Shown here in pieces: positions 1-64,000 of a stretch of 64,000 nucleotides of DNA (positions within the stretch are counted from its first letter, which is position 1; the number at the start of each line of letters is the position of its first letter). This DNA comes from Cupriavidus sp. P-10 (lineage in GTDB: Bacteria > Pseudomonadota > Gammaproteobacteria > Burkholderiales > Burkholderiaceae), in NCBI RefSeq assembly GCF_003402535.2, contig NZ_AP025172.1, forward strand, positions 868,001 to 932,000, written 5' to 3'. The notes under the pieces were generated by a model. That model was not told the origin of the DNA. It saw only the letters and a list, made by a program, of their open reading frames with translations, and searched no databases. The translations under genes and the position numbers were made by a program.

Positions 1-101
1 CCAGCCATGTTTCGCGTACTGGCTTTGACGTTCGACAAGCCCTGTCTATGCCCAAGTTCTAGATTGAACATGCGGTCTGCAGCCGCTAGGAGGAAATGTC
101 C

Positions 102-944
102 ATGGACTATGCCACGATCATGGTGCATCTGGATGCGAGCCGTCATGTGCACCAGCGTCTGCACCTCGCAACCCAGCTTGCTCTAGAGTTCCACGCTGCG
201 CTGATTGGGCTGCTCGCTGCAGGTAACCCCGACCCGAAAGCAATTCGCTATTTTGCTGATGGCGAGCGATACCTTGCTTCGTATAAAGAATGGCACAGAC
301 AGATTGAAGATTGGGCCCGTCAGGCTTTCGAAGGTGCTACAAAAGGTACTGCGGTAACTGCCGAATGGCGGGCACCAGACTGGACCACGGTTTCCACGGT
401 ACAAGCCGATGCCCATCTTGCTGATCTGCTGATTCTCGGGCAACGAGATCCGGATGACGAAGAGGCCTTCGCAGAGGATCACTTCGTTGAATCCGTCGTT
501 CTACACTGCGGCCGGCCTGTTCTTGTGGTCCCTTATGCAGGTAGATTCTCTAGTGTTGGCAAGAACGTTGTGGTGGCATGGAATGGCAGCCGAGAAGCGG
601 CCCGTGCGATCCGCGACGCGCTGCCACTCCTTCGACGAGCGGATAATGTTCATATCGTTTCCTACCTGCAGCCGGGGGTATTGCGCGATCCGTGGCTATC
701 GCCGGTGAAACATACGGTGGCCTGGCTTTCCCGTCATGGCGTGCAAGCAAGCCATGAGGAGCCAGTGGTAAACGGAGGCGGCGATGAGACCGGCAAGCTG
801 TTGCTGTCGCTTGCAGCTGACCGTGATGTCGATCTCATTGTGATGGGTGCCTACGGGCATACCCGCCTCCGTGAAATCGTTTTGGGCGGCATGACGCGCA
901 CGCTCCTGGAGTCTATGACTGTGCCCGTATTGATGTCTCATTGA
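102..944 (+). CDS. Tandem universal stress protein (UspA family)
   Basis: Cytoplasmic stress protein of about 280 residues with two UspA folds in tandem. The second half carries the ATP-binding signature GxxGHTRxRExxLGG near the C-terminus, followed by PVLM; the first half has the degenerate LILGQRD...VLVVPY arrangement. The start is set at the second ATG (102), because AGGAGG at 88-93 lies 8 bases from it but only 2 bases from the ATG at 96. The gene stands alone upstream of a mobile block. The family is usually induced by starvation, oxygen limitation or envelope stress; the exact role here cannot be read from sequence. Confidence 0.9.
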   Translation: MDYATIMVHLDASRHVHQRLHLATQLALEFHAALIGLLAAGNPDPKAIRYFADGERYLASYKEWHRQIEDWARQAFEGATKGTAVTAEWRAPDWTTVSTVQADAHLADLLILGQRDPDDEEAFAEDHFVESVVLHCGRPVLVVPYAGRFSSVGKNVVVAWNGSREAARAIRDALPLLRRADNVHIVSYLQPGVLRDPWLSPVKHTVAWLSRHGVQASHEEPVVNGGGDETGKLLLSLAADRDVDLIVMGAYGHTRLREIVLGGMTRTLLESMTVPVLMSH

Positions 945-1203
945 GCGGCTCCAGCCTGCCATCAAGCGGGGCGGCTCGAACAGGCACCTGCGTCGCACGA
1001 TGCGAAGCTGGCGAAGATGCCAATTCACGGACCGGCCTTCTGCAATCTCGCCGAGGCCTCACGTCGGGTCGATCTGGCGCTTGCCGGGGTAATCGAATGG
1101 AAGGGACTTCCCCGTCCCGAGGTTGCGGCGGAAGCCGCCAGTTGGCACCGACGTGCCATGATGGCGTGTTGAAGCTGCATCACAACCAACGAAGGGGAAG
1201 TCC

Positions 1204-2216
1204 ATGGCTATCGTTACCGTTGGAATTGATCTCGCCAAGAACGTATTCGCCATTCATGGCGTCGACGAGGCCGGCAAGGCCATGCTGGTCAAGCCGAAGG
1301 TCGCACGCGATCAGCTGGTGCCGTTGATTGCGCAGTTGCCGCCTTGCCTAATCGGCATGGAAGCTTGCTCCGGCGCGCATTACTGGGCGCGGCTGTTTCG
1401 CCAGCACGGACACACGGTCAAGCTGATGTCGCCGAGACTGGTGGCGCCTTACCGGATGTCCGGCAAACGCGGCAAGAATGACGCAGCCGACGCGATGGCC
1501 ATCTGCGAGGCCGTGACGCGACCGAGCATGCGCTTTGTGCCGGTCAAGGACGAGCACCAGCAGGCAACCCTGAGCTTGCATCGAACCCGACAGGGATTTG
1601 TAGAAGAGCGGACAGCTACTTACAACCGCCTGCGGGGGTTGCTAGCCGAATTCGGTGTGGTATTGCCGCAGAAGCCGGAGCGACTGCGCAAGGAGATCGG
1701 CCCCATCTGGAAGCCTTGCCCGGCTGGGCGAGTCGATGCATCCAGGACCTGCTGAACCATGCGGGCAGGCTGGAAGAGAAGCTGGACGAGTATGATCAAG
1801 CTATCAGCGAGATTGCCCGTGAAGACGAACGCAGCAAGCGCCTGATGCAGCTGCGCGGGGTCGGGCCGACTACGGCTAGTGCCCTGGCGGCAAGCATCGG
1901 GGCGGGACACGACTTCAGAAACGGCCGCCAATTGGCGGCTTGGATAGGGTTGACGCCGGGACAGCACAGCAGCGGTGGCAAACAGCGCTTGGGCAGCATC
2001 ACCAGAGCCGGAGACGCTTACTTGCGTACGCTGCTGGTACTCGGAGCTCGCGCGGTCATGGCAAATCTGGGCGACAAGCAGGATCGATATAGCCGCTGGG
2101 TAAGAGACCTGATAGAACGCCGCGGTTACTGGCGAGCAGCCGTCGCCATTGCAGCTAAGAACGCGAGAATGGCGTGGGCCATGCTGAAATATGGCGATGC
2201 CTTCAAACATGCGTAA
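1204..2216 (+). pseudogene. IS110-family transposase, frameshifted copy
   Basis: Same transposase as the intact copy on the other strand at 7492-8505, but split into two reading frames. The intact copy has five C residues after GATCGG, while this copy has four at 1701-1704, so the frame is lost after about residue 167 and translation stops near 1755. The second half (DEDD-associated C-terminal Transposase_20 region) is readable in another frame from about 1716 to 2216. Catalytic D9, E53, D93 and D96 lie in the first part. The product is probably inactive unless slippage restores the frame. Confidence 0.88.
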
Positions 2217-2504
2217 GCGCAGATAACTCGATCAACCAGCTTTCAAAGAGCTACAGCGGAACTCACGAACACTTGCACTGCCAGCGTTGATGTGAAGCGG
2301 GTTGGACCCGCGCGAGGCATACCTGGGAAAGTCAGGGGACACCAAGCCCGATAATCGAACGAGGCCCTCGCGCGCGTCTTACATCAGGGTCCGGGCCAGC
2401 GGCCCACTATGACCGTTTGTAGTACTGCAGTCCTTCACCTCCTCACACACGCTTAGCAGGCAAATTCCGCATGCAAAGGAATCTTATTGACGTCTTGCGC
2501 CAAC
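2217..2504 (+). ncRNA. Candidate bridge RNA region of the IS110/IS1111 element
   Basis: 288 noncoding bases between the transposase stop and the Tn3 tip, repeated in the right copy (7204-7491). IS110-family elements are known to express a structured RNA from a noncoding end that pairs with donor and target DNA; in the IS1111 group this is, to my knowledge, the end after the transposase. The segment contains TAATCGAA (2352-2359), also found at the element's left end (1090-1097), and TTGTAGTACT (2417-2426), also found in the adjacent Tn3 terminal repeat (2515-2524). GC-rich self-complementary stretches are visible. The RNA itself is inferred. Confidence 0.45.
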
Positions 2505-2545
2505 GGGGAAGCCCTTGTAGTACTTTCCGTGCAAAATCTGGCGGT
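2505..2545 (+). repeat. Tn3-family terminal inverted repeat, left
   Basis: Begins GGGGAAGCCC and ends CTGGCGGT. It matches the complement of 7163-7203 at 40 of 41 positions (C versus T at position 23). The 14-base core TGCAAAATCTGGCG (2530-2543) recurs inside the element at 2616-2629. Confidence 0.85.
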
Positions 2546-2730
2546 AAGAAACTAATTACCTTTACAAATCAAAGTGTTAGGAAATCATCAAGTTCACCTG
2601 CTTGCTGCCTTTCGATGCAAAATCTGGCGCCAGCCTTGCCAGCAAACGCAGCCCGAGAGCCCTTGGACAATGCAGAAAGGCGCGCTGCAAGTTTGTGCAC
2701 CATAGAGCATATGTTCCTGCTAACCACTTG

Positions 2731-3848
2731 CTAGTCCATCGCGTCATTGAATTGGCACCGGGCGAATTCGCCGCGATGGATCGTCGTACTTCCACTTGAT
2801 TGGCTTGGGATTCTTGTTGTGTTGACGGATATAACGCATCAGCTTGCGATCCAGGTCCTTCACCGAAGTGAAGACGCCTCGTGCGATCACATCGCGCTGA
2901 ATGCGCGCAAACCAGTTTTCGACCTGATTGAGCCAGGACGTGTAGGTCGGCGTGTGGTGCATGTGGACGTTGGGGTGTTCGCTGAGGAAGTCGCGCACGC
3001 GCTCGGTCTTGTGACTGCTCACGTTATCGCAGATGACGTGGATTTCTTGCTCCGGTCGCTGACTGGCTACAACGTCAGTGAGGAAGGCCACGAACTGCTC
3101 ACTGGTATGACGTGGCGCAGTCTTGCCGATCACCTCCCCGGTTGCCGTGTTGAGTGCGGCAAACAGGCTGAGCGTGCCGTTACGCTTGTATTCGAAGCCG
3201 TGGCTCTCGGCACGTCCTGGCGACAGTGGCAGCATCCGATCCTTGCGATCCAGGGCTTGGATCGCGGTCTTCTCATCCACGCAGAACACCGCCGCATGCG
3301 CGGGCGGGTTCAGATACAGCCCGATCACGTCTGCAGCCTTCGTTTCGAAGTTGGGATCGTTGGAAATCATGTGCCGCTCCAACCTGTGCGGGCGCACGCC
3401 ATGTTTGCGCCAGATGCGCTGCACGGCCGAGATGGACACGTCACCCAGCTCCGCGGCAAGCTTGTAGCTGCTCCAGTGCGTCGATCCGTCCAAGGGCTTG
3501 CGCTTGAGCGTGTAGCTCAGAACACGCGCCTCGAGTTTCTCAGGCGGCTGCATGGGCGCTCGTCCAGGATGGCGCGCATACAAGCCCGCCAGTCGCTCCG
3601 CCAGAAACCGACTCGACCAACGCGAGATGAAACGCGAATCGCACCCCAGCCGCTCAATGATCGCGTCGCGCGACTCACCGTCGTCAAGCATCAGGATCAG
3701 CTTGGCCCGGCGCGCGTCGGCTGCCCGAATGGTTCGGCTGCGAGTCGCCGAAAGCAATTGTTCACGCTCGAGCTCGCTCAGATTCATTTTTCCCATGCAC
3801 CTGATCTAACCATGAATGGGGTGCTTTTTCAATGACGCATTGGACTAG
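2731..3848 (-). mobile_element. IS630-family insertion sequence
   Basis: About 1.1 kb. Ends are imperfect inverted repeats: CTAGTCCATCGCGTCATTGA at the left (from 2731) and the complement of CTAGTCCAATGCGTCATTGA at the right (to 3848). CTAG occurs at both edges, consistent with the known IS630 preference for CTAG with TA duplication. It lies inside the Tn3-family element, immediately downstream of the DUF6429 gene, whose TAG stop lies within the CTAG. Confidence 0.85.
2744..3796 (-). CDS. IS630-family transposase
   Basis: 350 residues, full length for the family. An N-terminal helix-turn-helix region (about residues 1-120; includes RFISRWSSRFLAERLAGL) is followed by the DDE catalytic domain: D in FCVDEKTAIQ, D in VICDNVSSH and E in TSWLNQVENWF, all present. 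This Tc1/mariner-like enzyme cuts and pastes the element at TA dinucleotides. The frame is uninterrupted, so it may be active. A 362-residue ORF on the opposite strand is only its antisense shadow. Confidence 0.92.
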   Translation of the reverse strand: MGKMNLSELEREQLLSATRSRTIRAADARRAKLILMLDDGESRDAIIERLGCDSRFISRWSSRFLAERLAGLYARHPGRAPMQPPEKLEARVLSYTLKRKPLDGSTHWSSYKLAAELGDVSISAVQRIWRKHGVRPHRLERHMISNDPNFETKAADVIGLYLNPPAHAAVFCVDEKTAIQALDRKDRMLPLSPGRAESHGFEYKRNGTLSLFAALNTATGEVIGKTAPRHTSEQFVAFLTDVVASQRPEQEIHVICDNVSSHKTERVRDFLSEHPNVHMHHTPTYTSWLNQVENWFARIQRDVIARGVFTSVKDLDRKLMRYIRQHNKNPKPIKWKYDDPSRRIRPVPIQ

Positions 3849-4078
3849 TCGCCAGCGCGGACGAAGTATTTCGTGAACATCCGCTCGGCCTCGCCGAGGC
3901 CCTCGTCGGTTAGCCACACCGACTTCGCCCGGTTCACCGGATCCCCGATGAGCCCTTTGTCGTGCAAGCGATTCAGCGCGTCCCAGTCAAAACTTTTCCA
4001 GGCGCGATTCTCGCCGCATAAATTGAGGTAGAGCAGCGCGAGGACGACCTCGTCGACTGCGTCGGTATTGATGTCCAT
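3845..4078 (-). CDS. DUF6429-family small protein, passenger of the Tn3-like element
   Basis: 77 residues beginning MDINTDAVDEVVLALLYLNL, acidic and helical, resembling the DUF6429 family of unknown function. The start at 4078 is supported by a strong GGAGGAGG upstream; the longer ORF start has none. It begins 25 bases after the tnpA stop, so it is probably co-transcribed with tnpA. Its last codon and TAG stop fall in the CTAG where IS630 inserted, so the original C-terminus may have been a little longer. Confidence 0.7.
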   Translation of the reverse strand: MDINTDAVDEVVLALLYLNLCGENRAWKSFDWDALNRLHDKGLIGDPVNRAKSVWLTDEGLGEAERMFTKYFVRAGD

Positions 4079-4103
4079 CTTGCCTCCTCCTCGAAGGTGG
4101 CCC

Positions 4104-7037
4104 TCACGATCCTGTCGCACGCTGCCAGGGCGCCGCTTCGAGCAGCATGTCCTGGTACTGCTCAAGGGGAAATCGCAACGTGCCCCGAAAGTTCACATGC
4201 GACGAATGCGCCGGCCCCATTCGTCGCAGCCAATCGTCGTCGACTCGCTGTCCCTTGCCACGCCACGCGTCGACTGTCGCTTGCATGCGCTGCGTGTTCC
4301 AGGCAATCACCAGGTTCGTCAGCAGGGTCAAGGAGCCAGAAATCGCGATCATTTCGTCACGACGACGGCCGCGCTCCGGCGTGACCTTTCCCGTATAGAT
4401 CGTACGCTGGAGCTCGTGCACCGACTCACCGCGACTGAGTAGTGCATGTAGTTCTCGGCGAAACTCGACGTTGCTGAAATAGTCGCACAGGAACAGGGTG
4501 CGCAGCAGCTTGCCAAGTTGTTCCGCCGCCCGATAAATCGGATCTCCTTGGGCTGCGCTGCCGAATCGCTGCAACGCGACCACAGCGCTGACACGCCCTG
4601 ACTTGATTGATGCAACGAGCCGCAGCAGCCCGTCCCAGCCGTCGCGAATAGGCTTCAGTGAGATACCATGATCCACTATGGGAGCAAGATCTTTGGCTAT
4701 CTCCATACCCCGTGGCAGATAGAGCTTGCGCTCCGACAAATTGCGTAGCCGCGGGCATAGATCGAAGCCGAGCAGCTTCGATACGGCCATCCCCATAATC
4801 GTATATCCATGCGTATCAACGGCAAGCGCGAGAAGGCCGCCGTCTTCGCGCGTGTCGCTGTGGCGCACTGCCCCTTCAATTGCGACCCCCGCCTGGCGCT
4901 CGTTAAGGACGATCGGCTGGTTGTACACGATGCCATGCTGATCCAGGACATGCGTGTAGATACCGACTGCATGCGTGCGCCTACGCGGATCGACACGAGC
5001 ATAAAACAGATGAGGTGAAGTATCCAGGCTCATCGAGTCGCTCGAGGCTCGCTGCCCGCTTCCCCACAACTCCGTGATGGGGTGCGTACGTTGAAACTCA
5101 ACCACGCGCGAGTTGGCTCGCGACAGCCGTCCCGACATCTCAAGCACACGCATTGTGTTCGAAATCGCCGCAGCATCGACTTGCTGAATCATAGCGGCAA
5201 CGCCTTTCGCGTCGATCTCGGTGCCGTGTGCCATCAGTGCACCGTAGAGCGAGACAAGTTCGTTGGCATCGCGTGCCTTCCGTGCCAGCAGTACTTCGCT
5301 AAAGCTCGTGTGGACATCCACTTCCATCATCAGATCCGCAAACTGAGCTGTGCCGATCGCCTTGAACAGCAGGTCGCGTGTGCGCCTCGGTACCCCGTCC
5401 GTCGGTAGCGCCTCAAGTGCCGAGAGGTGCAGAGCGCCATCCTTGCCGATTGTCACGCGGCCGGCTTCGCGAGCTTCCTCCAGCGCCGCGAGGCCGGCCT
5501 TCAGGTTCTCAGTCAATCGCTCGAGAAAGGGATCCGCTGTAGCTGGTAGACCCAATAACGATAGGTGTCGGCCTCGCTCGGACTCCCAATCTGACGGCGG
5601 AATCAGCATCTGGTCACGTTCACGAAAGGATAGACTGTGGTTGATCCACACCGATCCGCGGCGCAGATCTTTGCGCAAGCTCGTGATCGCGGCGGCTTCC
5701 AAAGCGCGCAGTGCACGTTTACGATCGTCGCAGTCGACCATGGCGCGCCAGTTGGCGCTAATCGGCACTCCGTGGTCAATGGGCAACTCCGTCGCGCCGC
5801 TAACGCGCAGCCTGGCGATAAGCTCGAGTTGCTGCAGGCTTGGTTCTGCCTCTCGGCCCGATAATTCCAGTTCACATAGGGGTGCAAGGAGACTACGGAT
5901 GCGCCGGTTGTCATCAGTCAGCGTTTCGCGCACGCTGGCTGCATGGCTGGCGGGAGGCTTGTCCTGTAGTTCCCCAAGCAGTGCTTCAATATCTGCAAGT
6001 CGGGCTTCCGCCGGACGCGTATTGTCGCGAACGAGCGCTTTGATCGCAACCAGTTGTTGTCGGTATTCAACTGCCGAGCGAGCCTGTTTCGTTGTGGTCT
6101 TGTTGTAAGCGTACCGAACCAGATCGGAAACGCGACGTCCGATTTGATAGAGCAGCGAATCGGTCAACTCGAGCAGTGTCACGCGTAGAAAAAACACCAC
6201 CTCAAGCGTGCGCGTCGACACCTTGAGCTCGCGGGTCTTCACCGGACGGCGCGCCTGAATCCGCTGTGCCCAGGCACGCTGCTTATCGATCGGCACGGTG
6301 TCCAGCGTCCACGTGTGTACCCCGATCTCCTTGAGATACTGAATCTTCTCCACGGTTTCTGTGAGCGTCGTCGGACTGTGCCGGGCCGGCGGCGTCTTGA
6401 GCCACTCGAGAACGGCCATGCCTGCGGGCTCGTGTTGGCTCGATAGTTCTGCATCAGCGCGCACCAGTTGCGTCTCAGGAATGGTCGCCCCGATCAGATC
6501 GAGCGTGTGACGCTCGATCTCCGCCCAGATCGATCGTCCAAGATCCCGCAGGGTTCGGTCGGCGGGAATCAGAATCTTGCGCTCGTACAGCCAGTAGTGC
6601 GCGTGTTGAAGCAGTTCGTCGAGCGTGAGCGATTCTTTGGCATCCTGGCGCATCCATGCTTCGAGCTCCGCCCACTGGTCCAGGCTGATCGACTTCAAGC
6701 CCAGATACCCGCAGGCCCAGATCAGGTGGTCATAGAGCGTCTTGTACCGGCGATATAGAGTCCGGAGCGATGCGATCGTCGGCGTCGGTAGGCCGAGCCG
6801 CTGGCCGACATAGTGAAGCAACTGGCGCGGCAGTGTACTTACCTGGCCGAGGCTATGCCCACTTGCGCGCAGAAATACCAGTTGGATGGCCGCGCCAGCG
6901 CGCCGATCGGTCCGAAAGCGCTCATTGAGCACTGCGACGTCACTGTCGGTCAATGCAAAGTACCGCTCGACATCGAATTCCGACAGCCGCATCGGCAGCC
7001 GGTCACTTCCCACATAGCGAAATCCCAAGCCCGGCAT
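4104..7037 (-). CDS. tnpA: Tn3-family transposase TnpA
   Basis: 977 residues, the normal length for Tn3-family DDE transposases. The N-terminal DUF4158-like DNA-binding part (about 1-170) includes RYFALTDSDV. Catalytic residues are readable at D667 (ASSDSMSLD), D741 (LAVDTHGYT) and E871 (SRGESVHELQ), with spacing close to that known for Tn3 and Tn4430. The C-terminus carries the family hallmark LTLLTNLVIAWNT. It acts on the 41-bp repeats at 2505 and 7203 to form cointegrates. The frame is intact. Confidence 0.95.
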   Translation of the reverse strand: MPGLGFRYVGSDRLPMRLSEFDVERYFALTDSDVAVLNERFRTDRRAGAAIQLVFLRASGHSLGQVSTLPRQLLHYVGQRLGLPTPTIASLRTLYRRYKTLYDHLIWACGYLGLKSISLDQWAELEAWMRQDAKESLTLDELLQHAHYWLYERKILIPADRTLRDLGRSIWAEIERHTLDLIGATIPETQLVRADAELSSQHEPAGMAVLEWLKTPPARHSPTTLTETVEKIQYLKEIGVHTWTLDTVPIDKQRAWAQRIQARRPVKTRELKVSTRTLEVVFFLRVTLLELTDSLLYQIGRRVSDLVRYAYNKTTTKQARSAVEYRQQLVAIKALVRDNTRPAEARLADIEALLGELQDKPPASHAASVRETLTDDNRRIRSLLAPLCELELSGREAEPSLQQLELIARLRVSGATELPIDHGVPISANWRAMVDCDDRKRALRALEAAAITSLRKDLRRGSVWINHSLSFRERDQMLIPPSDWESERGRHLSLLGLPATADPFLERLTENLKAGLAALEEAREAGRVTIGKDGALHLSALEALPTDGVPRRTRDLLFKAIGTAQFADLMMEVDVHTSFSEVLLARKARDANELVSLYGALMAHGTEIDAKGVAAMIQQVDAAAISNTMRVLEMSGRLSRANSRVVEFQRTHPITELWGSGQRASSDSMSLDTSPHLFYARVDPRRRTHAVGIYTHVLDQHGIVYNQPIVLNERQAGVAIEGAVRHSDTREDGGLLALAVDTHGYTIMGMAVSKLLGFDLCPRLRNLSERKLYLPRGMEIAKDLAPIVDHGISLKPIRDGWDGLLRLVASIKSGRVSAVVALQRFGSAAQGDPIYRAAEQLGKLLRTLFLCDYFSNVEFRRELHALLSRGESVHELQRTIYTGKVTPERGRRRDEMIAISGSLTLLTNLVIAWNTQRMQATVDAWRGKGQRVDDDWLRRMGPAHSSHVNFRGTLRFPLEQYQDMLLEAAPWQRATGS

Positions 7038-7162
7038 CTCTTGCCCCTATCGAGATGGCGCGATCCGAATCGCGGGCGGATATGTTACGCCCTCTCCGCA
7101 TTCGCAGCGGCTAACGAGTGTGGGCTTGTCGGAAAGCCTTGTCGACAAAGGCTTTCAGGGAA

Positions 7163-7203
7163 ACCGCCAGATTTTGCACGAAAAGTACTACAAGGGCTTC
7201 CCC
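7163..7203 (-). repeat. Tn3-family terminal inverted repeat, right
   Basis: Complement reads GGGGAAGCCC...CTGGCGGT, matching 2505-2545 with one mismatch. It lies 126 bases upstream of tnpA, so the tnpA promoter probably overlaps or adjoins it. Confidence 0.85.
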
Positions 7204-8623
7204 GTTGGCGCAAGACGTCAATAAGATTCCTTTGCATGCGGAATTTGCCTGCTAAGCGTGTGTGAGGAGGTGAAGGACTGCAGTACTACAAACGGTCATA
7301 GTGGGCCGCTGGCCCGGACCCTGATGTAAGACGCGCGCGAGGGCCTCGTTCGATTATCGGGCTTGGTGTCCCCTGACTTTCCCAGGTATGCCTCGCGCGG
7401 GTCCAACCCGCTTCACATCAACGCTGGCAGTGCAAGTGTTCGTGAGTTCCGCTGTAGCTCTTTGAAAGCTGGTTGATCGAGTTATCTGCGCTTACGCATG
7501 TTTGAAGGCATCGCCATATTTCAGCATGGCCCACGCCATTCTCGCGTTCTTAGCTGCAATGGCGACGGCTGCTCGCCAGTAACCGCGGCGTTCTATCAGG
7601 TCTCTTACCCAGCGGCTATATCGATCCTGCTTGTCGCCCAGATTTGCCATGACCGCGCGAGCTCCGAGTACCAGCAGCGTACGCAAGTAAGCGTCTCCGG
7701 CTCTGGTGATGCTGCCCAAGCGCTGTTTGCCACCGCTGCTGTGCTGTCCCGGCGTCAACCCTATCCAAGCCGCCAATTGGCGGCCGTTTCTGAAGTCGTG
7801 TCCCGCCCCGATGCTTGCCGCCAGGGCACTAGCCGTAGTCGGCCCGACCCCGCGCAGCTGCATCAGGCGCTTGCTGCGTTCGTCTTCACGGGCAATCTCG
7901 CTGATAGCTTGATCATACTCGTCCAGCTTCTCTTCCAGCCTGCCCGCATGGTTCAGCAGGTCCTGGATGCATCGACTCGCCCAGCCGGGCAAGGCTTCCA
8001 GATGGGGGCCGATCTCCTTGCGCAGTCGCTCCGGCTTCTGCGGCAATACCACACCGAATTCGGCTAGCAACCCCCGCAGGCGGTTGTAAGTAGCTGTCCG
8101 CTCTTCTACAAATCCCTGTCGGGTTCGATGCAAGCTCAGGGTTGCCTGCTGGTGCTCGTCCTTGACCGGCACAAAGCGCATGCTCGGTCGCGTCACGGCC
8201 TCGCAGATGGCCATCGCGTCGGCTGCGTCATTCTTGCCGCGTTTGCCGGACATCCGGTAAGGCGCCACCAGTCTCGGCGACATCAGCTTGACCGTGTGTC
8301 CGTGCTGGCGAAACAGCCGCGCCCAGTAATGCGCGCCGGAGCAAGCTTCCATGCCGATTAGGCAAGGCGGCAACTGCGCAATCAACGGCACCAGCTGATC
8401 GCGTGCGACCTTCGGCTTGACCAGCATGGCCTTGCCGGCCTCGTCGACGCCATGAATGGCGAATACGTTCTTGGCGAGATCAATTCCAACGGTAACGATA
8501 GCCATGGACTTCCCCTTCGTTGGTTGTGATGCAGCTTCAACACGCCATCATGGCACGTCGGTGCCAACTGGCGGCTTCCGCCGCAACCTCGGGACGGGGA
8601 AGTCCCTTCCATTCGATTACCCC
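7204..8623 (-). mobile_element. IS110/IS1111-type insertion sequence, right copy (intact)
   Basis: Inverted counterpart of 1086-2504 with an uninterrupted transposase. Its noncoding 3' end (7204-7491) abuts the right Tn3 tip, and its other end lies at CCCC 8620-8623, beyond which the sequence differs from the left side. Coordinates of the two copies pair with a constant sum of 9709 upstream of the single-base deletion and 9708 after it, showing one indel in about 1.4 kb. Confidence 0.8.
7492..8505 (-). CDS. IS110-family DEDD transposase (recombinase), intact
   Basis: 337 residues. N-terminal RuvC-like DEDD domain with D9 (GIDLAKN), E53 (GMEACSG), D93 and D96 (KNDAADA). A coiled middle region is followed by the C-terminal Transposase_20 domain (GVGPTTASALAA ... 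GLTPGQHSSGGKQRLG) holding the probable serine nucleophile. Such enzymes recombine DNA guided by a bridge RNA encoded in the same element. AAGGGGAAG lies just upstream of the ATG. This copy could supply activity for the frameshifted twin. Confidence 0.93.
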   Translation of the reverse strand: MAIVTVGIDLAKNVFAIHGVDEAGKAMLVKPKVARDQLVPLIAQLPPCLIGMEACSGAHYWARLFRQHGHTVKLMSPRLVAPYRMSGKRGKNDAADAMAICEAVTRPSMRFVPVKDEHQQATLSLHRTRQGFVEERTATYNRLRGLLAEFGVVLPQKPERLRKEIGPHLEALPGWASRCIQDLLNHAGRLEEKLDEYDQAISEIAREDERSKRLMQLRGVGPTTASALAASIGAGHDFRNGRQLAAWIGLTPGQHSSGGKQRLGSITRAGDAYLRTLLVLGARAVMANLGDKQDRYSRWVRDLIERRGYWRAAVAIAAKNARMAWAMLKYGDAFKHA

Positions 8624-9032
8624 CTTCCGTGCAGGCGATTCGGACGCGGCCGCCGTCTGCCTTGCCGATGACTTCACCTGGCACCTGCCTGCCGGCAACG
8701 GCGATCCGCGCGGCCAGGTCCTGCAGGGCCGAGAGGCCACGCTGCGCTACTTGCGCGAGCGGTTTGCCGAACAACAAGGCGGAAATGGCGTTGCCTTTTC
8801 GGACGGCCGCATTGAAGTGTTCGGCGACATGGTGATTCTGCGCTATCGCGTCCGTGGTACGGCTGAAGGTGGCCAGCCAGTGGATGCAATGGGACTCGAC
8901 GTGTTCCACGTTGCCAATGGGCGGATTCTGTCGAAGGATGCGTACTGGAAGCAGGTGACCTGGCCGGTCTCGAGCCCACTGAGTGGTTCGCCTTCGCGGC
9001 CCACTCAATGTGAGGGCCAGGCCAGCCATTGA
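8624..9032 (+). pseudogene. SnoaL-like (NTF2-fold) protein, 5' end removed
   Basis: The frame reads RAGDSDAAAVCLADDFTWHLP...GRIEVFGDMVILRYRV...DVFHVANGRILSKDAYWKQV, a typical SnoaL/ketosteroid-isomerase-like fold. The start and roughly 15-20 N-terminal residues are missing: similarity begins right where the IS110 copy ends. The DNA left of the mobile block (before 1086) does not encode the missing N-terminus, so the two flanks were probably not adjacent before the rearrangement. Confidence 0.7.
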
Positions 9033-9129
9033 AATTGCGGCGGCCTTCCTGCGCTGGGGTGCGGCTGTTGGGCACCGGGGGCCGGGCAAAGGCATAAGCG
9101 CCGGTGCGTCGACAGCCGACTGAGGGACT

Positions 9130-9155
9130 CGCCGCGCCGACACGCCGCGCCGACA
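9130..9155. repeat. 13-bp tandem repeat, two copies
   Basis: CGCCGCGCCGACA occurs twice head to tail with no mismatch, in the noncoding stretch between the SnoaL remnant and the PIN gene. Probably simple slippage; no function is indicated. Confidence 0.6.
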
Positions 9156-9246
9156 GCAGACGTCCACCCTTCGGGCGTTATGTTGAAATGTGCTCGACCA
9201 CCTTTTCGAGGTGAAAGCCGTCGCCTGCTTGCACGATCGTGGGGGG

Positions 9247-9819
9247 TCAAATTGCCAGACTGTACTGCGTGAGGATCAACACCGTTTGCGTCAGGCCTTG
9301 TGCCGAAAGGGTAGTCAAATACTCCGAAGCAGACTTTGGCGGATTTTTCAGAGACGCACGGTGTTCCGCCACTGCCGCTAGGACCTTCCCTGCATTCAGA
9401 TCAAAGAGGTCCACGACGAAATCATCCGGGTGGATCGCCTCGACGTTGAACTCCTTGAGTGCGGCTTCGGGGAAGTCCTTCAAATTAAACGTGATGATTG
9501 CCTCAGAGCCGCTATGAATTGCGGCCGCAACCACATGTCGATCGTCAGGGTCAGGCAGCTTAATGGACCCAATAAGGTGCTCATACCCGCTAATCAGCGA
9601 ATCGCGAACACTTCGGTTCATCAGTTCGCGCGTGCCGGCAAGGCGATCCGGGGAGAGCTCCGGCCGCCGCGCGAGGAGGTTGCGAATCCACTCGTCATGA
9701 ATTTCATTTGTCCACTTTGCACGGTACAGGTCGGTGAGAGCGAGACGCATCAGCAGATCCCGCAGCGGCGCAGGATAGAGAACGCAGGCATCGTAGACTA
9801 CAGCGAAGTTAGAAGCCAT
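9247..9819 (-). CDS. PIN-domain protein, probable toxin
   Basis: About 190 residues with a PIN-like nuclease fold: D in VVYDACVLYP, E in EIHDEWIRN, D in DPDDRHVVAAA and the IITFNLKDFP strand, the usual acidic cluster for Mg2+-dependent RNA cleavage. ATG at 9819 is preferred, two bases after the TGA of the upstream antitoxin gene; a TTG at 9825 overlapping that stop is an alternative. The tight coupling with a DNA-binding partner indicates a type II toxin-antitoxin pair. The RNA target is unknown. Confidence 0.8.
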   Translation of the reverse strand: MASNFAVVYDACVLYPAPLRDLLMRLALTDLYRAKWTNEIHDEWIRNLLARRPELSPDRLAGTRELMNRSVRDSLISGYEHLIGSIKLPDPDDRHVVAAAIHSGSEAIITFNLKDFPEAALKEFNVEAIHPDDFVVDLFDLNAGKVLAAVAEHRASLKNPPKSASEYLTTLSAQGLTQTVLILTQYSLAI

Positions 9820-9821
9820 GC

Positions 9822-10283
9822 TCAATAGCCCATGTCCAGCTCTTGGGCCTGCGCCGCGAGTTCGTCTAGTGCCTTACGTCGCTCGTCATCAATGCGCTGC
9901 TTGTAGCTAACAACGTCTTGGTAGAGGACGCGCCGATGCGTGTTGACTTTGCGGAACGGAATCTCCCCCTTCTCTAGAAGCTGAACCAAGTACGGCCGAG
10001 AGACGTTAAGCAGGTCCGCCGCCTCTTGCGTCGTCAGTTCGGCGTGAATGGGGATGATAGAGACGGCGTTCCCTTGGCCGATTTCAGCGAGAACCTCGAC
10101 CAGAAGCCTCAACGCCGAGGTGGGCAATGTGACACTATGCAACTCGCCCTTGTCCGTCTTGAAGTCGAATTGCTGCGTCTCGGAGCGGCTGTCCAAGGCT
10201 ACCGCCAGGCTGCGGCTCGATTCACGGGCGATAGCACTTTCGTTTGCCGAAGGCAGCGTCGTGTTGGTGATGGTTGCGTGCAT
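9822..10283 (-). CDS. Helix-turn-helix protein, probable antitoxin of the PIN toxin
   Basis: 153 residues. The C-terminal half holds an excisionase/MerR-like HTH (LTTQEAADLLNVSRPYLVQLL, then KVNTHRRVLYQDVV) at about residues 84-122, followed by a charged helix that may contact the toxin. The N-terminus is Ser/Thr-rich and probably flexible. GGAG precedes the ATG. It is first in a two-gene operon, as typical for an antitoxin that autoregulates; a palindrome lies 35 bases upstream. Confidence 0.78.
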   Translation of the reverse strand: MHATITNTTLPSANESAIARESSRSLAVALDSRSETQQFDFKTDKGELHSVTLPTSALRLLVEVLAEIGQGNAVSIIPIHAELTTQEAADLLNVSRPYLVQLLEKGEIPFRKVNTHRRVLYQDVVSYKQRIDDERRKALDELAAQAQELDMGY

Positions 10284-10317
10284 GAAGGACTCCAGATGCT
10301 ACGTGTCCGGCCATGAT

Positions 10318-10336
10318 AATTCGAAATAATCGAATT
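10318..10336. promoter_or_regulatory. Candidate operator of the PIN/HTH module
   Basis: Inverted repeat AATTCGA-AATAA-TCGAATT with perfect 7-bp arms, in an AT-rich patch just upstream of the antitoxin start. Its position fits autorepression by the HTH antitoxin; binding is inferred. Confidence 0.5.
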
Positions 10337-10756
10337 CGCAACATCCGAAACGACCGATCGACGAATGTGATTGCTAGGCGTCCTGAATGTAAGATTTGTG
10401 ACCCTTTATACGCAAATGTCACGCCGCCGATAAACGTAAACAGCAGCAAAGAAGGCCGAGCCGGCGGCCTCGGGGATCAGCACGAAGCCGCGTCGTCACT
10501 TATCGTGCCTTGTCGCCCGCGGTGGTGCGTCACCAATCGTCCGAGCGGCGCGGCACCCGGTTGCTTGTCTGAGAGGATGGAAACGCAAAGGCTGTAGCCG
10601 GCCAGTTTCTGTCTCTCAGGCACGAGTATGTGATGGCAGATGTATCTCTGATTGCGGTCGTTCGCCGTCGCGTCATGCCATAGTTCAGGTGCACATATGC
10701 GACGGGTGTCGCTGCGGCGACCGGGGCGCAAGACAGCCCCGGTCCACAAACTCAAA
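10337..10756. other. Gene-free stretch
   Basis: No ORF with recognisable protein character is seen between the toxin-antitoxin operator and the end of the alkyl-sulfatase operon. Predicted ORFs here are low-complexity shadows without ribosome binding sites. The stretch probably holds the downstream end of the sulfatase operon transcript and the TA promoter. Confidence 0.5.
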
Positions 10757-11350
10757 CTAGAGCCGGTCAGACAGCGCGTGACTCGCCAGGGCGGCAACAC
10801 CCGGCTTTTCAAACTGGGCCGCCAGTAGTGTTGCCACCCGCATGCGGTTCGCTTGGTCACCCGTCACGACAACTAGTCCGTTTTCTAACGCTTGCTTCCA
10901 GCCGATCCGCCCTTCCAGCAGGCCGCGCAGCACCGGCTCCCCCGTCACCACGACAACATCGCCGTCGGCCGGGCCCGCATCGTGGTCGGCATGGAGGTCT
11001 GCCTTGCGTTGGCTTGCCGGGGCGTAGCGCGTCCAGAGCCGTGACTCGACAAGCAGTAGCGATGTAGGCGGCAGCTTTGCCTTGATCGACGCTAGTAGCT
11101 GCCCCAGTATGTGGGCGGTATCGTCGGCGCGCAATCGTGCTTCCGCGCCAGTCAGGCTTTCCGGGGGCGCCAGCGCGCCCGCGCTTAACGCATCGTTCAT
11201 CGCAAAGGCGACGCCGATCGAGGCGGGGTGCGCGGCGCCGACTTCATCGCCGAGGACAAAGTCGGACCCGCACGCCGCAGCCGGCCCCGGCGCGAGCGCC
11301 AGCCAGCCGGCGGCCAGCACGGCCTTCAGTGCAGTCGGTGTGGTCTTCAT
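10757..11350 (-). CDS. Exported protein with SCP2-like features, alkyl-sulfatase operon
   Basis: 197 residues with a Sec signal peptide (LKAVLAAGWLALAPGPAAA). The C-terminal part, GDVVVVTGEPVLRGLLEGRIGWKQALENGLVVV, resembles the SCP2-like lipid-binding fold that ends many alkyl sulfatases; this is a weak, pattern-level similarity. Its ATG overlaps the stop of the sulfatase gene by four bases, indicating translational coupling. A role in handling alkyl chains in the periplasm is inferred from context only. Confidence 0.6.
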   Translation of the reverse strand: MKTTPTALKAVLAAGWLALAPGPAAACGSDFVLGDEVGAAHPASIGVAFAMNDALSAGALAPPESLTGAEARLRADDTAHILGQLLASIKAKLPPTSLLLVESRLWTRYAPASQRKADLHADHDAGPADGDVVVVTGEPVLRGLLEGRIGWKQALENGLVVVTGDQANRMRVATLLAAQFEKPGVAALASHALSDRL

Positions 11351-13317
11351 GGCGTCACGATGTTGAACCAGAACGGGAAGGAATCCAGCAGGCCGAGGAA
11401 TTCGCCCAGTGCCTCGCGTCGGCCTTCCACTTTCATGTCTCCCTTCGCGATGGCGTTTTCGATCGTCGTTTCCTTGAGCTGGATGGCATCGAGCGTCGCC
11501 TTCGACATCGTGATCTTCGCGTCCGCCTGCGGCAACGGCTTGCCGTAGTTCAGGACCGCGTTCTCCACCGCCAGGCCATATTGCTTCTTCAGGTCAGTGA
11601 AGTCGAGATTGAGCGCAATCTTCTTTCCCGCGGCCTTCGGACCGTTCAGACGCACTGACAGGTAGTCGAACAGCATCTCGGGCGGCATGGCCTTGATGGT
11701 GTCCGGGCTGGCGACGTCGGTGCCGCCCGCCTTTGGCACGCCATTGCGCAACTCGTACGCACACATCAGATACACGGAGCGCCACGGACCACTTTCCGCC
11801 TGATAGCCGAGTTGTTCGAGCGAATCGGCGAGCAGGTCCTTGCCGGCCTTGCTATTCGGATTGGCGAAGACCACGTGCTTGAGCGCTTCGGCGGTCCAGC
11901 GATAGTCGCCCTTGTCGAAATCGGCCTTGGCGCGGCGCAGGATTGCGGCCTCGCCGCCCATGTACTCCACGTACTTCTTCGCGGCCATTTCCGGCGGCAG
12001 ATTGTTCAGGTCCGACGGATTGCCGTCATACCAGCCCATGTACCGTTGATAGACTGCCCGCGAATTGTGGCGCAGCGTGCCGTAGTAGCCCCGGTTCGGC
12101 CAGAACTTGTCGAGCTCGGGCGGCAGCTTGATCATTTCCGAGATCTCTTCTCACGTATAGCCCTTGTTCATCAGGTTGACCGACTGGTCATGGGTGTACT
12201 TGTAGAGATCGCGCTGCTTCTTCCAGTAGTCGATGATCTTGGCATTGCCCCACATCGGCCAATGGTGGGCCTGGAACTTGAACTCCACGTCCTTGCCGTA
12301 GGTGTCGATGGTCTCGTTCAGGTAGCTCGACCACTTCAGTGCATCTCGCACCTGGGCGCCGCGCAGCGTCAGGATGTTGTGCATCGTGTTGGTCGTGTTT
12401 TCCGCCATCCACATGCCCTTGAACTGCGGGAAGAACGTATTCATTTCCGCCGGCGCCTCGGTGCCCGGCGTCATCTGGAACACCATCTTCACGCCATCCA
12501 CGGTGACTTCGGTTCCGGTCTTGCCGATGATGTCGGAAGGAACAATCAAGCCTGCGGTGCCGGTCGAAACTGTCTGCCCCAGCCCGCCGTTCACACCGCC
12601 GCGGTCATTGCGTGGCAGGAGCGCACCATACATGTACACGGCACGACGGCCCATCGCGTTGCCGGCAATGACGTTCTCGCTGACGGCATGCACGGTAAAG
12701 CCTTCGGGTGCGAAGATCTTGATCTTGCCCGATTTCACATCGGCCTCGTTGACGACGCCGCGCACGCCACCGTAGTGATCGATGTGCGAATGGCTGTACA
12801 CCACCGCCACTACGGGCCGTGAACCAAGGTGCTTGGTCACGAATTCGTAGGCCGCCTTGGCCGTTTCCTCCGAGATCAGCGGATCCAGTACGATCCACCC
12901 GGTATTCCCCTGGACAAAGGTCACATTGGAGAGATCGAAGCCGCGGACCTGGTAGATGCGATCCGAGACCTTGAATAGACCGTGCTGCATAGTCAGTTGG
13001 GCGTTTCGCCACAAGCTGGGGTTGACGGTGTCCGGCGCAGGCTTGTCGACCCCAATGTATTGTTTGTATGCTTCGAGATCCCAGACCACGTCGCCCTTGG
13101 CGTTGCGTATCGTGAGCGTGTCCGGCTTGGCAACCAGGCCGCGTTGCGCGTCTTCGAAATCGGACTTGTCATTGAAAGGCAGTTCGTTCAGCACCGCGGC
13201 GTTTGCCGCCTTCGTCGCTGCCGTGGCAGGCTTGCCGCCTATCGGCTGAGCCTGGGCCCAACCAGAGGATGACCACGTCATGGCAATCGCAGTGGCAAAG
13301 ACGAATGCGGCCTTCAT
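11347..13317 (-). pseudogene. SdsA-type alkyl sulfatase interrupted by an in-frame TGA
   Basis: Zinc-dependent periplasmic alkyl sulfatase (SDS hydrolase family). From ATG 13317 (GGAGAG upstream) the product has a signal peptide, a metallo-beta-lactamase domain with HSHIDHYGG near residue 176 and AENTTNTMHNILTLRGAQVRD, then AHHWPMWG. Translation meets TGA at 12151-12153, yet the same frame continues without shift as EEISEMIKLPPEL and on through the dimerisation and SCP2-like domains to 11347. Total length of about 656 codons equals the family norm. One base (GGA to TGA) explains the break. It may be a pseudogene, or two chains from restart. Confidence 0.88.
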
Positions 13318-13743
13318 CGCTATCTCTCCAGGGAATGTTGATCGTGCGGATCGCTCGGACACGTGCCGGCTCAACTAAGCCTGCAAAGTGCATCGATGCT
13401 CCCTTATCGAGGTTCGCGGCAGAAGTGAATTCTTTCTTGCGCGTTTGAAATGATTTGATCACGTCCGCGGAATGAGTGCGGCCAGAAGCGCTTTGCCGGC
13501 GAGAAATCGATCCTGAAGGACTGACAGACACCACATAGTTCCTGATCCGCGGTTTGGCTGTTTGAAAGCCACGATGAAACGGCTGCCGCCGGGCGATCCA
13601 TTCGCCGCATTGCAGGTATAGCTCACCAGAAGCTCGCTACTTCCGGTGTGCGCTAAAATCTATCCAAGATGTCGGTCCCTGCGTTGAAGGCAGACGCTGA
13701 CACGCGTGCTCACTGCCAGGCCGTTTCCACTTGTGGTGGACAT
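13318..13743. other. Divergent intergenic region between alkyl sulfatase and histidine kinase
   Basis: About 425 bases between two divergent genes. It should contain both promoters and any operator of a response regulator, but I could not define a clear -35/-10 pair or palindrome. No convincing small gene is seen. Confidence 0.5.
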
Positions 13744-16700
13744 ATGAGCGATACGACCTCTAATGGTCAGCCTTTTGACACCCTTGGCGTGCCGTCAGGC
13801 GAAATGGCCGAGCGCATCCGCTTGTTCGACTGGGCCGCGACACCGCTCGGGCCAGCCCATGCATGGTCACCCACGCTGCGGACCATGGTCCGGATCATGT
13901 TGGCCAACCGGTTTCCCCATATCCTCTGGTGGGGACCTTCCTACATCCAGTTCTATAACGACGCGTACCGCCCGATCCCAGGTACGAAGCATCCGGATCG
14001 TGCACTTGGACAACCCGCCAGCGAATGCTGGCCGGAGATCTGGCACGTTATCAGGCCGCTGATTGACCGTCCGTTCCACGGCGGACCCGCCACGTGGGAC
14101 GATGACATTTTCCTCGAGGTCAATCGCCATGGCTTCCGCGAGGAATCGCACTTCACGATTGCGTACAGTCCGGTTCCCGATGACACCGTGCCTAGCGGAA
14201 TCGGCGGCGTCCTTGCCACGGTTCACGAAATAACGGAAAAGGTTATTGGGGAGCGACGGGTCAATATGCTGCGCGACCTGGGAGCGAGCGTCGCAGACGC
14301 GAAGACGGCCGAGGACGCATGTGCAATGGCCGCCGAGACGTTCGCCGCCTACGCAAAGGATGTGCCCTTCGTGCTGCTGTACCTGATCGATCCGGGCAGT
14401 CACCACGCGCGGCTGGCTACCGCTGTGGGTATCGAACCAGGCAAGGATATCTGTCCGGATTCCGTGGACTTGAATGCCGTCCGAGACAAAGGCTGGCCGT
14501 TTCGCCAGGCATTGGGCGACGGGGCGGTGCTCGTCACCCATCTCGGCGAAACATTCGCAAAGGTACCTGCGGGTCCGTGGGACGACCCGCCAGACTCGGC
14601 ATATGTCACAACGATCCCCTCCAGCCTGGGCGGGAAGCCCGCAGGATTCATGGTGGCTGGGGTCAGTGCACGGTTGAAGTGGGACCAGCGCTATCGGGAT
14701 TTCCTTGACCTCGCGAAAGCGCAGGTTGCCACAGCGATCGCCAATGCTCGCGCCTACGAGGAAGAGAAGAAGCGTGCCGAAGCATTGGTCGAACTGGATC
14801 GCGCCAAGACGACCTTCTTTTCGAACGTTAGCCACGAATTTCGAACGCCGCTGACGCTCATGCTCGGCCCGGTAGAAGACTTGCTGGCACGTCGGGCTAA
14901 CGAACTGTCGCCGGCGGCGAAGCATGACCTGACCCTTGTCGAGCGGAACGGACTGCGATTGCTGCGACTGGTCAACTCGCTGCTGGATTTCTCGCGCATC
15001 GAGGCGGGTCGCATGCAAGCGATGTACGAGCCGAGCGACCTCGCCCGCCTCACGGAAGACCTGGCGAGCGTGTTCAGGTCGGCATGCGAGCATGCGGGAC
15101 TGACCCTGACCGTCGATTGCGAGACGCTGCCGGAACCCGTGTTCGTCGACCGGGGCATGTGGGAAAAGATTGTCCTCAACCTCTTGTCGAATGCGTTCAA
15201 GTTCACGCTTACAGGCGGCATTACCGTGAGCCTGCGAGCAGTTGGTGACAAGGCACAGCTTCGCGTCGCCGATACGGGAACCGGCATACCGGCCGACGAA
15301 CTTCCGCACATATTCGAGCGGTTTCATCGCGTACACGGCACGGACGGGCGCACCCACGAGGGCACGGGGATCGGACTTGCGCTGACCATGGAGCTTGTCA
15401 GGCTGCATGGTGGCTTTGTGCATGTCGAGAGCGAGCTGGGCAGGGGCAGCACGTTTATTGTTGACGTACCAATGGGGACGTCGCACCTGCCGCCCAAGCA
15501 CATCAGGAGCAACGACGACGCCGACTGGTCCTCGACAGGTCCACGGCCCTTCATCGAAGAAGCGCTGCGCTGGTTGCCGGATCGTCCGGAGACCGTCGGG
15601 CACGCCGCGCCCACGGATCCCGCACTGCCCGGCCAAGCTCATACGCTCCCTCAACACGAGCGCAGCGCGGGTCGTCCCCGCATCCTGGTGGCGGATGACA
15701 ACGCCGACATGCGGCAGTACCTGGGCCGCCTTCTGGAGAAGCATTACGAGGTCGAACTGGCCGGCGACGGTCACGCGGCACTCGAGCGGATTCGACTGCA
15801 CTGTCCTGAACTCGTCCTGACCGACGTGATGATGCCAGTCCTCGATGGCTTCGGATTATTGCGCGCGCTGCGCGCCGAGCCACGAACGGCGCATCTGCCC
15901 GTCATCATGCTGTCGGCGCGCGCCGGGGAAGAAAGCCTTCTGGAGGGGGTGGAGGCCGGCGCCGATGACTACCTGGTCAAGCCATTCACCGCCCGGGAGT
16001 TGCTGACCAGAGTCGAAACGCATCTACGCATGGCGCGATTCCGCCGCGAAGCGCTAAAGGCGCTGAGCCAGCGCAGCATCCAGTTCAAGACGCTCCTCGA
16101 CCAAGCGCCGCTCGGCGTCTACTTGGTCGATGCCGATCTGGTCATACGTGAGGCCAATCCGACAGCGCTGGAGGCTATCGGAGACATACCGGGGGGGGTG
16201 ATAGGGAGTAGCTTCGACCACGTGATTCACCTGCTCTGGAAAAAGGAACAGGCGGACGAAATCGTCCGCACCTTCCGTCATGCGCTCGCCACCGGCGAAC
16301 CCTACGTGGCGCGAGAATGGGCGGAAAGCCGTATCGATCGCGGGGTTACCGAATACTACGAGTGGAAGCTCGATCGTATCCCGCTGCCAGACGGCCACAA
16401 CGGCGTGGTTTGCTATTTTCGGGACATCTCCGAGCACGTCCATTCCCGCAAGCGAATTGAAGCGAGTGAGGAAGCGCTACGTGAAGCGGACCGGCGCAAG
16501 GATGAGTTTCTCAATATTCTCGCGCATGAGTTGCGTGGGCCTCTGGCAACCATCAGCAACACAATGCATATCCTGGGGCAGTCTGATGCAGAGATCGATC
16601 TTGCACGCGAGGCGCAAGTCAGGCAACTGCATCACCTTGTGCGGCTCGTCGACGATCTGCTCGACACCAATCGCATTACACGGGGTCGCTTGCGGTTGCA

Positions 16701-17610
16701 CATCGACCGTGTGGAATTGCAGACTGTCATTCGTGACGCCATTGAAACTTGCAGACCGCTTGCGCAGGAACTCGAGCGCGCGGTGACGCTGAATGTTCCC
16801 AGAGAACCCATTTGGCTCGATGCAGATTCCGTGCGTCTCACACAAATATTCGGCAATCTCATCAGCAACGCATACAAGTACACGGAACACGGCGGCCACG
16901 TGTGGCTCAGCGCCGCTCAGCGCGGTGAGGAAGTGCTCGTCAGCGTGAAGGATGACGGCATCGGAATCCCTACCGATGCGTTATCTTCGGTCTTTGATCT
17001 GTTCATGCAGGTTGACACATCGGGTGACCGGTCCCGCGGTGGGCTAGGCATTGGCCTGGCGCTCGTCAAGCAGCTAGTCGAGATGCATGGTGGCCGAGTC
17101 GAAGTGTTTAGTGACGGGCCGTTTCGAGGCAGTGAGTTTGTCGTGCATCTGCCGATGCCATCGGGCGCTTCTGCTGTCAACGCAGCCAGAGCGGCGCCTC
17201 CCGCGGAGGCGCCGGCAGTCGCACCGTTGCAGATTCTGGTGGTCGATGATGACCGGGACTCGGCATGGTCGCTGGCTGAGCTTCTGAACATTTGCGGTCA
17301 TCAGACTCGCATTGCTCATGATGGAAGCGAAGCGATCGCTGCGGCCGAACAGTACCGCCCCGGCGTCATACTGATGGACATTGGCTTGCCGACAATGAGC
17401 GGCCACGAAGCCGCACGCGAGATTCGATCGCAGCCCTGGGGCGCGAATATTACACTCATTGCGGTGAGTGGATGGGCACAAGAAGAAGACCGCCGCAGGT
17501 CAAGGGAAGCAGGCTTCGATGCGCATCTGGTGAAGCCCGTCGATATTGGCGCCCTGATGAAGCTTCTCCAATCCCTCGAAGCGCTACGCCCAGGAAAGCG
17601 GCCATTGTGA
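13744..17610 (+). CDS. Double hybrid sensor histidine kinase
   Basis: Very large soluble sensor, about 1288 residues from ATG 13744 (an upstream in-frame ATG at 13669 would add 25). Order (residues counted from 13669): PAS-like N-terminus (about 45-190), GAF-like region (200-365), HisKA with SNVSHEFRTPL (H near 389) and HATPase (DTGTGIPADELPHIFERF), receiver with D near 719 (LTDVMMP), PAS, second HisKA with NILAHELRGPL (H near 953), second HATPase (KDDGIGI...GGLGIGLAL), and final receiver with D near 1237 (LMDIGLP). No transmembrane segment is seen, so it probably senses a cytoplasmic signal. It is divergent from the alkyl sulfatase; no dedicated DNA-binding regulator lies next to it. Confidence 0.92.
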   Translation: MSDTTSNGQPFDTLGVPSGEMAERIRLFDWAATPLGPAHAWSPTLRTMVRIMLANRFPHILWWGPSYIQFYNDAYRPIPGTKHPDRALGQPASECWPEIWHVIRPLIDRPFHGGPATWDDDIFLEVNRHGFREESHFTIAYSPVPDDTVPSGIGGVLATVHEITEKVIGERRVNMLRDLGASVADAKTAEDACAMAAETFAAYAKDVPFVLLYLIDPGSHHARLATAVGIEPGKDICPDSVDLNAVRDKGWPFRQALGDGAVLVTHLGETFAKVPAGPWDDPPDSAYVTTIPSSLGGKPAGFMVAGVSARLKWDQRYRDFLDLAKAQVATAIANARAYEEEKKRAEALVELDRAKTTFFSNVSHEFRTPLTLMLGPVEDLLARRANELSPAAKHDLTLVERNGLRLLRLVNSLLDFSRIEAGRMQAMYEPSDLARLTEDLASVFRSACEHAGLTLTVDCETLPEPVFVDRGMWEKIVLNLLSNAFKFTLTGGITVSLRAVGDKAQLRVADTGTGIPADELPHIFERFHRVHGTDGRTHEGTGIGLALTMELVRLHGGFVHVESELGRGSTFIVDVPMGTSHLPPKHIRSNDDADWSSTGPRPFIEEALRWLPDRPETVGHAAPTDPALPGQAHTLPQHERSAGRPRILVADDNADMRQYLGRLLEKHYEVELAGDGHAALERIRLHCPELVLTDVMMPVLDGFGLLRALRAEPRTAHLPVIMLSARAGEESLLEGVEAGADDYLVKPFTARELLTRVETHLRMARFRREALKALSQRSIQFKTLLDQAPLGVYLVDADLVIREANPTALEAIGDIPGGVIGSSFDHVIHLLWKKEQADEIVRTFRHALATGEPYVAREWAESRIDRGVTEYYEWKLDRIPLPDGHNGVVCYFRDISEHVHSRKRIEASEEALREADRRKDEFLNILAHELRGPLATISNTMHILGQSDAEIDLAREAQVRQLHHLVRLVDDLLDTNRITRGRLRLHIDRVELQTVIRDAIETCRPLAQELERAVTLNVPREPIWLDADSVRLTQIFGNLISNAYKYTEHGGHVWLSAAQRGEEVLVSVKDDGIGIPTDALSSVFDLFMQVDTSGDRSRGGLGIGLALVKQLVEMHGGRVEVFSDGPFRGSEFVVHLPMPSGASAVNAARAAPPAEAPAVAPLQILVVDDDRDSAWSLAELLNICGHQTRIAHDGSEAIAAAEQYRPGVILMDIGLPTMSGHEAAREIRSQPWGANITLIAVSGWAQEEDRRRSREAGFDAHLVKPVDIGALMKLLQSLEALRPGKRPL

Positions 17611-17867
17611 CCGCAAGACTTCGAGTCGCGTTGAGTGAGGGAACCACCAGCGATCGTCCGCGCGTCATAGTCGGCGGTAACCAGCCATAAGGAGTCATTG
17701 CCCTGTGCCCGCATTCGACGTTTGAATGGCCGATATGCCGTCCGCCAGAGACGGCCGCGTCATGGCATGCGCAGTCCATCAAATCTACTTGAGAGATGTA
17801 GAGGCCATGGTGACGCGATGTTCTCCGAGCGAATGCACGCCCCTCGGTGATCGGTCCCGTTCGGGCT

Positions 17868-20800
17868 TCACCAGGTATATCGGACGCCGACGTCACCCCA
17901 CACCCCCTTGCGCTGTCCACTCTCGGAACTGTTGAGCGTGAACTGATAGCCGAACTGGCCATACACGTTCATCCGGGAATCTAGTTTGGCAGTGAAGCCT
18001 GCCGAGACATCCATACGCGTCACCTGCTGCGAGAGCGGAACCTGATTGACGCCGTCAAATATTGTCGCTGCCCGAGCACCCCAGTCACGCCAGATATTGG
18101 TGCGCACATAGGGCTGCCACACCTGTCCGTTCGCACGGTCAATGCTCCATTGCCCACGAACGCCAACCCGTCCCGTAACACCCGAAGTCGAGCCGAGGTC
18201 GACCGAACCCAGCCCGTCTTTGGCTTCATTCAAGCTGACATGCTGCCAAATGAGCTGCACCTGCGGCTCCAGTACGAAGCCGGGACCAAGGGGCAACGGT
18301 ACCGGATAGCCTGCTTCGAGCGAGGTGGCGATCGCTGAGCCGGATACGGGAAGTCGTGCGAACTGCGTCGTGGCATGTCCGTCGTAGGATGTGCCCTGGA
18401 GCACCGCGTCAACATACCATCCGCCGGGACCGTAGTGCGTCCAGTAAGCGCCGCCGGAGTAGGCGTCCAGGCTGACGGAGCCGGTATGGTCGCGGACATA
18501 CGCCGTTGCCGCGGCGTTGGTCACCAGGCCATCGACGCTGGCGCTGGCATTGCCGTAGGAGAAGTAGACACCGGCCGTGTCGTGATGGCCCGGCAGGAAG
18601 CCGCCACGCCAGACGTCGAGGCCGGCCTGGAAGCCAGCCAGCGACCCACCTGTACCCGGCGCGGTGAACGCCTGATAGCGATTGTCGAGTTGCTGGCCGA
18701 ACACCCGCCCCCAGCCGGAGCGTCCCCAGCCGGCACTGCTGCCGCCAGCTTGTGTCTCGGCGAGAGTATTGCCAATGCGCTCGTGCAGTGTGCCGAGCGT
18801 GGTGAGCCCGAGCTGGCGCGCGATCGGCTGTACCACACCATAGGTGGCAAGCTCCGGGCCGATGATCGGGAACCTGCCGGGTCCCAATTGCGCGGGAGGT
18901 GGATCGACCGGCAGGACGCTGCTTGGCGGCGTTGCCGGCAGCTCCTGTTGCGGTCCCACGATGAAGTGAGAGCGCAAGAACCAGTCGTCCGGTCCGCTCC
19001 CGTCAGTGCCGCCTCTGAATAGCCGATAGTCGAAGGCGCCCGCGCGCAGTTCTCCCGGCAGGACGAAAGCCTGCGTACCAGTCGTGGCGCCGTTGACTGC
19101 CTGCACGACCGGGATGCCGTTGCCCTGGGTCAGCGCACCGGTTAGCCCGGTCGGATGCACGACGACCGTGCTCGTGCCACTGGTGGTGCCGCCGTCGAGC
19201 ACCAGGCGGCTTGACGGCGAGGCGTCGGAACCGAGCAGCGTGTTGAAAACGACCTGTCCCTCGGGGTCGGCATAGCCGCCCCGGATGGTCAGTGCCCCAT
19301 ATCCCGTATCGCCGGCCACCGGATTGCCCGGCCAAACCACACCCTGGTTTATCACATTGCCCACCATGCCGGACCCGGCCAGCGTACTGCCAGGCAGCAC
19401 CGTCACAGACGAACGGATCGAGCCGTTGACGATCAGCGTGCCGCTTTGCACCATGGTCGGGCCGCTGTAAGTACTGGCACCGGTGAGCACAGTGGAGCCG
19501 GTACCCCGCTGCGCGAGTGCGCCGGCGCCGGAGATCACGCCGTCGAAGGTGAGCGTGTCGCTGCGGTTGAACGCCAGCGTCCCGTTATTGGTCACGTCGC
19601 CGACGATGTTGCCGCTGGTTCCGCCATTGCCGAGTTGCAGCGTACCGGCACTGATGGTCGTACCGCCATTGTAGGTATTGGCCGCGGTAAGTACAGTGGT
19701 GCCGGTGCCAAGGTGGCGTACTGCGCCGGAGCCAGAGATGATGCCTGGGAAGACAAGCGTGTCGGCACGGTTGAACGCCAGCGTCCCGTTGTCAACCACA
19801 TCACCAACGATGTTGCCGCTGGCCCCACCGTTGCCAAGCTGCAGCGTGCCGGCGCTGATGGTTGTGCCACCCGTATAAGTGCTGCTTGCGGTAAGTACCG
19901 TGGTGCCTGTGCCAAGCTGCGTCACGGCGCCGGTTCCGGAGACAACGCCATCGAATGTCAAAGCATCCGAACGGTTGAATGAAAGCGTGCCGTTATCTGT
20001 CACGTTGCCGGCGATACTGCCGCCGGTACCGCCGTTGCCCAGTTGCAGCGTGCCGGCACTGATGGTCGTATCACCGCTGTACGTGTTGCCCGCGGTGAAA
20101 ATCGTCGTGCCTGCGCCAAGTTGAGCGACGGCACCGGTGCCGGAGATGACGCCGCCGAAGATCACTGTGTCTGTACGGTTGAAGGCAAGCATGCCGTTGT
20201 CGGTGACGTTGCCGGTAATGCTGCCGCTGGTTCCGCCGTCGCCGAGCTGCAGCGTGCCCGCGCTGATCGTCGTACCGCCCGAGTAGGTGCTGTTTCCGGT
20301 CAAGGTCAGCGCTCCTGCACCTTGCTTCGTGAGCGAGCCTGTCCCGCTGATGACGCCGCTGTAGGTCGGTGAATCGCTCCGGTTATAGATCAACGCAGCG
20401 TTGTCGACGATGTTGCCGCTGACGCTGCCTGTCGTACCGCCGTTACCGATTTGCAGGATGCCTGCACTGATTGTGGTGCCACCGGTGTATGTGTTTTCGC
20501 CCGTCAGCGCCCACAGCCCGGCGCCTGTTTTGACAAGTGACGATGCGCCGCCATTATCGCCAAGGACGGCGGCCAGTATGTTGGCGCCGGCATTGGTGCC
20601 GGTGAGGGTCAATGTGCGGGATCCCATCTCGCCATTGAAGCCGATTGCCCCGCTATTGGTGAACGTCAACGCACCGGTACCGGAGGCATCGATCGTGCCG
20701 CTGCTCCCGCCCAGACTGAACAATCGATCCGTGCTCGCGCCTGCACCGGTGTACTGCAGGGTGCCGCCATCGAGGACGAGATTGGTCGCAGCATTGGACG

Positions 20801-21881
20801 ACATGCCTATGTTGCTGGCAACACCACCATCGGCGAGCTCGGATACGCTGAGAATCCCCCCGTTGATAATCGTGGCACCGGTGTAAGTATTATTGAAGGT
20901 CAACATCGCCGTACCCGGTCCGGCCTTCGTTACGGTGCCGCCGTTCCACAGTAGTGAACTCACCAGCAAACTGCTGCTGGAACCGAGGGTATTCAGCGTA
21001 AGACCGCGAAAGTTCAGATTTAATCCAGCGCCGGAGGAACTGATTACCTTGTCCTGCGCACCACCCGTCGCGGCGATCGTCAGATTTCCTGACAGCACCA
21101 CACCACCAAAATTGTTAGGCCCGGTTGTCCCGGTGAAATCCACAGTTCCGCCACCAGCCGTATCAAAGGTGATGGTCCCGCGAATATCCTCCCGGTTGAT
21201 GGCATTGACGATCAGCGTCGAAGGCCCATTCACAAAAAAAGCTGTTGATCGTATTGCCGAGGCCACTGTCGGCGAAGCAAAGCTCAGGGTTGCTCCGTTC
21301 GAGATGGTCGTCGGTCCCGTATAAGAAATGGAGCCCAGTGAAGCAAGCGTGACATTACCGGCGGAGACAGTGAGCCCCCCGCTTCCGCTGATCGTTCCGG
21401 TAACCGATGAGGTACCCGTTGAATTGAACACCAGCCCGCCACCCACGCTATATGTGCCAGCCAGGGAAACATTTATCCCCTGGAAGGTCAACGAACTGGG
21501 GCTAGTGCCTGTCACATTGACGTTTGAAGCATCGGCAATATCGCCTGTTGCGACGAGCGCCACATTGCTGGTGCCCAGTTCAGCACCCAATTGCCCGTCG
21601 GTGATGGTCCCATTGCTTGAAGAAGGCAATCCATTGATCTCACTGCTCGTGCTGCCGCCCGCTGCGCCGCTAACAATGGAGATATTCGATGCCGCCGCGT
21701 GCTGGCATACCGTGCACGCAAGGAGGGCTACCGCCGAACGCCTTCGCCTGCGGGCCCCGCCAGATGGTGCTACCGCTCCTATCGAACAACCTCCCTTCCC
21801 GCAACTGCGAGCGGTCTCCGCCACTATGACGGGACTCGCGGCCTTCCTGCTGAAGACGATGCGGAAGATGTTCTTGTTCAT
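17868..21881 (-). CDS. Autotransporter with PATR repeats (type Va secretion)
   Basis: About 1337 residues. ATG 21881 is chosen because GGAG precedes it and it opens the extended signal peptide region (MNKNIFRIVFSRKAASPVIV) followed by a hydrophobic core ending in AAAS. The passenger is Gly/Ser/Thr-rich beta-helix with autotransporter-associated strand repeats; five near-identical units of about 67 residues (TYxGGTTISAGTLQLGNGG...) lie in its second half. A proline-rich linker (LPATPPSSVLPVDPPPAQ) precedes the C-terminal beta-barrel (about 260 residues) ending in VRYTW, the expected aromatic C-terminus for BAM recognition. Surface adhesin or enzyme-free passenger; ligand unknown. Confidence 0.93.
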   Translation of the reverse strand: MNKNIFRIVFSRKAASPVIVAETARSCGKGGCSIGAVAPSGGARRRRRSAVALLACTVCQHAAASNISIVSGAAGGSTSSEINGLPSSSNGTITDGQLGAELGTSNVALVATGDIADASNVNVTGTSPSSLTFQGINVSLAGTYSVGGGLVFNSTGTSSVTGTISGSGGLTVSAGNVTLASLGSISYTGPTTISNGATLSFASPTVASAIRSTAFFVNGPSTLIVNAINREDIRGTITFDTAGGGTVDFTGTTGPNNFGGVVLSGNLTIAATGGAQDKVISSSGAGLNLNFRGLTLNTLGSSSSLLVSSLLWNGGTVTKAGPGTAMLTFNNTYTGATIINGGILSVSELADGGVASNIGMSSNAATNLVLDGGTLQYTGAGASTDRLFSLGGSSGTIDASGTGALTFTNSGAIGFNGEMGSRTLTLTGTNAGANILAAVLGDNGGASSLVKTGAGLWALTGENTYTGGTTISAGILQIGNGGTTGSVSGNIVDNAALIYNRSDSPTYSGVISGTGSLTKQGAGALTLTGNSTYSGGTTISAGTLQLGDGGTSGSITGNVTDNGMLAFNRTDTVIFGGVISGTGAVAQLGAGTTIFTAGNTYSGDTTISAGTLQLGNGGTGGSIAGNVTDNGTLSFNRSDALTFDGVVSGTGAVTQLGTGTTVLTASSTYTGGTTISAGTLQLGNGGASGNIVGDVVDNGTLAFNRADTLVFPGIISGSGAVRHLGTGTTVLTAANTYNGGTTISAGTLQLGNGGTSGNIVGDVTNNGTLAFNRSDTLTFDGVISGAGALAQRGTGSTVLTGASTYSGPTMVQSGTLIVNGSIRSSVTVLPGSTLAGSGMVGNVINQGVVWPGNPVAGDTGYGALTIRGGYADPEGQVVFNTLLGSDASPSSRLVLDGGTTSGTSTVVVHPTGLTGALTQGNGIPVVQAVNGATTGTQAFVLPGELRAGAFDYRLFRGGTDGSGPDDWFLRSHFIVGPQQELPATPPSSVLPVDPPPAQLGPGRFPIIGPELATYGVVQPIARQLGLTTLGTLHERIGNTLAETQAGGSSAGWGRSGWGRVFGQQLDNRYQAFTAPGTGGSLAGFQAGLDVWRGGFLPGHHDTAGVYFSYGNASASVDGLVTNAAATAYVRDHTGSVSLDAYSGGAYWTHYGPGGWYVDAVLQGTSYDGHATTQFARLPVSGSAIATSLEAGYPVPLPLGPGFVLEPQVQLIWQHVSLNEAKDGLGSVDLGSTSGVTGRVGVRGQWSIDRANGQVWQPYVRTNIWRDWGARAATIFDGVNQVPLSQQVTRMDVSAGFTAKLDSRMNVYGQFGYQFTLNSSESGQRKGVWGDVGVRYTW
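19460..20500 (-). repeat. Five tandem ~201-bp repeats inside the autotransporter gene
   Basis: In-frame direct repeats encoding TTISAGTLQLGNGG..GNIVGDV.DNGTLAFNRSDTLTFDGVISG. units. Sequence drift between units is small, suggesting recent expansion or homogenisation. Because each unit is a multiple of three, gain or loss would keep the frame. Confidence 0.8.
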
Positions 21882-22472
21882 ACCAGTTACTCCGGACCGG
21901 TACAGCGATGCTTGCCTCAGACACAACGGGTGGGACTGGCGTGACCCTCAGGCGGCAATGAGCAACCATGACACTTTGTTTGGAGCTGTTCTACCCTTCG
22001 GTGATCAGGCCCTCTCTTTCAGCTTATCGAACTGAGTGTAGGCTGGCAGGCCGGGCAATTGGGTCGGCAGAGCCATTGATCTTGAGGGGATAAGCCGTTT
22101 CTGTGCGATTGGCAACGGTCAGAGGCCGCGAAATGGGACGCCCTTTCACAGGTTGAAATGTGGTTCACCCTGCTCACTTACTAGCGCTCTGCGGCGGTTG
22201 GCCAGGCGCGCTTGCCGGCCAGCACCTGCTGCGACACAAAAATCGCAATCGGGTGTTTCAAGTGACGTGCTGGGGCACTGTCGCACTGAACGTTGGCGCC
22301 ATGGTGCATTGGCGATCCGTCATGGCGGTCTGAGGAAGGAAGAGCCGATGGCCGGGATCGGTGCGAATTATGACTATCCAGGAATCATGAAGCCGCCTTG
22401 CAATGCCGGCTTGCAAGGCCATCCAGCGATGACTCTGCCAGATCGTCGGGGTGGGTGTACTAGACCAATCGC
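21882..22472. other. Gene-free stretch upstream of the autotransporter
   Basis: About 590 bases. It should hold the autotransporter promoter at its left edge. No ORF here has both a ribosome binding site and recognisable composition, and no clear repeat was found. Confidence 0.45.
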
Positions 22473-22796
22473 TCAGCCTCGACATCGCCGGTCTTCCCTG
22501 TGCTCACCCACGCCATCAGCATTGACCACTTGGCGCTTCTCACGATTTCTATCGGTCTGCGCTGAGACGACGGCCGGCGTTCCCGCCCGGGTGACTGTTA
22601 GTTCGGCCGGTGCATGGGTGCGTAGCCAATCGGCCAACGCCGCATTGATGCGTTGCTGCCAGCCTGGGCCTGATGCCTGGAACGCAGCCAGGATTTCGGG
22701 TTGAATGCGCAGCGACAGCGCGACCTTGCGCGGCGCCTTTTGCGCGCCACGCACGCGGCGCGCCGCGGACGAATTCGAGTCGACCGTTTGCGCCAT
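22473..22796 (-). CDS. BrnA-like antitoxin, without its BrnT toxin
   Basis: 107 residues. The centre reads RIQPEILAAFQASGPGWQQRINAALADWLRTH, the ribbon-helix-helix DNA-binding motif of the BrnA antitoxin family. AGGAGG lies 7 bases before the ATG. BrnA normally follows a BrnT ribonuclease gene, but no BrnT-like frame is visible upstream (22797-23090) on this strand, and the C-terminus past about residue 70 looks degenerate. It may act as a solitary repressor or antidote to a BrnT elsewhere. Confidence 0.75.
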   Translation of the reverse strand: MAQTVDSNSSAARRVRGAQKAPRKVALSLRIQPEILAAFQASGPGWQQRINAALADWLRTHAPAELTVTRAGTPAVVSAQTDRNREKRQVVNADGVGEHREDRRCRG

Positions 22797-23092
22797 GATG
22801 CTGCCTCCTGCATGCGACGACGCGAATCAATTTTGCTGAATGGCCAGGCAGCCACCGGACTGTGGCGCAAAGGCAAGCGGCGGCTGGCCGAAGCGCTGGA
22901 TGAAGCCGCCGCCTTTTTTTCTGGCGAGACCACGATCGCGGATCGCCTAGACGGAATATTGGGTTCGACCAGAATTGCTGTCCACGGTCACTCCTGCTCG
23001 GTGCTACGGGGGGTACGGACCCCGCCGCCGGTCCGCCAGCGCCCATAGCGGGCAAGACGAAGCGCCAACTGACTTCTGCGGAGGAAGAGAAA

Positions 23093-23188
23093 TTACTGGA
23101 CGAGGCGATCATCCGCCGGCTTCTCAGCCCCCCAAGCAGGCGATGCCATCACTGCCGCAAGCAGCAGGGTAGTCGCGATTATTTTCAT
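23093..23188 (-). CDS. Tiny secreted peptide or leader (31 residues)
   Basis: Small ORF reading MKIIATTLLLAAVMASPAWG, then AEKPADDRLVQ and a stop. It has GGGAG 6 bases before the ATG, a lysine-started hydrophobic segment and a good signal peptidase I site (SPAWG-AE or PAWGA-E). The mature part would be only about 11 residues. It may be a genuine exported micropeptide or the surviving 5' end of a larger secreted protein. Nothing homologous continues in frame after the TAA. Confidence 0.45.
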   Translation of the reverse strand: MKIIATTLLLAAVMASPAWGAEKPADDRLVQ

Positions 23189-23679
23189 GCATTGCTCCCG
23201 ATTTATAAAGACAGAAGAGGACGGGACATTCTGCATGCCAGACAAATGTGGCGGTGTCCGCCCGCGGATTAGTATTGGTGCATCGCGGCGAGAAAGTCAA
23301 AGGCGAAACGCGCGGGCCCCATGTGCAGAAGGCCAGATAGCTTAGCTGCGTTGACGCCCACCATACGTAGGCCGCACGAAGCAGCGGCGAAATGTGTCAT
23401 CGTCAAGGCGGTCCAGGCCTTTGCACGTTGCAGCGATTGTAGTCACCCTGATCTCGTCGCTGATTACGCTGCACACGTGACTATGCATAGGCATCACCAC
23501 GGAACCGTGATCGAAAATGGCATTCGTGCGCACAGGGCCGCACGATCAACTGGGAACCGGTGCTTCCTGATTGGGGGCTAATCCCAATACCTCTTCACGT
23601 GGAAAACAGTAACCTTTTCAGCAGCCTCACTTGGAGTCATCCTCGATCAGACTCCGACCCTGAGAATGTTGAGACTGAC
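23189..23679. other. Gene-poor stretch
   Basis: About 490 bases with no recognisable gene. The left end should contain the promoter of the small secreted ORF. Confidence 0.4.
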
Positions 23680-23937
23680 ATGCCCACACCGAAAGCATTG
23701 ATGGATTCACCTCCGGATACCCGGTCGCTTTACCCTGCAACAGCCCTCTATGCTCGGGTCGATACGGTAGAGTTGACCGCGGCGGTGGCCTATGGCAACT
23801 GGTCGCCGGATGCTGAACTGGCCGCGCAGCTCGAATGTCCGATCCTCGCCCTCAATCCTCTCGCGTATCATTTTTTCGTCATGCCGCCAGAGGTTACAGT
23901 CGACGGCCATAGCCTTGTGCGTGCCGTGCCGAAATAG
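23680..23937 (+). CDS. Hypothetical small protein
   Basis: 85 residues from ATG 23680 (MPTPKALMDSPPDTRSLYPA...). I do not recognise the family. Composition is protein-like, with a hydrophobic stretch CPILALNPLAYHFFVMPPEV near the C-terminus, but the ribosome binding site is weak and the reading frame extends upstream without a better start. It may be a remnant. Confidence 0.3.
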   Translation: MPTPKALMDSPPDTRSLYPATALYARVDTVELTAAVAYGNWSPDAELAAQLECPILALNPLAYHFFVMPPEVTVDGHSLVRAVPK

Positions 23938-24299
23938 CCCTTCCCCATTCCTCGGCTTGCGCTGAGTGAGCGCCCTTTTTCATCGTGGCTCGAGTTGTGG
24001 CTCTCGACTCAGTTCAATAAGCAAAACCTTATCGTGCCCTATTACCGCATTCCGGAAACGCAACTCCCCCGCTGACGGACCGCAGGAAATCACCGCGCCG
24101 TGAGATGGCCGCATTGAGCAGGCCGCATGCCAGAAGTTGCCCGTGGTCCATCATCGGAGTCAACTTGACATGGACTGAGCGCCGGAAAAGTGCCGCGTCC
24201 ATTATCGGCACGCTGCTCAGCATTTTTCCGCACCTTACCTGCAAGCATTACCAAGATCGCCCTCGCTCCGTTCCTCATAGCAGGAAGCACCCGCGCGGG
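23938..24299. other. Gene-free stretch
   Basis: About 360 bases downstream of the fumarase operon on the minus strand. I see no gene; the fumC hairpin lies at its right edge. Confidence 0.4.
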
Positions 24300-24331
24300 A
24301 AGGCCTGCCGCGCGTTCGCGTGGCAGGCCTT
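24300..24331 (-). terminator. Hairpin downstream of fumC
   Basis: Perfect 10-bp inverted repeat AAGGCCTGCC / GGCAGGCCTT around a 12-base loop, beginning 13 bases after the fumC stop. No U-run follows on the minus strand, so termination may be imperfect or Rho-assisted. Confidence 0.6.
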
Positions 24332-24343
24332 CTCGAGCGCTGT

Positions 24344-25744
24344 TCATCGGGGCGGGTTGCCGACCATGTCGGCCGGGCGCACCCATTCGTCGAACTGTTG
24401 TTCGGTCACATAGCCGAGCGTGAGTGCGGCCGCTTTCAGCGTCGTGCCTTCCTTGTGCGCCTTCTTAGCGATCTGTGCGGCTTTGTCGTAACCGATGTGA
24501 GGATTCAGGGCGGTCACCAACATGAGCGACTCGTTGAGCAGCATGTCGATGCGTGCGCGGTTTGGCTCAATGCCGACCGCGCAGTGATCGTTGAAGCTCT
24601 GCGCACCATCCGTGAGCAGGCGGACAGATTGCAGCACGTTGTGCGCAATCATCGGCCGAAACACGTTCAACTCGAAGTTGCCGCTCGCGCCTCCGAAGTT
24701 CACCGCGACGTCGTTGCCGAATACCTGGCAGCACAGCATCGTCACCGCCTCGGACTGCGTAGGGTTCACCTTTCCGGGCATGATTGAACTGCCCGGCTCG
24801 TTTTCCGGAATCGACAGCTCCCCTAGGCCGCAGCGCGGGCCACTCGCGAGCCAGCGGATGTCGTTAACGATCTTCATCATGCTGGCGGCGACTGTCTTTA
24901 ATGCGCCGTGCACGAACACGAGTGCGTCGGCGGCGGCCATTACCTCAAACTTGTTCTGAGCGGACACGAATGGAAGGCCCGTTAGCTTACCGATCACTGC
25001 GGCGACCTTGTCCGCGAACTGCGGATGAGCGTTTAGCCCGGTTCCGACCGCGGTGCCGCCCTGCGCGAGCTGATAGAGATGCGGCAGCGCCGATTCGACA
25101 TGCGCGATCCCCTGGTCGAGCTGAGCGACGTAGCCGGAAAACTCCTGGCCGAGGGTGAGTGGCGTCGCGTCTTGTAGATGCGTGCGGCCAATCTTCACGA
25201 TGTCTGCGAACGCCTTTGACTTCTGGTCGAGCGTCACACGCAGCGTTTTTAGTGCAGGCAGCAGGCGCAGGACGATCCCGTACGCGGCGGCGACGTGCAT
25301 AGCGGTCGGAAACACGTCGTTAGACGACTGGCCACGATTCACATCGTCGTTCGGATGGATCTTGCGCGCTTCGCCGCGCTCCCCGCCAAGGAGCTCGCTC
25401 GCGCGGTTCGCAATCACCTCGTTCAGGTTCATGTTGGTCTGCGTGCCGGAGCCGGTCTGCCAGACCGCAAGCGGAAACTCGTCCGGGTGTTTCTCAGCGA
25501 TAATCTCGTCGGCCGCCTCGATAATCGCACGTGCCTTCTGCTCGTCGAGCACGCCAAGTTCGTGGTTGACTTCGGCCGCCGCACGCTTGATCCACGCGAT
25601 AGCAACGATCAGCTCGGGCGACTGCTTTTCAGTCGAAATGCTGAAGTTCTGCAGCGAGCGCTGGGTCTGCGCGCCCCAAAAATGCGCGGCGGGCACGGCG
25701 ATTTCGCCGAATGTGTCGCGCTCCATCCTTACGGTATCAGTCAT
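24344..25744 (-). CDS. fumC: Class II fumarate hydratase
   Basis: 466 residues, normal for FumC. It interconverts fumarate and L-malate without an iron-sulfur cluster. Signature [13 protein letters not shown] (about residues 315-327), the [11 protein letters not shown] active-site segment and [12 protein letters not shown] are present. The start at 25744 ([10 protein letters not shown]) has GGAG upstream. It is last in a run with the NuoF-like, flavoprotein and iron-sulfur genes, about 106 bases behind the NuoF-like gene, supporting a role in supplying or removing fumarate for that reductase. Confidence 0.95.
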
Positions 25745-25850
25745 CGTTAATCTCCGCTGTATAGCCTCATCCGGCAATTTCTCCTGGCTGCGGTGAAGAT
25801 TTTCTGCACTCCGGAACTCGCAGGAGACAGGCCGGGTCGGCTTCTGGGCC

Positions 25851-27095
25851 TTACGCCATCAAAAGCGCCTCGTATTCTTCCCGGAACTGATCCAGGGAGC
25901 TGTTCACCACCGTCACGGCGCCATCGATCAGGCCGCAGCGCCCGCTGCCGGGAAGGATGCGGCACAGGTTTTCCAACGCTTCCACGTCCGCGCGCACGCC
26001 GCGGCCGGTATCGATCCGATTGAGCAGCCGCATCAGCTGGAAGGTCCCGCCCTTGCATGGCGGGCACTGGCCGCACGAACCCTGGGCGAAGAAGCTCACA
26101 TACTCGGCCACCTTGCGGACGATGCTGGTTCCTTCCGACACCACGATCATCGCGCCGGTCCCCAACCGCGAGCGCCGCTGCCGCACTGAATCGAAGTCCA
26201 GTGCCACGTCGAGGTCGCGCTTGGTCAGCAGGGTATTGGAAGGACCGCCCGTAAAGACCGCCTTGAATTCCTTGCCCTGGAGCATGCCGCCGCCATGCCC
26301 GAACACCAGCGTCTCCAGGCTCGTGCCCATCGGCAGCTCATACAGCCCGGGCCGCAACACGTCGCCCGACAGCGAATACAGCTTCGTGCCCGCCGCATTG
26401 CCGGTGCCGAGGCTGCGATACCACTGCGCTCCGTGGCGCAGGATGCCGGGCACGTGGGCCAGCGTCTCGGTGTTGTTGACGACCGTCGGCGCGCCATGCA
26501 CCCCGTGCTGGGCGGGAAAAGGCGGCTTGCGGCGCGGAAACGGGAACCCGCCCTCCACGCTCGCGATGACCGCGGTCTCCTCGCCACCGATGTACAAGCC
26601 CGAGCTCGGCACCACGCTGAGCGATACCGGCCCGCCGACCAGTTGCGCCAGCTCGGCGAACTGCGCGTGCCCCTGCCACTGCTGCACCGCCTGGCGCGTC
26701 CTGTCCAGCGCCAGTGGCTGGTGCGGATTGACGTACAGGACGACGTGGTTGGCACGGGTGGCGGCCGCGGCGATCAGCGCGCCCTCTATCACCTGGTGCG
26801 GCGTATGTTCCAGCAGGAACCGGTCCTTGAAGGTTCCCGGCTCGTCTTCATTGCCATTGCAGATGATGTATTTGTCGCCATCGGCGGCAGCGGCCACCGG
26901 CGTCCACTTGCGATGCGTCGCGAAGCCGGCGCCGCCCATCCCGCGCAGGTCCGCCTGTTCGATTTCTGCAATGATCGTGGCCGGATCGCGCAGCGCCCTG
27001 GCCAGCCCCTCTCCGCCGCCCCGCGCAAGCCAGCCATCCAGGTCCGCACCGACGCGGATATCCTCGTTGAGGAGTACCTGATTCAGGTGTTCCAT
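25851..27095 (-). CDS. NuoF-like NADH-oxidising flavoprotein (51-kDa subunit family)
   Basis: 414 residues. NADH and FMN site: [14 protein letters not shown] (near 52), [13 protein letters not shown] (near 81) and [17 protein letters not shown]. The C-terminus carries a 4Fe-4S motif, [11 protein letters not shown] plus a fourth Cys in RCGLIDGAV. This is the module that takes hydride from NADH in complex I and NAD-linked hydrogenases and formate dehydrogenases. No NuoE-like partner is encoded nearby. ATG 27095 has GGAG upstream and lies 20 bases after the flavoprotein stop, so electrons are probably passed to that reductase. Confidence 0.88.
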
Positions 27096-27114
27096 CGCGC
27101 GCTCCGTGGGTCGA

Positions 27115-28764
27115 TCACCGCGTGCCGCCGACCGTGCGGCCGCGTACGCCGGAGCGCAATCCGGCATCGTCGCGCAGATCGAAATGGGCGTAACCGGGGA
27201 ACAGCTGCGGTGCCTTGACATGCAGTGGCAGGCCGGCCAGCGTCAGTTCCCGCTGCCACGCATGCACGTGGCCGATCCCGGCGCGCACGGCCATCCCAGC
27301 GCGCCCCGCTTGCGCCGCGCTGGCACCGGCACGCCGGCCCATGCTCAGGATGTCGAGCAGCGCGTTGCCCATCAGCCGGTTGCGCCCGTGGATGCCGCCC
27401 GTAACCTCGCCCACGCAGTAAAGGCCCGGCACGCTCGTTGCGCTTTCCTTGTCGATGGCAACGCCACCATTCTGGTAGTGCAGGGTCGGATAGACCAGGA
27501 AAGGCTCCTGCGCCGCGTCCTGCCCGCACTTGTGCGCCAGATGGCGCAGCGTGACCAGCCGCTTGGCGAGGATGCCGGGATTCTCCATTTCGAGCGTCGG
27601 CGTGTCGAGGAACACCCCGACCTGTCCGCCCCGCTCGATGCCGCGGCCCTGCGCGCACTCGCGCAGGATGGCCGAGGCCACGATGTCCCGGGGCTTGAGT
27701 TCATCGACAAAGCGCTCGCCCTCGCCGTTGAGCAGCCGGGCGCCCGCCGAGCGCGCCGCTTCCGAGATCAGGCCGCCCGCCAGGTGCGGCGGGTAGGCGA
27801 TGCCGGTGGGGTGGTACTGGAACGAATCGAGCTCGCGCAGGCGCGCCCCGAGGCGATAGGCAAGCACCAGGCCGTCCGCGGTGGCGCCGTAGTGATTGGA
27901 GGTGGGGAAGCTGTTCAGGTGCAGGCGCCCCGCCCCGCCGGTGGCGAGAATCACGGCACGCGCGCGCACCAGCATGAAGGTTCGCCATTCGAGGTTGTAG
28001 ATCACGGCGCCGGCGCAGCGGCCCCGTTCGTCGGACAGCAGCTCGACCGCGGGGCAGCGGTTCCACACCGCAACCCCCGGTTCCAGGTCCACGGCCTCGC
28101 GCAGCACGCGCATCATCTCCAGCCCGGTGTAGTCCCGATAGGACAGGATGCGCGCGGCCGACGCCCCGCCTGGCTTCTTGCGCAGCAGGTTGCCGCCAAA
28201 GGGCCGGTCCTCTTCCTGGTCAAACATCATGCCCAGCCGGATCAGCCAGCGGATGACATCGGGCCCGTCCATCACCATCTGCGCAACCAGTTCCGGCTCG
28301 CCGCGGAAATGACCGGCGCGCAATGTGTCCTCGAAGTGCAGCTGGGGACTGTCATCCTCGCCGATGGCCGCCTGGATGCCGCCCTCGGCCATCACGGTAT
28401 TGCTGTCGCCAAGGCGCAGCTTGGTGGCCAGGATCACCTGTGCGCCCTGCCCGGCCGCCGTGAGCGCTGCCGCGCAGCCGCCTCCGCCGCCGCCGATGAT
28501 CAGCACATCGGTGGAGACGAGTTGGGCGCCGGCAATGTCGACATCGTCAATCAGCGCATTAGCCTGCAGACAGCGCGCAAGATCCGGCTGGCAGGGCTCG
28601 CCGCGGTTCACGCCAACGGCCAGCGCAACGCGCGCATTGGGACCGTGGTCTGGGTGATAGCCCTTGAGCAGCGCTTCGACGCTGTCGTCGTCGCTGCGCA
28701 TCGCTGTCGCGACGCCGGGCCGGTACCGCCGGCGCGCTTCATCGTATGGGATGCCGGTTGGCAT
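27115..28764 (-). CDS. Fumarate reductase/succinate dehydrogenase-type flavoprotein
   Basis: 549 residues. An unusual N-terminal extension of about 85 residues precedes the FAD Rossmann motif VLIIGGGGGGCAAALTAAG. Substrate-site hallmarks are present: SFQYHPTGIAYP, GLISEAARSAGARLLN and GERFVDELKPRD. The segment that in SdhA/FrdA holds the covalent-FAD histidine (SHTVAAQGG) here reads SNTVMAEGG, so FAD is probably noncovalent, as in L-aspartate oxidase and soluble fumarate reductases. No membrane anchor genes accompany it. It sits between the iron-sulfur and NuoF-like genes. L-aspartate oxidase activity is less likely given those partners. Confidence 0.85.
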   Translation of the reverse strand: MPTGIPYDEARRRYRPGVATAMRSDDDSVEALLKGYHPDHGPNARVALAVGVNRGEPCQPDLARCLQANALIDDVDIAGAQLVSTDVLIIGGGGGGCAAALTAAGQGAQVILATKLRLGDSNTVMAEGGIQAAIGEDDSPQLHFEDTLRAGHFRGEPELVAQMVMDGPDVIRWLIRLGMMFDQEEDRPFGGNLLRKKPGGASAARILSYRDYTGLEMMRVLREAVDLEPGVAVWNRCPAVELLSDERGRCAGAVIYNLEWRTFMLVRARAVILATGGAGRLHLNSFPTSNHYGATADGLVLAYRLGARLRELDSFQYHPTGIAYPPHLAGGLISEAARSAGARLLNGEGERFVDELKPRDIVASAILRECAQGRGIERGGQVGVFLDTPTLEMENPGILAKRLVTLRHLAHKCGQDAAQEPFLVYPTLHYQNGGVAIDKESATSVPGLYCVGEVTGGIHGRNRLMGNALLDILSMGRRAGASAAQAGRAGMAVRAGIGHVHAWQRELTLAGLPLHVKAPQLFPGYAHFDLRDDAGLRSGVRGRTVGGTR

Positions 28765-28779
28765 GTTTGTCTGCCCCCG

Positions 28780-29418
28780 TCAGCGCGGCGGCTGCGCGCC
28801 TGGTGCGTCAAAGTCGATCGTCATCGCGCCGCTTTCGATCTGTTGCAGGCGCAGCATGAGATTGGCGGGCCGCAGCGTCTGGGCCGCGATCATGCGCCGC
28901 ACGAACAGGCCGAGATGGTTGGGGCGGATATGCTCGGGGCAGGCCAGCGTGCAGAGGTTGCACATGACACATTCGTCGAAGACCTGGCTGGCGGCGCTGA
29001 GCTTGCCCTCCACGGCGAACTGCACGCCCTGCTGGACCGCCAGCTCCTTCGGACAGGCGCGGTCGCAACCGCTGCAGTGGCGGCAATGGGCGGCCTCGGG
29101 GAACACCGTGGAAATCGTCCGCAAGGCTTCCCAGCTCTCGCCGACCTCCTCCATGCGATAGACGTGCCGCTCCGACGCCGTGAAGTAGTCCAGGAACGCG
29201 ACCTGCATGCCGTCTTCCACCAGCGTCTCGCAGGCCAGCGCCGTGCGTACATCCTGCTCGCCGCTGCGCCGCACCATGACCCGGCACGAGCCGCAGACGC
29301 CCTGGCCCATGCAGCCCACGCCTTCAACCAGCGTCTCCCCTGCGTGCAGGAAGGCCTGCAGGATGGAACAGTTTGCCGGTGCCTCGAGCTGCCGCCCTTC
29401 CACGCTCAGACGTACCAT
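28780..29418 (-). CDS. Iron-sulfur subunit (2Fe-2S plus two 4Fe-4S) of the reductase
   Basis: 212 residues. The N-terminal plant-type ferredoxin domain has GCMGQGVCGSCRV and ACET (2Fe-2S). The C-terminal alpha-helical ferredoxin domain has CRHCSGCDRACP and CVMCNLCTLACP, two complete CxxCxxCxxxCP motifs, so two 4Fe-4S clusters rather than the 4Fe-4S/3Fe-4S pair of classic SdhB. It is first in the operon, 15 bases before the flavoprotein gene. It probably wires the NuoF-like subunit to the FAD subunit. Confidence 0.87.
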   Translation of the reverse strand: MVRLSVEGRQLEAPANCSILQAFLHAGETLVEGVGCMGQGVCGSCRVMVRRSGEQDVRTALACETLVEDGMQVAFLDYFTASERHVYRMEEVGESWEALRTISTVFPEAAHCRHCSGCDRACPKELAVQQGVQFAVEGKLSAASQVFDECVMCNLCTLACPEHIRPNHLGLFVRRMIAAQTLRPANLMLRLQQIESGAMTIDFDAPGAQPPR

Positions 29419-29449
29419 TGTGCACTCTGTGGTATGGGGGACGCCAAAT

Positions 29450-29468
29450 GCACACTGGCGCCATGTGC
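29450..29468. promoter_or_regulatory. Near-palindrome in the divergent reductase/transporter promoter region
   Basis: GCACA-C-TGGCGCCA-TGTGC: a central 8-bp palindrome with GCACA/TGTGC arms and one extra base on the left. It lies 32 bases from the iron-sulfur gene and 58 from the transporter start. A related TTGTGCAC occurs at about 29418. It probably binds a regulator controlling both directions; the regulator is not encoded adjacently. Confidence 0.45.
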
Positions 29469-29525
29469 GAAAAGATCATATAAAAAACCATAGCACACCG
29501 AAGGTCTTTGCCTAGGGGAAGTCGC

Positions 29526-30968
29526 ATGAAGACGATGTGGAAGCCGCTTGCGCCGGTGATTGCAGCGATCTTGGTCGCGCTGGCCCCCGCCCCGGAGGGA
29601 CTACAACAGCACACGTGGTTCTACTTCGCCATCTTCATTGGCGTGATTGTCGGGCTGATGCTTGAGCCCATTCCCGGTGCGGCCATCGGGCTGATCGCCG
29701 TGACCGTCGTGACGGTCTTCTGCGAATGGGTGTTCTACAGTCCCGAGCAGCTCGCGAAGCCTGGCTTCAACCCGGCGAACGCCGCCCTCGCCTGGGCGCT
29801 TTCCGGTTTCGCCAACAGCACGGTGTGGCTGATCTTTGGCGCCTTCATGTTCGCGCTGGGATACGAAAAGACCGGCCTGGGCAGGCGCATCGCCTTGCTG
29901 CTGGTGCGGGCGATGGGCCGCAAGACGCTCACGCTGGGCTATGCGGTGATGATGGCCGATGCGTTGCTGGCGCCCTTCACCCCTTCAAATACGGCGCGCA
30001 GCGGCGGCACGATCTTTCCCGTGATCCGCAACCTGCCGCCGCTCTATGACTCGAAGCCGAACGATCCGTCGGCGCGGCGGATCGGGTCGTACATCATGTG
30101 GACCGCGATCGCCACCACGTGCGTGACCAGTTCGATGTTCCTTACCGCGCTGGCGCCCAACCTGCTCGCCGCCGAGCTGATCCGCAAGACCGCCCAGGTC
30201 GACCTGAGCTGGATGCAGTGGTTCATGGCCTTCGCGCCCGTGGGGATCCTGCTGTTGCTGGCCGTGCCGCTGCTCGCGTACCTGCTGTATCCGCCGGAAG
30301 TGAAGCAAGGCACCGAAGTGCCGGCCTGGGCGGCGCAAGAACTCCAGAAGATGGGCCCGCCAAGCCGGCGCGAGCTTCTGCTCGGGGTCCTGGTGCTGAT
30401 CGCCCTGGCGCTGTGGATATTCGGGGACAAGCACGTCAATGCGACCACTGCGGCCCTGATGGTCATTGGCCTGATGCTGGTGACCGGTGTCGTGACCTGG
30501 GACGACATGCTCGCCAACAAGCAGGCCTGGAACACCCTGGCCTGGTTTGCGACACTGATCGCGCTGGCGGACGGCCTGAGCCGGACCGGCTTCGTCAAGT
30601 GGTTCTCCGACACCATGGCAGGCCACATGAGCGGCTTTCCGCCACTGGCGGCGGTAGTGATCCTGGTGCTGGTCTTCTACTTCACGCATTACATGTTCGC
30701 CAGCGTCACCGCCCATACGACGGCAATGCTTCCGGTCATGCTCAGCGTCGGCTCCACCATTCCCGGCATGCCAATGGAAGCGTTTGCGCTGATGCTGGCC
30801 CTCACGCTGGGCCTGATGGGCATCCTCACACCGTACGGCACCGGGCCCAGCCCGGTCTATTTCGGCAGCGGCTACCTCCCCGCCGGCGATTACTGGAGGC
30901 TTGGCGCAATCTTTGGGGTCATCTACATCGTTGTATTCCTGTTGATCGGCGTGCCGCTCTTGTTCTGA
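29526..30968 (+). CDS. DASS-family (SLC13-like) dicarboxylate transporter
   Basis: About 480 residues with 11-12 predicted membrane segments. The DASS substrate motif APFTPSNTARSGGTIFPV lies near residue 155 and a second, YGTGPSPVYFGSGY, near the C-terminus. It imports di- or tricarboxylates with sodium or by antiport. ATG 29526 follows AGGGGAAG; the earlier start would overlap that site. Divergent orientation from the fumarate-reductase operon suggests it feeds that pathway. Confidence 0.9.
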   Translation: MKTMWKPLAPVIAAILVALAPAPEGLQQHTWFYFAIFIGVIVGLMLEPIPGAAIGLIAVTVVTVFCEWVFYSPEQLAKPGFNPANAALAWALSGFANSTVWLIFGAFMFALGYEKTGLGRRIALLLVRAMGRKTLTLGYAVMMADALLAPFTPSNTARSGGTIFPVIRNLPPLYDSKPNDPSARRIGSYIMWTAIATTCVTSSMFLTALAPNLLAAELIRKTAQVDLSWMQWFMAFAPVGILLLLAVPLLAYLLYPPEVKQGTEVPAWAAQELQKMGPPSRRELLLGVLVLIALALWIFGDKHVNATTAALMVIGLMLVTGVVTWDDMLANKQAWNTLAWFATLIALADGLSRTGFVKWFSDTMAGHMSGFPPLAAVVILVLVFYFTHYMFASVTAHTTAMLPVMLSVGSTIPGMPMEAFALMLALTLGLMGILTPYGTGPSPVYFGSGYLPAGDYWRLGAIFGVIYIVVFLLIGVPLLF

Positions 30969-31144
30969 AACGGAGCGTCCGATCCATGCTGCACCACACT
31001 TTCCTCCGTCACGAGCCGGCCGCAAGCGGCGATCCGCCTGCGCGCCGGAACGCTTCACGAAGTCGGAGATTCATCATTGGCTACAGTCGGCGCCTTACCA
31101 TGCGATCAGCGCGCTGGCAAATCATGAGGCTCAGGGACTGGAAC

Positions 31145-32044
31145 ATGGCAAGACTACCGAGATTTTCCCGCGGGGCGGTCGCCGCGCTCAGTTGCCTCTG
31201 CCTGCTCGGCCTCGGTGCAACGCATGCCTGCGCGCGCCAGGCTTTCGCCTCGCCAGAAGCGGCCATGGCGGCATTTGGCCAGGCCGTTCTCAATGACGAC
31301 GAGACGGCCATGCGAGCCATGCTGGGCACGAGCTTCCGCGACGTCATCCCCCCGGTCGGCGCCGAGATGCGGAACAAGTTCAACCAGGCCTGGGCGCAGT
31401 CGCGTCGCGTGCAGCAATGGGAAAAGCACGCGTTCATCGTCGTCGGCGACGACGGATGGACCCTGCCCGTGCCTCTGCTCAAATCGGCAGATGGCTGGGA
31501 GTTCGACACACTGGCAGGCGCCCGGGAAATGCGCGTGCGCCGTATCGGACGGAACGAGCTCGCAGTGGTCCAGACCATGCTGGCCATCTGCGACGCGCAG
31601 ACCGAATACGCCCAGACGACCCACGATGGCGAGAAGCGGCTGGTCTATGCCGGCAGGCTCTCCAGTTCCCCGGGCAAGCAGGACGGGCTCTACTGGCCGA
31701 CCGGTCCGAACGAGCCACCGAGCCCGCTCGGACCGGCATTCCGTGACGCCGGCACGCGCAATGCAAGCAAGGAGGGCTACCACGGCTACCATTACAAGCT
31801 CCTCACCTCGCAGGGACCACACGGCGACGGCGGCACCTTGAACTATGTCGTCGACGGCAAGCTGTTCGGCGGCTTCGCGGTCATGGCCTGGCCGGTACGC
31901 TACGGGGACACCGGCGTGATGAGCTTCATCGTCAGCCACAAGGGCCAGGTCTATGAGCGCGACCTTGGAACCAACAGCGCCGCTAGGGCAGCGGCAACGA
32001 CATCCTTTGATCCGGCGTCCGGCTGGCGCAAGGTGTCGCCATGA
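31145..32044 (+). CDS. DUF2950-family exported protein
   Basis: 299 residues. The Sec signal peptide (AVAALSCLCLLGLGATHACA) is followed by the DUF2950 pattern: FASPEAAMAAFGQAVLNDDE, GWEFDTLAGAREMRVRRIGRNE, DGLYWPTGPNEPPSPLGP, GYHYKLLTSQGP and FGGFAVMAWPVRYGDTGVMSFIV. The in-frame ORF extends far upstream inside the transporter gene, but ATG 31145, followed directly by the signal peptide, is the sensible start. The stop overlaps the DUF3300 start by four bases; the two families are commonly paired. Function unknown, periplasmic. Confidence 0.88.
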   Translation: MARLPRFSRGAVAALSCLCLLGLGATHACARQAFASPEAAMAAFGQAVLNDDETAMRAMLGTSFRDVIPPVGAEMRNKFNQAWAQSRRVQQWEKHAFIVVGDDGWTLPVPLLKSADGWEFDTLAGAREMRVRRIGRNELAVVQTMLAICDAQTEYAQTTHDGEKRLVYAGRLSSSPGKQDGLYWPTGPNEPPSPLGPAFRDAGTRNASKEGYHGYHYKLLTSQGPHGDGGTLNYVVDGKLFGGFAVMAWPVRYGDTGVMSFIVSHKGQVYERDLGTNSAARAAATTSFDPASGWRKVSP

Positions 32045-33180
32045 ACCCGCGTGCCCTGACCACAGCCTGCTGTGCCCTGCTTGTGCTGGCCGGGTGCGAA
32101 AGCGCCGGTCCGCCCGCAGCGGGTACGGCCACGCCGGCGCTGTCCCGGGAAGGCGCGGTGCAGGTCCAGAAGGAGCCCGCGCCTTACCAGGCTGAAGAAA
32201 TCGAGGCGCTGGTCGCGCCGATCGCACTCTACCCCGATCCGCTGCTGGCACAGGTCCTGATGGCGTCCACTTACCCGCTGGAGGTCGCCCTCGCCGCGCG
32301 CTGGAGCAAGGCGCATCCGAACCTCAAGGGCGATGACGCCGTCAAGGCAGTGCAGAACGAATCCTGGGACGTCAGCGTGAAGTCACTGGTGGCGTTTCCG
32401 CAGATCCTTGCGCCAATGGGCGACAAGCTGGACTGGACGCAAAAACTCGGCGATGCATTCCTGGCCCAGCAGAAGGACGTGTTCAATGCCGTGCAGCGCC
32501 TGCGCGTGCGCGCGCAGCAAGCCGGCCACCTCAAGTCGGGCGCGCAGCAGACCGTGACCGTGGACACCGTGACCTCCGGTGAAGCCGCGCCGCAGACCAT
32601 CGTACGCATCGAGCCGGCGGATCCCGCGGTGATCTATGTGCCGGTGTACGACCCCGCGATCGTCTACGGCGGCTGGGGCTACGCGGGGTATCCCTACTAC
32701 TACTGGCCGCCCTACGGCCCCTACTACCCCGGCGATGCCTTCCTGGGAGGCATCGCCTGGGGCATCGGCCTGGCCGGGGCCATTGCCATATTCGGCGACT
32801 GCGACTGGAACAACGGCGGGGTCCATGTGGAGCACCACAAGGCCCGCAACATCGACCGCAACTTCGACGCCAGCAAGTTCGAGGGAGGCCGCTGGCAGCA
32901 CGACGCCCGACACCGCCAGGGTGTTGCCTATCGCGACAATGCCACGCGGGAGAGATATGGCAGGAGCATGGCCGATGCGGGGGGCCGCAACGGCTTTCGC
33001 GGGCGCGATGCTGCCGGGGGCCGGGACAACGGCTTCCAGGGCGTGGACAGCGGCGGCAGAGCGGTGCAGCGTGATGCCAATCGCGGCAGCGCGAGCCTGC
33101 GTTCGGGCGCCGGCGGCTTCGGCGGTGGCGCGCGCGGCGGTGGCTTTGGCGGCGGACGAGGTGGCGGGGGACGACGTTAG
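32041..33180 (+). CDS. DUF3300-family lipoprotein with Gly/Arg-rich tail
   Basis: 379 residues. Lipobox LVLAGC gives a lipoprotein signal. DUF3300 occupies about residues 50-240 (IEALVAPIALYPDPLLAQVLMASTYP; SVKSLVAFPQILAPMGD; VIYVPVYDP). A Tyr/Trp/Gly/Pro stretch follows (GYPYYYWPPYGPYYPGD), then HHKARNIDRN, RHRQGVAYRD and a low-complexity Gly/Arg C-terminus (GGFGGGRGGGGRR). Translationally coupled to DUF2950. Function unknown; probably envelope-associated. Confidence 0.9.
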   Translation: MNPRALTTACCALLVLAGCESAGPPAAGTATPALSREGAVQVQKEPAPYQAEEIEALVAPIALYPDPLLAQVLMASTYPLEVALAARWSKAHPNLKGDDAVKAVQNESWDVSVKSLVAFPQILAPMGDKLDWTQKLGDAFLAQQKDVFNAVQRLRVRAQQAGHLKSGAQQTVTVDTVTSGEAAPQTIVRIEPADPAVIYVPVYDPAIVYGGWGYAGYPYYYWPPYGPYYPGDAFLGGIAWGIGLAGAIAIFGDCDWNNGGVHVEHHKARNIDRNFDASKFEGGRWQHDARHRQGVAYRDNATRERYGRSMADAGGRNGFRGRDAAGGRDNGFQGVDSGGRAVQRDANRGSASLRSGAGGFGGGARGGGFGGGRGGGGRR

Positions 33181-33231
33181 GCAACCCATGTCCGTCTGGC
33201 ACTTACCAACCCTTCCGGGAAGGATCGCAAG

Positions 33232-34737
33232 ATGCTCACAAGACTGAAAGCGGCGTTCAGCTACTTCAATAGCGTGGTCCCGTTCCGGCTGGGACCCGCC
33301 CTGATCACGACGGCCGTGCTGGTCACCCTGCTGCTGGTGCCGGTGCCAGAGGGGCTTACGCCCAAGGCCTGGGGCCTGGTTGCCATCTTTCTGACAACCA
33401 TCGTCGCGATCATCCTGAAGGTCATGCCGATCGGGGTGATGGCGATGATGGCGATCGTGGTCCTGTCGCTGTCGCAGGTGACTTCGACCTCGTCCAAGGG
33501 CGCGATCGCCGATGCGCTGACCGCCTTCGACAATCCGCTGATCTGGTTGATCGTGGTGGCGATCCTGATTTCCCGCGGCGTGAAGAAGACCGGCCTGGGC
33601 ACCCGTATCGGCCTGATTTTCATCTCCCTGATGGGGAAACGGACGATAGGCATCGGCTACGGTCTGGTCACGTGTGAACTGGTACTGGCGCCCTTCACGC
33701 CGAGCAATACCGCGCGCGGTGGCGGCATCGTGCATCCGATCATGAAGTCGATCGCCAACGCATTCGACTCCGACCCGGCCACGGGCACCGAGGGCAAGGT
33801 CGGCACCTACCTGGCGTTGGTCAACTATCACGCCAACCCTATCTCGTCGGCGATGTTCGTGACCGCCACCGCCCCGAACCCGCTGGTGGTGGACTACATC
33901 GCCAAGGCGACCAATCAGAATCTGCATCTGAGCTGGACGGACTGGGCGCTTTGCATGTTGGTGCCCGGCCTGCTATGTATGCTGCTGATGCCGCTGGTGA
34001 TCTATGTGTTGTCGCCGCCGCAGCTCAAGGCCACACCCAACGCGGTGGAATACGCGCACGCCGAGCTTGCAAAGATGGGGCCTGTGTCGCCGAAGGAAAT
34101 GGTCATGATTTTCACCTTCGCGCTGCTGCTGCTACTGTGGGCCAACGTTCCGGCGATGCTGTTCGGTCCGGCGCTAACGCTGGACCCGACGGTGGTCGCC
34201 TTGGTCGGCCTGTTCGTGCTGATCATTACCGGCACCATCGACTGGGATGACGTGCTGTCCGAGAAGAGCGCCTGGGACACGCTGATCTGGTTCGGTGCGC
34301 TGATCATGCTGGCCGAGCAACTGAACAAGCAGGGTGTGATCGGGTGGTTCTCTAAGGGCATGAGCGACGCGATCGTGGCCAGCGGCATTGGCTGGGGCGG
34401 CACGGCCGCGATCCTGGTGGCGGTCTTCGTTTTCTCGCACTACCTGTTTGCCAGCACGACGGCGCACATCAGTGCGATGATGCTCGCCTTCCTGACGGTC
34501 GGAGTCCATCTGATACCGCCAGCGTATGTGGTGCCGTTCATGCTGCTGATGGCGGCCGGCTCGGCGATCATGATGACGCTGACCCACTATGCGACGGGCA
34601 CCTCGCCGATCATCTTCGGCAGCGGCTTTGTCACGATGGGAACCTGGTGGCGCGTCGGTTTTGTGATGTGCGTGGTGGAGCTGCTGATCTTTGCCGTGGT
34701 CGGGAGCGTCTGGTGGAAAGTGCTTGGCTTCTGGTGA
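33232..34737 (+). CDS. Second DASS-family anion transporter
   Basis: 501 residues with about 12 membrane segments. APFTPSNTARGGGIVHPI near residue 157 and YATGTSPIIFGSGFV near residue 450 are the paired DASS motifs. It is related to, but clearly diverged from, the transporter at 29526. GGAAGG precedes ATG 33232. Substrate is probably a di- or tricarboxylate such as succinate, malate, citrate or tartrate. Confidence 0.9.
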   Translation: MLTRLKAAFSYFNSVVPFRLGPALITTAVLVTLLLVPVPEGLTPKAWGLVAIFLTTIVAIILKVMPIGVMAMMAIVVLSLSQVTSTSSKGAIADALTAFDNPLIWLIVVAILISRGVKKTGLGTRIGLIFISLMGKRTIGIGYGLVTCELVLAPFTPSNTARGGGIVHPIMKSIANAFDSDPATGTEGKVGTYLALVNYHANPISSAMFVTATAPNPLVVDYIAKATNQNLHLSWTDWALCMLVPGLLCMLLMPLVIYVLSPPQLKATPNAVEYAHAELAKMGPVSPKEMVMIFTFALLLLLWANVPAMLFGPALTLDPTVVALVGLFVLIITGTIDWDDVLSEKSAWDTLIWFGALIMLAEQLNKQGVIGWFSKGMSDAIVASGIGWGGTAAILVAVFVFSHYLFASTTAHISAMMLAFLTVGVHLIPPAYVVPFMLLMAAGSAIMMTLTHYATGTSPIIFGSGFVTMGTWWRVGFVMCVVELLIFAVVGSVWWKVLGFW

Positions 34738-35027
34738 ACACGCAGCCGAACGGCGGCCGAATCCGCACCAAACAGCGGACGCTTGACGCGGGTCGCAACT
34801 GACGTGGGATCGTCGGCCACTCACGAACCATTGCCGCCCTTTGAGGAATGGCTTGCGCATGGGAATTTGTTCTCGTCGACACTCATTCGTGCCACCATCG
34901 GCTGCGGGCAAGGGATGCTTTCTTTTGTCGGAGGAGGCTTCTTCAGTCTGGCTCTCTACGAGCCTGCGAAGGCGGCGTTGTGCGACAACTGACCCCGCCG
35001 TTTCTACCCAGCACGGAGGAGGTGAAA
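34738..35027. other. Gene-free stretch
   Basis: 290 bases between the transporter and the small basic protein gene; no feature recognised beyond the strong ribosome binding site at its right end. Confidence 0.4.
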
Positions 35028-35297
35028 ATGGTCGAATCAAGAAATGGACTTTGGAGGGGGACGGGCGCAATGCTGGCCGCAGCCGGACTCCTGGCCCTAT
35101 CGGGGGCTGCCCTTGCCACCAACCAGTCGCAACAGCGCCAACAAGGCAGGGACGCAAACCAGGCTGCCAAACAGGAAGCGCGCACGGGCAAGATCGACTG
35201 CCGGGCGGCAAACCAGAAGAGCAACTCGCAGTGCCGGCAAGACAAGCGCGACACGAAGCAGGAGGGCCGCCAGGAAAAACGGGACATCAAGTACTAG
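35028..35297 (+). CDS. Small exported Gln/Lys/Arg-rich protein
   Basis: 89 residues. GGAGGAGG precedes ATG 35028. Signal peptide (GAMLAAAGLLALSGAALA) then a highly charged, Gln-rich mature part (NQSQQRQQGRDANQAAKQEA; CRAANQKSNSQCRQDKRDTK) with two cysteines and a KRDIKY end. Likely periplasmic, probably helical or disordered. I do not recognise a named family. Confidence 0.65.
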   Translation: MVESRNGLWRGTGAMLAAAGLLALSGAALATNQSQQRQQGRDANQAAKQEARTGKIDCRAANQKSNSQCRQDKRDTKQEGRQEKRDIKY

Positions 35298-35382
35298 CGC
35301 GGCTGGTGCTGGCCGACGAAACGATGCTACGTATTCGTGCGGCCGCTTTCTGGCGCGGCCCTGTTCATGCGAAACCGGCCAA

Positions 35383-35730
35383 CTACGGCCACTCGACTGC
35401 GCTCTCAGGCCGACATTCGGGCAGCCCGGGCACGACTAGCGTGCTGGCCCTGTCAGATACGGCCGCGCGATCGGATGTGCCGATCCTGTTGGCGCCGGTG
35501 GCGCGATCACGGACGCCAGCCCGGTCACTGGTGACCGGCGGGTTGCTACCAGCGGCTCGATTGGTGCCGCTGGTGCCGCGCCCACCGCCGGATGCGCGGC
35601 CCCAAAATTCGCCACGCCTGTCAGCATCGGGTACATTACGACCGAATTTTTCGGGCGAGGCGTTGTCGCGATAGGCAACGCCCTTTCGATGACTCGCGTC
35701 GTGGTTCCAGGACAGCGATGAGTGCGTCAA
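35383..35730 (-). pseudogene. Remnant of a DUF3300 C-terminus
   Basis: The frame reads SWNHDASHRKGVAYRDNASPEKFGRNVPDADRRGEFWGRASGGG, matching the segment WQHDARHRQGVAYRDNATRERYGR of the intact DUF3300 protein at 32041. The DUF3300 core is missing upstream, and the tail degenerates into Ser/Arg/Asp-rich sequence. It lies on the opposite strand to the intact gene, so this is a residue of a second copy rather than a tandem duplication. Confidence 0.65.
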
Positions 35731-36086
35731 TCCGCACCCAGACGAAGGTGTCCGTCACCAGATGCCGACGCGTCCGCCCTATTCGCCTTTTGACCATAGA
35801 GCGGCTGGGAACTGAATGCAATCCGCCCGCGCCTGATGAGTCAACGAAGGCAACCTTGGCGCCTGACCCGCCCGGCTTTACAAAGCAAGCCAATCGACCT
35901 GACTGGCGGGAAAAGCATAGCCGGGTCTCGAGAGCCTCTCGAGAGCCATCGCTTCGCATCACCGATTTCTATCATTTGGAATAGCGATGGCCCGACGCTC
36001 AACCGCGTTCTCCAGGCCCGGCCAGAAAGCGAAAGCGGCCAATACCTGTTCTGCATACGAACGCTCCGGCAAGGAGGCGCGCCCCC
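35731..36086. other. Gene-free stretch
   Basis: About 355 bases with no recognised gene; the AAGGAGG serving the next gene is at about 36070-36076. Confidence 0.4.
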
Positions 36087-37220
36087 ATGTATCTACAGTT
36101 ACTGCGTTGCCTGATATGTGCCGCTGGGCTGATGGCGCCCATCAATGCAATGGCCGACGACCGCCCGCTTAGCCTTGTCGATCCCGAAGACGGGAAGTTT
36201 GACCTCAGTAGCTATCTCGTCGAGCACAAGGGAGCGTTGCCGGTCCCGTTTATCATCACCGAGCCGGCAGTGGGCTATGGCGTGGGCCTTGGCCTCCTAT
36301 TCTTCTCCGAATCCATCGCCGACAGCGAGGCGCGCGCCAGATCCCTTGGCCAGGACCGCGCGCCACCAAATATCACCTTCTTGGGCGGCGCCTATACGGA
36401 GAACGGCACGTGGGCCGCGGCGGTTGGCCATTTCCATAGCTGGGACGGTGATAGGTACCGCTACCTTGGCGGCGTCGCCAAGGTCGATGCAAACCTGGAC
36501 TATTTCGGCATCGCGAACCAGGCTAGGGCATATTCGCTGCAGGGCGTAGGCCTGATTCAACAGCTTCTTGTCCGTCTCGGGAATACTCACTGGTTTGCCG
36601 GCCCTCGCTACATCTACTTTGATGCGAACGCCGTCTTCAAATTCGGCCAGACGCCCGGGGATCTGGTAGGACAGGGCCGGAACCAGCGCATCAGCGCTGC
36701 AAGTCTTGTGGTCGACTACGATTCGCGCGACAACATTTTCTACCCGAGCCGAGGAGTCTATGCGGAATTCGAGGCCCAACTCGCACGCGAAGCTATCGGG
36801 AGCACTGACAACTATGACATCTATGCGGCGCGGGGGTACGCTTGGCTGCCGCTCACCAGCACACTGATCCTCGGCCTCAGGGCTGACACGCGATTTTCCA
36901 GTGGCGACGTGCCCTTTTATGTCCAGCCATATGTCGACCTGCGCGGGGTCAAAAAGGCGCGCTACCAGGACCGCAACGCGATTTCGACGGAGGTGGAACT
37001 ACGCTGGGATTTCCGCCCCCGCTGGTCATTGCTGGGCTTTTCCGGCCTTGGCAAGTCCTATGGAAGGCAAAGCTTCTCCGACGCTCCCAACATCGTTAGC
37101 CTAGGCGCGGGCTTTCGCTACCTGATCGCGAGAAAGCTTGGGCTTGCCGTCGGGCTGGACGTTGCCCACAGCAAGGACCAGAACGCCGTCTATGTGCAAG
37201 TGGGGAGTGCGTGGCGCTAG
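36087..37220 (+). CDS. Omp85-type outer-membrane barrel protein (BamA/TamA C-terminal family)
   Basis: 377 residues: signal peptide to about residue 23 (PINAMADD) then a surface-antigen D15-like beta-barrel with no POTRA domains. Hallmarks: FIITEPAVGYGVGLGLLFF, SLVVDYDSRDNIFYPSRGVYAEFEAQLAREA and a strand-rich C-terminus. Such short members occur in many proteobacteria and are of uncertain role (outer-membrane channel or insertion factor). A strong AAGGAGG sits upstream. It ends VGSAWR, without the usual terminal phenylalanine. Confidence 0.82.
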   Translation: MYLQLLRCLICAAGLMAPINAMADDRPLSLVDPEDGKFDLSSYLVEHKGALPVPFIITEPAVGYGVGLGLLFFSESIADSEARARSLGQDRAPPNITFLGGAYTENGTWAAAVGHFHSWDGDRYRYLGGVAKVDANLDYFGIANQARAYSLQGVGLIQQLLVRLGNTHWFAGPRYIYFDANAVFKFGQTPGDLVGQGRNQRISAASLVVDYDSRDNIFYPSRGVYAEFEAQLAREAIGSTDNYDIYAARGYAWLPLTSTLILGLRADTRFSSGDVPFYVQPYVDLRGVKKARYQDRNAISTEVELRWDFRPRWSLLGFSGLGKSYGRQSFSDAPNIVSLGAGFRYLIARKLGLAVGLDVAHSKDQNAVYVQVGSAWR

Positions 37221-37390
37221 ATGCCGAGTCCGATTTGAGTCCTGTCGAGATTTGAGTACACTGAAAAGCTAGCCGGATCAACTACTTCGTTGGCCGTTGA
37301 AAGCTATTTTGCCGCTTGCCTGCGCCCCCAGTAGGCGAAAAAAGAACCTTTCGAGAACGAACTTTCATCACTGGAAGAAGGAGGCAATCC

Positions 37391-38461
37391 ATGTGGATGA
37401 ATTTGCTTCTTATCTTTGTTCCGATCGCAATCGCCCTGGAATTTCTTGCTTCCGATCACCACCTTCTGATCTTTATCGCTTCCTCCCTGGCCATCCTGCC
37501 GCTTGCCGGACGGATGAGCCATGCCACCGAGCATCTCGCGGAGCGTATGGGCGAGGCGGTCGGGGGCCTACTCAATGCGACATTCGGCAATGCGGCTGAA
37601 CTTATCATCGCACTTGTCGCCTTGCGTGCCGGCCTCTATCAGGTGGTGGAAGCCTCCATCGTTGGTTCCATTGTCGGAAATATGCTGCTGGTATTTGGCG
37701 CCGCGATGCTCGCAGGCGGCATCCGCTATCCCGAGCAAAGCTTCAACCCGCGCGGCGCACGTTCCCAGGCTACCATGCTCATACTGTCGGCGATCGCGCT
37801 GATCCTGCCTGCCAGTTTCGAAGCGGTAGAGGGCACGACAGCCGTGCTATACCGACTCAGCGCCTGGATTTCCATCACGCTTCTGGCCGTCTATGGACTG
37901 TACCTAGTGTTCTCGCTGGTCACTCACCCCGCGTTGTTCCGCGGCGCCTACGACGTAGAGGCGGTTGCTCCGGAAAGCGTGGAGGATCAGCCATCCTCGC
38001 CCGTAGCACGGGCGATAGCGATACTGGCAGCAGCCACCGTAGGGACGGCGTGGATGAGCGAGATTATGGTGGGTGCGCTGGCCCCTATGATGCGCGACTA
38101 CGCCCTCAGCGACATCTTCGTCGGTGCCTTTGTGGTGGCGATACTCGGAAATGCAGCCGAGCATGCATCGGCCATTACCGCAGCCATGAGAAATCGCATG
38201 GACCTGTCGTTCTCCATTGCGGTCGGCTCGAGTGTCCAGGTGGCACTGTTTGTCGCGCCGGTGCTCGTACTCACGAGCCATTTTCTCGGGCCAGCCCCGA
38301 TGGACCTGGCCTTTCGTCCCGCCTTGGTTCTGATGGTGGTCCTGTCCGTGCTGGTCACGGCGCAAATGGCGAGCGATGGACACGCCGACTGGTTCAAGGG
38401 CACGCAGCTCCTGGTCGTCTATTTCGCCCTCGCCCTCACCTTCTTCTTCCTGCCACGCTAG
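37391..38461 (+). CDS. Calcium/proton antiporter (CaCA family, Cax type)
   Basis: 356 residues, about 11 membrane segments in two inverted halves. Each half carries the acidic alpha-repeat helix: [16 protein letters not shown] near residue 72 and [16 protein letters not shown] near residue 255, the ion-binding glutamates of Cax exchangers. An acidic loop ([11 protein letters not shown]) joins the halves. GAAGGAGG upstream fixes ATG 37391. It exports Ca2+ (or related cations) against protons. Confidence 0.92.
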
Positions 38462-38581
38462 CGAAGCAGCCTTTCCTGCTTAGCGAGATTTCCTGCCATG
38501 CCCTGCACAAGGCTGGTTCCGGTCGACCAGGACTGCACTATGCTGAACTTGCCCGCGCTCGCGCATTTTCCGGAGTTCGCC

Positions 38582-39100
38582 ATGTATCGTCGCCTGGCCA
38601 TCTGCCTGTCCGCCGCAGCGGCAATCGTGTTGTCCGCCTGCGCCACCCTGCAGCCCGTTGAAACGGCCCAGAAGATGTTAGGCGCACCGCAAAGCGCCGT
38701 ACGCGACACCTTCGGCGCGCCCACGGAGACATACCAGCTTGCCGATGGCACAAGTCGGTGGATCTACTCGAAACAGCCGCTCGGCTTCGAGGTTTATGCA
38801 GCGGACTTTGACGCCAGCGGGAAGCTGACCAATTTCCGGCAGATGCTGACGGAGAAGGAAATCTACGAGGCCCGACCTGGCGTCTGGACCAAGCAGGACG
38901 TTGCCGAGCGCTTTGGCCGACCGCGCGAGCCGATCCAGTACTACCCGTTGATGAAGCGTGAGGCCTGGTCCTACCGGCTCTACGCTGGCGCTTTCCAGCC
39001 CGCGCATTTCAGTGCCTACTTTGACGACCGTGGCGTGCTGGACCGGACCATGATCATCGTCGACCCGATCGGCGGGGATGCGCGCGACGGCAGCAAATAG
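38582..39100 (+). CDS. Lipoprotein of unknown function
   Basis: 172 residues. Signal peptide with lipobox VLSACAT. The mature part (VRDTFGAPTETYQLADGTSRWIYS; VWTKQDVAERFGRP) shows two weak SmpA/OmlA-like repeats of the type that gauge outer-membrane lipoproteins; this is pattern similarity only. CCGGAG upstream of ATG 38582. Located 120 bases after the Cax gene. Confidence 0.72.
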   Translation: MYRRLAICLSAAAAIVLSACATLQPVETAQKMLGAPQSAVRDTFGAPTETYQLADGTSRWIYSKQPLGFEVYAADFDASGKLTNFRQMLTEKEIYEARPGVWTKQDVAERFGRPREPIQYYPLMKREAWSYRLYAGAFQPAHFSAYFDDRGVLDRTMIIVDPIGGDARDGSK

Positions 39101-39192
39101 CGTGCAACTAGATGCCATGATTTGCACAACTGGCCCAGGCGCGCAGCGCACGCCACGGTCTACGGAACAACGCCTCCACCAAGAGGCTGATC

Positions 39193-39504
39193 ATGAATGC
39201 ATCGCCCGCCAAGGCTCCCCCGCCTGCAAGCACCCCGGCCATATAGCCGACAGCCCCGTCAGGGCATCTCAAGAATCTCTGGAAGCTTCCTGGCCCGGTC
39301 GGCATCGGCATCGTCCTCTGGTTCCTGCCGGCGCCGGCCGGCCTCGAGACGAAGGCGTGGCAGACGTTCGCTGTGTTCGTCACCACCATCGTCGGCATCA
39401 TGACCGCCCCTCTCCCGATGTCGGCGGACCGCTTTGACATCACGAACAAGCTTGCAAAAGGCGTCGGGATCATACACGCACGCAAAGGACGAAATCCGTG
39501 TTAG
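39193..39504 (+). pseudogene. Broken DASS-family permease, N-terminal fragment
   Basis: From ATG 39193 the frame reads MNASPAKAPPPASTPAI, then an in-frame TAG, then PSGHLKNLWKLPGPVGIGIV, LWFLPAPAGLETKAWQTFAV and FVTTIVGIMTAPLPMSA, the characteristic N-terminal helices of DASS transporters. After about 85 residues it runs out and ends at TAG 39502, directly against the oppositely oriented CYTH-CHAD gene. Premature stop plus deletion of more than 80 percent of the gene. Confidence 0.8.
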
Positions 39505-41033
39505 ACGGGCAGGCGAGCCGTCTTAAAGCGCTTCCAGAGCCGACGCAGCGCCTGCCTGTCCGCATCCACCCGTCCTGCCAGATAGCCACGCGCATAGCCT
39601 GAGCCCAAGGCCAGGTCATGGTTCTTGGCACCAAGGCTACGCAACAGGCCATCTGCAACGGCCATGTCGTTGCGCCATCCCAAGTCATCCTGCAAGTCGG
39701 ACAGGTGGCTGCGAAAGCCTCGCAGCTTGCCCGCAGGAAACAGCGACTCGAAGAACTCGGTCGCATAGCGCAGCTTCTTGGCAGCAATACGCGCGCGATG
39801 ACGTTGCTGCTCATCAAGCTTCGCCATGCGTCGACCACGCTTTAGCAGCCTGTGATGGCGATCGTGCAGGGTCTTCAGCGCAAACTCCCGGGCAGGTCTG
39901 GCGAGTGTGGAGCGCTGCGGGTCGTCCAGCTCGCTGCGCCAGCCGGCGGTGCCCAGCCAGTGGCTGAATGCCAGCATCAGCCGCGTGTAGCGTTCGGAGT
40001 TCACCGCCTGGGCCGCGCGCTGCCGGGCTTCGGTTGCGATCCCACTGGCAAAGGATAGCACAGCGCCCGCGCCAACGTCGGCCGGCGCCCCGTCAAAGGC
40101 TTCGCGCAACGTGGTATGGATAAGCACCTCCCAATCCCGCGATGGCCCCAGTTCGCCTGCAATCCATTTGATGTCATCCTGGAGTGCCGAAGGACAGGCA
40201 ATCAGCGATCGGTAGATATCCAGCGCAGAGCGCAGGCGCCGAAGACCGATTCGCATCTGGTGCACACTCTCCAGGTTGGTGCTGTTGACCACGCCGTCTT
40301 CGTTCCCTGCAACTTGTGCCAGGCAACCTTGAATAATGCATAGGAAAACGGCTTCGGCAGAAGCGTCATCATCGAGCCTCAGTGCCTCGGCACGAACAAC
40401 CCCTGCGGATTGGCCGGCAACCAATGCGTAGCCCCGGTCGCCCTTGCTGGCACGGCTGATACGCATCGGGACTTCGTCAAGCAACTGCAAGGCGAAGGCA
40501 GCAAGATGGGCCGGCTCTCCCGCCTGGATCTCCATCTCCAGCTCGCGAACCGGTACGGTAGTTTCCCCTGCCCGGATCAGGCCGAGATCGAGCGCCAACT
40601 CTATTTCATCGCCTTGTGGCAAGCGCAGCAATGCAACCTTGCGTCGGATCTCCGTGACGAAGAGCGGCTTCAGGCGCTCGGCGAAGTCGCCCTGGCGAAT
40701 CAGCTCGCCCAAGGCCGTGTCCTGCGGCAACTTTTCCCGCAGTGCACCAGGATCGGGGGTCGGACCGGGTATCGCCGCCTCGAACTCCTCCCGCTCATAG
40801 AGCCCCCCAAACCGCTTGCCATAGGTCTTCAGCGTCAGCACATAGTGCCCGCCCGCCTGGCGCACACGCAGCGAGGCACGATGGCGGCGCAAGGACCAGT
40901 CTGGCGTATCGAAATACGTGCTCACGAGCATGTCCTCGTGAGGCGGTTCCACGCAGCAGGCAACAAGCAGCGGTAGGCCGATCAGGCGATCGACATCGTC
41001 CTGCAGCAGTTCCAGCTTGAGTTCGCGTTCCAT
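39501..41033 (-). CDS. CYTH-CHAD domain protein
   Basis: 510 residues. N-terminal CYTH triphosphate-tunnel domain (MERELKLELL signature ExExK; RVRQAGGHYVLTLKTYG; ELEMEIQAG) to about residue 200, and C-terminal CHAD helical domain (HQMRIGLRRLRSALDIYR; RHRARIAAKKLRYATEFFESL) from about 250. The CYTH domain hydrolyses inorganic triphosphates; CHAD binds polyphosphate through conserved His/Arg/Lys. A role in polyphosphate metabolism or granules is inferred. A 76-residue gene precedes it by 9 bases. Confidence 0.92.
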   Translation of the reverse strand: MERELKLELLQDDVDRLIGLPLLVACCVEPPHEDMLVSTYFDTPDWSLRRHRASLRVRQAGGHYVLTLKTYGKRFGGLYEREEFEAAIPGPTPDPGALREKLPQDTALGELIRQGDFAERLKPLFVTEIRRKVALLRLPQGDEIELALDLGLIRAGETTVPVRELEMEIQAGEPAHLAAFALQLLDEVPMRISRASKGDRGYALVAGQSAGVVRAEALRLDDDASAEAVFLCIIQGCLAQVAGNEDGVVNSTNLESVHQMRIGLRRLRSALDIYRSLIACPSALQDDIKWIAGELGPSRDWEVLIHTTLREAFDGAPADVGAGAVLSFASGIATEARQRAAQAVNSERYTRLMLAFSHWLGTAGWRSELDDPQRSTLARPAREFALKTLHDRHHRLLKRGRRMAKLDEQQRHRARIAAKKLRYATEFFESLFPAGKLRGFRSHLSDLQDDLGWRNDMAVADGLLRSLGAKNHDLALGSGYARGYLAGRVDADRQALRRLWKRFKTARLPV

Positions 41034-41042
41034 CTCCCCGAA

Positions 41043-41273
41043 TTATTCCAATTTCTCAAACTCGGTGAACACACGCGCCTGAACTGCGTCCATGACTTCC
41101 AGGACCTGCGGATCGGCAGGGCCACTGGCCGTGATGCCCGTGGCGTTCTTAGGTTTCGCGCCCAGTGGATAGAAAGCAAAAACTGTGTCGAACTTGCCCG
41201 CCGACTCCTTCTTCAGTTGCCGGTTGAGCGCTTTCAGGTACCGCTTCTTGATGGTCTTGGACATGGGCTTCAC
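41043..41273 (-). CDS. Hypothetical small protein upstream of the CYTH-CHAD gene
   Basis: 76 residues (MKPMSKTIKKRYLKALNRQL...). Lysine-rich start, then ASGPADPQVLEVMDAVQARV and an acidic end FTEFEKLE. No family recognised. It ends 9 bases before the CYTH-CHAD start, so the two are probably an operon. Confidence 0.55.
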   Translation of the reverse strand: MKPMSKTIKKRYLKALNRQLKKESAGKFDTVFAFYPLGAKPKNATGITASGPADPQVLEVMDAVQARVFTEFEKLE

Positions 41274-41530
41274 GGCTCCCTGCTTTCGTCTTGGCTTACG
41301 ATCGGTTGATTTACGTTAATCCGGAAACGTCGAATTGGGCAAGCGTGTGTGCCAAGCGTGTACCTCGTTGCACAGGCTCCGAAAGGAGCGCGAAATCGCC
41401 GGCTCCAGGGCTGCGCCTGTTTGATTGAGCGCACACCTGCATGGTGGCGCTCTGTGCAACAATTGAGAACATCTCGACTGCTCGCAATTGGCATTACGCG
41501 AGCCCTGGCTTTTCTGTATGGCTGTGTTCG

Positions 41531-41788
41531 TCAGCGAGGTGGAACCGGCGTTGCCTTTGGCAGCCGGCCACTGCCGATCAGAACGATAAGATCGTCGACG
41601 CGTGCTTCGGCCAAGGCAAAGGCATCCGCTTCTGCCATCGATGGCCGTCCCGCACGAAAGACTGACTGCTGCATTCCCACCAACGTGTGTTGACGGACAA
41701 GCACGAAACCTTGGTGCTTGCCGTTGCTTAGTGGCTGGGTATAAGCCTTGAACTCATAGTAGCCGGCGCGCCTGTGACTTTCCATCAT
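41531..41788 (-). CDS. Hypothetical small protein
   Basis: 85 residues from ATG 41788 (AGGACGAG upstream). Sequence such as AGYYEFKAYTQPLSNGKHQG and AEADAFALAEARVDDLIV is protein-like, alternating beta strands then a helix. No family recognised; the reading frame extends upstream without a better start. Confidence 0.5.
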   Translation of the reverse strand: MMESHRRAGYYEFKAYTQPLSNGKHQGFVLVRQHTLVGMQQSVFRAGRPSMAEADAFALAEARVDDLIVLIGSGRLPKATPVPPR

Positions 41789-42606
41789 GACTCGTCCTGC
41801 TGGCGTCAATAGAGTCCGCCAGCACGCGGGGCGAACCTCGGCTCTGCATTCCTTCCTAGAGCTAATAGGAATCAATAACACTGGGGAGCGCCCCGGACAT
41901 GCATGCGTGACGAGACCGGTCACTGCCCGATGCTCCCTGCGGCTAGCGTAAATTAAACGTTAGCATAACGTGGCCAGGCGGGATCCATTCTCGGAGAATT
42001 CCGGTGCCGTGCGAGTTGTCTGGCCCTCACGGAGGGGATGTCACGTGGACAGTTGTTCTAGCCGAACCTAATATTGCGTCTAGGCAAGCCGTCCGTCGGG
42101 TTCCCAATGCTGTCTTGCCAGAAGGATGTAGCGGTGTCATTGCCTTCGGGCTAGCCGCGCCCTGTTGATTCCAGCCAGAACTTGGAACGGTGCTGCCCTG
42201 CAGCAACTGCGCAGCGAGGAGCCGAGAATGCACGGAGCTCACCCCGCGAGACGGCCGTCTGCCATCACAGGCCGACTGGCCTCTCCCTTCCTCCACCAGA
42301 TTGACCAAAGCGAGTCGAGTGTGCCCCCAAGCCACGAGTCAGTACCTCGAAGTCCGGGCACAAGTGCGCCGCAGACCAACCGGGATTTCTCCGATACCAG
42401 TTCGAGAAGGTATCGAATCTTCTGGTAGCCAGCGTTTTCGAGGTTCAGCACCCCTTCGCCTACAAGCCAGGTCTCCAACGTAGAGATATCAACTCGGAGG
42501 GCGCGCATCGAGTTGATGAATCGTCATTGTCGGATTGAAATTTGGCGGCGAAGGCATTTTCGAATTTTGACTGCATTTGAACACGCCCCCTCCGCGGAGG
42601 AGTAGT
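41789..42606. other. Gene-poor stretch
   Basis: About 820 bases without a gene I can support. A minus-strand ORF at 42239-42508 (89 codons) has plausible composition but no ribosome binding site and no recognised family. Confidence 0.4.
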
Positions 42607-43146
42607 GTGAGCATGGCAAATCCCGACAGTCAGGCCGGATCCCTTGCATCTGCTACCTGGCGCTTCCGGCTCGGTATCGGCGTTCTAATCTTGGCGTATG
42701 GGGCTTGGCTGGCGGTTCCCTTGGCGGCCTTTGCAGGTGCATCCGCCACGCGCATTGCCACGCTGACCGGCGCTATCGTGGCCGTCAACAAGATCATGCT
42801 GCTGGTCAGCGTTGCGGTGATGGGCAAGCCAGGATTCTTGCGGATGAAGGACATGCTGCTCCAGCGCCTGAGACCTTCCTCTCCTGTCGACGCCGTTGGG
42901 CCGGCTCGCCATGCGGTCGGGCTCGCGATGTTCTGCCTGCCGCTTGTCTCGGCGATGCTGGAGCCTTACGTGGACGCGATCTGGCCCGACTTGCGACCGA
43001 AACTTTGGGAAGCACAATTACTCGGCGACCTGATGTTGGTCGCTAGCCTCTTCGTGCTCGGTGGCGAGTTTTGGAACAAGGTGCGAGCGCTGTTCATCCG
43101 CACAGCGCGCGTGGTGGACGCTGGCGAGCCGGGTGGCACTGGCTGA
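42607..43146 (+). CDS. Small membrane protein, transporter-suffix type
   Basis: 179 residues. Four hydrophobic segments: IGVLILAYGAWLAVPLAAF, TLTGAIVAVNKIMLLVSVAVM, LAMFCLPLVSAMLEPYV and LLGDLMLVASLFVLGGEFW, the last with the pattern FVLGGEFWNKVRALF typical of transporter-suffix domain proteins. GTG at 42607 lies 4 bases after GGAGGAG; ATG 42613 (10 bases) is equally possible. Function unknown. Confidence 0.65.
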   Translation: MSMANPDSQAGSLASATWRFRLGIGVLILAYGAWLAVPLAAFAGASATRIATLTGAIVAVNKIMLLVSVAVMGKPGFLRMKDMLLQRLRPSSPVDAVGPARHAVGLAMFCLPLVSAMLEPYVDAIWPDLRPKLWEAQLLGDLMLVASLFVLGGEFWNKVRALFIRTARVVDAGEPGGTG

Positions 43147-43417
43147 AGCGCGCAATCGCCCAGTTTACCGTGACCAGCAGTGCCGACCACGAACCTTAAG
43201 CTTGCTCGCCGTTGAGCATCGGAACTTTGCTCCCGACACGGTGACTGGGGTACCTGATAGGCTGGCATGCGGCCATTCGAGCTCGCGCGACGGTTTGCGG
43301 AACCGCTATTTCCGAGTCGGCCGGCGAGCCTCGCCCGAAGTAAGGTATATATTTCCCTTTCGCGATCCTTATACTGCTGAGACTGCCACCCGGCAAGCAA
43401 ATCCCAGGAGTCCCTCC

Positions 43418-43598
43418 ATGGCCAAGGGTCAGTTGCGCGGCAACCGCGAAGCCAGGATACCCACCGTGCGCTGGATCAAAGGCCCGGCCTGGGACCTCGT
43501 TTGGGTGCTGAATACACTGTGGCTAGCCCCCCTAGTCCTTCTGCTGGCGCGGGGTTATGACGACGTGCGCGCCAGCCCGGTGGACGGGCTGTTCTTGG
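43418..43598 (+). pseudogene. Membrane-protein gene truncated at a rearrangement junction
   Basis: ATG 43418 with AGGAG upstream starts MAKGQLRGNREARIPTVRWI, followed by one hydrophobic helix ([18 protein letters not shown]) and [13 protein letters not shown]. At about 43598 the sequence abruptly becomes the antisense of a chemoreceptor gene, although the frame stays open to 44407 by chance. The original 3' part is missing. The start resembles a family of small Lys/Arg-rich proteins fused to a membrane segment. Confidence 0.55.
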
Positions 43599-44950
43599 CG
43601 CACTTCCTCCGAGAACTTGTCCATGCCCATCACGCCCGCCGACACCGCCGACTGGATCTCGCGCACCATCTGCTCGATGTCGTAGGTGGCCACCTCGGTC
43701 TGGTCGGCCAGGCGGCGGATCTCGGTCGCCACCACCGAGAAGCCGCGGCCGTATTCGCCAGCCTTCTCGGCTTCGATCGCGGCGTTCAGCGACAACAGGT
43801 TGGTCTGGTCGGCCACCTTGGCAATGGTGGTTACCACCTGGTTGATATTGCCGGCCTTTTCATTGAGCGTGGCAAGCTTGGCATTGACCGAGCCGGCGGC
43901 GTCCATCACATGTTGCATGGTGCCTTCCATGCGCGACAGGCCGACCTGGCCGGTGCCAGCCAGTCCCGCCGTCTGCTCGGCGGCGCTGGAGACTTCATGG
44001 ATGGTGCGCACCAGGTCGCGCGCGGTGGCCGAGATCTCGCGCGACGTGGCGCCGATTTCCGTGGTGGTGGCGGCGGTCTCGGTGGCGGTGGCCTGCTGCT
44101 GGCGCGCGGTCGCGGCAATCTCGTTGACCGAGGTGGTGACCTGGATCGCCGTGCGCTGCGCCTGCCCCACCAGCGAGGTCAGTTCGCCGCTCATCTGGTT
44201 GAAGCCTTCCTCGACCGCGTGGAACTCGTCCCGCCGGCCCAGTGCCAGCCGCTGACGCAGGTCGCCACCGCGCAGGTGCTGCAGCAGTGCAATGATCGAT
44301 GTCATCGGCACGGTGACAGCGCGCAGCAGCAGGTAGCCACACACCGCGGCGGCCAGCGCTGCCACCAGCAAGGCCACTTCGATACTGGTCTTGGCCAGGT
44401 CGACTGACCCGACGATACTGGCGGAAGCCTTCCTGGCGGCGTTGTCATTGTCATCGACCACGACCTGCACCGCCTTGCGTCCTTCGATCCAGCGGGTGTG
44501 GAGCGGGCCGCGCAGAATGGCCTCGGCCGCCGCGGTGCCCGGCCAGGTGGCAGGATCGCTGAAGACACGGGCGGCAAGGTCGTACTGGGCGCGGACTTGC
44601 TTGTAGGCGCCGAAGCGTGCCCGGTCTTCTTCGCGGAAAATGGTGGCCTGGTAGTTCTGCTCTTCGGCATTCAGGCGCTGCCTAGCTTCGCGGCCCTGCT
44701 CGAGGTAGCGCAGGCGCTCGGCCTCGTTGCCCGCAGTCACGGCCTGCCAGCCCAGCGCATCGAGTTCGCTCCAGGTCGCCTGCAGCGCGACGCTGTGTCG
44801 TAGGCCAGGCAAGGCATCTTTCTGCAAGACGCCGACTTCGCGATCGATCGCCGCAAGCCGGTTATAGGCCACGGCGCCCATCAGCGTCATGACCAGCAGG
44901 ATAAAGGCAAAGCTCGCCAGGATGCGAGTGCGGATAGTCCAGTGATCCAC
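43532..44950 (-). pseudogene. Methyl-accepting chemotaxis protein, C-terminus truncated
   Basis: About 472 residues from GTG 44950 (AGGGGG upstream). First membrane helix ([20 protein letters not shown]), four-helix ligand-binding domain (to about residue 185), second membrane helix ([18 protein letters not shown]), HAMP, then the signalling domain with the hairpin tip intact ([20 protein letters not shown]). After [11 protein letters not shown] the family sequence stops and 20 unrelated residues ([13 protein letters not shown]...) lead to a TAG. The lost C-terminal arm normally pairs with the N-terminal arm of the signalling coiled coil, so the receptor is probably non-functional. Confidence 0.85.
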
Positions 44951-45191
44951 GGCGTAACCACCCCCTGTTCTTATTGGACGTTTGGCGCAGCCGATGACCT
45001 GCCGTCTGAGCGACCGGGTCGCTATCGGCAACTAGCCAGCTGGAAGCGGTTCTGCGATCTAGCGTACTGTAAGGCTCATGTCATTTCAATGAATCCGCTG
45101 TTGAGCCGAACTGGATGTTCGCGCGAGCCTCGGCGGTGCTGGCGGCACTGCCAGCACCGACCGCGTTCGGCTACGCCAGCCACGAGAAGCG

Positions 45192-47108
45192 CTAGATCTG
45201 GATCTGCGTGCCAATCTCGATCACGCGATTTGACGGTATTTGGAAGTAATCGGCCGCATTGCCGGCGTTTCGGCTCATGGTGGCAAACAGGCGTTCACGC
45301 CATAACGCCATGCCACTGGCGATGCCGGCAGTCGGGATGATAGTCTCGCGGCTCAGGAAAAACGAGGTGTCCATCATGTCGAACTCGAGGCCAGACTCCG
45401 GTGGCATCGCATTAAGCGCCTGCGCGACGTCAGGCCGGTTCATAAAGCCGAAGCGCAGCGTGATCCGGTAGCAGGCGTGTCCGAGCGGCTCGACGGTGGC
45501 GCACTCGCTCAATGGCACCCATGGCACATCCTTGAGCTTCACGGTAAGGAAAATGACGCGCTCGTGCAGCACCCGGTTGTGGTTAAGGTTATGCAGCAAG
45601 GCGTGCGGTACCACATCGGGTGTCGGGGTCAGGAATACCGCTGCCCCAGGCACACGCGGTGGCGGCGCGAGAAACAGCGAATCCAGGAACGACTTGAGCG
45701 GGATATCGGAACTCTGCAGCCGGTCCAGCAGGACCTTGCGGCCGCGCAGCCATGTCATCATTACGACGAACATCCCGGTCCCGAGAGCCAGCGGGAACCA
45801 GCCACCCTCCGCAACCTTCAGCAGGCTCGAGGACAGGAAGGCCATGTCCACCGCAATGAAGAAGCCGGTCGCGAACAGGCTTAGCAACAGGTTGTAGCTC
45901 CAACCAAAGCGGATCACGAAGAAGGTGAGCAGGGTTGTCGCCAGCATCGTCCCGGTCACCGCAACGCCGTATGCTGAGGCCAAGCTCGAAGAGGAGCCGA
46001 AGCCGAGCACGGCAATGAGAACGGCAGCGAGCAGCATCCCGTTGAGACTCGGTATGTAGATCTGTCCAATCGCTTTCTCGGATGTCTGCACCACGTTCAT
46101 GCGCGGCAGATAGCCCAGCTGGATGCCCTGCTTCGTCAGCGAATAGGCGCCCGAAATCGTCGCCTGCGAGGCGATCACCGTTGCTGCGGTCGCAAGTGCC
46201 ACCATTGGATACAGGGCCCACGACGGAAAGAGCAGGTAGAAGGGGTTCTCGATCGCCTTCGGATCCACGATGAGAAGTGCTCCCTGTCCCAGGTAATTGA
46301 GCGCGAGCGCCGGGAATACCAGCCCAAACCAGGCCAGCCGGATCGGGCCACTGCCGAAGTGTCCCATGTCCGCGTAGAGCGCCTCGGCACCAGTGAATGC
46401 GAGCAGCACCGCCCCCAGCACGGCAAACGAGGCAAAGCCGTGCAGCGTGACGAAACCGAACGCGTGCAGCGGATTGAGCGCGCCTAGCACGGCGGGATAC
46501 CGGACGATGCCGTAGATGCCCGCCGCAGCCAGGGCGAGAAACCACACGATCGTGACTGGCCCGAAGAACGCACCGATGGTCGCGGTGCCATGCCGCTGGA
46601 ACAGGAACAGCGCGATCAGCACACCCACGGATATCGGCAGGACATAGGGCTTCAGGGCCGTCGTTCCTACCTCGATGCCCTCGACCGCAGAGAGTACCGA
46701 GATGGCCGGCGTCAGTACAGCATCACCGTAGAAGAGCGCGGCGCCGAACAGGCCTATGAGCAGAATCGGCGTAGGTGAGCGCCCCACCTTCTTCACCGAT
46801 GCCAGGGCAAGGGCCAGCAGGGCCATGATGCCGCCCTCCCCCCTGTTGTTCGCCCGCATGATCAGGATTACATACTTGAGCGAAACTACCACCATCAGCG
46901 ACCAGAAGATCGCGGAGATGCCGCCAAGGATGCTCTCAGGTGAGAGCAGGATCCCATGGGCGGGATTGAAGGTTTCCTTGACCGCATACAGGGGACTCGT
47001 GCCGATGTCACCATAGACGACGCCCAGCGCGACAAGGGTCAGGGCAGCGCGAGATTCTCCCAGGTGCGACTCGCGTGGCGGTTCGCGGTCATTCGCATCG
47101 GCATCCAC
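45192..47108 (-). CDS. kup: Low-affinity potassium uptake protein Kup
   Basis: 638 residues from GTG 47108, chosen because GAGGAG lies 5-6 bases upstream; a TTG 66 bases earlier would add a poorly conserved leader. Twelve hydrophobic segments start at LTLVALGVVYGDIGTSPLYAV, the Kup hallmark; RANNRGEGGIMALLALA, YGDAVLTPAISVLSAVEG and ADMGHFG are further signatures. The hydrophilic C-terminal domain ends RVIEIGTQIQI. Proton-coupled K+ import. Confidence 0.95.
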   Translation of the reverse strand: MDADANDREPPRESHLGESRAALTLVALGVVYGDIGTSPLYAVKETFNPAHGILLSPESILGGISAIFWSLMVVVSLKYVILIMRANNRGEGGIMALLALALASVKKVGRSPTPILLIGLFGAALFYGDAVLTPAISVLSAVEGIEVGTTALKPYVLPISVGVLIALFLFQRHGTATIGAFFGPVTIVWFLALAAAGIYGIVRYPAVLGALNPLHAFGFVTLHGFASFAVLGAVLLAFTGAEALYADMGHFGSGPIRLAWFGLVFPALALNYLGQGALLIVDPKAIENPFYLLFPSWALYPMVALATAATVIASQATISGAYSLTKQGIQLGYLPRMNVVQTSEKAIGQIYIPSLNGMLLAAVLIAVLGFGSSSSLASAYGVAVTGTMLATTLLTFFVIRFGWSYNLLLSLFATGFFIAVDMAFLSSSLLKVAEGGWFPLALGTGMFVVMMTWLRGRKVLLDRLQSSDIPLKSFLDSLFLAPPPRVPGAAVFLTPTPDVVPHALLHNLNHNRVLHERVIFLTVKLKDVPWVPLSECATVEPLGHACYRITLRFGFMNRPDVAQALNAMPPESGLEFDMMDTSFFLSRETIIPTAGIASGMALWRERLFATMSRNAGNAADYFQIPSNRVIEIGTQIQI

Positions 47109-47748
47109 GGCGGCTCCTCTTGATCGCTGCACGCTCGGGCTCAGATCAGGCCCTAAGCCGCCCAGCGTCTCCAACGTCCCCTGGATTTAGAGCATAGACG
47201 GTGAATTCACCATCGGCATTGGTGATGTCACCACACACTCGTCAGGCGCGCGTGCGCTCTGCCACCCTGGGATGGAAGAGGTATCAAGCGAAGAGACGAT
47301 GTGAAATGGCGTCGCCGTTTTGCGAGCACCCTCATGGGGCAAGCGCTTGCAACCGGAAGCGGTCCCAAAATGAGGGATCCTGAAAGTGGGCCTGCCTGCA
47401 CACCACGAAAGCCAGGAAGCTGGGTCGACGAGGTTGGCCGCCTGCCGGGCATCGACCAGGCGGCCAGGCGGCTTGGCAGCGATGGATGGCCTTCAGGCCG
47501 CAAGCCCCCTGCTTCGTTCCTTGCCAACGCCGGCAGCAAGCGATAGGTTCGCAGCCGACGAAACGTAGGGGAACCGATGGGTGCCAGTGCCACGGCTGGC
47601 GGCCCGGGTCAGCGTTGTAGCAGATCGCGCACCGCCAACTGGCGCTAACCGGGTGATGGCAGGCGCTGAATGCGCTGAAGTCCCGCTCGAATATCAGCCC
47701 TGAGGGGTAGCGACAGCAGCGCACGCGGCCGCTGTGCCAATCATGCGT
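47109..47748. other. Gene-poor stretch
   Basis: About 640 bases between kup and the RES toxin gene. Predicted ORFs on both strands overlap one another and lack ribosome binding sites; none is supported. The kup promoter should lie at the left side. Confidence 0.4.
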
Positions 47749-48453
47749 TTACTCGAGTGAAAACCCGCCGCCAAACGGCTCGGCGTAGTTAGCGTCAGCG
47801 CGCAGAATTTCAAACTCCGGCATTTCGGCAAACCGCGTTACTTGCACGTCGACGTGGCGCCGCCACACTTCCAACGAGCCCGATTGGACCGCCAGCGCCA
47901 AGTAGCTTTTGTGCTTGCGCGAAGGGTAGCGGAATCCGAGCGGGGCCGCATCGCCGGAAAAGCCGGCCAAAACCTCGAGCATCCGCAGGCCAAACCACTG
48001 GCACCAGGCATGGTCGCCGTGGATCTGGTCGTAGATGCCTAACTTGCTGAGAGCTGTGCCGTGGAGATCGAGGACCCGGATGTCCGTTTGTAGTGTGAAT
48101 GTCGCGATCAAGCCTTTCTTGGCGACGTCTGGAGGAATATAGAACGTGCCGGGCAACGTCAAGTCGTTGGTGCAGAAGCCGGACTCCCACAGGGCAGTCG
48201 TCAGGTCTTGGGCCGCGTACATCCAGTAGTCCGAAAAACGTCCGTCGGTTCCAGCAAACTCGGCGGGCGGGCCGAATCGGTAGGTCCGCTGGACGTAAGG
48301 CGGAATGACCGCGGCGGGATGCCGGACCGCGCGGGAAACGCGCGTGCCGGCGGGCAGGAGAATCTCCGCGCCGGCCAGTGCCTGGCGCAGGAGATCCGTC
48401 GGAGGAAGGGTTACAGCAATATGCTCAGGTGCAGCAATATTTGGCGTCATCAT
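47749..48453 (-). CDS. RES-domain toxin
   Basis: 234 residues beginning MMTPNIAAPE. The RES fold is supported by its invariant polar positions: RVSRAVRHP (Arg), YVQRTYRFGPPAEF, GRFSDYWMYAAQDLTTALWE (Tyr/Glu) and late Ser/Asn. Relatives degrade NAD+ by phosphorolysis or hydrolysis, arresting growth. ATG 48453 overlaps the antitoxin TGA, so translation is coupled. Confidence 0.88.
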   Translation of the reverse strand: MMTPNIAAPEHIAVTLPPTDLLRQALAGAEILLPAGTRVSRAVRHPAAVIPPYVQRTYRFGPPAEFAGTDGRFSDYWMYAAQDLTTALWESGFCTNDLTLPGTFYIPPDVAKKGLIATFTLQTDIRVLDLHGTALSKLGIYDQIHGDHAWCQWFGLRMLEVLAGFSGDAAPLGFRYPSRKHKSYLALAVQSGSLEVWRRHVDVQVTRFAEMPEFEILRADANYAEPFGGGFSLE

Positions 48454-49076
48454 CAGCTGATCAAGTCCGTACTGCGCGAGGGCAGCGCGGCCAGCTGCGC
48501 GATCACCTTGCCCTGCCGCTCGCTGGCGGATTGGGCAAGGTGGCCACTCTGCGCGGCGGTAAGCGCGGCACGCGATTCGAACGCCCTGCCCGCCAGCACC
48601 TCGGCCGGCGTCAGGTCGTCGAAGGCGTCGACCGGTGTCACCCAGAACGCATGGATTTCGCTGCTCGGCAAGTCTGTCATCTGGCGCAGAACCGGAGCGA
48701 GCAGCTCCGGCACCGGTGGCGCGAATTGCCAGACCGGGAATGCGCGGCCGATCGCCTTGCCGCGGGGGGTGACACAGTAAAAGCGGGCATTCTCCACCGC
48801 GCGGTACAGCGTCGCCTGCGACATGGCCACCAGGCCTTGTGCAATGACCTCCGAGGGCTTCAGGTATGACACGGCGAGTCGATCCTCGACACCTGCCGCC
48901 GGCGAACCGGGGTGCCCGAGCGTTGCCGTCAGGCACTGGCGCACGATCGCCATCACGCGGGCCCGCTCGCCCGCGTCGATGGTATGTTCCAGCTGCTCAT
49001 CGATATCGTGAACCAATTTCTCTACCAGTTGAGCGTCGCCGGCAGCGCCGGACGCGAACGAGGTGCGCGGTGTCAT
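48453..49076 (-). CDS. Xre/MbcA/ParS-type antitoxin of the RES toxin
   Basis: 207 residues from ATG 49076 (GAAGGAG upstream). The C-terminal half matches the MbcA/Xre toxin-binding domain (HAFWVTPVDAFDDLTPAEVLAG), and the centre carries a helix-turn-helix-like segment (VIAQGLVAMSQATLYRAVEN). It precedes the RES toxin, the normal order. A second partner-binding or dimerisation region lies in the N-terminal 60 residues. Likely autorepressor and neutraliser. Confidence 0.85.
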   Translation of the reverse strand: MTPRTSFASGAAGDAQLVEKLVHDIDEQLEHTIDAGERARVMAIVRQCLTATLGHPGSPAAGVEDRLAVSYLKPSEVIAQGLVAMSQATLYRAVENARFYCVTPRGKAIGRAFPVWQFAPPVPELLAPVLRQMTDLPSSEIHAFWVTPVDAFDDLTPAEVLAGRAFESRAALTAAQSGHLAQSASERQGKVIAQLAALPSRSTDLIS

Positions 49077-49086
49077 AGCTACTCCT

Positions 49087-49779
49087 TCAGATGACAACAG
49101 CCGGCGGCGCGAACGCCGGATGAATGGCCGCTTCCTGATCAGCCCGCCGGCAGGACAGCAGACGCTGCGCGGGGAACGACATGGCCCGCGACACCAGTAC
49201 CAAAAGTCGATGTACGCGATCGGATTCACCCTTCAGAGTGCGAAGGCCATTGCGCAGTACCCAACGCGTTACCGGAGCCATCTTCGCCGGCACGCGCCCC
49301 TGCAGCAGTTCGAGCAGAAGGTGGCCGCGCGCATACCTTGTGACATGGCCCGAGACGACGCGCAGCGCAAAATCCAGATACCGATCGGTCGTGGCAAGCC
49401 GAATGTTTGTGATGGGGTCGCCCGACGGTATGTAACGCGTCTCGGGGTCATCCCCCAGATTCCCCACCAGGCTGACGCGGTTCTGCACCGGGGCCGCCCG
49501 CGGCGGATCAAGCTCAGCTTCGATTTCGATGGCGCGAGGCCCCAACAATTGTTGGTAGAGCGCGCTCAGCGCCGCGACGTCGGAGTGGAGGACGGGCGCT
49601 TGCGCATCAGCTTTAGGGACGCCGGCTTCACGGAATCGCTCAAGGAGAGTTCCTGGCTCGATACGCATGCGGCGGGCCAGGTCGGCCACACTCGGAAAGG
49701 AACACATGGTCAGGAACGACGATGCCATGGATGATGGCTCAATCGTAACCAACTTTCGCATGTTTCGCAAGTTTCTCAA
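49087..49779 (-). pseudogene. Chimeric ORF: IF2 N-terminal-like domain joined to an SSB fragment
   Basis: 230 codons. Residues about 30-70 ([31 protein letters not shown]) resemble the small helical domain at the N-terminus of initiation factor IF2. Residues about 98-135 ([40 protein letters not shown]) are the first strands of a single-stranded-DNA-binding protein OB fold. The remainder does not continue as SSB and is Arg/Leu-rich. It looks like a fusion of two broken genes or a frameshifted ssb copy. It begins 10 bases upstream of the antitoxin gene. Confidence 0.55.
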
Positions 49780-50276
49780 TCTGTCGGTCTAAGGAACCAT
49801 GAACTGGCCGACGTTGCCTAGATGTGCAGCAAACATTGCTTTCCCCCCATGGAAGTGCTACTGGCCAGAAAGCCATTACCACCTAGGCGCGCACAAGCAA
49901 GTCTTGGATGGTTCCCTGCTCGCGTCCATACTTGGTTTCCTTGGCAATCGGTCACTGGCATTGAAAGCCTAAGCTCTGTCAATGTGGCATCTGCGCCCAG
50001 ACGACGCAGGTTTCATCGGTTTTCGATGGTTCGCGATACGGCAGCGTTATCGAACCCTTATTGCCGCACCCTGGCAACGCCGGCGTCACGTGGATCCTGT
50101 CCACGCGCAAAAGTCTGGAGGGAGCGCGGCAGCAGCCGGCCAGAAGCGGCAGCCTGGCGTCCGTTTCTCACCGGCCGAAGCGCGCTCGAAAGCTGACCAG
50201 TGTGATCTAACTTTGCGATCTCTGCGTCCCGAATGCGACGCATTTTTGCCGGCGCCCCCTGAAAACGGAGTCAATC
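49780..50276. other. Gene-free stretch
   Basis: About 500 bases with no supported gene; GGAG for the channel gene lies at its right edge. Confidence 0.4.
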
Positions 50277-50717
50277 ATGCTACACAATTTACTGGCCGCC
50301 GCTCCGGCCATGGTCCTGTGCCTGCTGCTGCAAGGCGTGGTGGTAGCCATCTGCCTGCGCCGGTATGCGCGCTTCCGGCGCGACGTCAAGAGTCGGGACA
50401 TGCTATGGGTGGATGTCCTGCTATTGGTAACCGTGATGTTGCTGACCTTGCTCTGCAATTTCGCCCAAATGGCAATCTGGGCGGCGCTGTTCATGTTCCT
50501 AGGTGAGTTTTCCGATTTCGCCACTGCTCTGTATCACTCCGCGGTCAACTTCATCACGCTGGGCTACGGCGACATTGTTATGTCCAAGCAATGGCGCATG
50601 CTTGGCCCAATTGAAGCTGCCAACGGCATCCTTATGTTCGGAGTCTCAACCTCGGTGATGACGGCAGCGGTCATGGATGTGATTAAGTACCATAATGCCC
50701 GGCTGCAGCAGGGGTAG
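50277..50717 (+). CDS. Small two-helix potassium channel protein
   Basis: 146 residues. An N-terminal helix (MVLCLLLQGVVVAICL), a second helix (LLLVTVMLLTLLCNFAQMAI), pore helix and selectivity filter NFITLGYGDIVM (TxGYGD), and an inner helix (ANGILMFGVSTSVMTAAVMD). This is the Ion_trans_2 pore without a RCK or cyclic-nucleotide domain. It should assemble as a tetramer in the inner membrane. K+ selectivity is inferred from the GYGD filter. Confidence 0.85.
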   Translation: MLHNLLAAAPAMVLCLLLQGVVVAICLRRYARFRRDVKSRDMLWVDVLLLVTVMLLTLLCNFAQMAIWAALFMFLGEFSDFATALYHSAVNFITLGYGDIVMSKQWRMLGPIEAANGILMFGVSTSVMTAAVMDVIKYHNARLQQG

Positions 50718-50859
50718 CCGCGAAAGCAAGCACATGCCAGGCGCCGGGACGCCAGGCTGGAACCCATCCCCCTGCGTCATGCCCAACGCAAAGGCCCAGA
50801 GCACGGCCATAGCGCCATGATTATTTTCGTAATGGTGGAGCTGGGATAACCAGAATCAC

Positions 50860-51008
50860 TAGCTGACCCGGAAAAACTCCACCGACTGCCCCGCATTGAC
50901 CGCCCGCCGCAGCCAGTCGGGCATCTCGCCGGTCCCGTCCCAGCGCTGTCCCGCGGCGTTGCGGTAGCAGGGGTCATGCCGGGATAAAGCCGGAAATGAC
51001 ACATAAGC
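50860..51008 (-). pseudogene. H-NS-family C-terminal DNA-binding domain fragment
   Basis: The minus-strand frame reads PCYRNAAGQRWDGTGEMPDW then LRRAVNAGQSVEFFRVS and TAG: the H-NS C-terminal pattern YRN..G.RW.G.G..P.WL..A. The oligomerisation domain is absent; upstream the frame meets a TAG after about 12 codons. A remnant of an H-NS-like gene at the edge of the catabolic island. Confidence 0.6.
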
Positions 51009-51436
51009 CTAAAAGTAATGAAGAACGGGGCTTTTATGCGATCGATTGCGCGGCGTCAGCTGCTCCAGCGGCTCGATCTGACGGAGCCAGCCTTGCAGCA
51101 TCGTGACGATTTTCAGCAATTCGGCCAGTGTATCGAACGCCAATTCCGGCAAACTTTCCTCGCCGGTTGCGACTGTCATCCCTGCGCCGTTGATGGCCGT
51201 ATGAGCCATCCCGTGCAGACGCAGCAGCATATCGCGCAGTCCATCCTCAGCGCGGGCTTCGGCCAGCATGGCATCGAGATCGTCCACCATGCGCAGTAGG
51301 CTCGTGGTGTCATACGTGTGCTGCGCTTGCAGCAACGCGGCCCGGTCAAGGCGACCATAGGCCGTCTCGACCGTATCGTCGGAATCGCTCCTCTGGAGGG
51401 GGCACAGTAAGGGCTGCGCCTCCCTACAAATTCGTG
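51009..51436 (-). CDS. Hypothetical helical protein, probably missing its N-terminus
   Basis: The open frame extends to 51488 inside the SDR gene, but protein-like sequence begins near GRLDRAALLQAQHTYDTTSL and continues LRMVDDLDAMLAEARAEDGL, then HGMAHTAINGAGM and PELAFDTLAELLKIVTMLQG. Mostly helical, acidic, about 100-140 residues. The only ATG with sensible placement is 51290. No family recognised. Its 5' end abuts the SDR gene, suggesting truncation when the catabolic island arrived. Confidence 0.45.
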
Positions 51437-52219
51437 TCAGGTTAGCGATAGGCCGCCATCCACTTTCATGATGGCTCCGGTTGTCCACGCCGACTCGTCA
51501 CTAGCGAGATAGACCGCGATGCCCGTCAAGTCATCTACCTTTCCTATACGCCCGCTCGGATATAGGCGAGAAATCGATTCCGCAATCTCGGCCCTCTGTT
51601 TGGCTAGCAGGTTCTGAATCGTGTTTCGTCGCAGCGCTGTATCTACAGTGCCCGGAGCGATGGCGTTGACGCGGATGCCAGAGGGAGCCAGCTCAAATGC
51701 CATCGCTCTCGTGAGCGAGTTCAGTGCACCCTTAGTGAGGGAATAGACGCTAGATGGTCGATTCCACAGCAACTTGTCGGCAAAGTAGGACGAGATGTTG
51801 ATGACAGACCCTCCGCTCGCACGCATCATTGGCAACAAGCTTTGAGTCAGGAACAATGGGGCGGCCACGTTGAGGTTCACCTGAGCATCAAATTCCCGCT
51901 CCGTTATGTTGCCAAACGGAGTGAAGATGGAAACTCCCGCGTTATTTACCAATACATCAATCAGCCGCCCACAGTTGGCAACAGATAACTTGCGCACGAG
52001 GTCATCGCGCATCGACGCTTGCGCCAAATCAGCCGCGTAGATTTGCACCTCTGCGCCAAACTCACTCACGTGACGTGACGCGCGCTCCAGCTTAGTCTCG
52101 TCTCGCGCCACCAGAATCAGACTGGCGCCTTCGGCGGCATAGGCCGCCGCGATGGCAAGTCCGATTCCATCGGAACCTCCAGTTACCAACGCCAGTTTTC
52201 CAGCTAGTCGGTTCGTCAT
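51437..52219 (-). CDS. Short-chain dehydrogenase/reductase (SDR)
   Basis: 260 residues, classical SDR. NAD(P) motif TGGSDGIGLA (residues 14-23), NNAG at about 92, catalytic Ser in INISSYF, YxxxK as YSLTKGA, and the C-terminal GAIMKVDGGLSL. ARDETK after the second strand (acidic/Asp-poor) leaves cofactor choice open. It starts 9 bases after the LivF stop, so it is the last gene of the transporter operon and probably oxidises or reduces the imported substrate. Confidence 0.9.
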   Translation of the reverse strand: MTNRLAGKLALVTGGSDGIGLAIAAAYAAEGASLILVARDETKLERASRHVSEFGAEVQIYAADLAQASMRDDLVRKLSVANCGRLIDVLVNNAGVSIFTPFGNITEREFDAQVNLNVAAPLFLTQSLLPMMRASGGSVINISSYFADKLLWNRPSSVYSLTKGALNSLTRAMAFELAPSGIRVNAIAPGTVDTALRRNTIQNLLAKQRAEIAESISRLYPSGRIGKVDDLTGIAVYLASDESAWTTGAIMKVDGGLSLT

Positions 52220-52228
52220 CGTATTCTC

Positions 52229-52945
52229 TTAATGAGTCGCAATACCGAGGTACTGTTGTTGCAACTCCTCATCCTCTACGAGGGCGCGAGACGTGGTCGT
52301 CTGAGCAATCCGACCGCCGGCCATCAACGCCACGTCGTCAGCGGCCGCCAGGCCGGCGCGCATGTTCTGCTCAACGAGGAGGATGGCGATGCCTTCCTGG
52401 TGGCAGTCGGCGATGAGTTGAAGCACGGTCTCCACAATCAGCGGCGACAGTCCTTCGGAGGGCTCGTCAAGAATCATCAACCGCGGGTTGGTTAGCAGCG
52501 CACGTGCGATGGCGAGCATCTGCTTCTCTCCACCGGACAGCTGGTTACCGTAGTTGGTCTTTCGCTCAGCCAGGCGCGGAAGTGCCTCGTACACCCGGAG
52601 TGTGTTCCAGTTTCCCGGGTGACGTCCCTCCATCAGACGCATATGCTCATCCACTGTAAGCGAAGGGAATACACGACGCCCCTGCGGCACGAGCGTGATG
52701 CCAGCGGCAGCGACTTCGTGCGGCGACTTGCCGACCAATTCCACGCCGTCGAGCATAATGGACCCGCCGCTTGCCGGCAGCATGCCCATCAGTGCAAGGC
52801 ACAGCGTCGATTTGCCGGCGCCATTGCGGCCGAGCACCGTGAGCCGGCCAGATTCCAGCCGCAAGTCCAAACCGTGCAATACGGGCAGGGTTCCGCGGTC
52901 TACGCGCAAGTTCTTGACTACAAGACTACTAATGGGCTTTGCCAA
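52229..52945 (-). CDS. livF: Branched-chain-type ABC transporter ATPase LivF
   Basis: 238 residues from TTG 52945, which follows AAGGAG by 7 bases and overlaps the LivG stop; ATG alternatives upstream lie inside livG. Walker A GRNGAGKST, signature LSGGEKQML, Walker B LMILDEPSEGLSP and the LVEQNM switch are intact. Couples ATP hydrolysis to uptake with LivG. Confidence 0.92.
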   Translation of the reverse strand: MAKPISSLVVKNLRVDRGTLPVLHGLDLRLESGRLTVLGRNGAGKSTLCLALMGMLPASGGSIMLDGVELVGKSPHEVAAAGITLVPQGRRVFPSLTVDEHMRLMEGRHPGNWNTLRVYEALPRLAERKTNYGNQLSGGEKQMLAIARALLTNPRLMILDEPSEGLSPLIVETVLQLIADCHQEGIAILLVEQNMRAGLAAADDVALMAGGRIAQTTTSRALVEDEELQQQYLGIATH

Positions 52946-53684
52946 GGTAAATCTCCTTAACAACGGCATTGCAGCGGATTTCCTCTGGCGTACCAGTCGC
53001 GACGATTTCCCCGTCACGCATAACCGTCACTCGGTCAGCGAGTCGCAATGCAACATCCATGTCATGCTCAACAAACAACATGGAGATTGAGCGCGGAAGA
53101 ATGTCCAGGCGACGCGTAAGCTCCTTTCTGCCTTCCGGCGACATACCTGCTGCAGGCTCGTCGAGCAGCAGCAAATCGGGGCTTCCGACGAGCGCCATGC
53201 ATAGCTCAATCTCGCGCTGCTGACCGTATGACAGCTCATTGACCGGCCTTTCCGCCACTGTCGTCAGGTCAAACTCCTGCAAGGCAGCAGTGACCCGTGC
53301 TTCCAATTCGTGCTGTCTGGCCCAAGGCCGGAAGGAAAACCTCTGGCGTTGGCATCCGAAAAAGGCAATGCGGATGTTCTCGCGGACGCTACGGTCACCG
53401 AAGGACAATGAAGTCTGGAACGTACGCGCGATTCCTAGTCGCGCTCGACGGTAAGCCTTGATGCCAGTAATTTCTCGGCCTTGGAAGGAAATGCGTCCAG
53501 CAGCCAGCGGAACCTCACCGGAAATAGCGTTGAATAAGGTCGTCTTGCCAGCACCGTTCGTGCCGAGCAGTGCATGCCGTTCACCTTCGCGTAAAGACAG
53601 CGATACACCGTTGACGACGCGGATTGCACCGTAGCGGATGCAGACGTCCTGTAAGGCTAGAATTGTGTCGCTCACCCTGGTCAT
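52929..53684 (-). CDS. livG: Branched-chain-type ABC transporter ATPase LivG
   Basis: 251 residues from ATG 53684 (GGGAGG upstream). Walker A GTNGAGKTT, signature LSYGQQREIEL, Walker B LLLLDEPAAGMSP, H-loop VEHDM. FQTSLSFGDRSVREN is the LivG-type Q-loop. Overlaps livF by 17 bases. Confidence 0.92.
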   Translation of the reverse strand: MTRVSDTILALQDVCIRYGAIRVVNGVSLSLREGERHALLGTNGAGKTTLFNAISGEVPLAAGRISFQGREITGIKAYRRARLGIARTFQTSLSFGDRSVRENIRIAFFGCQRQRFSFRPWARQHELEARVTAALQEFDLTTVAERPVNELSYGQQREIELCMALVGSPDLLLLDEPAAGMSPEGRKELTRRLDILPRSISMLFVEHDMDVALRLADRVTVMRDGEIVATGTPEEIRCNAVVKEIYLGKAH

Positions 53685-53707
53685 GGTCGCATTCCTCCCT
53701 GGCACTC

Positions 53708-54958
53708 TTACTTCTTGTCGCAGGATGGGTTGTCGCGCGACGCTTGCCCGAGCTTCAGGAATGCCTCGCGCGATAGGCCCATGGTCTGATTCACCGCCGT
53801 CGCTGTCTTCATCAGCTTACTTTGGAACGTTCCGTTGGGGCCCTGAACCACTTCGGTGACGTAGTTGTTACCGATGCCTTGCCGGTTCTCATCCAGCGAG
53901 ACTTGACCAGTCGGAGAGTCGAACTTCAGGCTGGCAAGCGCCTTGTGGAACTTCTGCTGGTTGTCTCCAAGGTCTGCTTTGACCTGCTCCAATCCCAGGA
54001 GCGCAGCTTTCGTGTTGAGGTAATAGCCGTGTGCGAACAACGAAGGCGAGTCGAAGCCATCGGGAAACTTCTTCTTGTACGCATCGACAAAGGCCGCCCA
54101 TTTAGGGTCAGGATTGGCATCTGCGATTGGGCCAGCCGACACCATGCCCTTAATCTTGTTGCGGAATGCCCCCTTTGTGCTGAGCACGTTCTGGTCGACC
54201 GTTACACTGCCACCGATGATGTTGGCTTTGCCGCCAGATTGGTAGTATTGGGTAAAGAAGTTCACTGCGTCGGACCCACCGAGCAGAACGTAGATTGCAT
54301 CAACATCTTGCGGCAGGCGGGCGATGACCGACGTATAGTCCTTGGTTCCCAGGGGCACCCAGTTTTTCTGTGCAATTTTGCCGCCCTTCGCACAGTATTC
54401 CATCTGGAAGCCCATCACCTGAGAGTACGGAAATGAGTAGTCTTCCGAGACGACGGCAATGTTGCGATACTTCTTGACGTCATAGACGTAGCTGCCCAAT
54501 CCAGCTTGCCACTGCGCGCCGTCTGTATTGAAACGGAAGAAATTGGGAGCAGGATTGCGCAGCGTGGTGTCCTGCGCTCCCGAGGTTCCGTTCAGGAACG
54601 TCTTGCCAGGCACAGTTTTGGCATAGTCTCGGACTGCGAGCCCTTCGCCGCCGGACAGCGGACCGATGACTAAATCCACCTTGTCCTGTTCGATGAGCTT
54701 ACGGGTCTTTGCAACCGCGACATCTGGCTTTGTGTTGCTGGACTCCTTAATCAGTTCAATTTTTCTACCCGCGACCGTATAGCCGACCTCCTCCAGCGCC
54801 AGTTCGACACCGCGCATACCGTCTTGGCCAGCCTGTGCGAACGGCCCCTCCAGCGTTACCAACGCGCCCATGCGAATGGGCTGCTGAGTTTGGGCGGCAA
54901 CCGGGTTCACCGTCGCGGACAACGCGGCAACGCCAATCAGAGTAATTGCCTGTTTCAT
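53708..54958 (-). CDS. Periplasmic substrate-binding protein of the Liv-type transporter
   Basis: 416 residues from ATG 54958 (ACAGGAGAC upstream). Signal peptide ITLIGVAALSATVNPVAA then a Peripla_BP_6 (LivJ/LivK-type) fold: IRMGALVTLEGPFAQAGQDG, PLSGGEGLAVRDYA, FLNGTSGAQD. Many such receptors in Burkholderiaceae bind aromatic or other organic acids rather than amino acids. Placed between livM and livG, as the specificity determinant. Confidence 0.9.
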   Translation of the reverse strand: MKQAITLIGVAALSATVNPVAAQTQQPIRMGALVTLEGPFAQAGQDGMRGVELALEEVGYTVAGRKIELIKESSNTKPDVAVAKTRKLIEQDKVDLVIGPLSGGEGLAVRDYAKTVPGKTFLNGTSGAQDTTLRNPAPNFFRFNTDGAQWQAGLGSYVYDVKKYRNIAVVSEDYSFPYSQVMGFQMEYCAKGGKIAQKNWVPLGTKDYTSVIARLPQDVDAIYVLLGGSDAVNFFTQYYQSGGKANIIGGSVTVDQNVLSTKGAFRNKIKGMVSAGPIADANPDPKWAAFVDAYKKKFPDGFDSPSLFAHGYYLNTKAALLGLEQVKADLGDNQQKFHKALASLKFDSPTGQVSLDENRQGIGNNYVTEVVQGPNGTFQSKLMKTATAVNQTMGLSREAFLKLGQASRDNPSCDKK

Positions 54959-55001
54959 GTATGTCTCCTGTAATAGTTGGATTTGCAGGTACTTCTTGAG
55001 G

Positions 55002-56003
55002 CTACGCTTGCCTCTTTGAAACCGAAGCGGCAGCTTGGCTACGCCGATAAAAGGTCTTTCTGAGTGCACCGACCGAGCTTTCGACGATGCCTAGCAGGCC
55101 ATCGCGAGACACTAGAACTATCGCCATAAAGGCCGTGCCGATGACGACGTTGAAGTGTTCGCGGCTAACGAACTCGCTGGCGAAGTTCTCGAGCAGCACG
55201 TACACGAGTGCGCCCAGGAATGCACCCGCGGGTCGCTTCATACCGCCAATCACGGCGACAATCAGCAGCAGCACCGCTGCGTGGACATCGACTGCCGACG
55301 GCGAAATCTGACCGTTGTACCAGGTGTTAAGTACGCCTCCGACACCAGCTATGAAGCCAGAGATGGTGAACGCGAGCAGTCGAATCGCGACCACATTGAA
55401 GCCAAGCGCGTTGAGGCGCAGCGGTGAGTTCCGATACGCATGCAGTAGTGACCCCGCTGGCGTCTTTTCCAACCATGCCACCATTGCAGCTAGTGCAGTC
55501 GCAGTAACCAAGCACAGGTAGTAGAAAGGCAAAGGTGCGCGTAGATTGACCTCCGCGACCACCGGTGCCCGAACGCCGTTGATTCCATCGTACCCATTGA
55601 AGACTGCCGTGTTCTGGGAAGCGAAATAGAACATGCAGACCGAGATAGCGAGCGTAATCATCAGCAAGTAAATCTCGGACGACTTGATGGAAATCGCGCC
55701 AACCACCAATCCTGCCAAGGTTGCAAGTGTGACCGCTGTCAGCACCGCAACTGGCCAACTGACCTCGGTTCCGACGCCCGACGTATTGGCGGAAAGCAAT
55801 GCCACCGCGTAGCCGGCCACCCCCGCGACACCCATTTGGGCGAACGACACAAGGCCCACAAGTGATGCTAGGAAGGTCAGGCTGAGGGCCATGACGCCAA
55901 GGACGAGAATTCGGCAGGCGACCGTCGCCACCCAGAAGTCGTTACCCCAAAGAGGGAAGCTAATCGCAGTAACCGCCGCCGCAATATATAGAGACCGTTT
56001 CAT
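55002..56003 (-). CDS. livM: ABC transporter permease LivM
   Basis: 333 residues with about 9-10 membrane segments, e.g. ILVLGVMALSLTFLASLVGL and the conserved late loop GGMKRPAGAFLGALVYVLLE. Its start overlaps the livH stop by four bases. Confidence 0.92.
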   Translation of the reverse strand: MKRSLYIAAAVTAISFPLWGNDFWVATVACRILVLGVMALSLTFLASLVGLVSFAQMGVAGVAGYAVALLSANTSGVGTEVSWPVAVLTAVTLATLAGLVVGAISIKSSEIYLLMITLAISVCMFYFASQNTAVFNGYDGINGVRAPVVAEVNLRAPLPFYYLCLVTATALAAMVAWLEKTPAGSLLHAYRNSPLRLNALGFNVVAIRLLAFTISGFIAGVGGVLNTWYNGQISPSAVDVHAAVLLLIVAVIGGMKRPAGAFLGALVYVLLENFASEFVSREHFNVVIGTAFMAIVLVSRDGLLGIVESSVGALRKTFYRRSQAAASVSKRQA

Positions 56004-56860
56004 GCTGCCCTCCCCATCAAGCCCTGGGGCCGGATTGTCAGTACGATGACCATCAGCACAAAGGTGAGCAGGATTGCGTAGTTGGGAAAGAATGCCATTC
56101 CGAACTGCTCTGTGAATCCAATCAACGCCGCACCCAATGCTGCGCCGGGAAGACTACCCATACCGCCGACGATGACCACCACGAGCGATGACAACAAAAA
56201 GCGTGAATCCTCGCCCGGTGCGACCGACAGCGCGCTGCCACCGATGACGCCCGCCAGACCGGCTAGCCCAGCACCCAGCGCGAACACGACAACCACGTAC
56301 CTGGATACGTTAAAGCCCATGGCGCTAAGCATCGGAGCATCATCGACGCCCGCACGAATCGCCATACCCAAGCGCGTGCGTTGGATAAGCAGCCACAGCG
56401 CGATGCCCACTACAACAGCCACACCGATTACGACAAGTCTTATGGTTGGATAGGCGCCAATCACTGGGAACGGCGTGGCACCGAATATCGCTTCTGGCGG
56501 CTCGTACTGCACAGTTGCACCGCCATATCGCATCAGCAGGATATCGCCCAGTGCTATAGAAAATCCGATGGTCACCAAGGCCTGACGCAGTTCATCGCCT
56601 TCCAGCCGCTTTACAAGTCCTTGGTGGAGGATGACGCCAACTAGCGCAACCAGAAGGGACGCACCGACGAGACCGAGCATCCAAGAGCCCGTTTTCGATG
56701 CGATTTCGTATCCCGAGTAAGCTCCTAGCAAGTAGAGCGCGCCGTGCGCCATATTGACCGACCTCAGTAGGCCGAAAATTAGCGAAAATCCGCTCGCCAC
56801 CAGAAAGTAAAGCGAGGCCACCGTGATGGCGTTCATGGTGACACTGAATAGCATTCTCAT
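56000..56860 (-). CDS. livH: ABC transporter permease LivH
   Basis: 286 residues, about 8 membrane segments. LivH signatures: SLIFGLLRSVNMAHGALYLLGAY and VVIVGGMGSLPGAALGAALIG. First gene of the transporter operon livH-livM-SBP-livG-livF-SDR. Confidence 0.92.
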   Translation of the reverse strand: MRMLFSVTMNAITVASLYFLVASGFSLIFGLLRSVNMAHGALYLLGAYSGYEIASKTGSWMLGLVGASLLVALVGVILHQGLVKRLEGDELRQALVTIGFSIALGDILLMRYGGATVQYEPPEAIFGATPFPVIGAYPTIRLVVIGVAVVVGIALWLLIQRTRLGMAIRAGVDDAPMLSAMGFNVSRYVVVVFALGAGLAGLAGVIGGSALSVAPGEDSRFLLSSLVVVIVGGMGSLPGAALGAALIGFTEQFGMAFFPNYAILLTFVLMVIVLTIRPQGLMGRAA

Positions 56861-57327
56861 ATTCCACCTCGTTTTCTACCGGCCCGACCTTGACATTACC
56901 TGGTGGGGTCCGCGGCCGGAAAAAGCGATTACGCTTTTGCCTATTCCAGAAGTGATTTGTCAACTGACGCTTGCGCCTATTGGTTGACGTGGCGCCGGAG
57001 ATAACCGTTCCTTAAAGCACGAGTTTCCCGAGGATGATTACCGTACTCCTGATAGCGAATTTCATGCGAACTAATCTCCTCCAAATTCAATGGATTATTA
57101 TTGTCGAAAATAGTGTGTGCATTTTCGGCGAAATGGCGAAGGCCTTTGCATCGGAAAATTCCTGTCGGGTTTTCGACTTATTTTCGATTGGTTTTTTAGT
57201 TCCCTGCGGTAGGGTGAGGGAATTCGATAAATGCGCCTCTAACATGCGAGCTACGCGCGCATGCAAGCCCGACACATCTTTCGTGTGTCGAAGCACGCTT
57301 CTTCTCCGGCGAGTGTGGCTTGAGGTC
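56861..57327. other. AT-rich intergenic region upstream of the liv operon
   Basis: About 470 bases, visibly richer in A/T (57030-57210) than the rest of the window. It should contain the livH promoter. The plus-strand ORF at 57034-57345 has no ribosome binding site or recognised family and is not accepted as a gene. Confidence 0.5.
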
Positions 57328-57359
57328 AGAGGAGACCCGCGCTAAGCGGGTTCCTCTCT
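57328..57359. terminator. Hairpin downstream of the amidohydrolase operon
   Basis: Inverted repeat AGAGGAGACCCGC - GCTAA - GCGGGTTCCTCTCT with one mismatch, located 86 bases past the amidohydrolase stop. It could terminate transcription from the right; the U-run is weak. Confidence 0.5.
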
Positions 57360-57444
57360 ACGGACTTGCTAGTTGAAGTAGTCGTCGGCCAGCGCTCCTA
57401 GGCACGACTTTCTTCCCTTCGTGACCATGGTGCAGCGCAAAGCC

Positions 57445-58779
57445 TCAATGAATTGCCGCTCGTTGCACTCCAGCACCCGCCTCCTCCATCGACTGGGCAG
57501 CCAGGATGGACAGGTCTGCTGACGACTCCGCCTGGGCGCGTTGCTTGACCACGGCACCATCCTTCATCACCATCAGAATCTTCGCCGGGTCTTGCAGCAC
57601 CTTCAGGTTTTCCAGCGGGTTGCCATCGACCAGCACCATATCGGCATAGAAGCCAGATGCGATTTGGCCGATGCTGTCGGGCTGCATCATGATCTCACCG
57701 CCGAGCTTGGTGGCGGCCACCAGGATTTCCTTCGGCGTCATGCCGATGTACTTTTCGAAGTGCTCGAAGTCGCGGGCATTGGACCCGTGCTTCATCCACG
57801 CGAAGCCATAGTCGCCGCCTGGCAGAATCCGGATGCCACGCTTGTGCATCTTCTGCAGGGTGTCGGCCGCGATTTCGAGCTCACGCGCATAGCCCATCTT
57901 CGTGGCGGCCTCCGTCGTGATGCCCCACGGTTCGGCCTGATACAACGTACTGACCAGCCAACCGATGCCCGGCGCGACGAAGTGCTTGTCCTTGTTCTCT
58001 TCCAGCATGTCGAGCGCTTCTTCGTCAGCGAAGCTCGCGTGATAGACCAGCTCGATGCCGTGTCGGACACACTGCTTCACCGACTCGGCAGAGCGCGCGT
58101 GGGCCGCGACGCGCTTGCCAGCCCGCTTTGCTTCGGCAGTCAGCATCGCAATCTCTTCTTCCGAGAACGGCGAGGCTTCGGCCGGGATGCCGGCGATGTA
58201 TTCGCCCGACAGGTTTATCTTCAGATGGTCAACGCCATACTTAATAAACATGCGAGCCGTACGACGCATCTCTTCCGGGCCACATACGACGGCACCAAAG
58301 CTCAGCTCGGGAAACGGCAGGTGCGGCAACGTGTTGTCACCGAGACCGCCCTGGACGGTAATCTCCTGGCTACCGGCAAGGTATCGCGGGCCGGGGAATT
58401 CACCGGCATTGATGACGTTGCGCATCACCACGTCCAGTCGCGGCTTCGCGGTGGCGGCCCCAATCGCCGAGGTCCAGCCCATCTCGAGATAGCGCTTCGC
58501 AACATGCACGCACCACAGAATGTGTTCTTCAGGCGGCATGAACTGGATGGCGCTCAGTGTGGGCTGGTCGTTCCACGAGAAGTGCGTGTGCGCTTCCGTC
58601 ATGCCCGGCATCAGGAATTTGCCACCGCCGTCGACTACCTGCGCACCAGGGGCGACTACCGTTTCGCCGGCCTTCGCAACGCAGGTAATCCGGTTGCCTT
58701 CGACGAGAACCTGACCCATGAAGGGGTCGGCTCCGCTACCGTCGAAGATATTGACATTGGTGAATACGATTTTGGTCAT
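57445..58779 (-). CDS. Metal-dependent amidohydrolase
   Basis: 444 residues from ATG 58779 (GGAGGAG upstream). Amidohydrolase superfamily: HTH metal motif in MPGMTEAHTHFSW, probable carbamylated Lys in HLKINLSGEY, His in AAHARSAES and VYHASFADE, catalytic Asp in ILPGGDYGFAW. It resembles imidazolonepropionase-like/Xaa-Pro-type members that open cyclic amides or hydrolyse amide bonds. Third gene of a likely operon with the FAH and alpha/beta hydrolase genes. Confidence 0.88.
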   Translation of the reverse strand: MTKIVFTNVNIFDGSGADPFMGQVLVEGNRITCVAKAGETVVAPGAQVVDGGGKFLMPGMTEAHTHFSWNDQPTLSAIQFMPPEEHILWCVHVAKRYLEMGWTSAIGAATAKPRLDVVMRNVINAGEFPGPRYLAGSQEITVQGGLGDNTLPHLPFPELSFGAVVCGPEEMRRTARMFIKYGVDHLKINLSGEYIAGIPAEASPFSEEEIAMLTAEAKRAGKRVAAHARSAESVKQCVRHGIELVYHASFADEEALDMLEENKDKHFVAPGIGWLVSTLYQAEPWGITTEAATKMGYARELEIAADTLQKMHKRGIRILPGGDYGFAWMKHGSNARDFEHFEKYIGMTPKEILVAATKLGGEIMMQPDSIGQIASGFYADMVLVDGNPLENLKVLQDPAKILMVMKDGAVVKQRAQAESSADLSILAAQSMEEAGAGVQRAAIH

Positions 58780-58812
58780 GTCTCCTCCACTCATTGTTGG
58801 CGGATTACTTGG

Positions 58813-59598
58813 TTACTTGGCTGCGCGATAGAACGCCGCCAGTTCGGCCACACATTCGGCCGGCTTTTCGAAGGTAGTCCAGTGGCCGCAGCCGTCAAGC
58901 ACGGTCACCTTGCTGCCCTGGATGCGCTCGCCCATCGCCTTCACGGCGGCAGGCTGGCCAACACCGTCTTCGCTGCCGGTCACCAGTAGGGTCGGAACGG
59001 CGATTTTCTCGACCTCGGCTGCTTTCGCGCCGGCGAGAGCCTCGCAGCTCTGCGCATAGCCTTCCGGCGTCTGACGCATGACGCTCTCGCGCACCAGGGT
59101 CAGCGTCACCGGGCGCTGGGCCTTCGTTTCAGCGCTGGTCGCGCCCTTCACGATGGCATCGGCAACTTCCTGAACCCCGACGATGCCCTTTTCACGGCAC
59201 AGTGCCGCACGCGCCTTCATGCCAGCGCGCCCAGCCTCGGGCGGCTCAATCAGCGGACCAAACAGCGCCAGGCTCTTCACCAGTTCCGGATGACGGACCG
59301 CCAGGTGCTGCGCGACGATGGTGCCCATCGAGTGCGCAACGATGTGCGCATCGGCAACTTCCAGCTCCGCCAGCACCGCGGCAATCGTGTCAACGTACAG
59401 GTCGATGGACAGCGGCTCGGCGGCAAGCTCGGAGCGCGAGCTGCCCGGCAAGTCGAGTCGAATGACCTTCATGCCCTCGAAGGCCGGCTGCACCGGCGTC
59501 CAGTTGTTCGAGGAGCCTGCCAGGCCATGGATACACACTACCGGCTGGCCTTCGCCTTCAACTTCCACAACCACATTTTTGACCAGAGTCGTCGTCAT
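58813..59598 (-). CDS. Alpha/beta hydrolase
   Basis: 261 residues. Oxyanion loop VVCIHGLAGSSNNW, nucleophile elbow AHSMGTIVAQ (Ser near residue 91), acid in VTGSEDGVGQP and His in GCGHWTTFEKP complete the triad. Sequence style matches carbon-carbon or ester hydrolases of aromatic degradation (for example enol-lactone hydrolases). Overlaps the FAH gene stop by four bases. Confidence 0.9.
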   Translation of the reverse strand: MTTTLVKNVVVEVEGEGQPVVCIHGLAGSSNNWTPVQPAFEGMKVIRLDLPGSSRSELAAEPLSIDLYVDTIAAVLAELEVADAHIVAHSMGTIVAQHLAVRHPELVKSLALFGPLIEPPEAGRAGMKARAALCREKGIVGVQEVADAIVKGATSAETKAQRPVTLTLVRESVMRQTPEGYAQSCEALAGAKAAEVEKIAVPTLLVTGSEDGVGQPAAVKAMGERIQGSKVTVLDGCGHWTTFEKPAECVAELAAFYRAAK

Positions 59599-60476
59599 TC
59601 ACCCACCTCATTCTCAAGTACACCAACGTTTTCAATTTCGATGCGAATCACATCGCCCTTTTGAAGGAACTTGGGCGGCGTGAAGCCAATCCCAACACCT
59701 GCGGGTGTGCCCGTCGCAATGACGTCACCCGGTTGCAACTCGATGCCAGCAGAGAGGGTCTCGATGAGCGTCGGAATGTCGAAAATCAGCTTCGACGTGT
59801 TCGAGTTCTGACGCAGTTCGCCGTTGACCCAGCACTTGACATCGATGTTTTGTCCGTCAACTTCGTCCGCCGTGACCAGATACGGGCCCATCGGGCAGAA
59901 GCCGTCCAGCGACTTACCCAGGAACCATTGCCGGTGCAGCTGCTGCAGGTCCCGCGCGGTGAAGTCATTGATGACCGTGTAGCCGAACACATGGCTCATG
60001 GCATCGGCCTTGCTGATGTTGCGACCTGCCTTGCCAATCACCACACCCAGTTCCGCTTCGTAGTCGAGCTGGCTGGTCACGCTCTCATGGCGGGGAATAG
60101 TCGCGCCCGGACCGATGATGGTCGACGCCGGCTTGGTGAAGTACACCGGCGCCTCGGGTGCGTGTTCGCCATTCTTGGCGCTGCTATCGAAGCCCGAGTT
60201 CTGGAACTCGGCGGCATGCTCGTGATAGTTCTTGCCGACGCAGAAGACGTTGCGGCGCGGGTTGTCGATGGGAGCCAGCACTTTGGCGTCGGCCAGCGGC
60301 ATTCCGGGCTCGCTCGGACGCAGGTCGCCCTTGAATTGGTTAAACTCGCTAACCAATTGGACCATGTCGCCCCGGAATTCGGGAATCAACGACTGCACAG
60401 GCCAGTACTGCGCCTTCTCCGTGTCCACGATGGCCACGAACTTCTCGCCCGCCAGCTCCAAGTTTGCAAGTTTCAT
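59595..60476 (-). CDS. Fumarylacetoacetate-hydrolase-family enzyme
   Basis: 293 residues from ATG 60476 (AAGGAG upstream). FAH-type fold: CVGKNYHEHAAEF, PVYFTKPASTIIGPG, metal-binding LDYEAELGVVIGK, NDFTARDLQ, KSLDGFCPMGPYL and GDVIATGTPAGVG. Such enzymes hydrolyse, hydrate or decarboxylate oxo-acids from ring cleavage with Mg2+ or Mn2+. First gene of the operon FAH - alpha/beta hydrolase - amidohydrolase and divergent from a GntR regulator. Confidence 0.9.
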   Translation of the reverse strand: MKLANLELAGEKFVAIVDTEKAQYWPVQSLIPEFRGDMVQLVSEFNQFKGDLRPSEPGMPLADAKVLAPIDNPRRNVFCVGKNYHEHAAEFQNSGFDSSAKNGEHAPEAPVYFTKPASTIIGPGATIPRHESVTSQLDYEAELGVVIGKAGRNISKADAMSHVFGYTVINDFTARDLQQLHRQWFLGKSLDGFCPMGPYLVTADEVDGQNIDVKCWVNGELRQNSNTSKLIFDIPTLIETLSAGIELQPGDVIATGTPAGVGIGFTPPKFLQKGDVIRIEIENVGVLENEVGE

Positions 60477-60570
60477 CTGGGTGGTCTCCTTTTGTTGCCC
60501 AATTGGTTTGCACGGAGTCAACTGTAGAACCAAAGTGGGCGCAGTGCAAGCGAAATATTCGCTGAGCTTG

Positions 60571-60582
60571 ACCAATTGGTAC
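60571..60582. promoter_or_regulatory. Candidate GntR/FadR operator between the FAH operon and its regulator
   Basis: ACCAATTGGTAC contains the perfect palindrome ACCAATTGGT; a second half-conserved copy, CCAATTGGTT, lies at 60499-60508. Both fall in the 147-base divergent promoter region. Confidence 0.6.
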
Positions 60583-60623
60583 TGTTGCGTTACGATTCAA
60601 GCACTGGAAATGCGGGGAAAGCG

Positions 60624-61343
60624 ATGAACGAAGTCGAAGCCAAGGGTTCGGTTCGCGCAGCAGGTGCTAAGGCGCTTGCTGCATATTTGGCAGGTGAAAT
60701 AGCCTCCGGCCGGATGGGCGACGGCATGAAGTTGCCGGCTGAAAGACACCTGAGCGAGCAGTTTGGTACCTCACGAGGCGCCGTCAGGCGCGTGCTTCAG
60801 GACCTGAAAGACCGCGGGCTAATCACCCAATCGGTTGGAAGTGGTACCTTTGTGCGGCCTGGCGCCGCTCAGTCACTGCCAACGTCGGTTCGACCGGGGG
60901 AGGACGAAGAGCTATCGGCAAGCCAAACCAGCCCAGCGGAACTGATGGAAGCGCGGCTGCTTATCGAACCGCTCATGCCGAAGCTTATTGCCCGTAATGC
61001 AACCAGTGCTGACTTTGCCAAGATGGTCGAGTGCCTCGACCGGTCGGAGGCAGCAGAGACCATTGAAGAATTTGAGCACTGGGATGGCGAACTGCATCGG
61101 GCGTTCGCTCTCGCTACTCACAACTCGTTCTTCCTCAAGATTCTTGAGCTTACGAATCGCGTGCGAGAACAAGGTGAATGGGGGCGCCTCAAGCAGCGCT
61201 CCCTGACACCCGAGCGTCGCAAAGAATATGAGCAGCAACATCGGGCTATCGTCGAGGCCCTGCGCGACCGGGACGCGCACACCGCGAGTGATGCATTGAC
61301 GGGGCACCTACGTCAGATTCAGCACAATCTGTTTTCGATTTGA
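60624..61343 (+). CDS. GntR/FadR-family transcriptional regulator
   Basis: 239 residues from ATG 60624 (GGGGAAAG upstream). N-terminal winged helix (KLPAERHLSEQFGTSRGAVRRVLQDL; GSGTFVRPG) and a C-terminal FCD ligand-binding domain (LMEARLLIEPLMPKLIARNA; EFEHWDGELHRAFALATHN; QQHRAIVEALRDRDA). The FCD metal or ligand site includes D/H in HWDGELHRA. Divergent from the FAH operon and likely its repressor, inducible by a pathway acid. Clearly paralogous to the regulator at 61635. Confidence 0.9.
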   Translation: MNEVEAKGSVRAAGAKALAAYLAGEIASGRMGDGMKLPAERHLSEQFGTSRGAVRRVLQDLKDRGLITQSVGSGTFVRPGAAQSLPTSVRPGEDEELSASQTSPAELMEARLLIEPLMPKLIARNATSADFAKMVECLDRSEAAETIEEFEHWDGELHRAFALATHNSFFLKILELTNRVREQGEWGRLKQRSLTPERRKEYEQQHRAIVEALRDRDAHTASDALTGHLRQIQHNLFSI

Positions 61344-61360
61344 CCAGAGGGAGTCGTCGC

Positions 61361-61409
61361 GGCTCGCTCGCCAGTACTGATACTTCCCGTTAGGCGACGA
61401 GCCATTTTT
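61361..61409 (+). terminator. Rho-independent terminator of the GntR gene
   Basis: GGCTCGCTCGCC and GGCGACGAGCC pair with one bulge around a 20-base loop and are followed by ATTTTT. It lies 17 bases after the stop codon. Confidence 0.7.
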
Positions 61410-61634
61410 GATTTGGCGGTGTCACAGCTGCGTAGCCCGCTGTGCGAACGGCCACCCCTTCTTCCCCGGCGTCATGAAGAGCGTTGCCGAAAATTCACGC
61501 GGCAATAAGCCGCGGCGGGTGCAGCCTTGCTCTCCCTTCCCGCACAGTCCTGCCCTCTCAACCGCTAACGCACGCGCGTCGGAACCCCCGAGCTGTGTGA
61601 GAGTTCGCCCAATTCTCAACACTCAACCACTCTC

Positions 61635-62336
61635 TCAGTATCCCAGCAGGTTGCGGCGTACGTGAAGAAGGTGTCCACGCGTCGTCGCTAGGGCGCGTGC
61701 CAGGTCTCGCGATTTCAGGGCAGCGACGATTAGCCGATGTTCGAGTTGATATTCAGCTCGACGCTCAGGCGTAACGGTCCTCTGCTTTACTGCGCTCCAG
61801 ACGGGTTGGGTCCGCACAAGATTCATGAGGCGAAACACACTCGAAACCAAGTTGTTGTGGGCTGCATCCGCAATGACCTCGTGGAATCGCGCGTCCCAAT
61901 GCTCAAACTCTTCCAATGTAGAGGCCTCTTCAGCCTTCAGGCAGCAATGTTCTATGCGCTGCAGGTCAGTCGGGGTAGCGCGACGCACAACCATAGCTAT
62001 AGCAGCTGGCTCGAACGTCAATCTCGCCTCCATGAGCTCCTTTGGAGTAGTAAGCGCGGCCGGCTTCTCCACTGCCAAGGCAGATAGCGCAACAGTCGCG
62101 CCCTCAGCGACGTAGGTGCCCCTGCCAACCGTCTGCGTGATGATCGAAAGACTTTTCAGTTCACTTAAAACGCGGCGCACAGTGGTCCGTGCGATAGCAA
62201 ATTGGTCACTAAGAGCGCGCTCAGTGGGCAGGCGGTCACCTGGCCGAAGGAGTCCTCCATGGAGCTGCGCGAGGAGCGCTTCACGAAGCCGACATGCAGC
62301 GCTTCCGGTTTCCTGTTGACTGATGTGAGACCGCAT
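61635..62336 (-). CDS. Second GntR/FadR-family regulator
   Basis: About 233 residues from ATG 62336 (MRSHISQQETG); an ORF start 42 bases upstream is also open but lacks a clear ribosome binding site. Winged helix RLPTERALSDQFAIARTTVR with GRGTYVAEG, then FCD domain (ELMEARLTFEPAAIAMVVRRA; EFEHWDARFHEVIADAAHNN). It is closely related to the neighbour at 60624 throughout and is divergent from the Bug receptor gene, which it probably controls. Confidence 0.88.
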   Translation of the reverse strand: MRSHISQQETGSAACRLREALLAQLHGGLLRPGDRLPTERALSDQFAIARTTVRRVLSELKSLSIITQTVGRGTYVAEGATVALSALAVEKPAALTTPKELMEARLTFEPAAIAMVVRRATPTDLQRIEHCCLKAEEASTLEEFEHWDARFHEVIADAAHNNLVSSVFRLMNLVRTQPVWSAVKQRTVTPERRAEYQLEHRLIVAALKSRDLARALATTRGHLLHVRRNLLGY

Positions 62337-62413
62337 AGTGGCGCATGTGTAGGTCCAAAGGCAAATGGTACCACTCATGCGAGACCATTTTCGCCTGCCT
62401 TAGGGAAAATCCC

Positions 62414-62460
62414 ACCAATTTGAGAGCGATTGGTACACCATTGGTCCTTCCCATTGGTAC
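62414..62460. promoter_or_regulatory. Cluster of ATTGGTAC-type sites upstream of the Bug receptor
   Basis: Within 47 bases: ACCAATT (62414), ATTGGTAC (62429), ACCATTGGT (62437) and CATTGGTAC (62452). A further TGGTACCA palindrome lies at 62366-62373, close to the second regulator start. They resemble the ACCAATTGGT site of the first regulator, so the two FadR-type paralogs may share or exchange operators. Confidence 0.6.
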
Positions 62461-62606
62461 ATCTTGGACTTTAGCATTCTTGGACTCGAGAGCCCTATGC
62501 CGCCCGACTCGACGTGCCGCTTTAGGCGCATGGCATAGAGAACCGGATTCCAGTGCCTGTGCGCAGACACAGGCAACTCGATTACACGAAGTCTAGGAGG
62601 ACATAC

Positions 62607-63569
62607 ATGCGCGGGACGAAATCTATCGTCGCATTGGCCATTGTTGCCTGTGCGAACTTGGCGCACGCTGAGTACCCTGAAAAGCCCATTATGATGGTGG
62701 TTCCCTTCGCGCCCGGCGGCGTGGCCGACAACGTAGCACGCCCCCTGGCTGCTGCGCTAAGTCGTGAACTGAAACAGCCTGTGGTGATTGAAAACAAGGC
62801 TGGAGCCGGCGGTGCGGTGGGCATCGGGCACGTGGCGCGCGCACCAGCGGATGGCTATACGCTACTCCTAAGCTTGAGTTCGATTTCGATTCTGCCGGAA
62901 GCCGACAAAGTACTCGGTCGCAAGGCGCTTTACCAGCTTCCTCAACTCCGCCCCCTTGCACGAATCACGGCAGACCCGCCTGTCTTGGTGGTGAGAGCTG
63001 ACTCCCCTTGGCGCACCGTCGAAGACTTCGTGGCCGACGCTAAACGTAAGCCAAGCGCCTTCAACTACGGCAGTTCCGGAAACTACGGCACGATGCACGT
63101 TCCGATGGAGATGTTCAAGGCTGCTGCAGGGTTTCAGATGACCCACATACCTTTCACCGGGGCAGGACCGGCCGTCACGGCTTTGCTGGGCAAACAAGTC
63201 GATGCAGTTGCTACTGGTCCTGCTTCGGTGCTGCAGTACATTAAAGCTGGCAAATTGCGTGCGTTGGCTCACTGGGGCGACAAGCCGCCAAGCGCGTTGC
63301 CGGAACTGCCAAGCCTGCAACAGAAGGGCTGGAAGGTCCAGTACGTCCAGTGGTCAGGAGTGTTTGCTCCGTCTGGCACTTCAGAAGCCACGCTTCGTCA
63401 GTTAAGAGACGCACTGCGAAGAGCAACCTCCGATGCCAGCCTCCAACAAACCGTCCTTCGAGCGGGCAGCCCGATAGACTATCTTGATGCACCGGCCTTT
63501 GCTACTTACTGGCAGCAGGACGCAAAGGCAATGACTGAGGCAGTGCAAAAGATAGGGCGACTCGAGTAA
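62607..63569 (+). CDS. Bug-family (TctC-type) periplasmic solute receptor
   Basis: 320 residues from ATG 62607 (AGGAGGAC upstream). Signal peptide IVALAIVACANLAHA, then the Bug pattern: YPEKPIMMVVPFAPGGVADN, VIENKAGAGGAVGIGHVARA PADGYT and FNYGSSGNYGTMHVPMEMF. Binds carboxylate-type ligands without an amino group. No TctAB membrane genes are adjacent, so it is an orphan receptor, as is common in Burkholderiales. Confidence 0.92.
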   Translation: MRGTKSIVALAIVACANLAHAEYPEKPIMMVVPFAPGGVADNVARPLAAALSRELKQPVVIENKAGAGGAVGIGHVARAPADGYTLLLSLSSISILPEADKVLGRKALYQLPQLRPLARITADPPVLVVRADSPWRTVEDFVADAKRKPSAFNYGSSGNYGTMHVPMEMFKAAAGFQMTHIPFTGAGPAVTALLGKQVDAVATGPASVLQYIKAGKLRALAHWGDKPPSALPELPSLQQKGWKVQYVQWSGVFAPSGTSEATLRQLRDALRRATSDASLQQTVLRAGSPIDYLDAPAFATYWQQDAKAMTEAVQKIGRLE

Positions 63570-63618
63570 CCGGGCCAATTGGAGCGGAGTCCAGGCAGGC
63601 GCGCTCGTCATCGGCTCG

Positions 63619-63830
63619 TCAGCGCGCCTGCCCGGCTGCCGGCCGCTCGCTGGCCACGAGATAGGTGCGCAACTCGGCCACGATGCCCTGCTGCGCCTCG
63701 TATCTGGCCTGTGACTGCGCCAAGGCCAGCTCTAGATCGCGCACCTGTGTCGACAGGCTGCTGGCTTGGGCCAACGCAGCCCCCAGCTGCTCCTGCAGCG
63801 CCTGGGCATGAGCGCTTTGTCGGCAATCTG
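63619..63830 (-). pseudogene. C-terminal coiled-coil fragment, KfrA-like
   Basis: The frame reads AHAQALQEQLGAALAQASSL STQVRDLELALAQSQARYEA and ends ASERPAAGQAR: an Ala/Gln/Leu heptad coiled coil as at the end of KfrA-type plasmid or integrative-element DNA-binding proteins. No DNA-binding N-terminus is present; it is cut at about 63830 next to a transposase fragment. Family assignment is tentative. Confidence 0.5.
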
Positions 63831-63855
63831 GAGACCGCGCCAAACCGGGGGCTGA

Positions 63856-64000
63856 CTAAGCGGCAAGGCGGTGGCCTTCTTCTAGGGCAATGGACGGATA
63901 CCATCGTTCAACGTAAGACCGGAGCTGGGTGTTGAGCACGGCCGTCCGGATTTGCAGCAGGTTGTGCGCGTGCCGAGGCCGCCAGGCCATCTGCTGCCGT
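63856..64000 (-). pseudogene. Transposase C-terminal fragment running off the window
   Basis: Minus-strand frame from the window edge reads MAWRPRHAHNLLQIRTAVLN then TQLRSYVERWYPSIALEEGH and stops at 63856. The RPRHAHNLLQ..VLN..LR...E.WYP pattern is that of a transposase C-terminus; I do not assign the family firmly. Its N-terminal part, if present, lies beyond the window. Confidence 0.45.

Follow-up and report, generated by a model that had tools for sequence, protein, structure and literature searches.

A predicted soluble NADH:fumarate oxidoreductase with a NuoF-like subunit in Cupriavidus sp. P-10

An operon of Cupriavidus sp. P-10 that combines an iron-sulfur subunit (FS), an FrdA-like catalytic flavoprotein (FP), and a NuoF-like subunit raises the question of which electron donor and which acceptor such an enzyme would connect. 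The operon lies in a stretch of 64,000 nucleotides (the window), and the genes and strands listed in an earlier note on this DNA, with FS, FP, NuoF-like, and FumC on the minus strand and a divergent DASS transporter, are all present as claimed. FS (28780..29418, minus strand, 212 residues) is followed after a gap of 15 bp by FP (27115..28764, minus strand, 549 residues) and, after another 19 bp, by the NuoF-like gene (25851..27095, minus strand, 414 residues), with fumC (24344..25744, minus strand, 466 residues) located downstream. The NuoF-like gene starts with the ATG at 27095, matching its Pseudoroseomonas homologue; the listed reading frame, starting from 27221, overlaps FP. The intergenic region (29419..29525) that leads to the divergent transporter DASS1 (about 29526..30968, plus strand) shares a similar segment with other Cupriavidus copies. 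The genome carries the FS, FP, and NuoF genes three times over, intact in each case, and also includes an SdhA-like gene (C3:29462) that is open over 582 codons, with stops lying upstream of the gene. In line with the reported absence of SdhC/D or FrdC/D anchors, Pfam gave no SdhC/D-type family among the 17 window proteins scanned, and no transmembrane-like stretch was found in FS, FP, or NuoF, for which the top 19-residue hydropathy is 1.08, 1.52, and 1.27, respectively. No FNR-like box was found in 29419..29525, or beyond chance in a scan of 26 upstream stretches. The two palindromic sites in that scan (L169 and L205) each carry two mismatches, and no FNR signal is recognized upstream of the operon because 4 strand hits were obtained, compared to about 5.5 expected from the rate in the window.

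Foldseek places the FP model, which is only moderately confident (pLDDT 75), closest to FrdA of E. coli. The N-terminal extension of ~85 residues described earlier is real, with Pfam FAD_binding_2 beginning at residue 86, and in five diverse members compared it contains an invariant HPD as well as other invariant residues. The motif SNTVMAEGG, corresponding to SHTV in E. coli FrdA and SdhA, was also borne out. The His that binds FAD covalently is replaced in it by Asn, a family trait present in 33 of 33 aligned rows and in all 130 members (124 found by pattern and 6 read individually). FP of Cupriavidus sp. P-10 has each of the features by which the family is recognized, namely the extension, the Asn motif, and an adjoining FS gene. 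Equivalents of the catalytic residues His232, Glu245, Arg287, His355, and Arg390 of FrdA are retained in the alignment in all 33 rows of FP. At the position of a Phe of FrdA/SdhA and of Glu121 of NadB, the NuoF-type rows have Pro or Ala and the others Gly (33/33 in total), and the pocket of FP is not identical to that of FrdA/SdhA because this Phe, located near the substrate, is replaced. In the tree, calculated with a corrected own_L004 row, without own_L008, and with a program warning of long outgroup branches, FP forms a clade separate from both L-aspartate oxidase and SdhA/FrdA, with a support of 100/100. The score of FP against TIGR01812 (SdhA/FrdA of the quinone-linked complex II) is 275.7 bits, below the cut-off of 567.3, and the top-scoring NCBIfam model, NF004900 (methanogen thiol:fumarate reductase TfrA), gives 326.3 against a cut-off of 718. 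An assignment of FP as an ordinary SdhA/FrdA is ruled out by the TIGR01812 score, the Asn at the FAD His site, and the separate clade. The relatives of FP are currently named FAD-binding protein or L-aspartate oxidase in the databases.

FS consists of an N-terminal 2Fe-2S domain (Pfam Fer2_4) and a 4Fe-4S dicluster region with two CX2CX2CX3C motifs, both of which are present in 124 of 124 FS members, counted with short FS matches left out. Its score against TIGR00384 (SdhB/FrdB) is 25.0 bits, below the cut-off of 88, and the C-terminal part of its predicted fold resembles HdrC, with a likeness to the N terminus of NuoG as well. The FS–FP core adjoins Hdr-Flx genes in relatives, and FS is therefore probably a docking subunit for exchangeable electron donors. 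The NuoF-like NADH/FMN/4Fe-4S subunit includes the Pfam families Complex1_51K, NADH_4Fe-4S, and SLBB (PF01512, 143.5 bits, cut-off 31.2; PF10589, 82.8 bits, cut-off 23.5), and no NuoE-like gene is present within the operon. It has the 51K FMN/NADH domain and the C-terminal 4Fe-4S domain that mark NuoF-type NADH-binding subunits as a class. It scores 390.2 bits against TIGR01959 (NuoF of respiratory complex I), below the cut-off of 558.65, and its relatives form their own clade in a tree for which the program also warned of long outgroup branches.

Among 200 Burkholderiaceae genomes, the 12 that contain FS are also the 12 that contain the NuoF-like gene, and because of this coincidence their association is not due to chance. 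The NuoF-like gene was found in 12/200, 10/300, and 9/274 genomes sampled, Cupriavidus sp. P-10 included in each. In the megaplasmid record of Cupriavidus metallidurans CH34, the operon lies at one place. The earlier note had considered that a NuoF-like gene in unrelated contexts would speak against the reading; none was seen in these three samples, where all 28 other NuoF-like loci have NuoF beside FP, as do all 31 NuoF-type loci inspected outside Cupriavidus sp. P-10. A stray gene of complex I is ruled out by the separate NuoF-like clade, together with the same-genome occurrence with FS and the position beside FP. The proposed co-occurrence of four genes holds for FS with NuoF-like but not for fumC, which adjoins only two of the three copies of the operon in its own genome and has no FumC match in the 31 other NuoF-type loci (0/31). 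The fumC product is a class II fumarase FumC according to TIGR00979 (776.5 bits, cut-off 664.75), so the locus does possess its own fumarase, although not a conserved one; membership of fumC in a conserved operon is ruled out by these counts, and the gene is a local addition. Similarly, the divergent transporter is present, but it resembles succinate antiporters and not the plain dicarboxylate importer that had been suggested. With 54% identity to the succinate antiporter CitT of E. coli and 53% to TtdT (TIGR00785, 532.4 bits, cut-off 198.6), DASS1 is probably a dicarboxylate:succinate antiporter. A second DASS transporter, DASS2 (33232..34737, plus strand; TIGR00785, 363.2 bits), is also present in the window; homologues of DASS2 accompany the operon in several relatives, with DASS2-like matches near FP in L031, L165, L170-L172, L203-L205, and the C2 copy L009.

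FS–FP is a widespread core with exchangeable neighbors, Hdr-Flx in many anaerobes and NuoF in Cupriavidus, and the donor module (Hdr or NuoF) varies inside a single order. A third group is located in clusters of 2-oxoacid oxidoreductase and succinyl-CoA synthetase genes, where no donor gene was found. Genes that recur near members of the family encode fumarase, aspartase, malic enzyme, succinyl-CoA synthetase, and 2-oxoacid oxidoreductase. A fumarase or aspartase match is present in 57 of 80 named FS–FP loci, the best 80 of 589 relatives, a sample that is biased because resemblance to the Ilyobacter protein set the ranking. For the phylum sample, wider stretches came from 20 of 30 further positive genomes. 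Of the NuoF-type loci, 23 of 31 adjoin genes of class I fumarase (L203-L205), malic enzyme (L173-L175), C4-dicarboxylate transporter, or 2-oxoacid oxidoreductase, and the other eight have none of the neighbors looked for. The neighbors at these 23 loci therefore point to fumarate itself as the substrate. They argue, together with the retention of all five catalytic residues, against the view that the NuoF form, while NADH-dependent, acts mainly on another unsaturated dicarboxylate, such as a substituted fumarate, with fumarate playing only a minor role. That view would agree with the Pro or Ala that is specific to NuoF-type FP, as well as with the lack of conservation of fumC, but we consider it unlikely.

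An enzyme of this type might also bifurcate or confurcate electrons, reducing or oxidizing ferredoxin in addition. Bifurcation has been proposed for the Hdr-Flx complex that adjoins the FS–FP core in many anaerobes (PMC7282089, PMC6315080), and the GGPSN motif of the NuoF-like subunit is one residue away from the GGPSG of bifurcating enzymes. As described for NuoF-type subunits, non-bifurcating enzymes are marked by an NADH-site motif with Thr or Ser and with Lys, Ser, or Ala, by the absence of GGPSG, and, as a third criterion, by Tyr instead of Phe near the FMN site (position 367 of T. maritima HydB) (PMC7311640). All 26 NuoF rows contain PGT(F/Y)KDR and GGPSN, without GGPSG, and on two of the three published criteria the subunit belongs with the non-bifurcating enzymes (PMC7311640). 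With the subunit also limited to 414 residues and no added cluster domain, bifurcation was rejected on these two criteria as very improbable. Least credible is an L-aspartate oxidase-like role of FP in NAD synthesis, suggested by the name of many database entries and by the location of the module directly downstream of a NadB-like gene in L232 and L233 (gammaproteobacterial, one genus), since the clustering with L-aspartate oxidase that the earlier note held to be decisive was not seen and the separate clade and the loss of Glu121 in 33/33 rows rule it out, with a score below the cut-off of the NadB model (TIGR00551, 287.3 bits against 452.75) and a separate nadB (L006) in the genome also opposing it.

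FS, FP, and the NuoF-like subunit are thus most likely to constitute a soluble cytoplasmic NADH:fumarate oxidoreductase, as predicted from features read in the sequence: the genes present and their order, the conservation of catalytic and cluster-ligand residues, the co-occurrence, and the neighbors that recur. The quinone-free transfer from NADH to fumarate proposed earlier is supported by the residues, the co-occurrence, and the neighbors, with activity and formation of the complex as predictions. Weighing against this reading are the altered pocket of FP, the absence of a NuoE-like gene from the operon, the lack of conservation of fumC, the eight NuoF-type loci with none of the neighbors looked for, the absence of an FNR-like box upstream, and the moderate confidence of the FP model. 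FMN on the NuoF-like subunit would be reduced by NADH, and electrons would travel through the [4Fe-4S] cluster of this subunit, the clusters of FS (two [4Fe-4S] and one [2Fe-2S]), and finally the non-covalent FAD of FP, where fumarate would be reduced to succinate. This route would dispense with quinone, membrane anchor, and ferredoxin partner, and the step would therefore conserve no energy while reoxidizing NADH. In Cupriavidus sp. P-10, fumarate could be supplied from malate by FumC, and the CitT/TtdT-like DASS1 would probably exchange the incoming substrate for succinate.

The likeness to E. coli FrdABCD and SdhCDAB lies in the fold and catalytic residues of FP, whereas the Cupriavidus operon lacks the anchor subunits and the covalent-FAD His, the last motif of FS has four Cys in an alignment read without the out-of-frame L172 NuoF row, and the donor would be NADH and not quinol. 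Hydrogenobacter thermophilus reportedly has a soluble NADH-dependent fumarate reductase, FrdABCDE (Miura 2008), for which the same reaction, from NADH to fumarate, is proposed. It reportedly has five subunits instead of the FS, FP, and NuoF-like trio. The FS–FP core itself is already known beside Flx-Hdr genes in Pseudoclostridium and in tubeworm symbionts (PMC7282089, PMC6315080). The "succinate operon" of Pseudoclostridium thermosuccinogenes comprises fumarate hydratase, a Flx-Hdr complex, and a two-gene fumarate reductase, and, as far as its description goes, its layout is that of clostridial FS–FP loci (fumarase, Hdr-Flx, FS, FP), although electrons enter there through Flx-Hdr, with proposed bifurcation to ferredoxin (PMC7282089), and in Cupriavidus would do so through a single NuoF-like subunit. 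In tubeworm symbionts and in Thioflavicoccus, the gene clusters for the reductive TCA cycle carry tfrAB, a putative thiol:fumarate reductase. By its description it is a two-gene soluble-type enzyme with kor and flx-hdr genes around it, an arrangement also seen in L212-L214; unlike in the Cupriavidus operon, no NuoF-like subunit is part of that description (PMC6315080). Syntrophus HydAB, a non-bifurcating NADH-dependent [FeFe]-hydrogenase, is similar in that NADH electrons reach a soluble redox enzyme through a NuoF-type subunit, with no part played by ferredoxin, but its catalytic subunit is a hydrogenase and its NuoF-type subunit, as described, is fused to a NuoE-like part (PMC7311640). The earlier remark that no named system of exactly this composition was known holds for the NuoF-fed form, for which the searches made turned up no description, but not for the core.

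On balance, we slightly favor the broader view that FS–FP is a soluble fumarate reductase core to which alternative electron-entry modules were added in evolution. The NuoF form would be the minimal version, a non-bifurcating NADH:fumarate oxidoreductase that has three subunits and works without quinone. In some lineages it would be used next to genes of 2-oxoacid oxidoreductase, and in Burkholderiaceae such as Cupriavidus it would, paired with a succinate antiporter, act as an NADH sink complete in itself. If this is true, an unrecognized cytoplasmic NADH sink would exist in Cupriavidus, Paraburkholderia, and further members of the beta- and gammaproteobacteria, and their flux models for oxygen-limited conditions would change. 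The enzyme would also offer a compact NADH-linked route to the production of succinate, and the same catalytic core, fed by either NuoF or Hdr-Flx, would provide a natural pair in which to ask what bifurcation adds.

Four consecutive minus-strand genes of the window encode the iron-sulfur subunit (FS, 29418-28780), the FrdA-like flavoprotein (FP, 28764-27115), the NuoF-like NADH/FMN/4Fe-4S subunit (27095-25851) and the fumarase (fumC, 25744-24344), with spacings of 15, 19 and 106 bp, and the transporter DASS1 (29526-30968, plus strand) is divergent to them, an order and orientation that agree with the single operon proposed in the earlier note. The start of the NuoF-like gene was placed at 27095 because of a Pseudoroseomonas homologue, so that the ORF listed from 27221 is overlong. 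Ahead of FS, within 29419-29525, a stretch around TGTGCTATGGTTTATATGACCTTTTCGG resembles its counterparts in the other Cupriavidus copies compared (L009, L010, L165, L031, L170) and is perhaps the promoter; no FNR-like site was seen upstream, thus low-oxygen control is unsupported. Among named proteins, the closest relatives of FP (97%) and FS (96%) come from Cupriavidus oxalaticus. A large autotransporter comprising PATR passenger repeats and a beta-domain (17868-21926, minus strand) also lies in the window, as does a Tn3-family transposase (4104-7037, minus strand).

FS, FP and the NuoF-like gene are each present three times in the 9.08-Mb genome, with FP on contigs C3 (895118-896764, the window copy, and 426442-428088) and C2 (956595-958241). 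None of the matches contains an internal stop, and any two FP copies are distinguished by 9 to 12 of 1647 bases and by 0 to 2 amino acid changes. Two of the three copies are adjoined by fumC. In the C2 copy (L009, 8731-9849) DASS1 is truncated and reads in frame into the next gene, and the second transporter, DASS2 (33232-34737, plus strand, in the window), is intact. DASS1 shares 54% identity with the citrate:succinate antiporter CitT of E. coli and 53% with the tartrate:succinate antiporter TtdT; for DASS2 these identities are 33-35%. Of the dicarboxylate importer suggested previously, the DASS assignment stands, and the likeness to CitT and TtdT points instead to an antiporter, which would exchange outgoing succinate for incoming substrate.

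Quinone-type SdhB relatives are found at three places in this genome, so FS-FP-NuoF is not its sole complex II-like enzyme. The sdhA region occurs twice (L004, C1:1698694; L005, C1:2496901; 99.67% identical over 3.3 kb), and sdhB likewise has two equal matches. Locus L012 (6068-10200, C3:28068-32200) comprises an SdhB-like gene 34% identical to E. coli FrdB, a short gene that to the eye looks anchor-like, an intact SdhA-like gene in which Cys occupies the FAD site (GCTRMVQGG), and another resembling, also by eye, class I fumarase alpha; it is a putative second, membrane-type fumarate/succinate cluster.

FP matches the NCBIfam models TfrA, NadB and SdhA/FrdA, all under cut-off. A maximum-likelihood tree was built from 44 rows, with long branches on some outgroup rows according to a program warning; in it the 33 FP rows form a single clade (100/100, stem 1.55), in which the ten NuoF-type rows are nested as one clade (100/99). 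The SdhA/FrdA rows stand apart from it, and with the model score this rejects FP as an ordinary SdhA/FrdA. Five FrdA catalytic residues are kept in 33/33 FP rows, and a Foldseek search with an AlphaFold2 model of FP (pLDDT 75, pTM 0.80) ranks E. coli FrdA first (E 1.7e-29, TM-score of about 0.6). Clustering with L-aspartate oxidase, named in the earlier note as a refuting outcome, is not seen either: the NadB rows lie outside the FP clade, and that identity is rejected on the tree and the sub-cut-off NadB match. The covalent-FAD histidine, already noted as replaced in this flavoprotein, is Asn in 33/33 aligned FP rows and in 130/130 family members overall (124 by pattern, six by eye). E. coli FrdA lacking this His has no covalent FAD, and its fumarate reduction is spared more than succinate oxidation. 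Some database homologues of FS are named acetyl-CoA decarbonylase/synthase alpha subunit, probably a carry-over from a CdhA-like ferredoxin domain.

The NuoF-like gene follows FP closely through genome samples of increasing breadth around Cupriavidus. In the family sample, the 12/200 genomes that have FS are also those with the NuoF-like gene; 10/300 genomes of the order sample carry this gene, exactly the ten with the FS-FP-NuoF locus; the class sample has it in 9/274, and all eight new loci have NuoF adjoining FP (the contig of L231 ends before FS). Outside this genome NuoF lies beside FP in 31/31 inspected NuoF-type loci, a set including three plasmid-collection loci (L031, L032, L034) in which some genomes may be repeated, and no unrelated context, the other concern raised earlier, was encountered. 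Of the 31, 15 have within about 10 kb a match to malic enzyme, fumarase or a transporter of the DASS, DctA or AspT type, and eight further loci have KorA (2-oxoacid oxidoreductase); no match to any of these was found in the remaining eight (L032, L169, L206-L208, L231-L233). Neighbour names compared with curated cut-offs, in bits, are DctA in L031 (734 vs 513), an aspartate-alanine antiporter (562 vs 547) and malic enzyme (672 vs 326) in L173, an alpha-type domain of class I fumarase in L204 (204 vs 101), 2-oxoacid oxidoreductase in L209 (628 vs 483) and succinyl-CoA ligase in L160 (601 vs 370); an LDH/MDH-like protein in L165 is under its curated cut-offs. In L232 (5780-10964) and L233, from gammaproteobacteria of one genus, FS-FP-NuoF is directly downstream of a NadB-like gene, and since NadB can take fumarate as acceptor, a connection with NAD synthesis is conceivable there.

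In turn, the neighbours of the FS-FP core are exchangeable. Among the best 80 of 589 relatives, ranked by likeness to the Ilyobacter protein, FS adjoins FP in 76 loci; of the other four, three have FP close to the end of their contig, and in L090 the available space holds no FS match. HdrA plus HdrB matches occur in 45/80 of these loci (32/38 among those of at least 21 kb) and fumarase or aspartase matches in 57/80 (30/38), with NuoF beside FP in 0/80. The Ilyobacter order is aspartase, hdrB, hdrC, hdrA, mvhD, three genes called Flx-like from annotation and position, FS and FP. In the phylum sample FP is present in 31/398 genomes; of the wider stretches taken for 20 of the 30 positive genomes besides this one, 19 have FS and 19 have KorA and/or succinyl-CoA synthetase matches, and NuoF and Hdr are each found in 0/20, so no electron donor gene was found in those stretches. 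The order sample has 13/300 FP-positive genomes, this one counted; of the 12 others, nine have NuoF and three (L212-L214) have Hdr genes with no NuoF beside FP. KorA-type genes adjoin three of the nine NuoF loci (L209-L211) and all three Hdr loci, and L209 has an additional, separate and weakly similar Hdr-like cluster.

E. coli NuoF and three further NuoF homologues from this genome fall outside the single clade (100/100) that unites the 26 NuoF-like rows, in a tree whose outgroup branches are very long. All 26 carry PGT(F/Y)KDR and GGPSN. By two of the three criteria of PMC7311640, which are a first motif containing Thr and Lys and the absence of GGPSG, these rows resemble non-bifurcating enzymes. 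No NuoE-like gene was seen in the operon.

PMC6315080 places tfrAB among kor and flx-hdr genes. The FS-FP core is already known by composition, matched to published systems by description. The reaction type is reportedly known as well, from the soluble NADH-dependent fumarate reductase of Hydrogenobacter; for the NuoF-fed form, the searches made returned no description. On gene content, conserved residues and co-occurrence, the cytoplasmic complex passing electrons from NADH to fumarate without quinone put forward in the earlier note is still the best reading, and the locus very probably encodes a soluble, quinone-free NADH:fumarate oxidoreductase. Such an enzyme would provide redox relief on C4-dicarboxylates, or may serve beside 2-oxoacid oxidoreductases.
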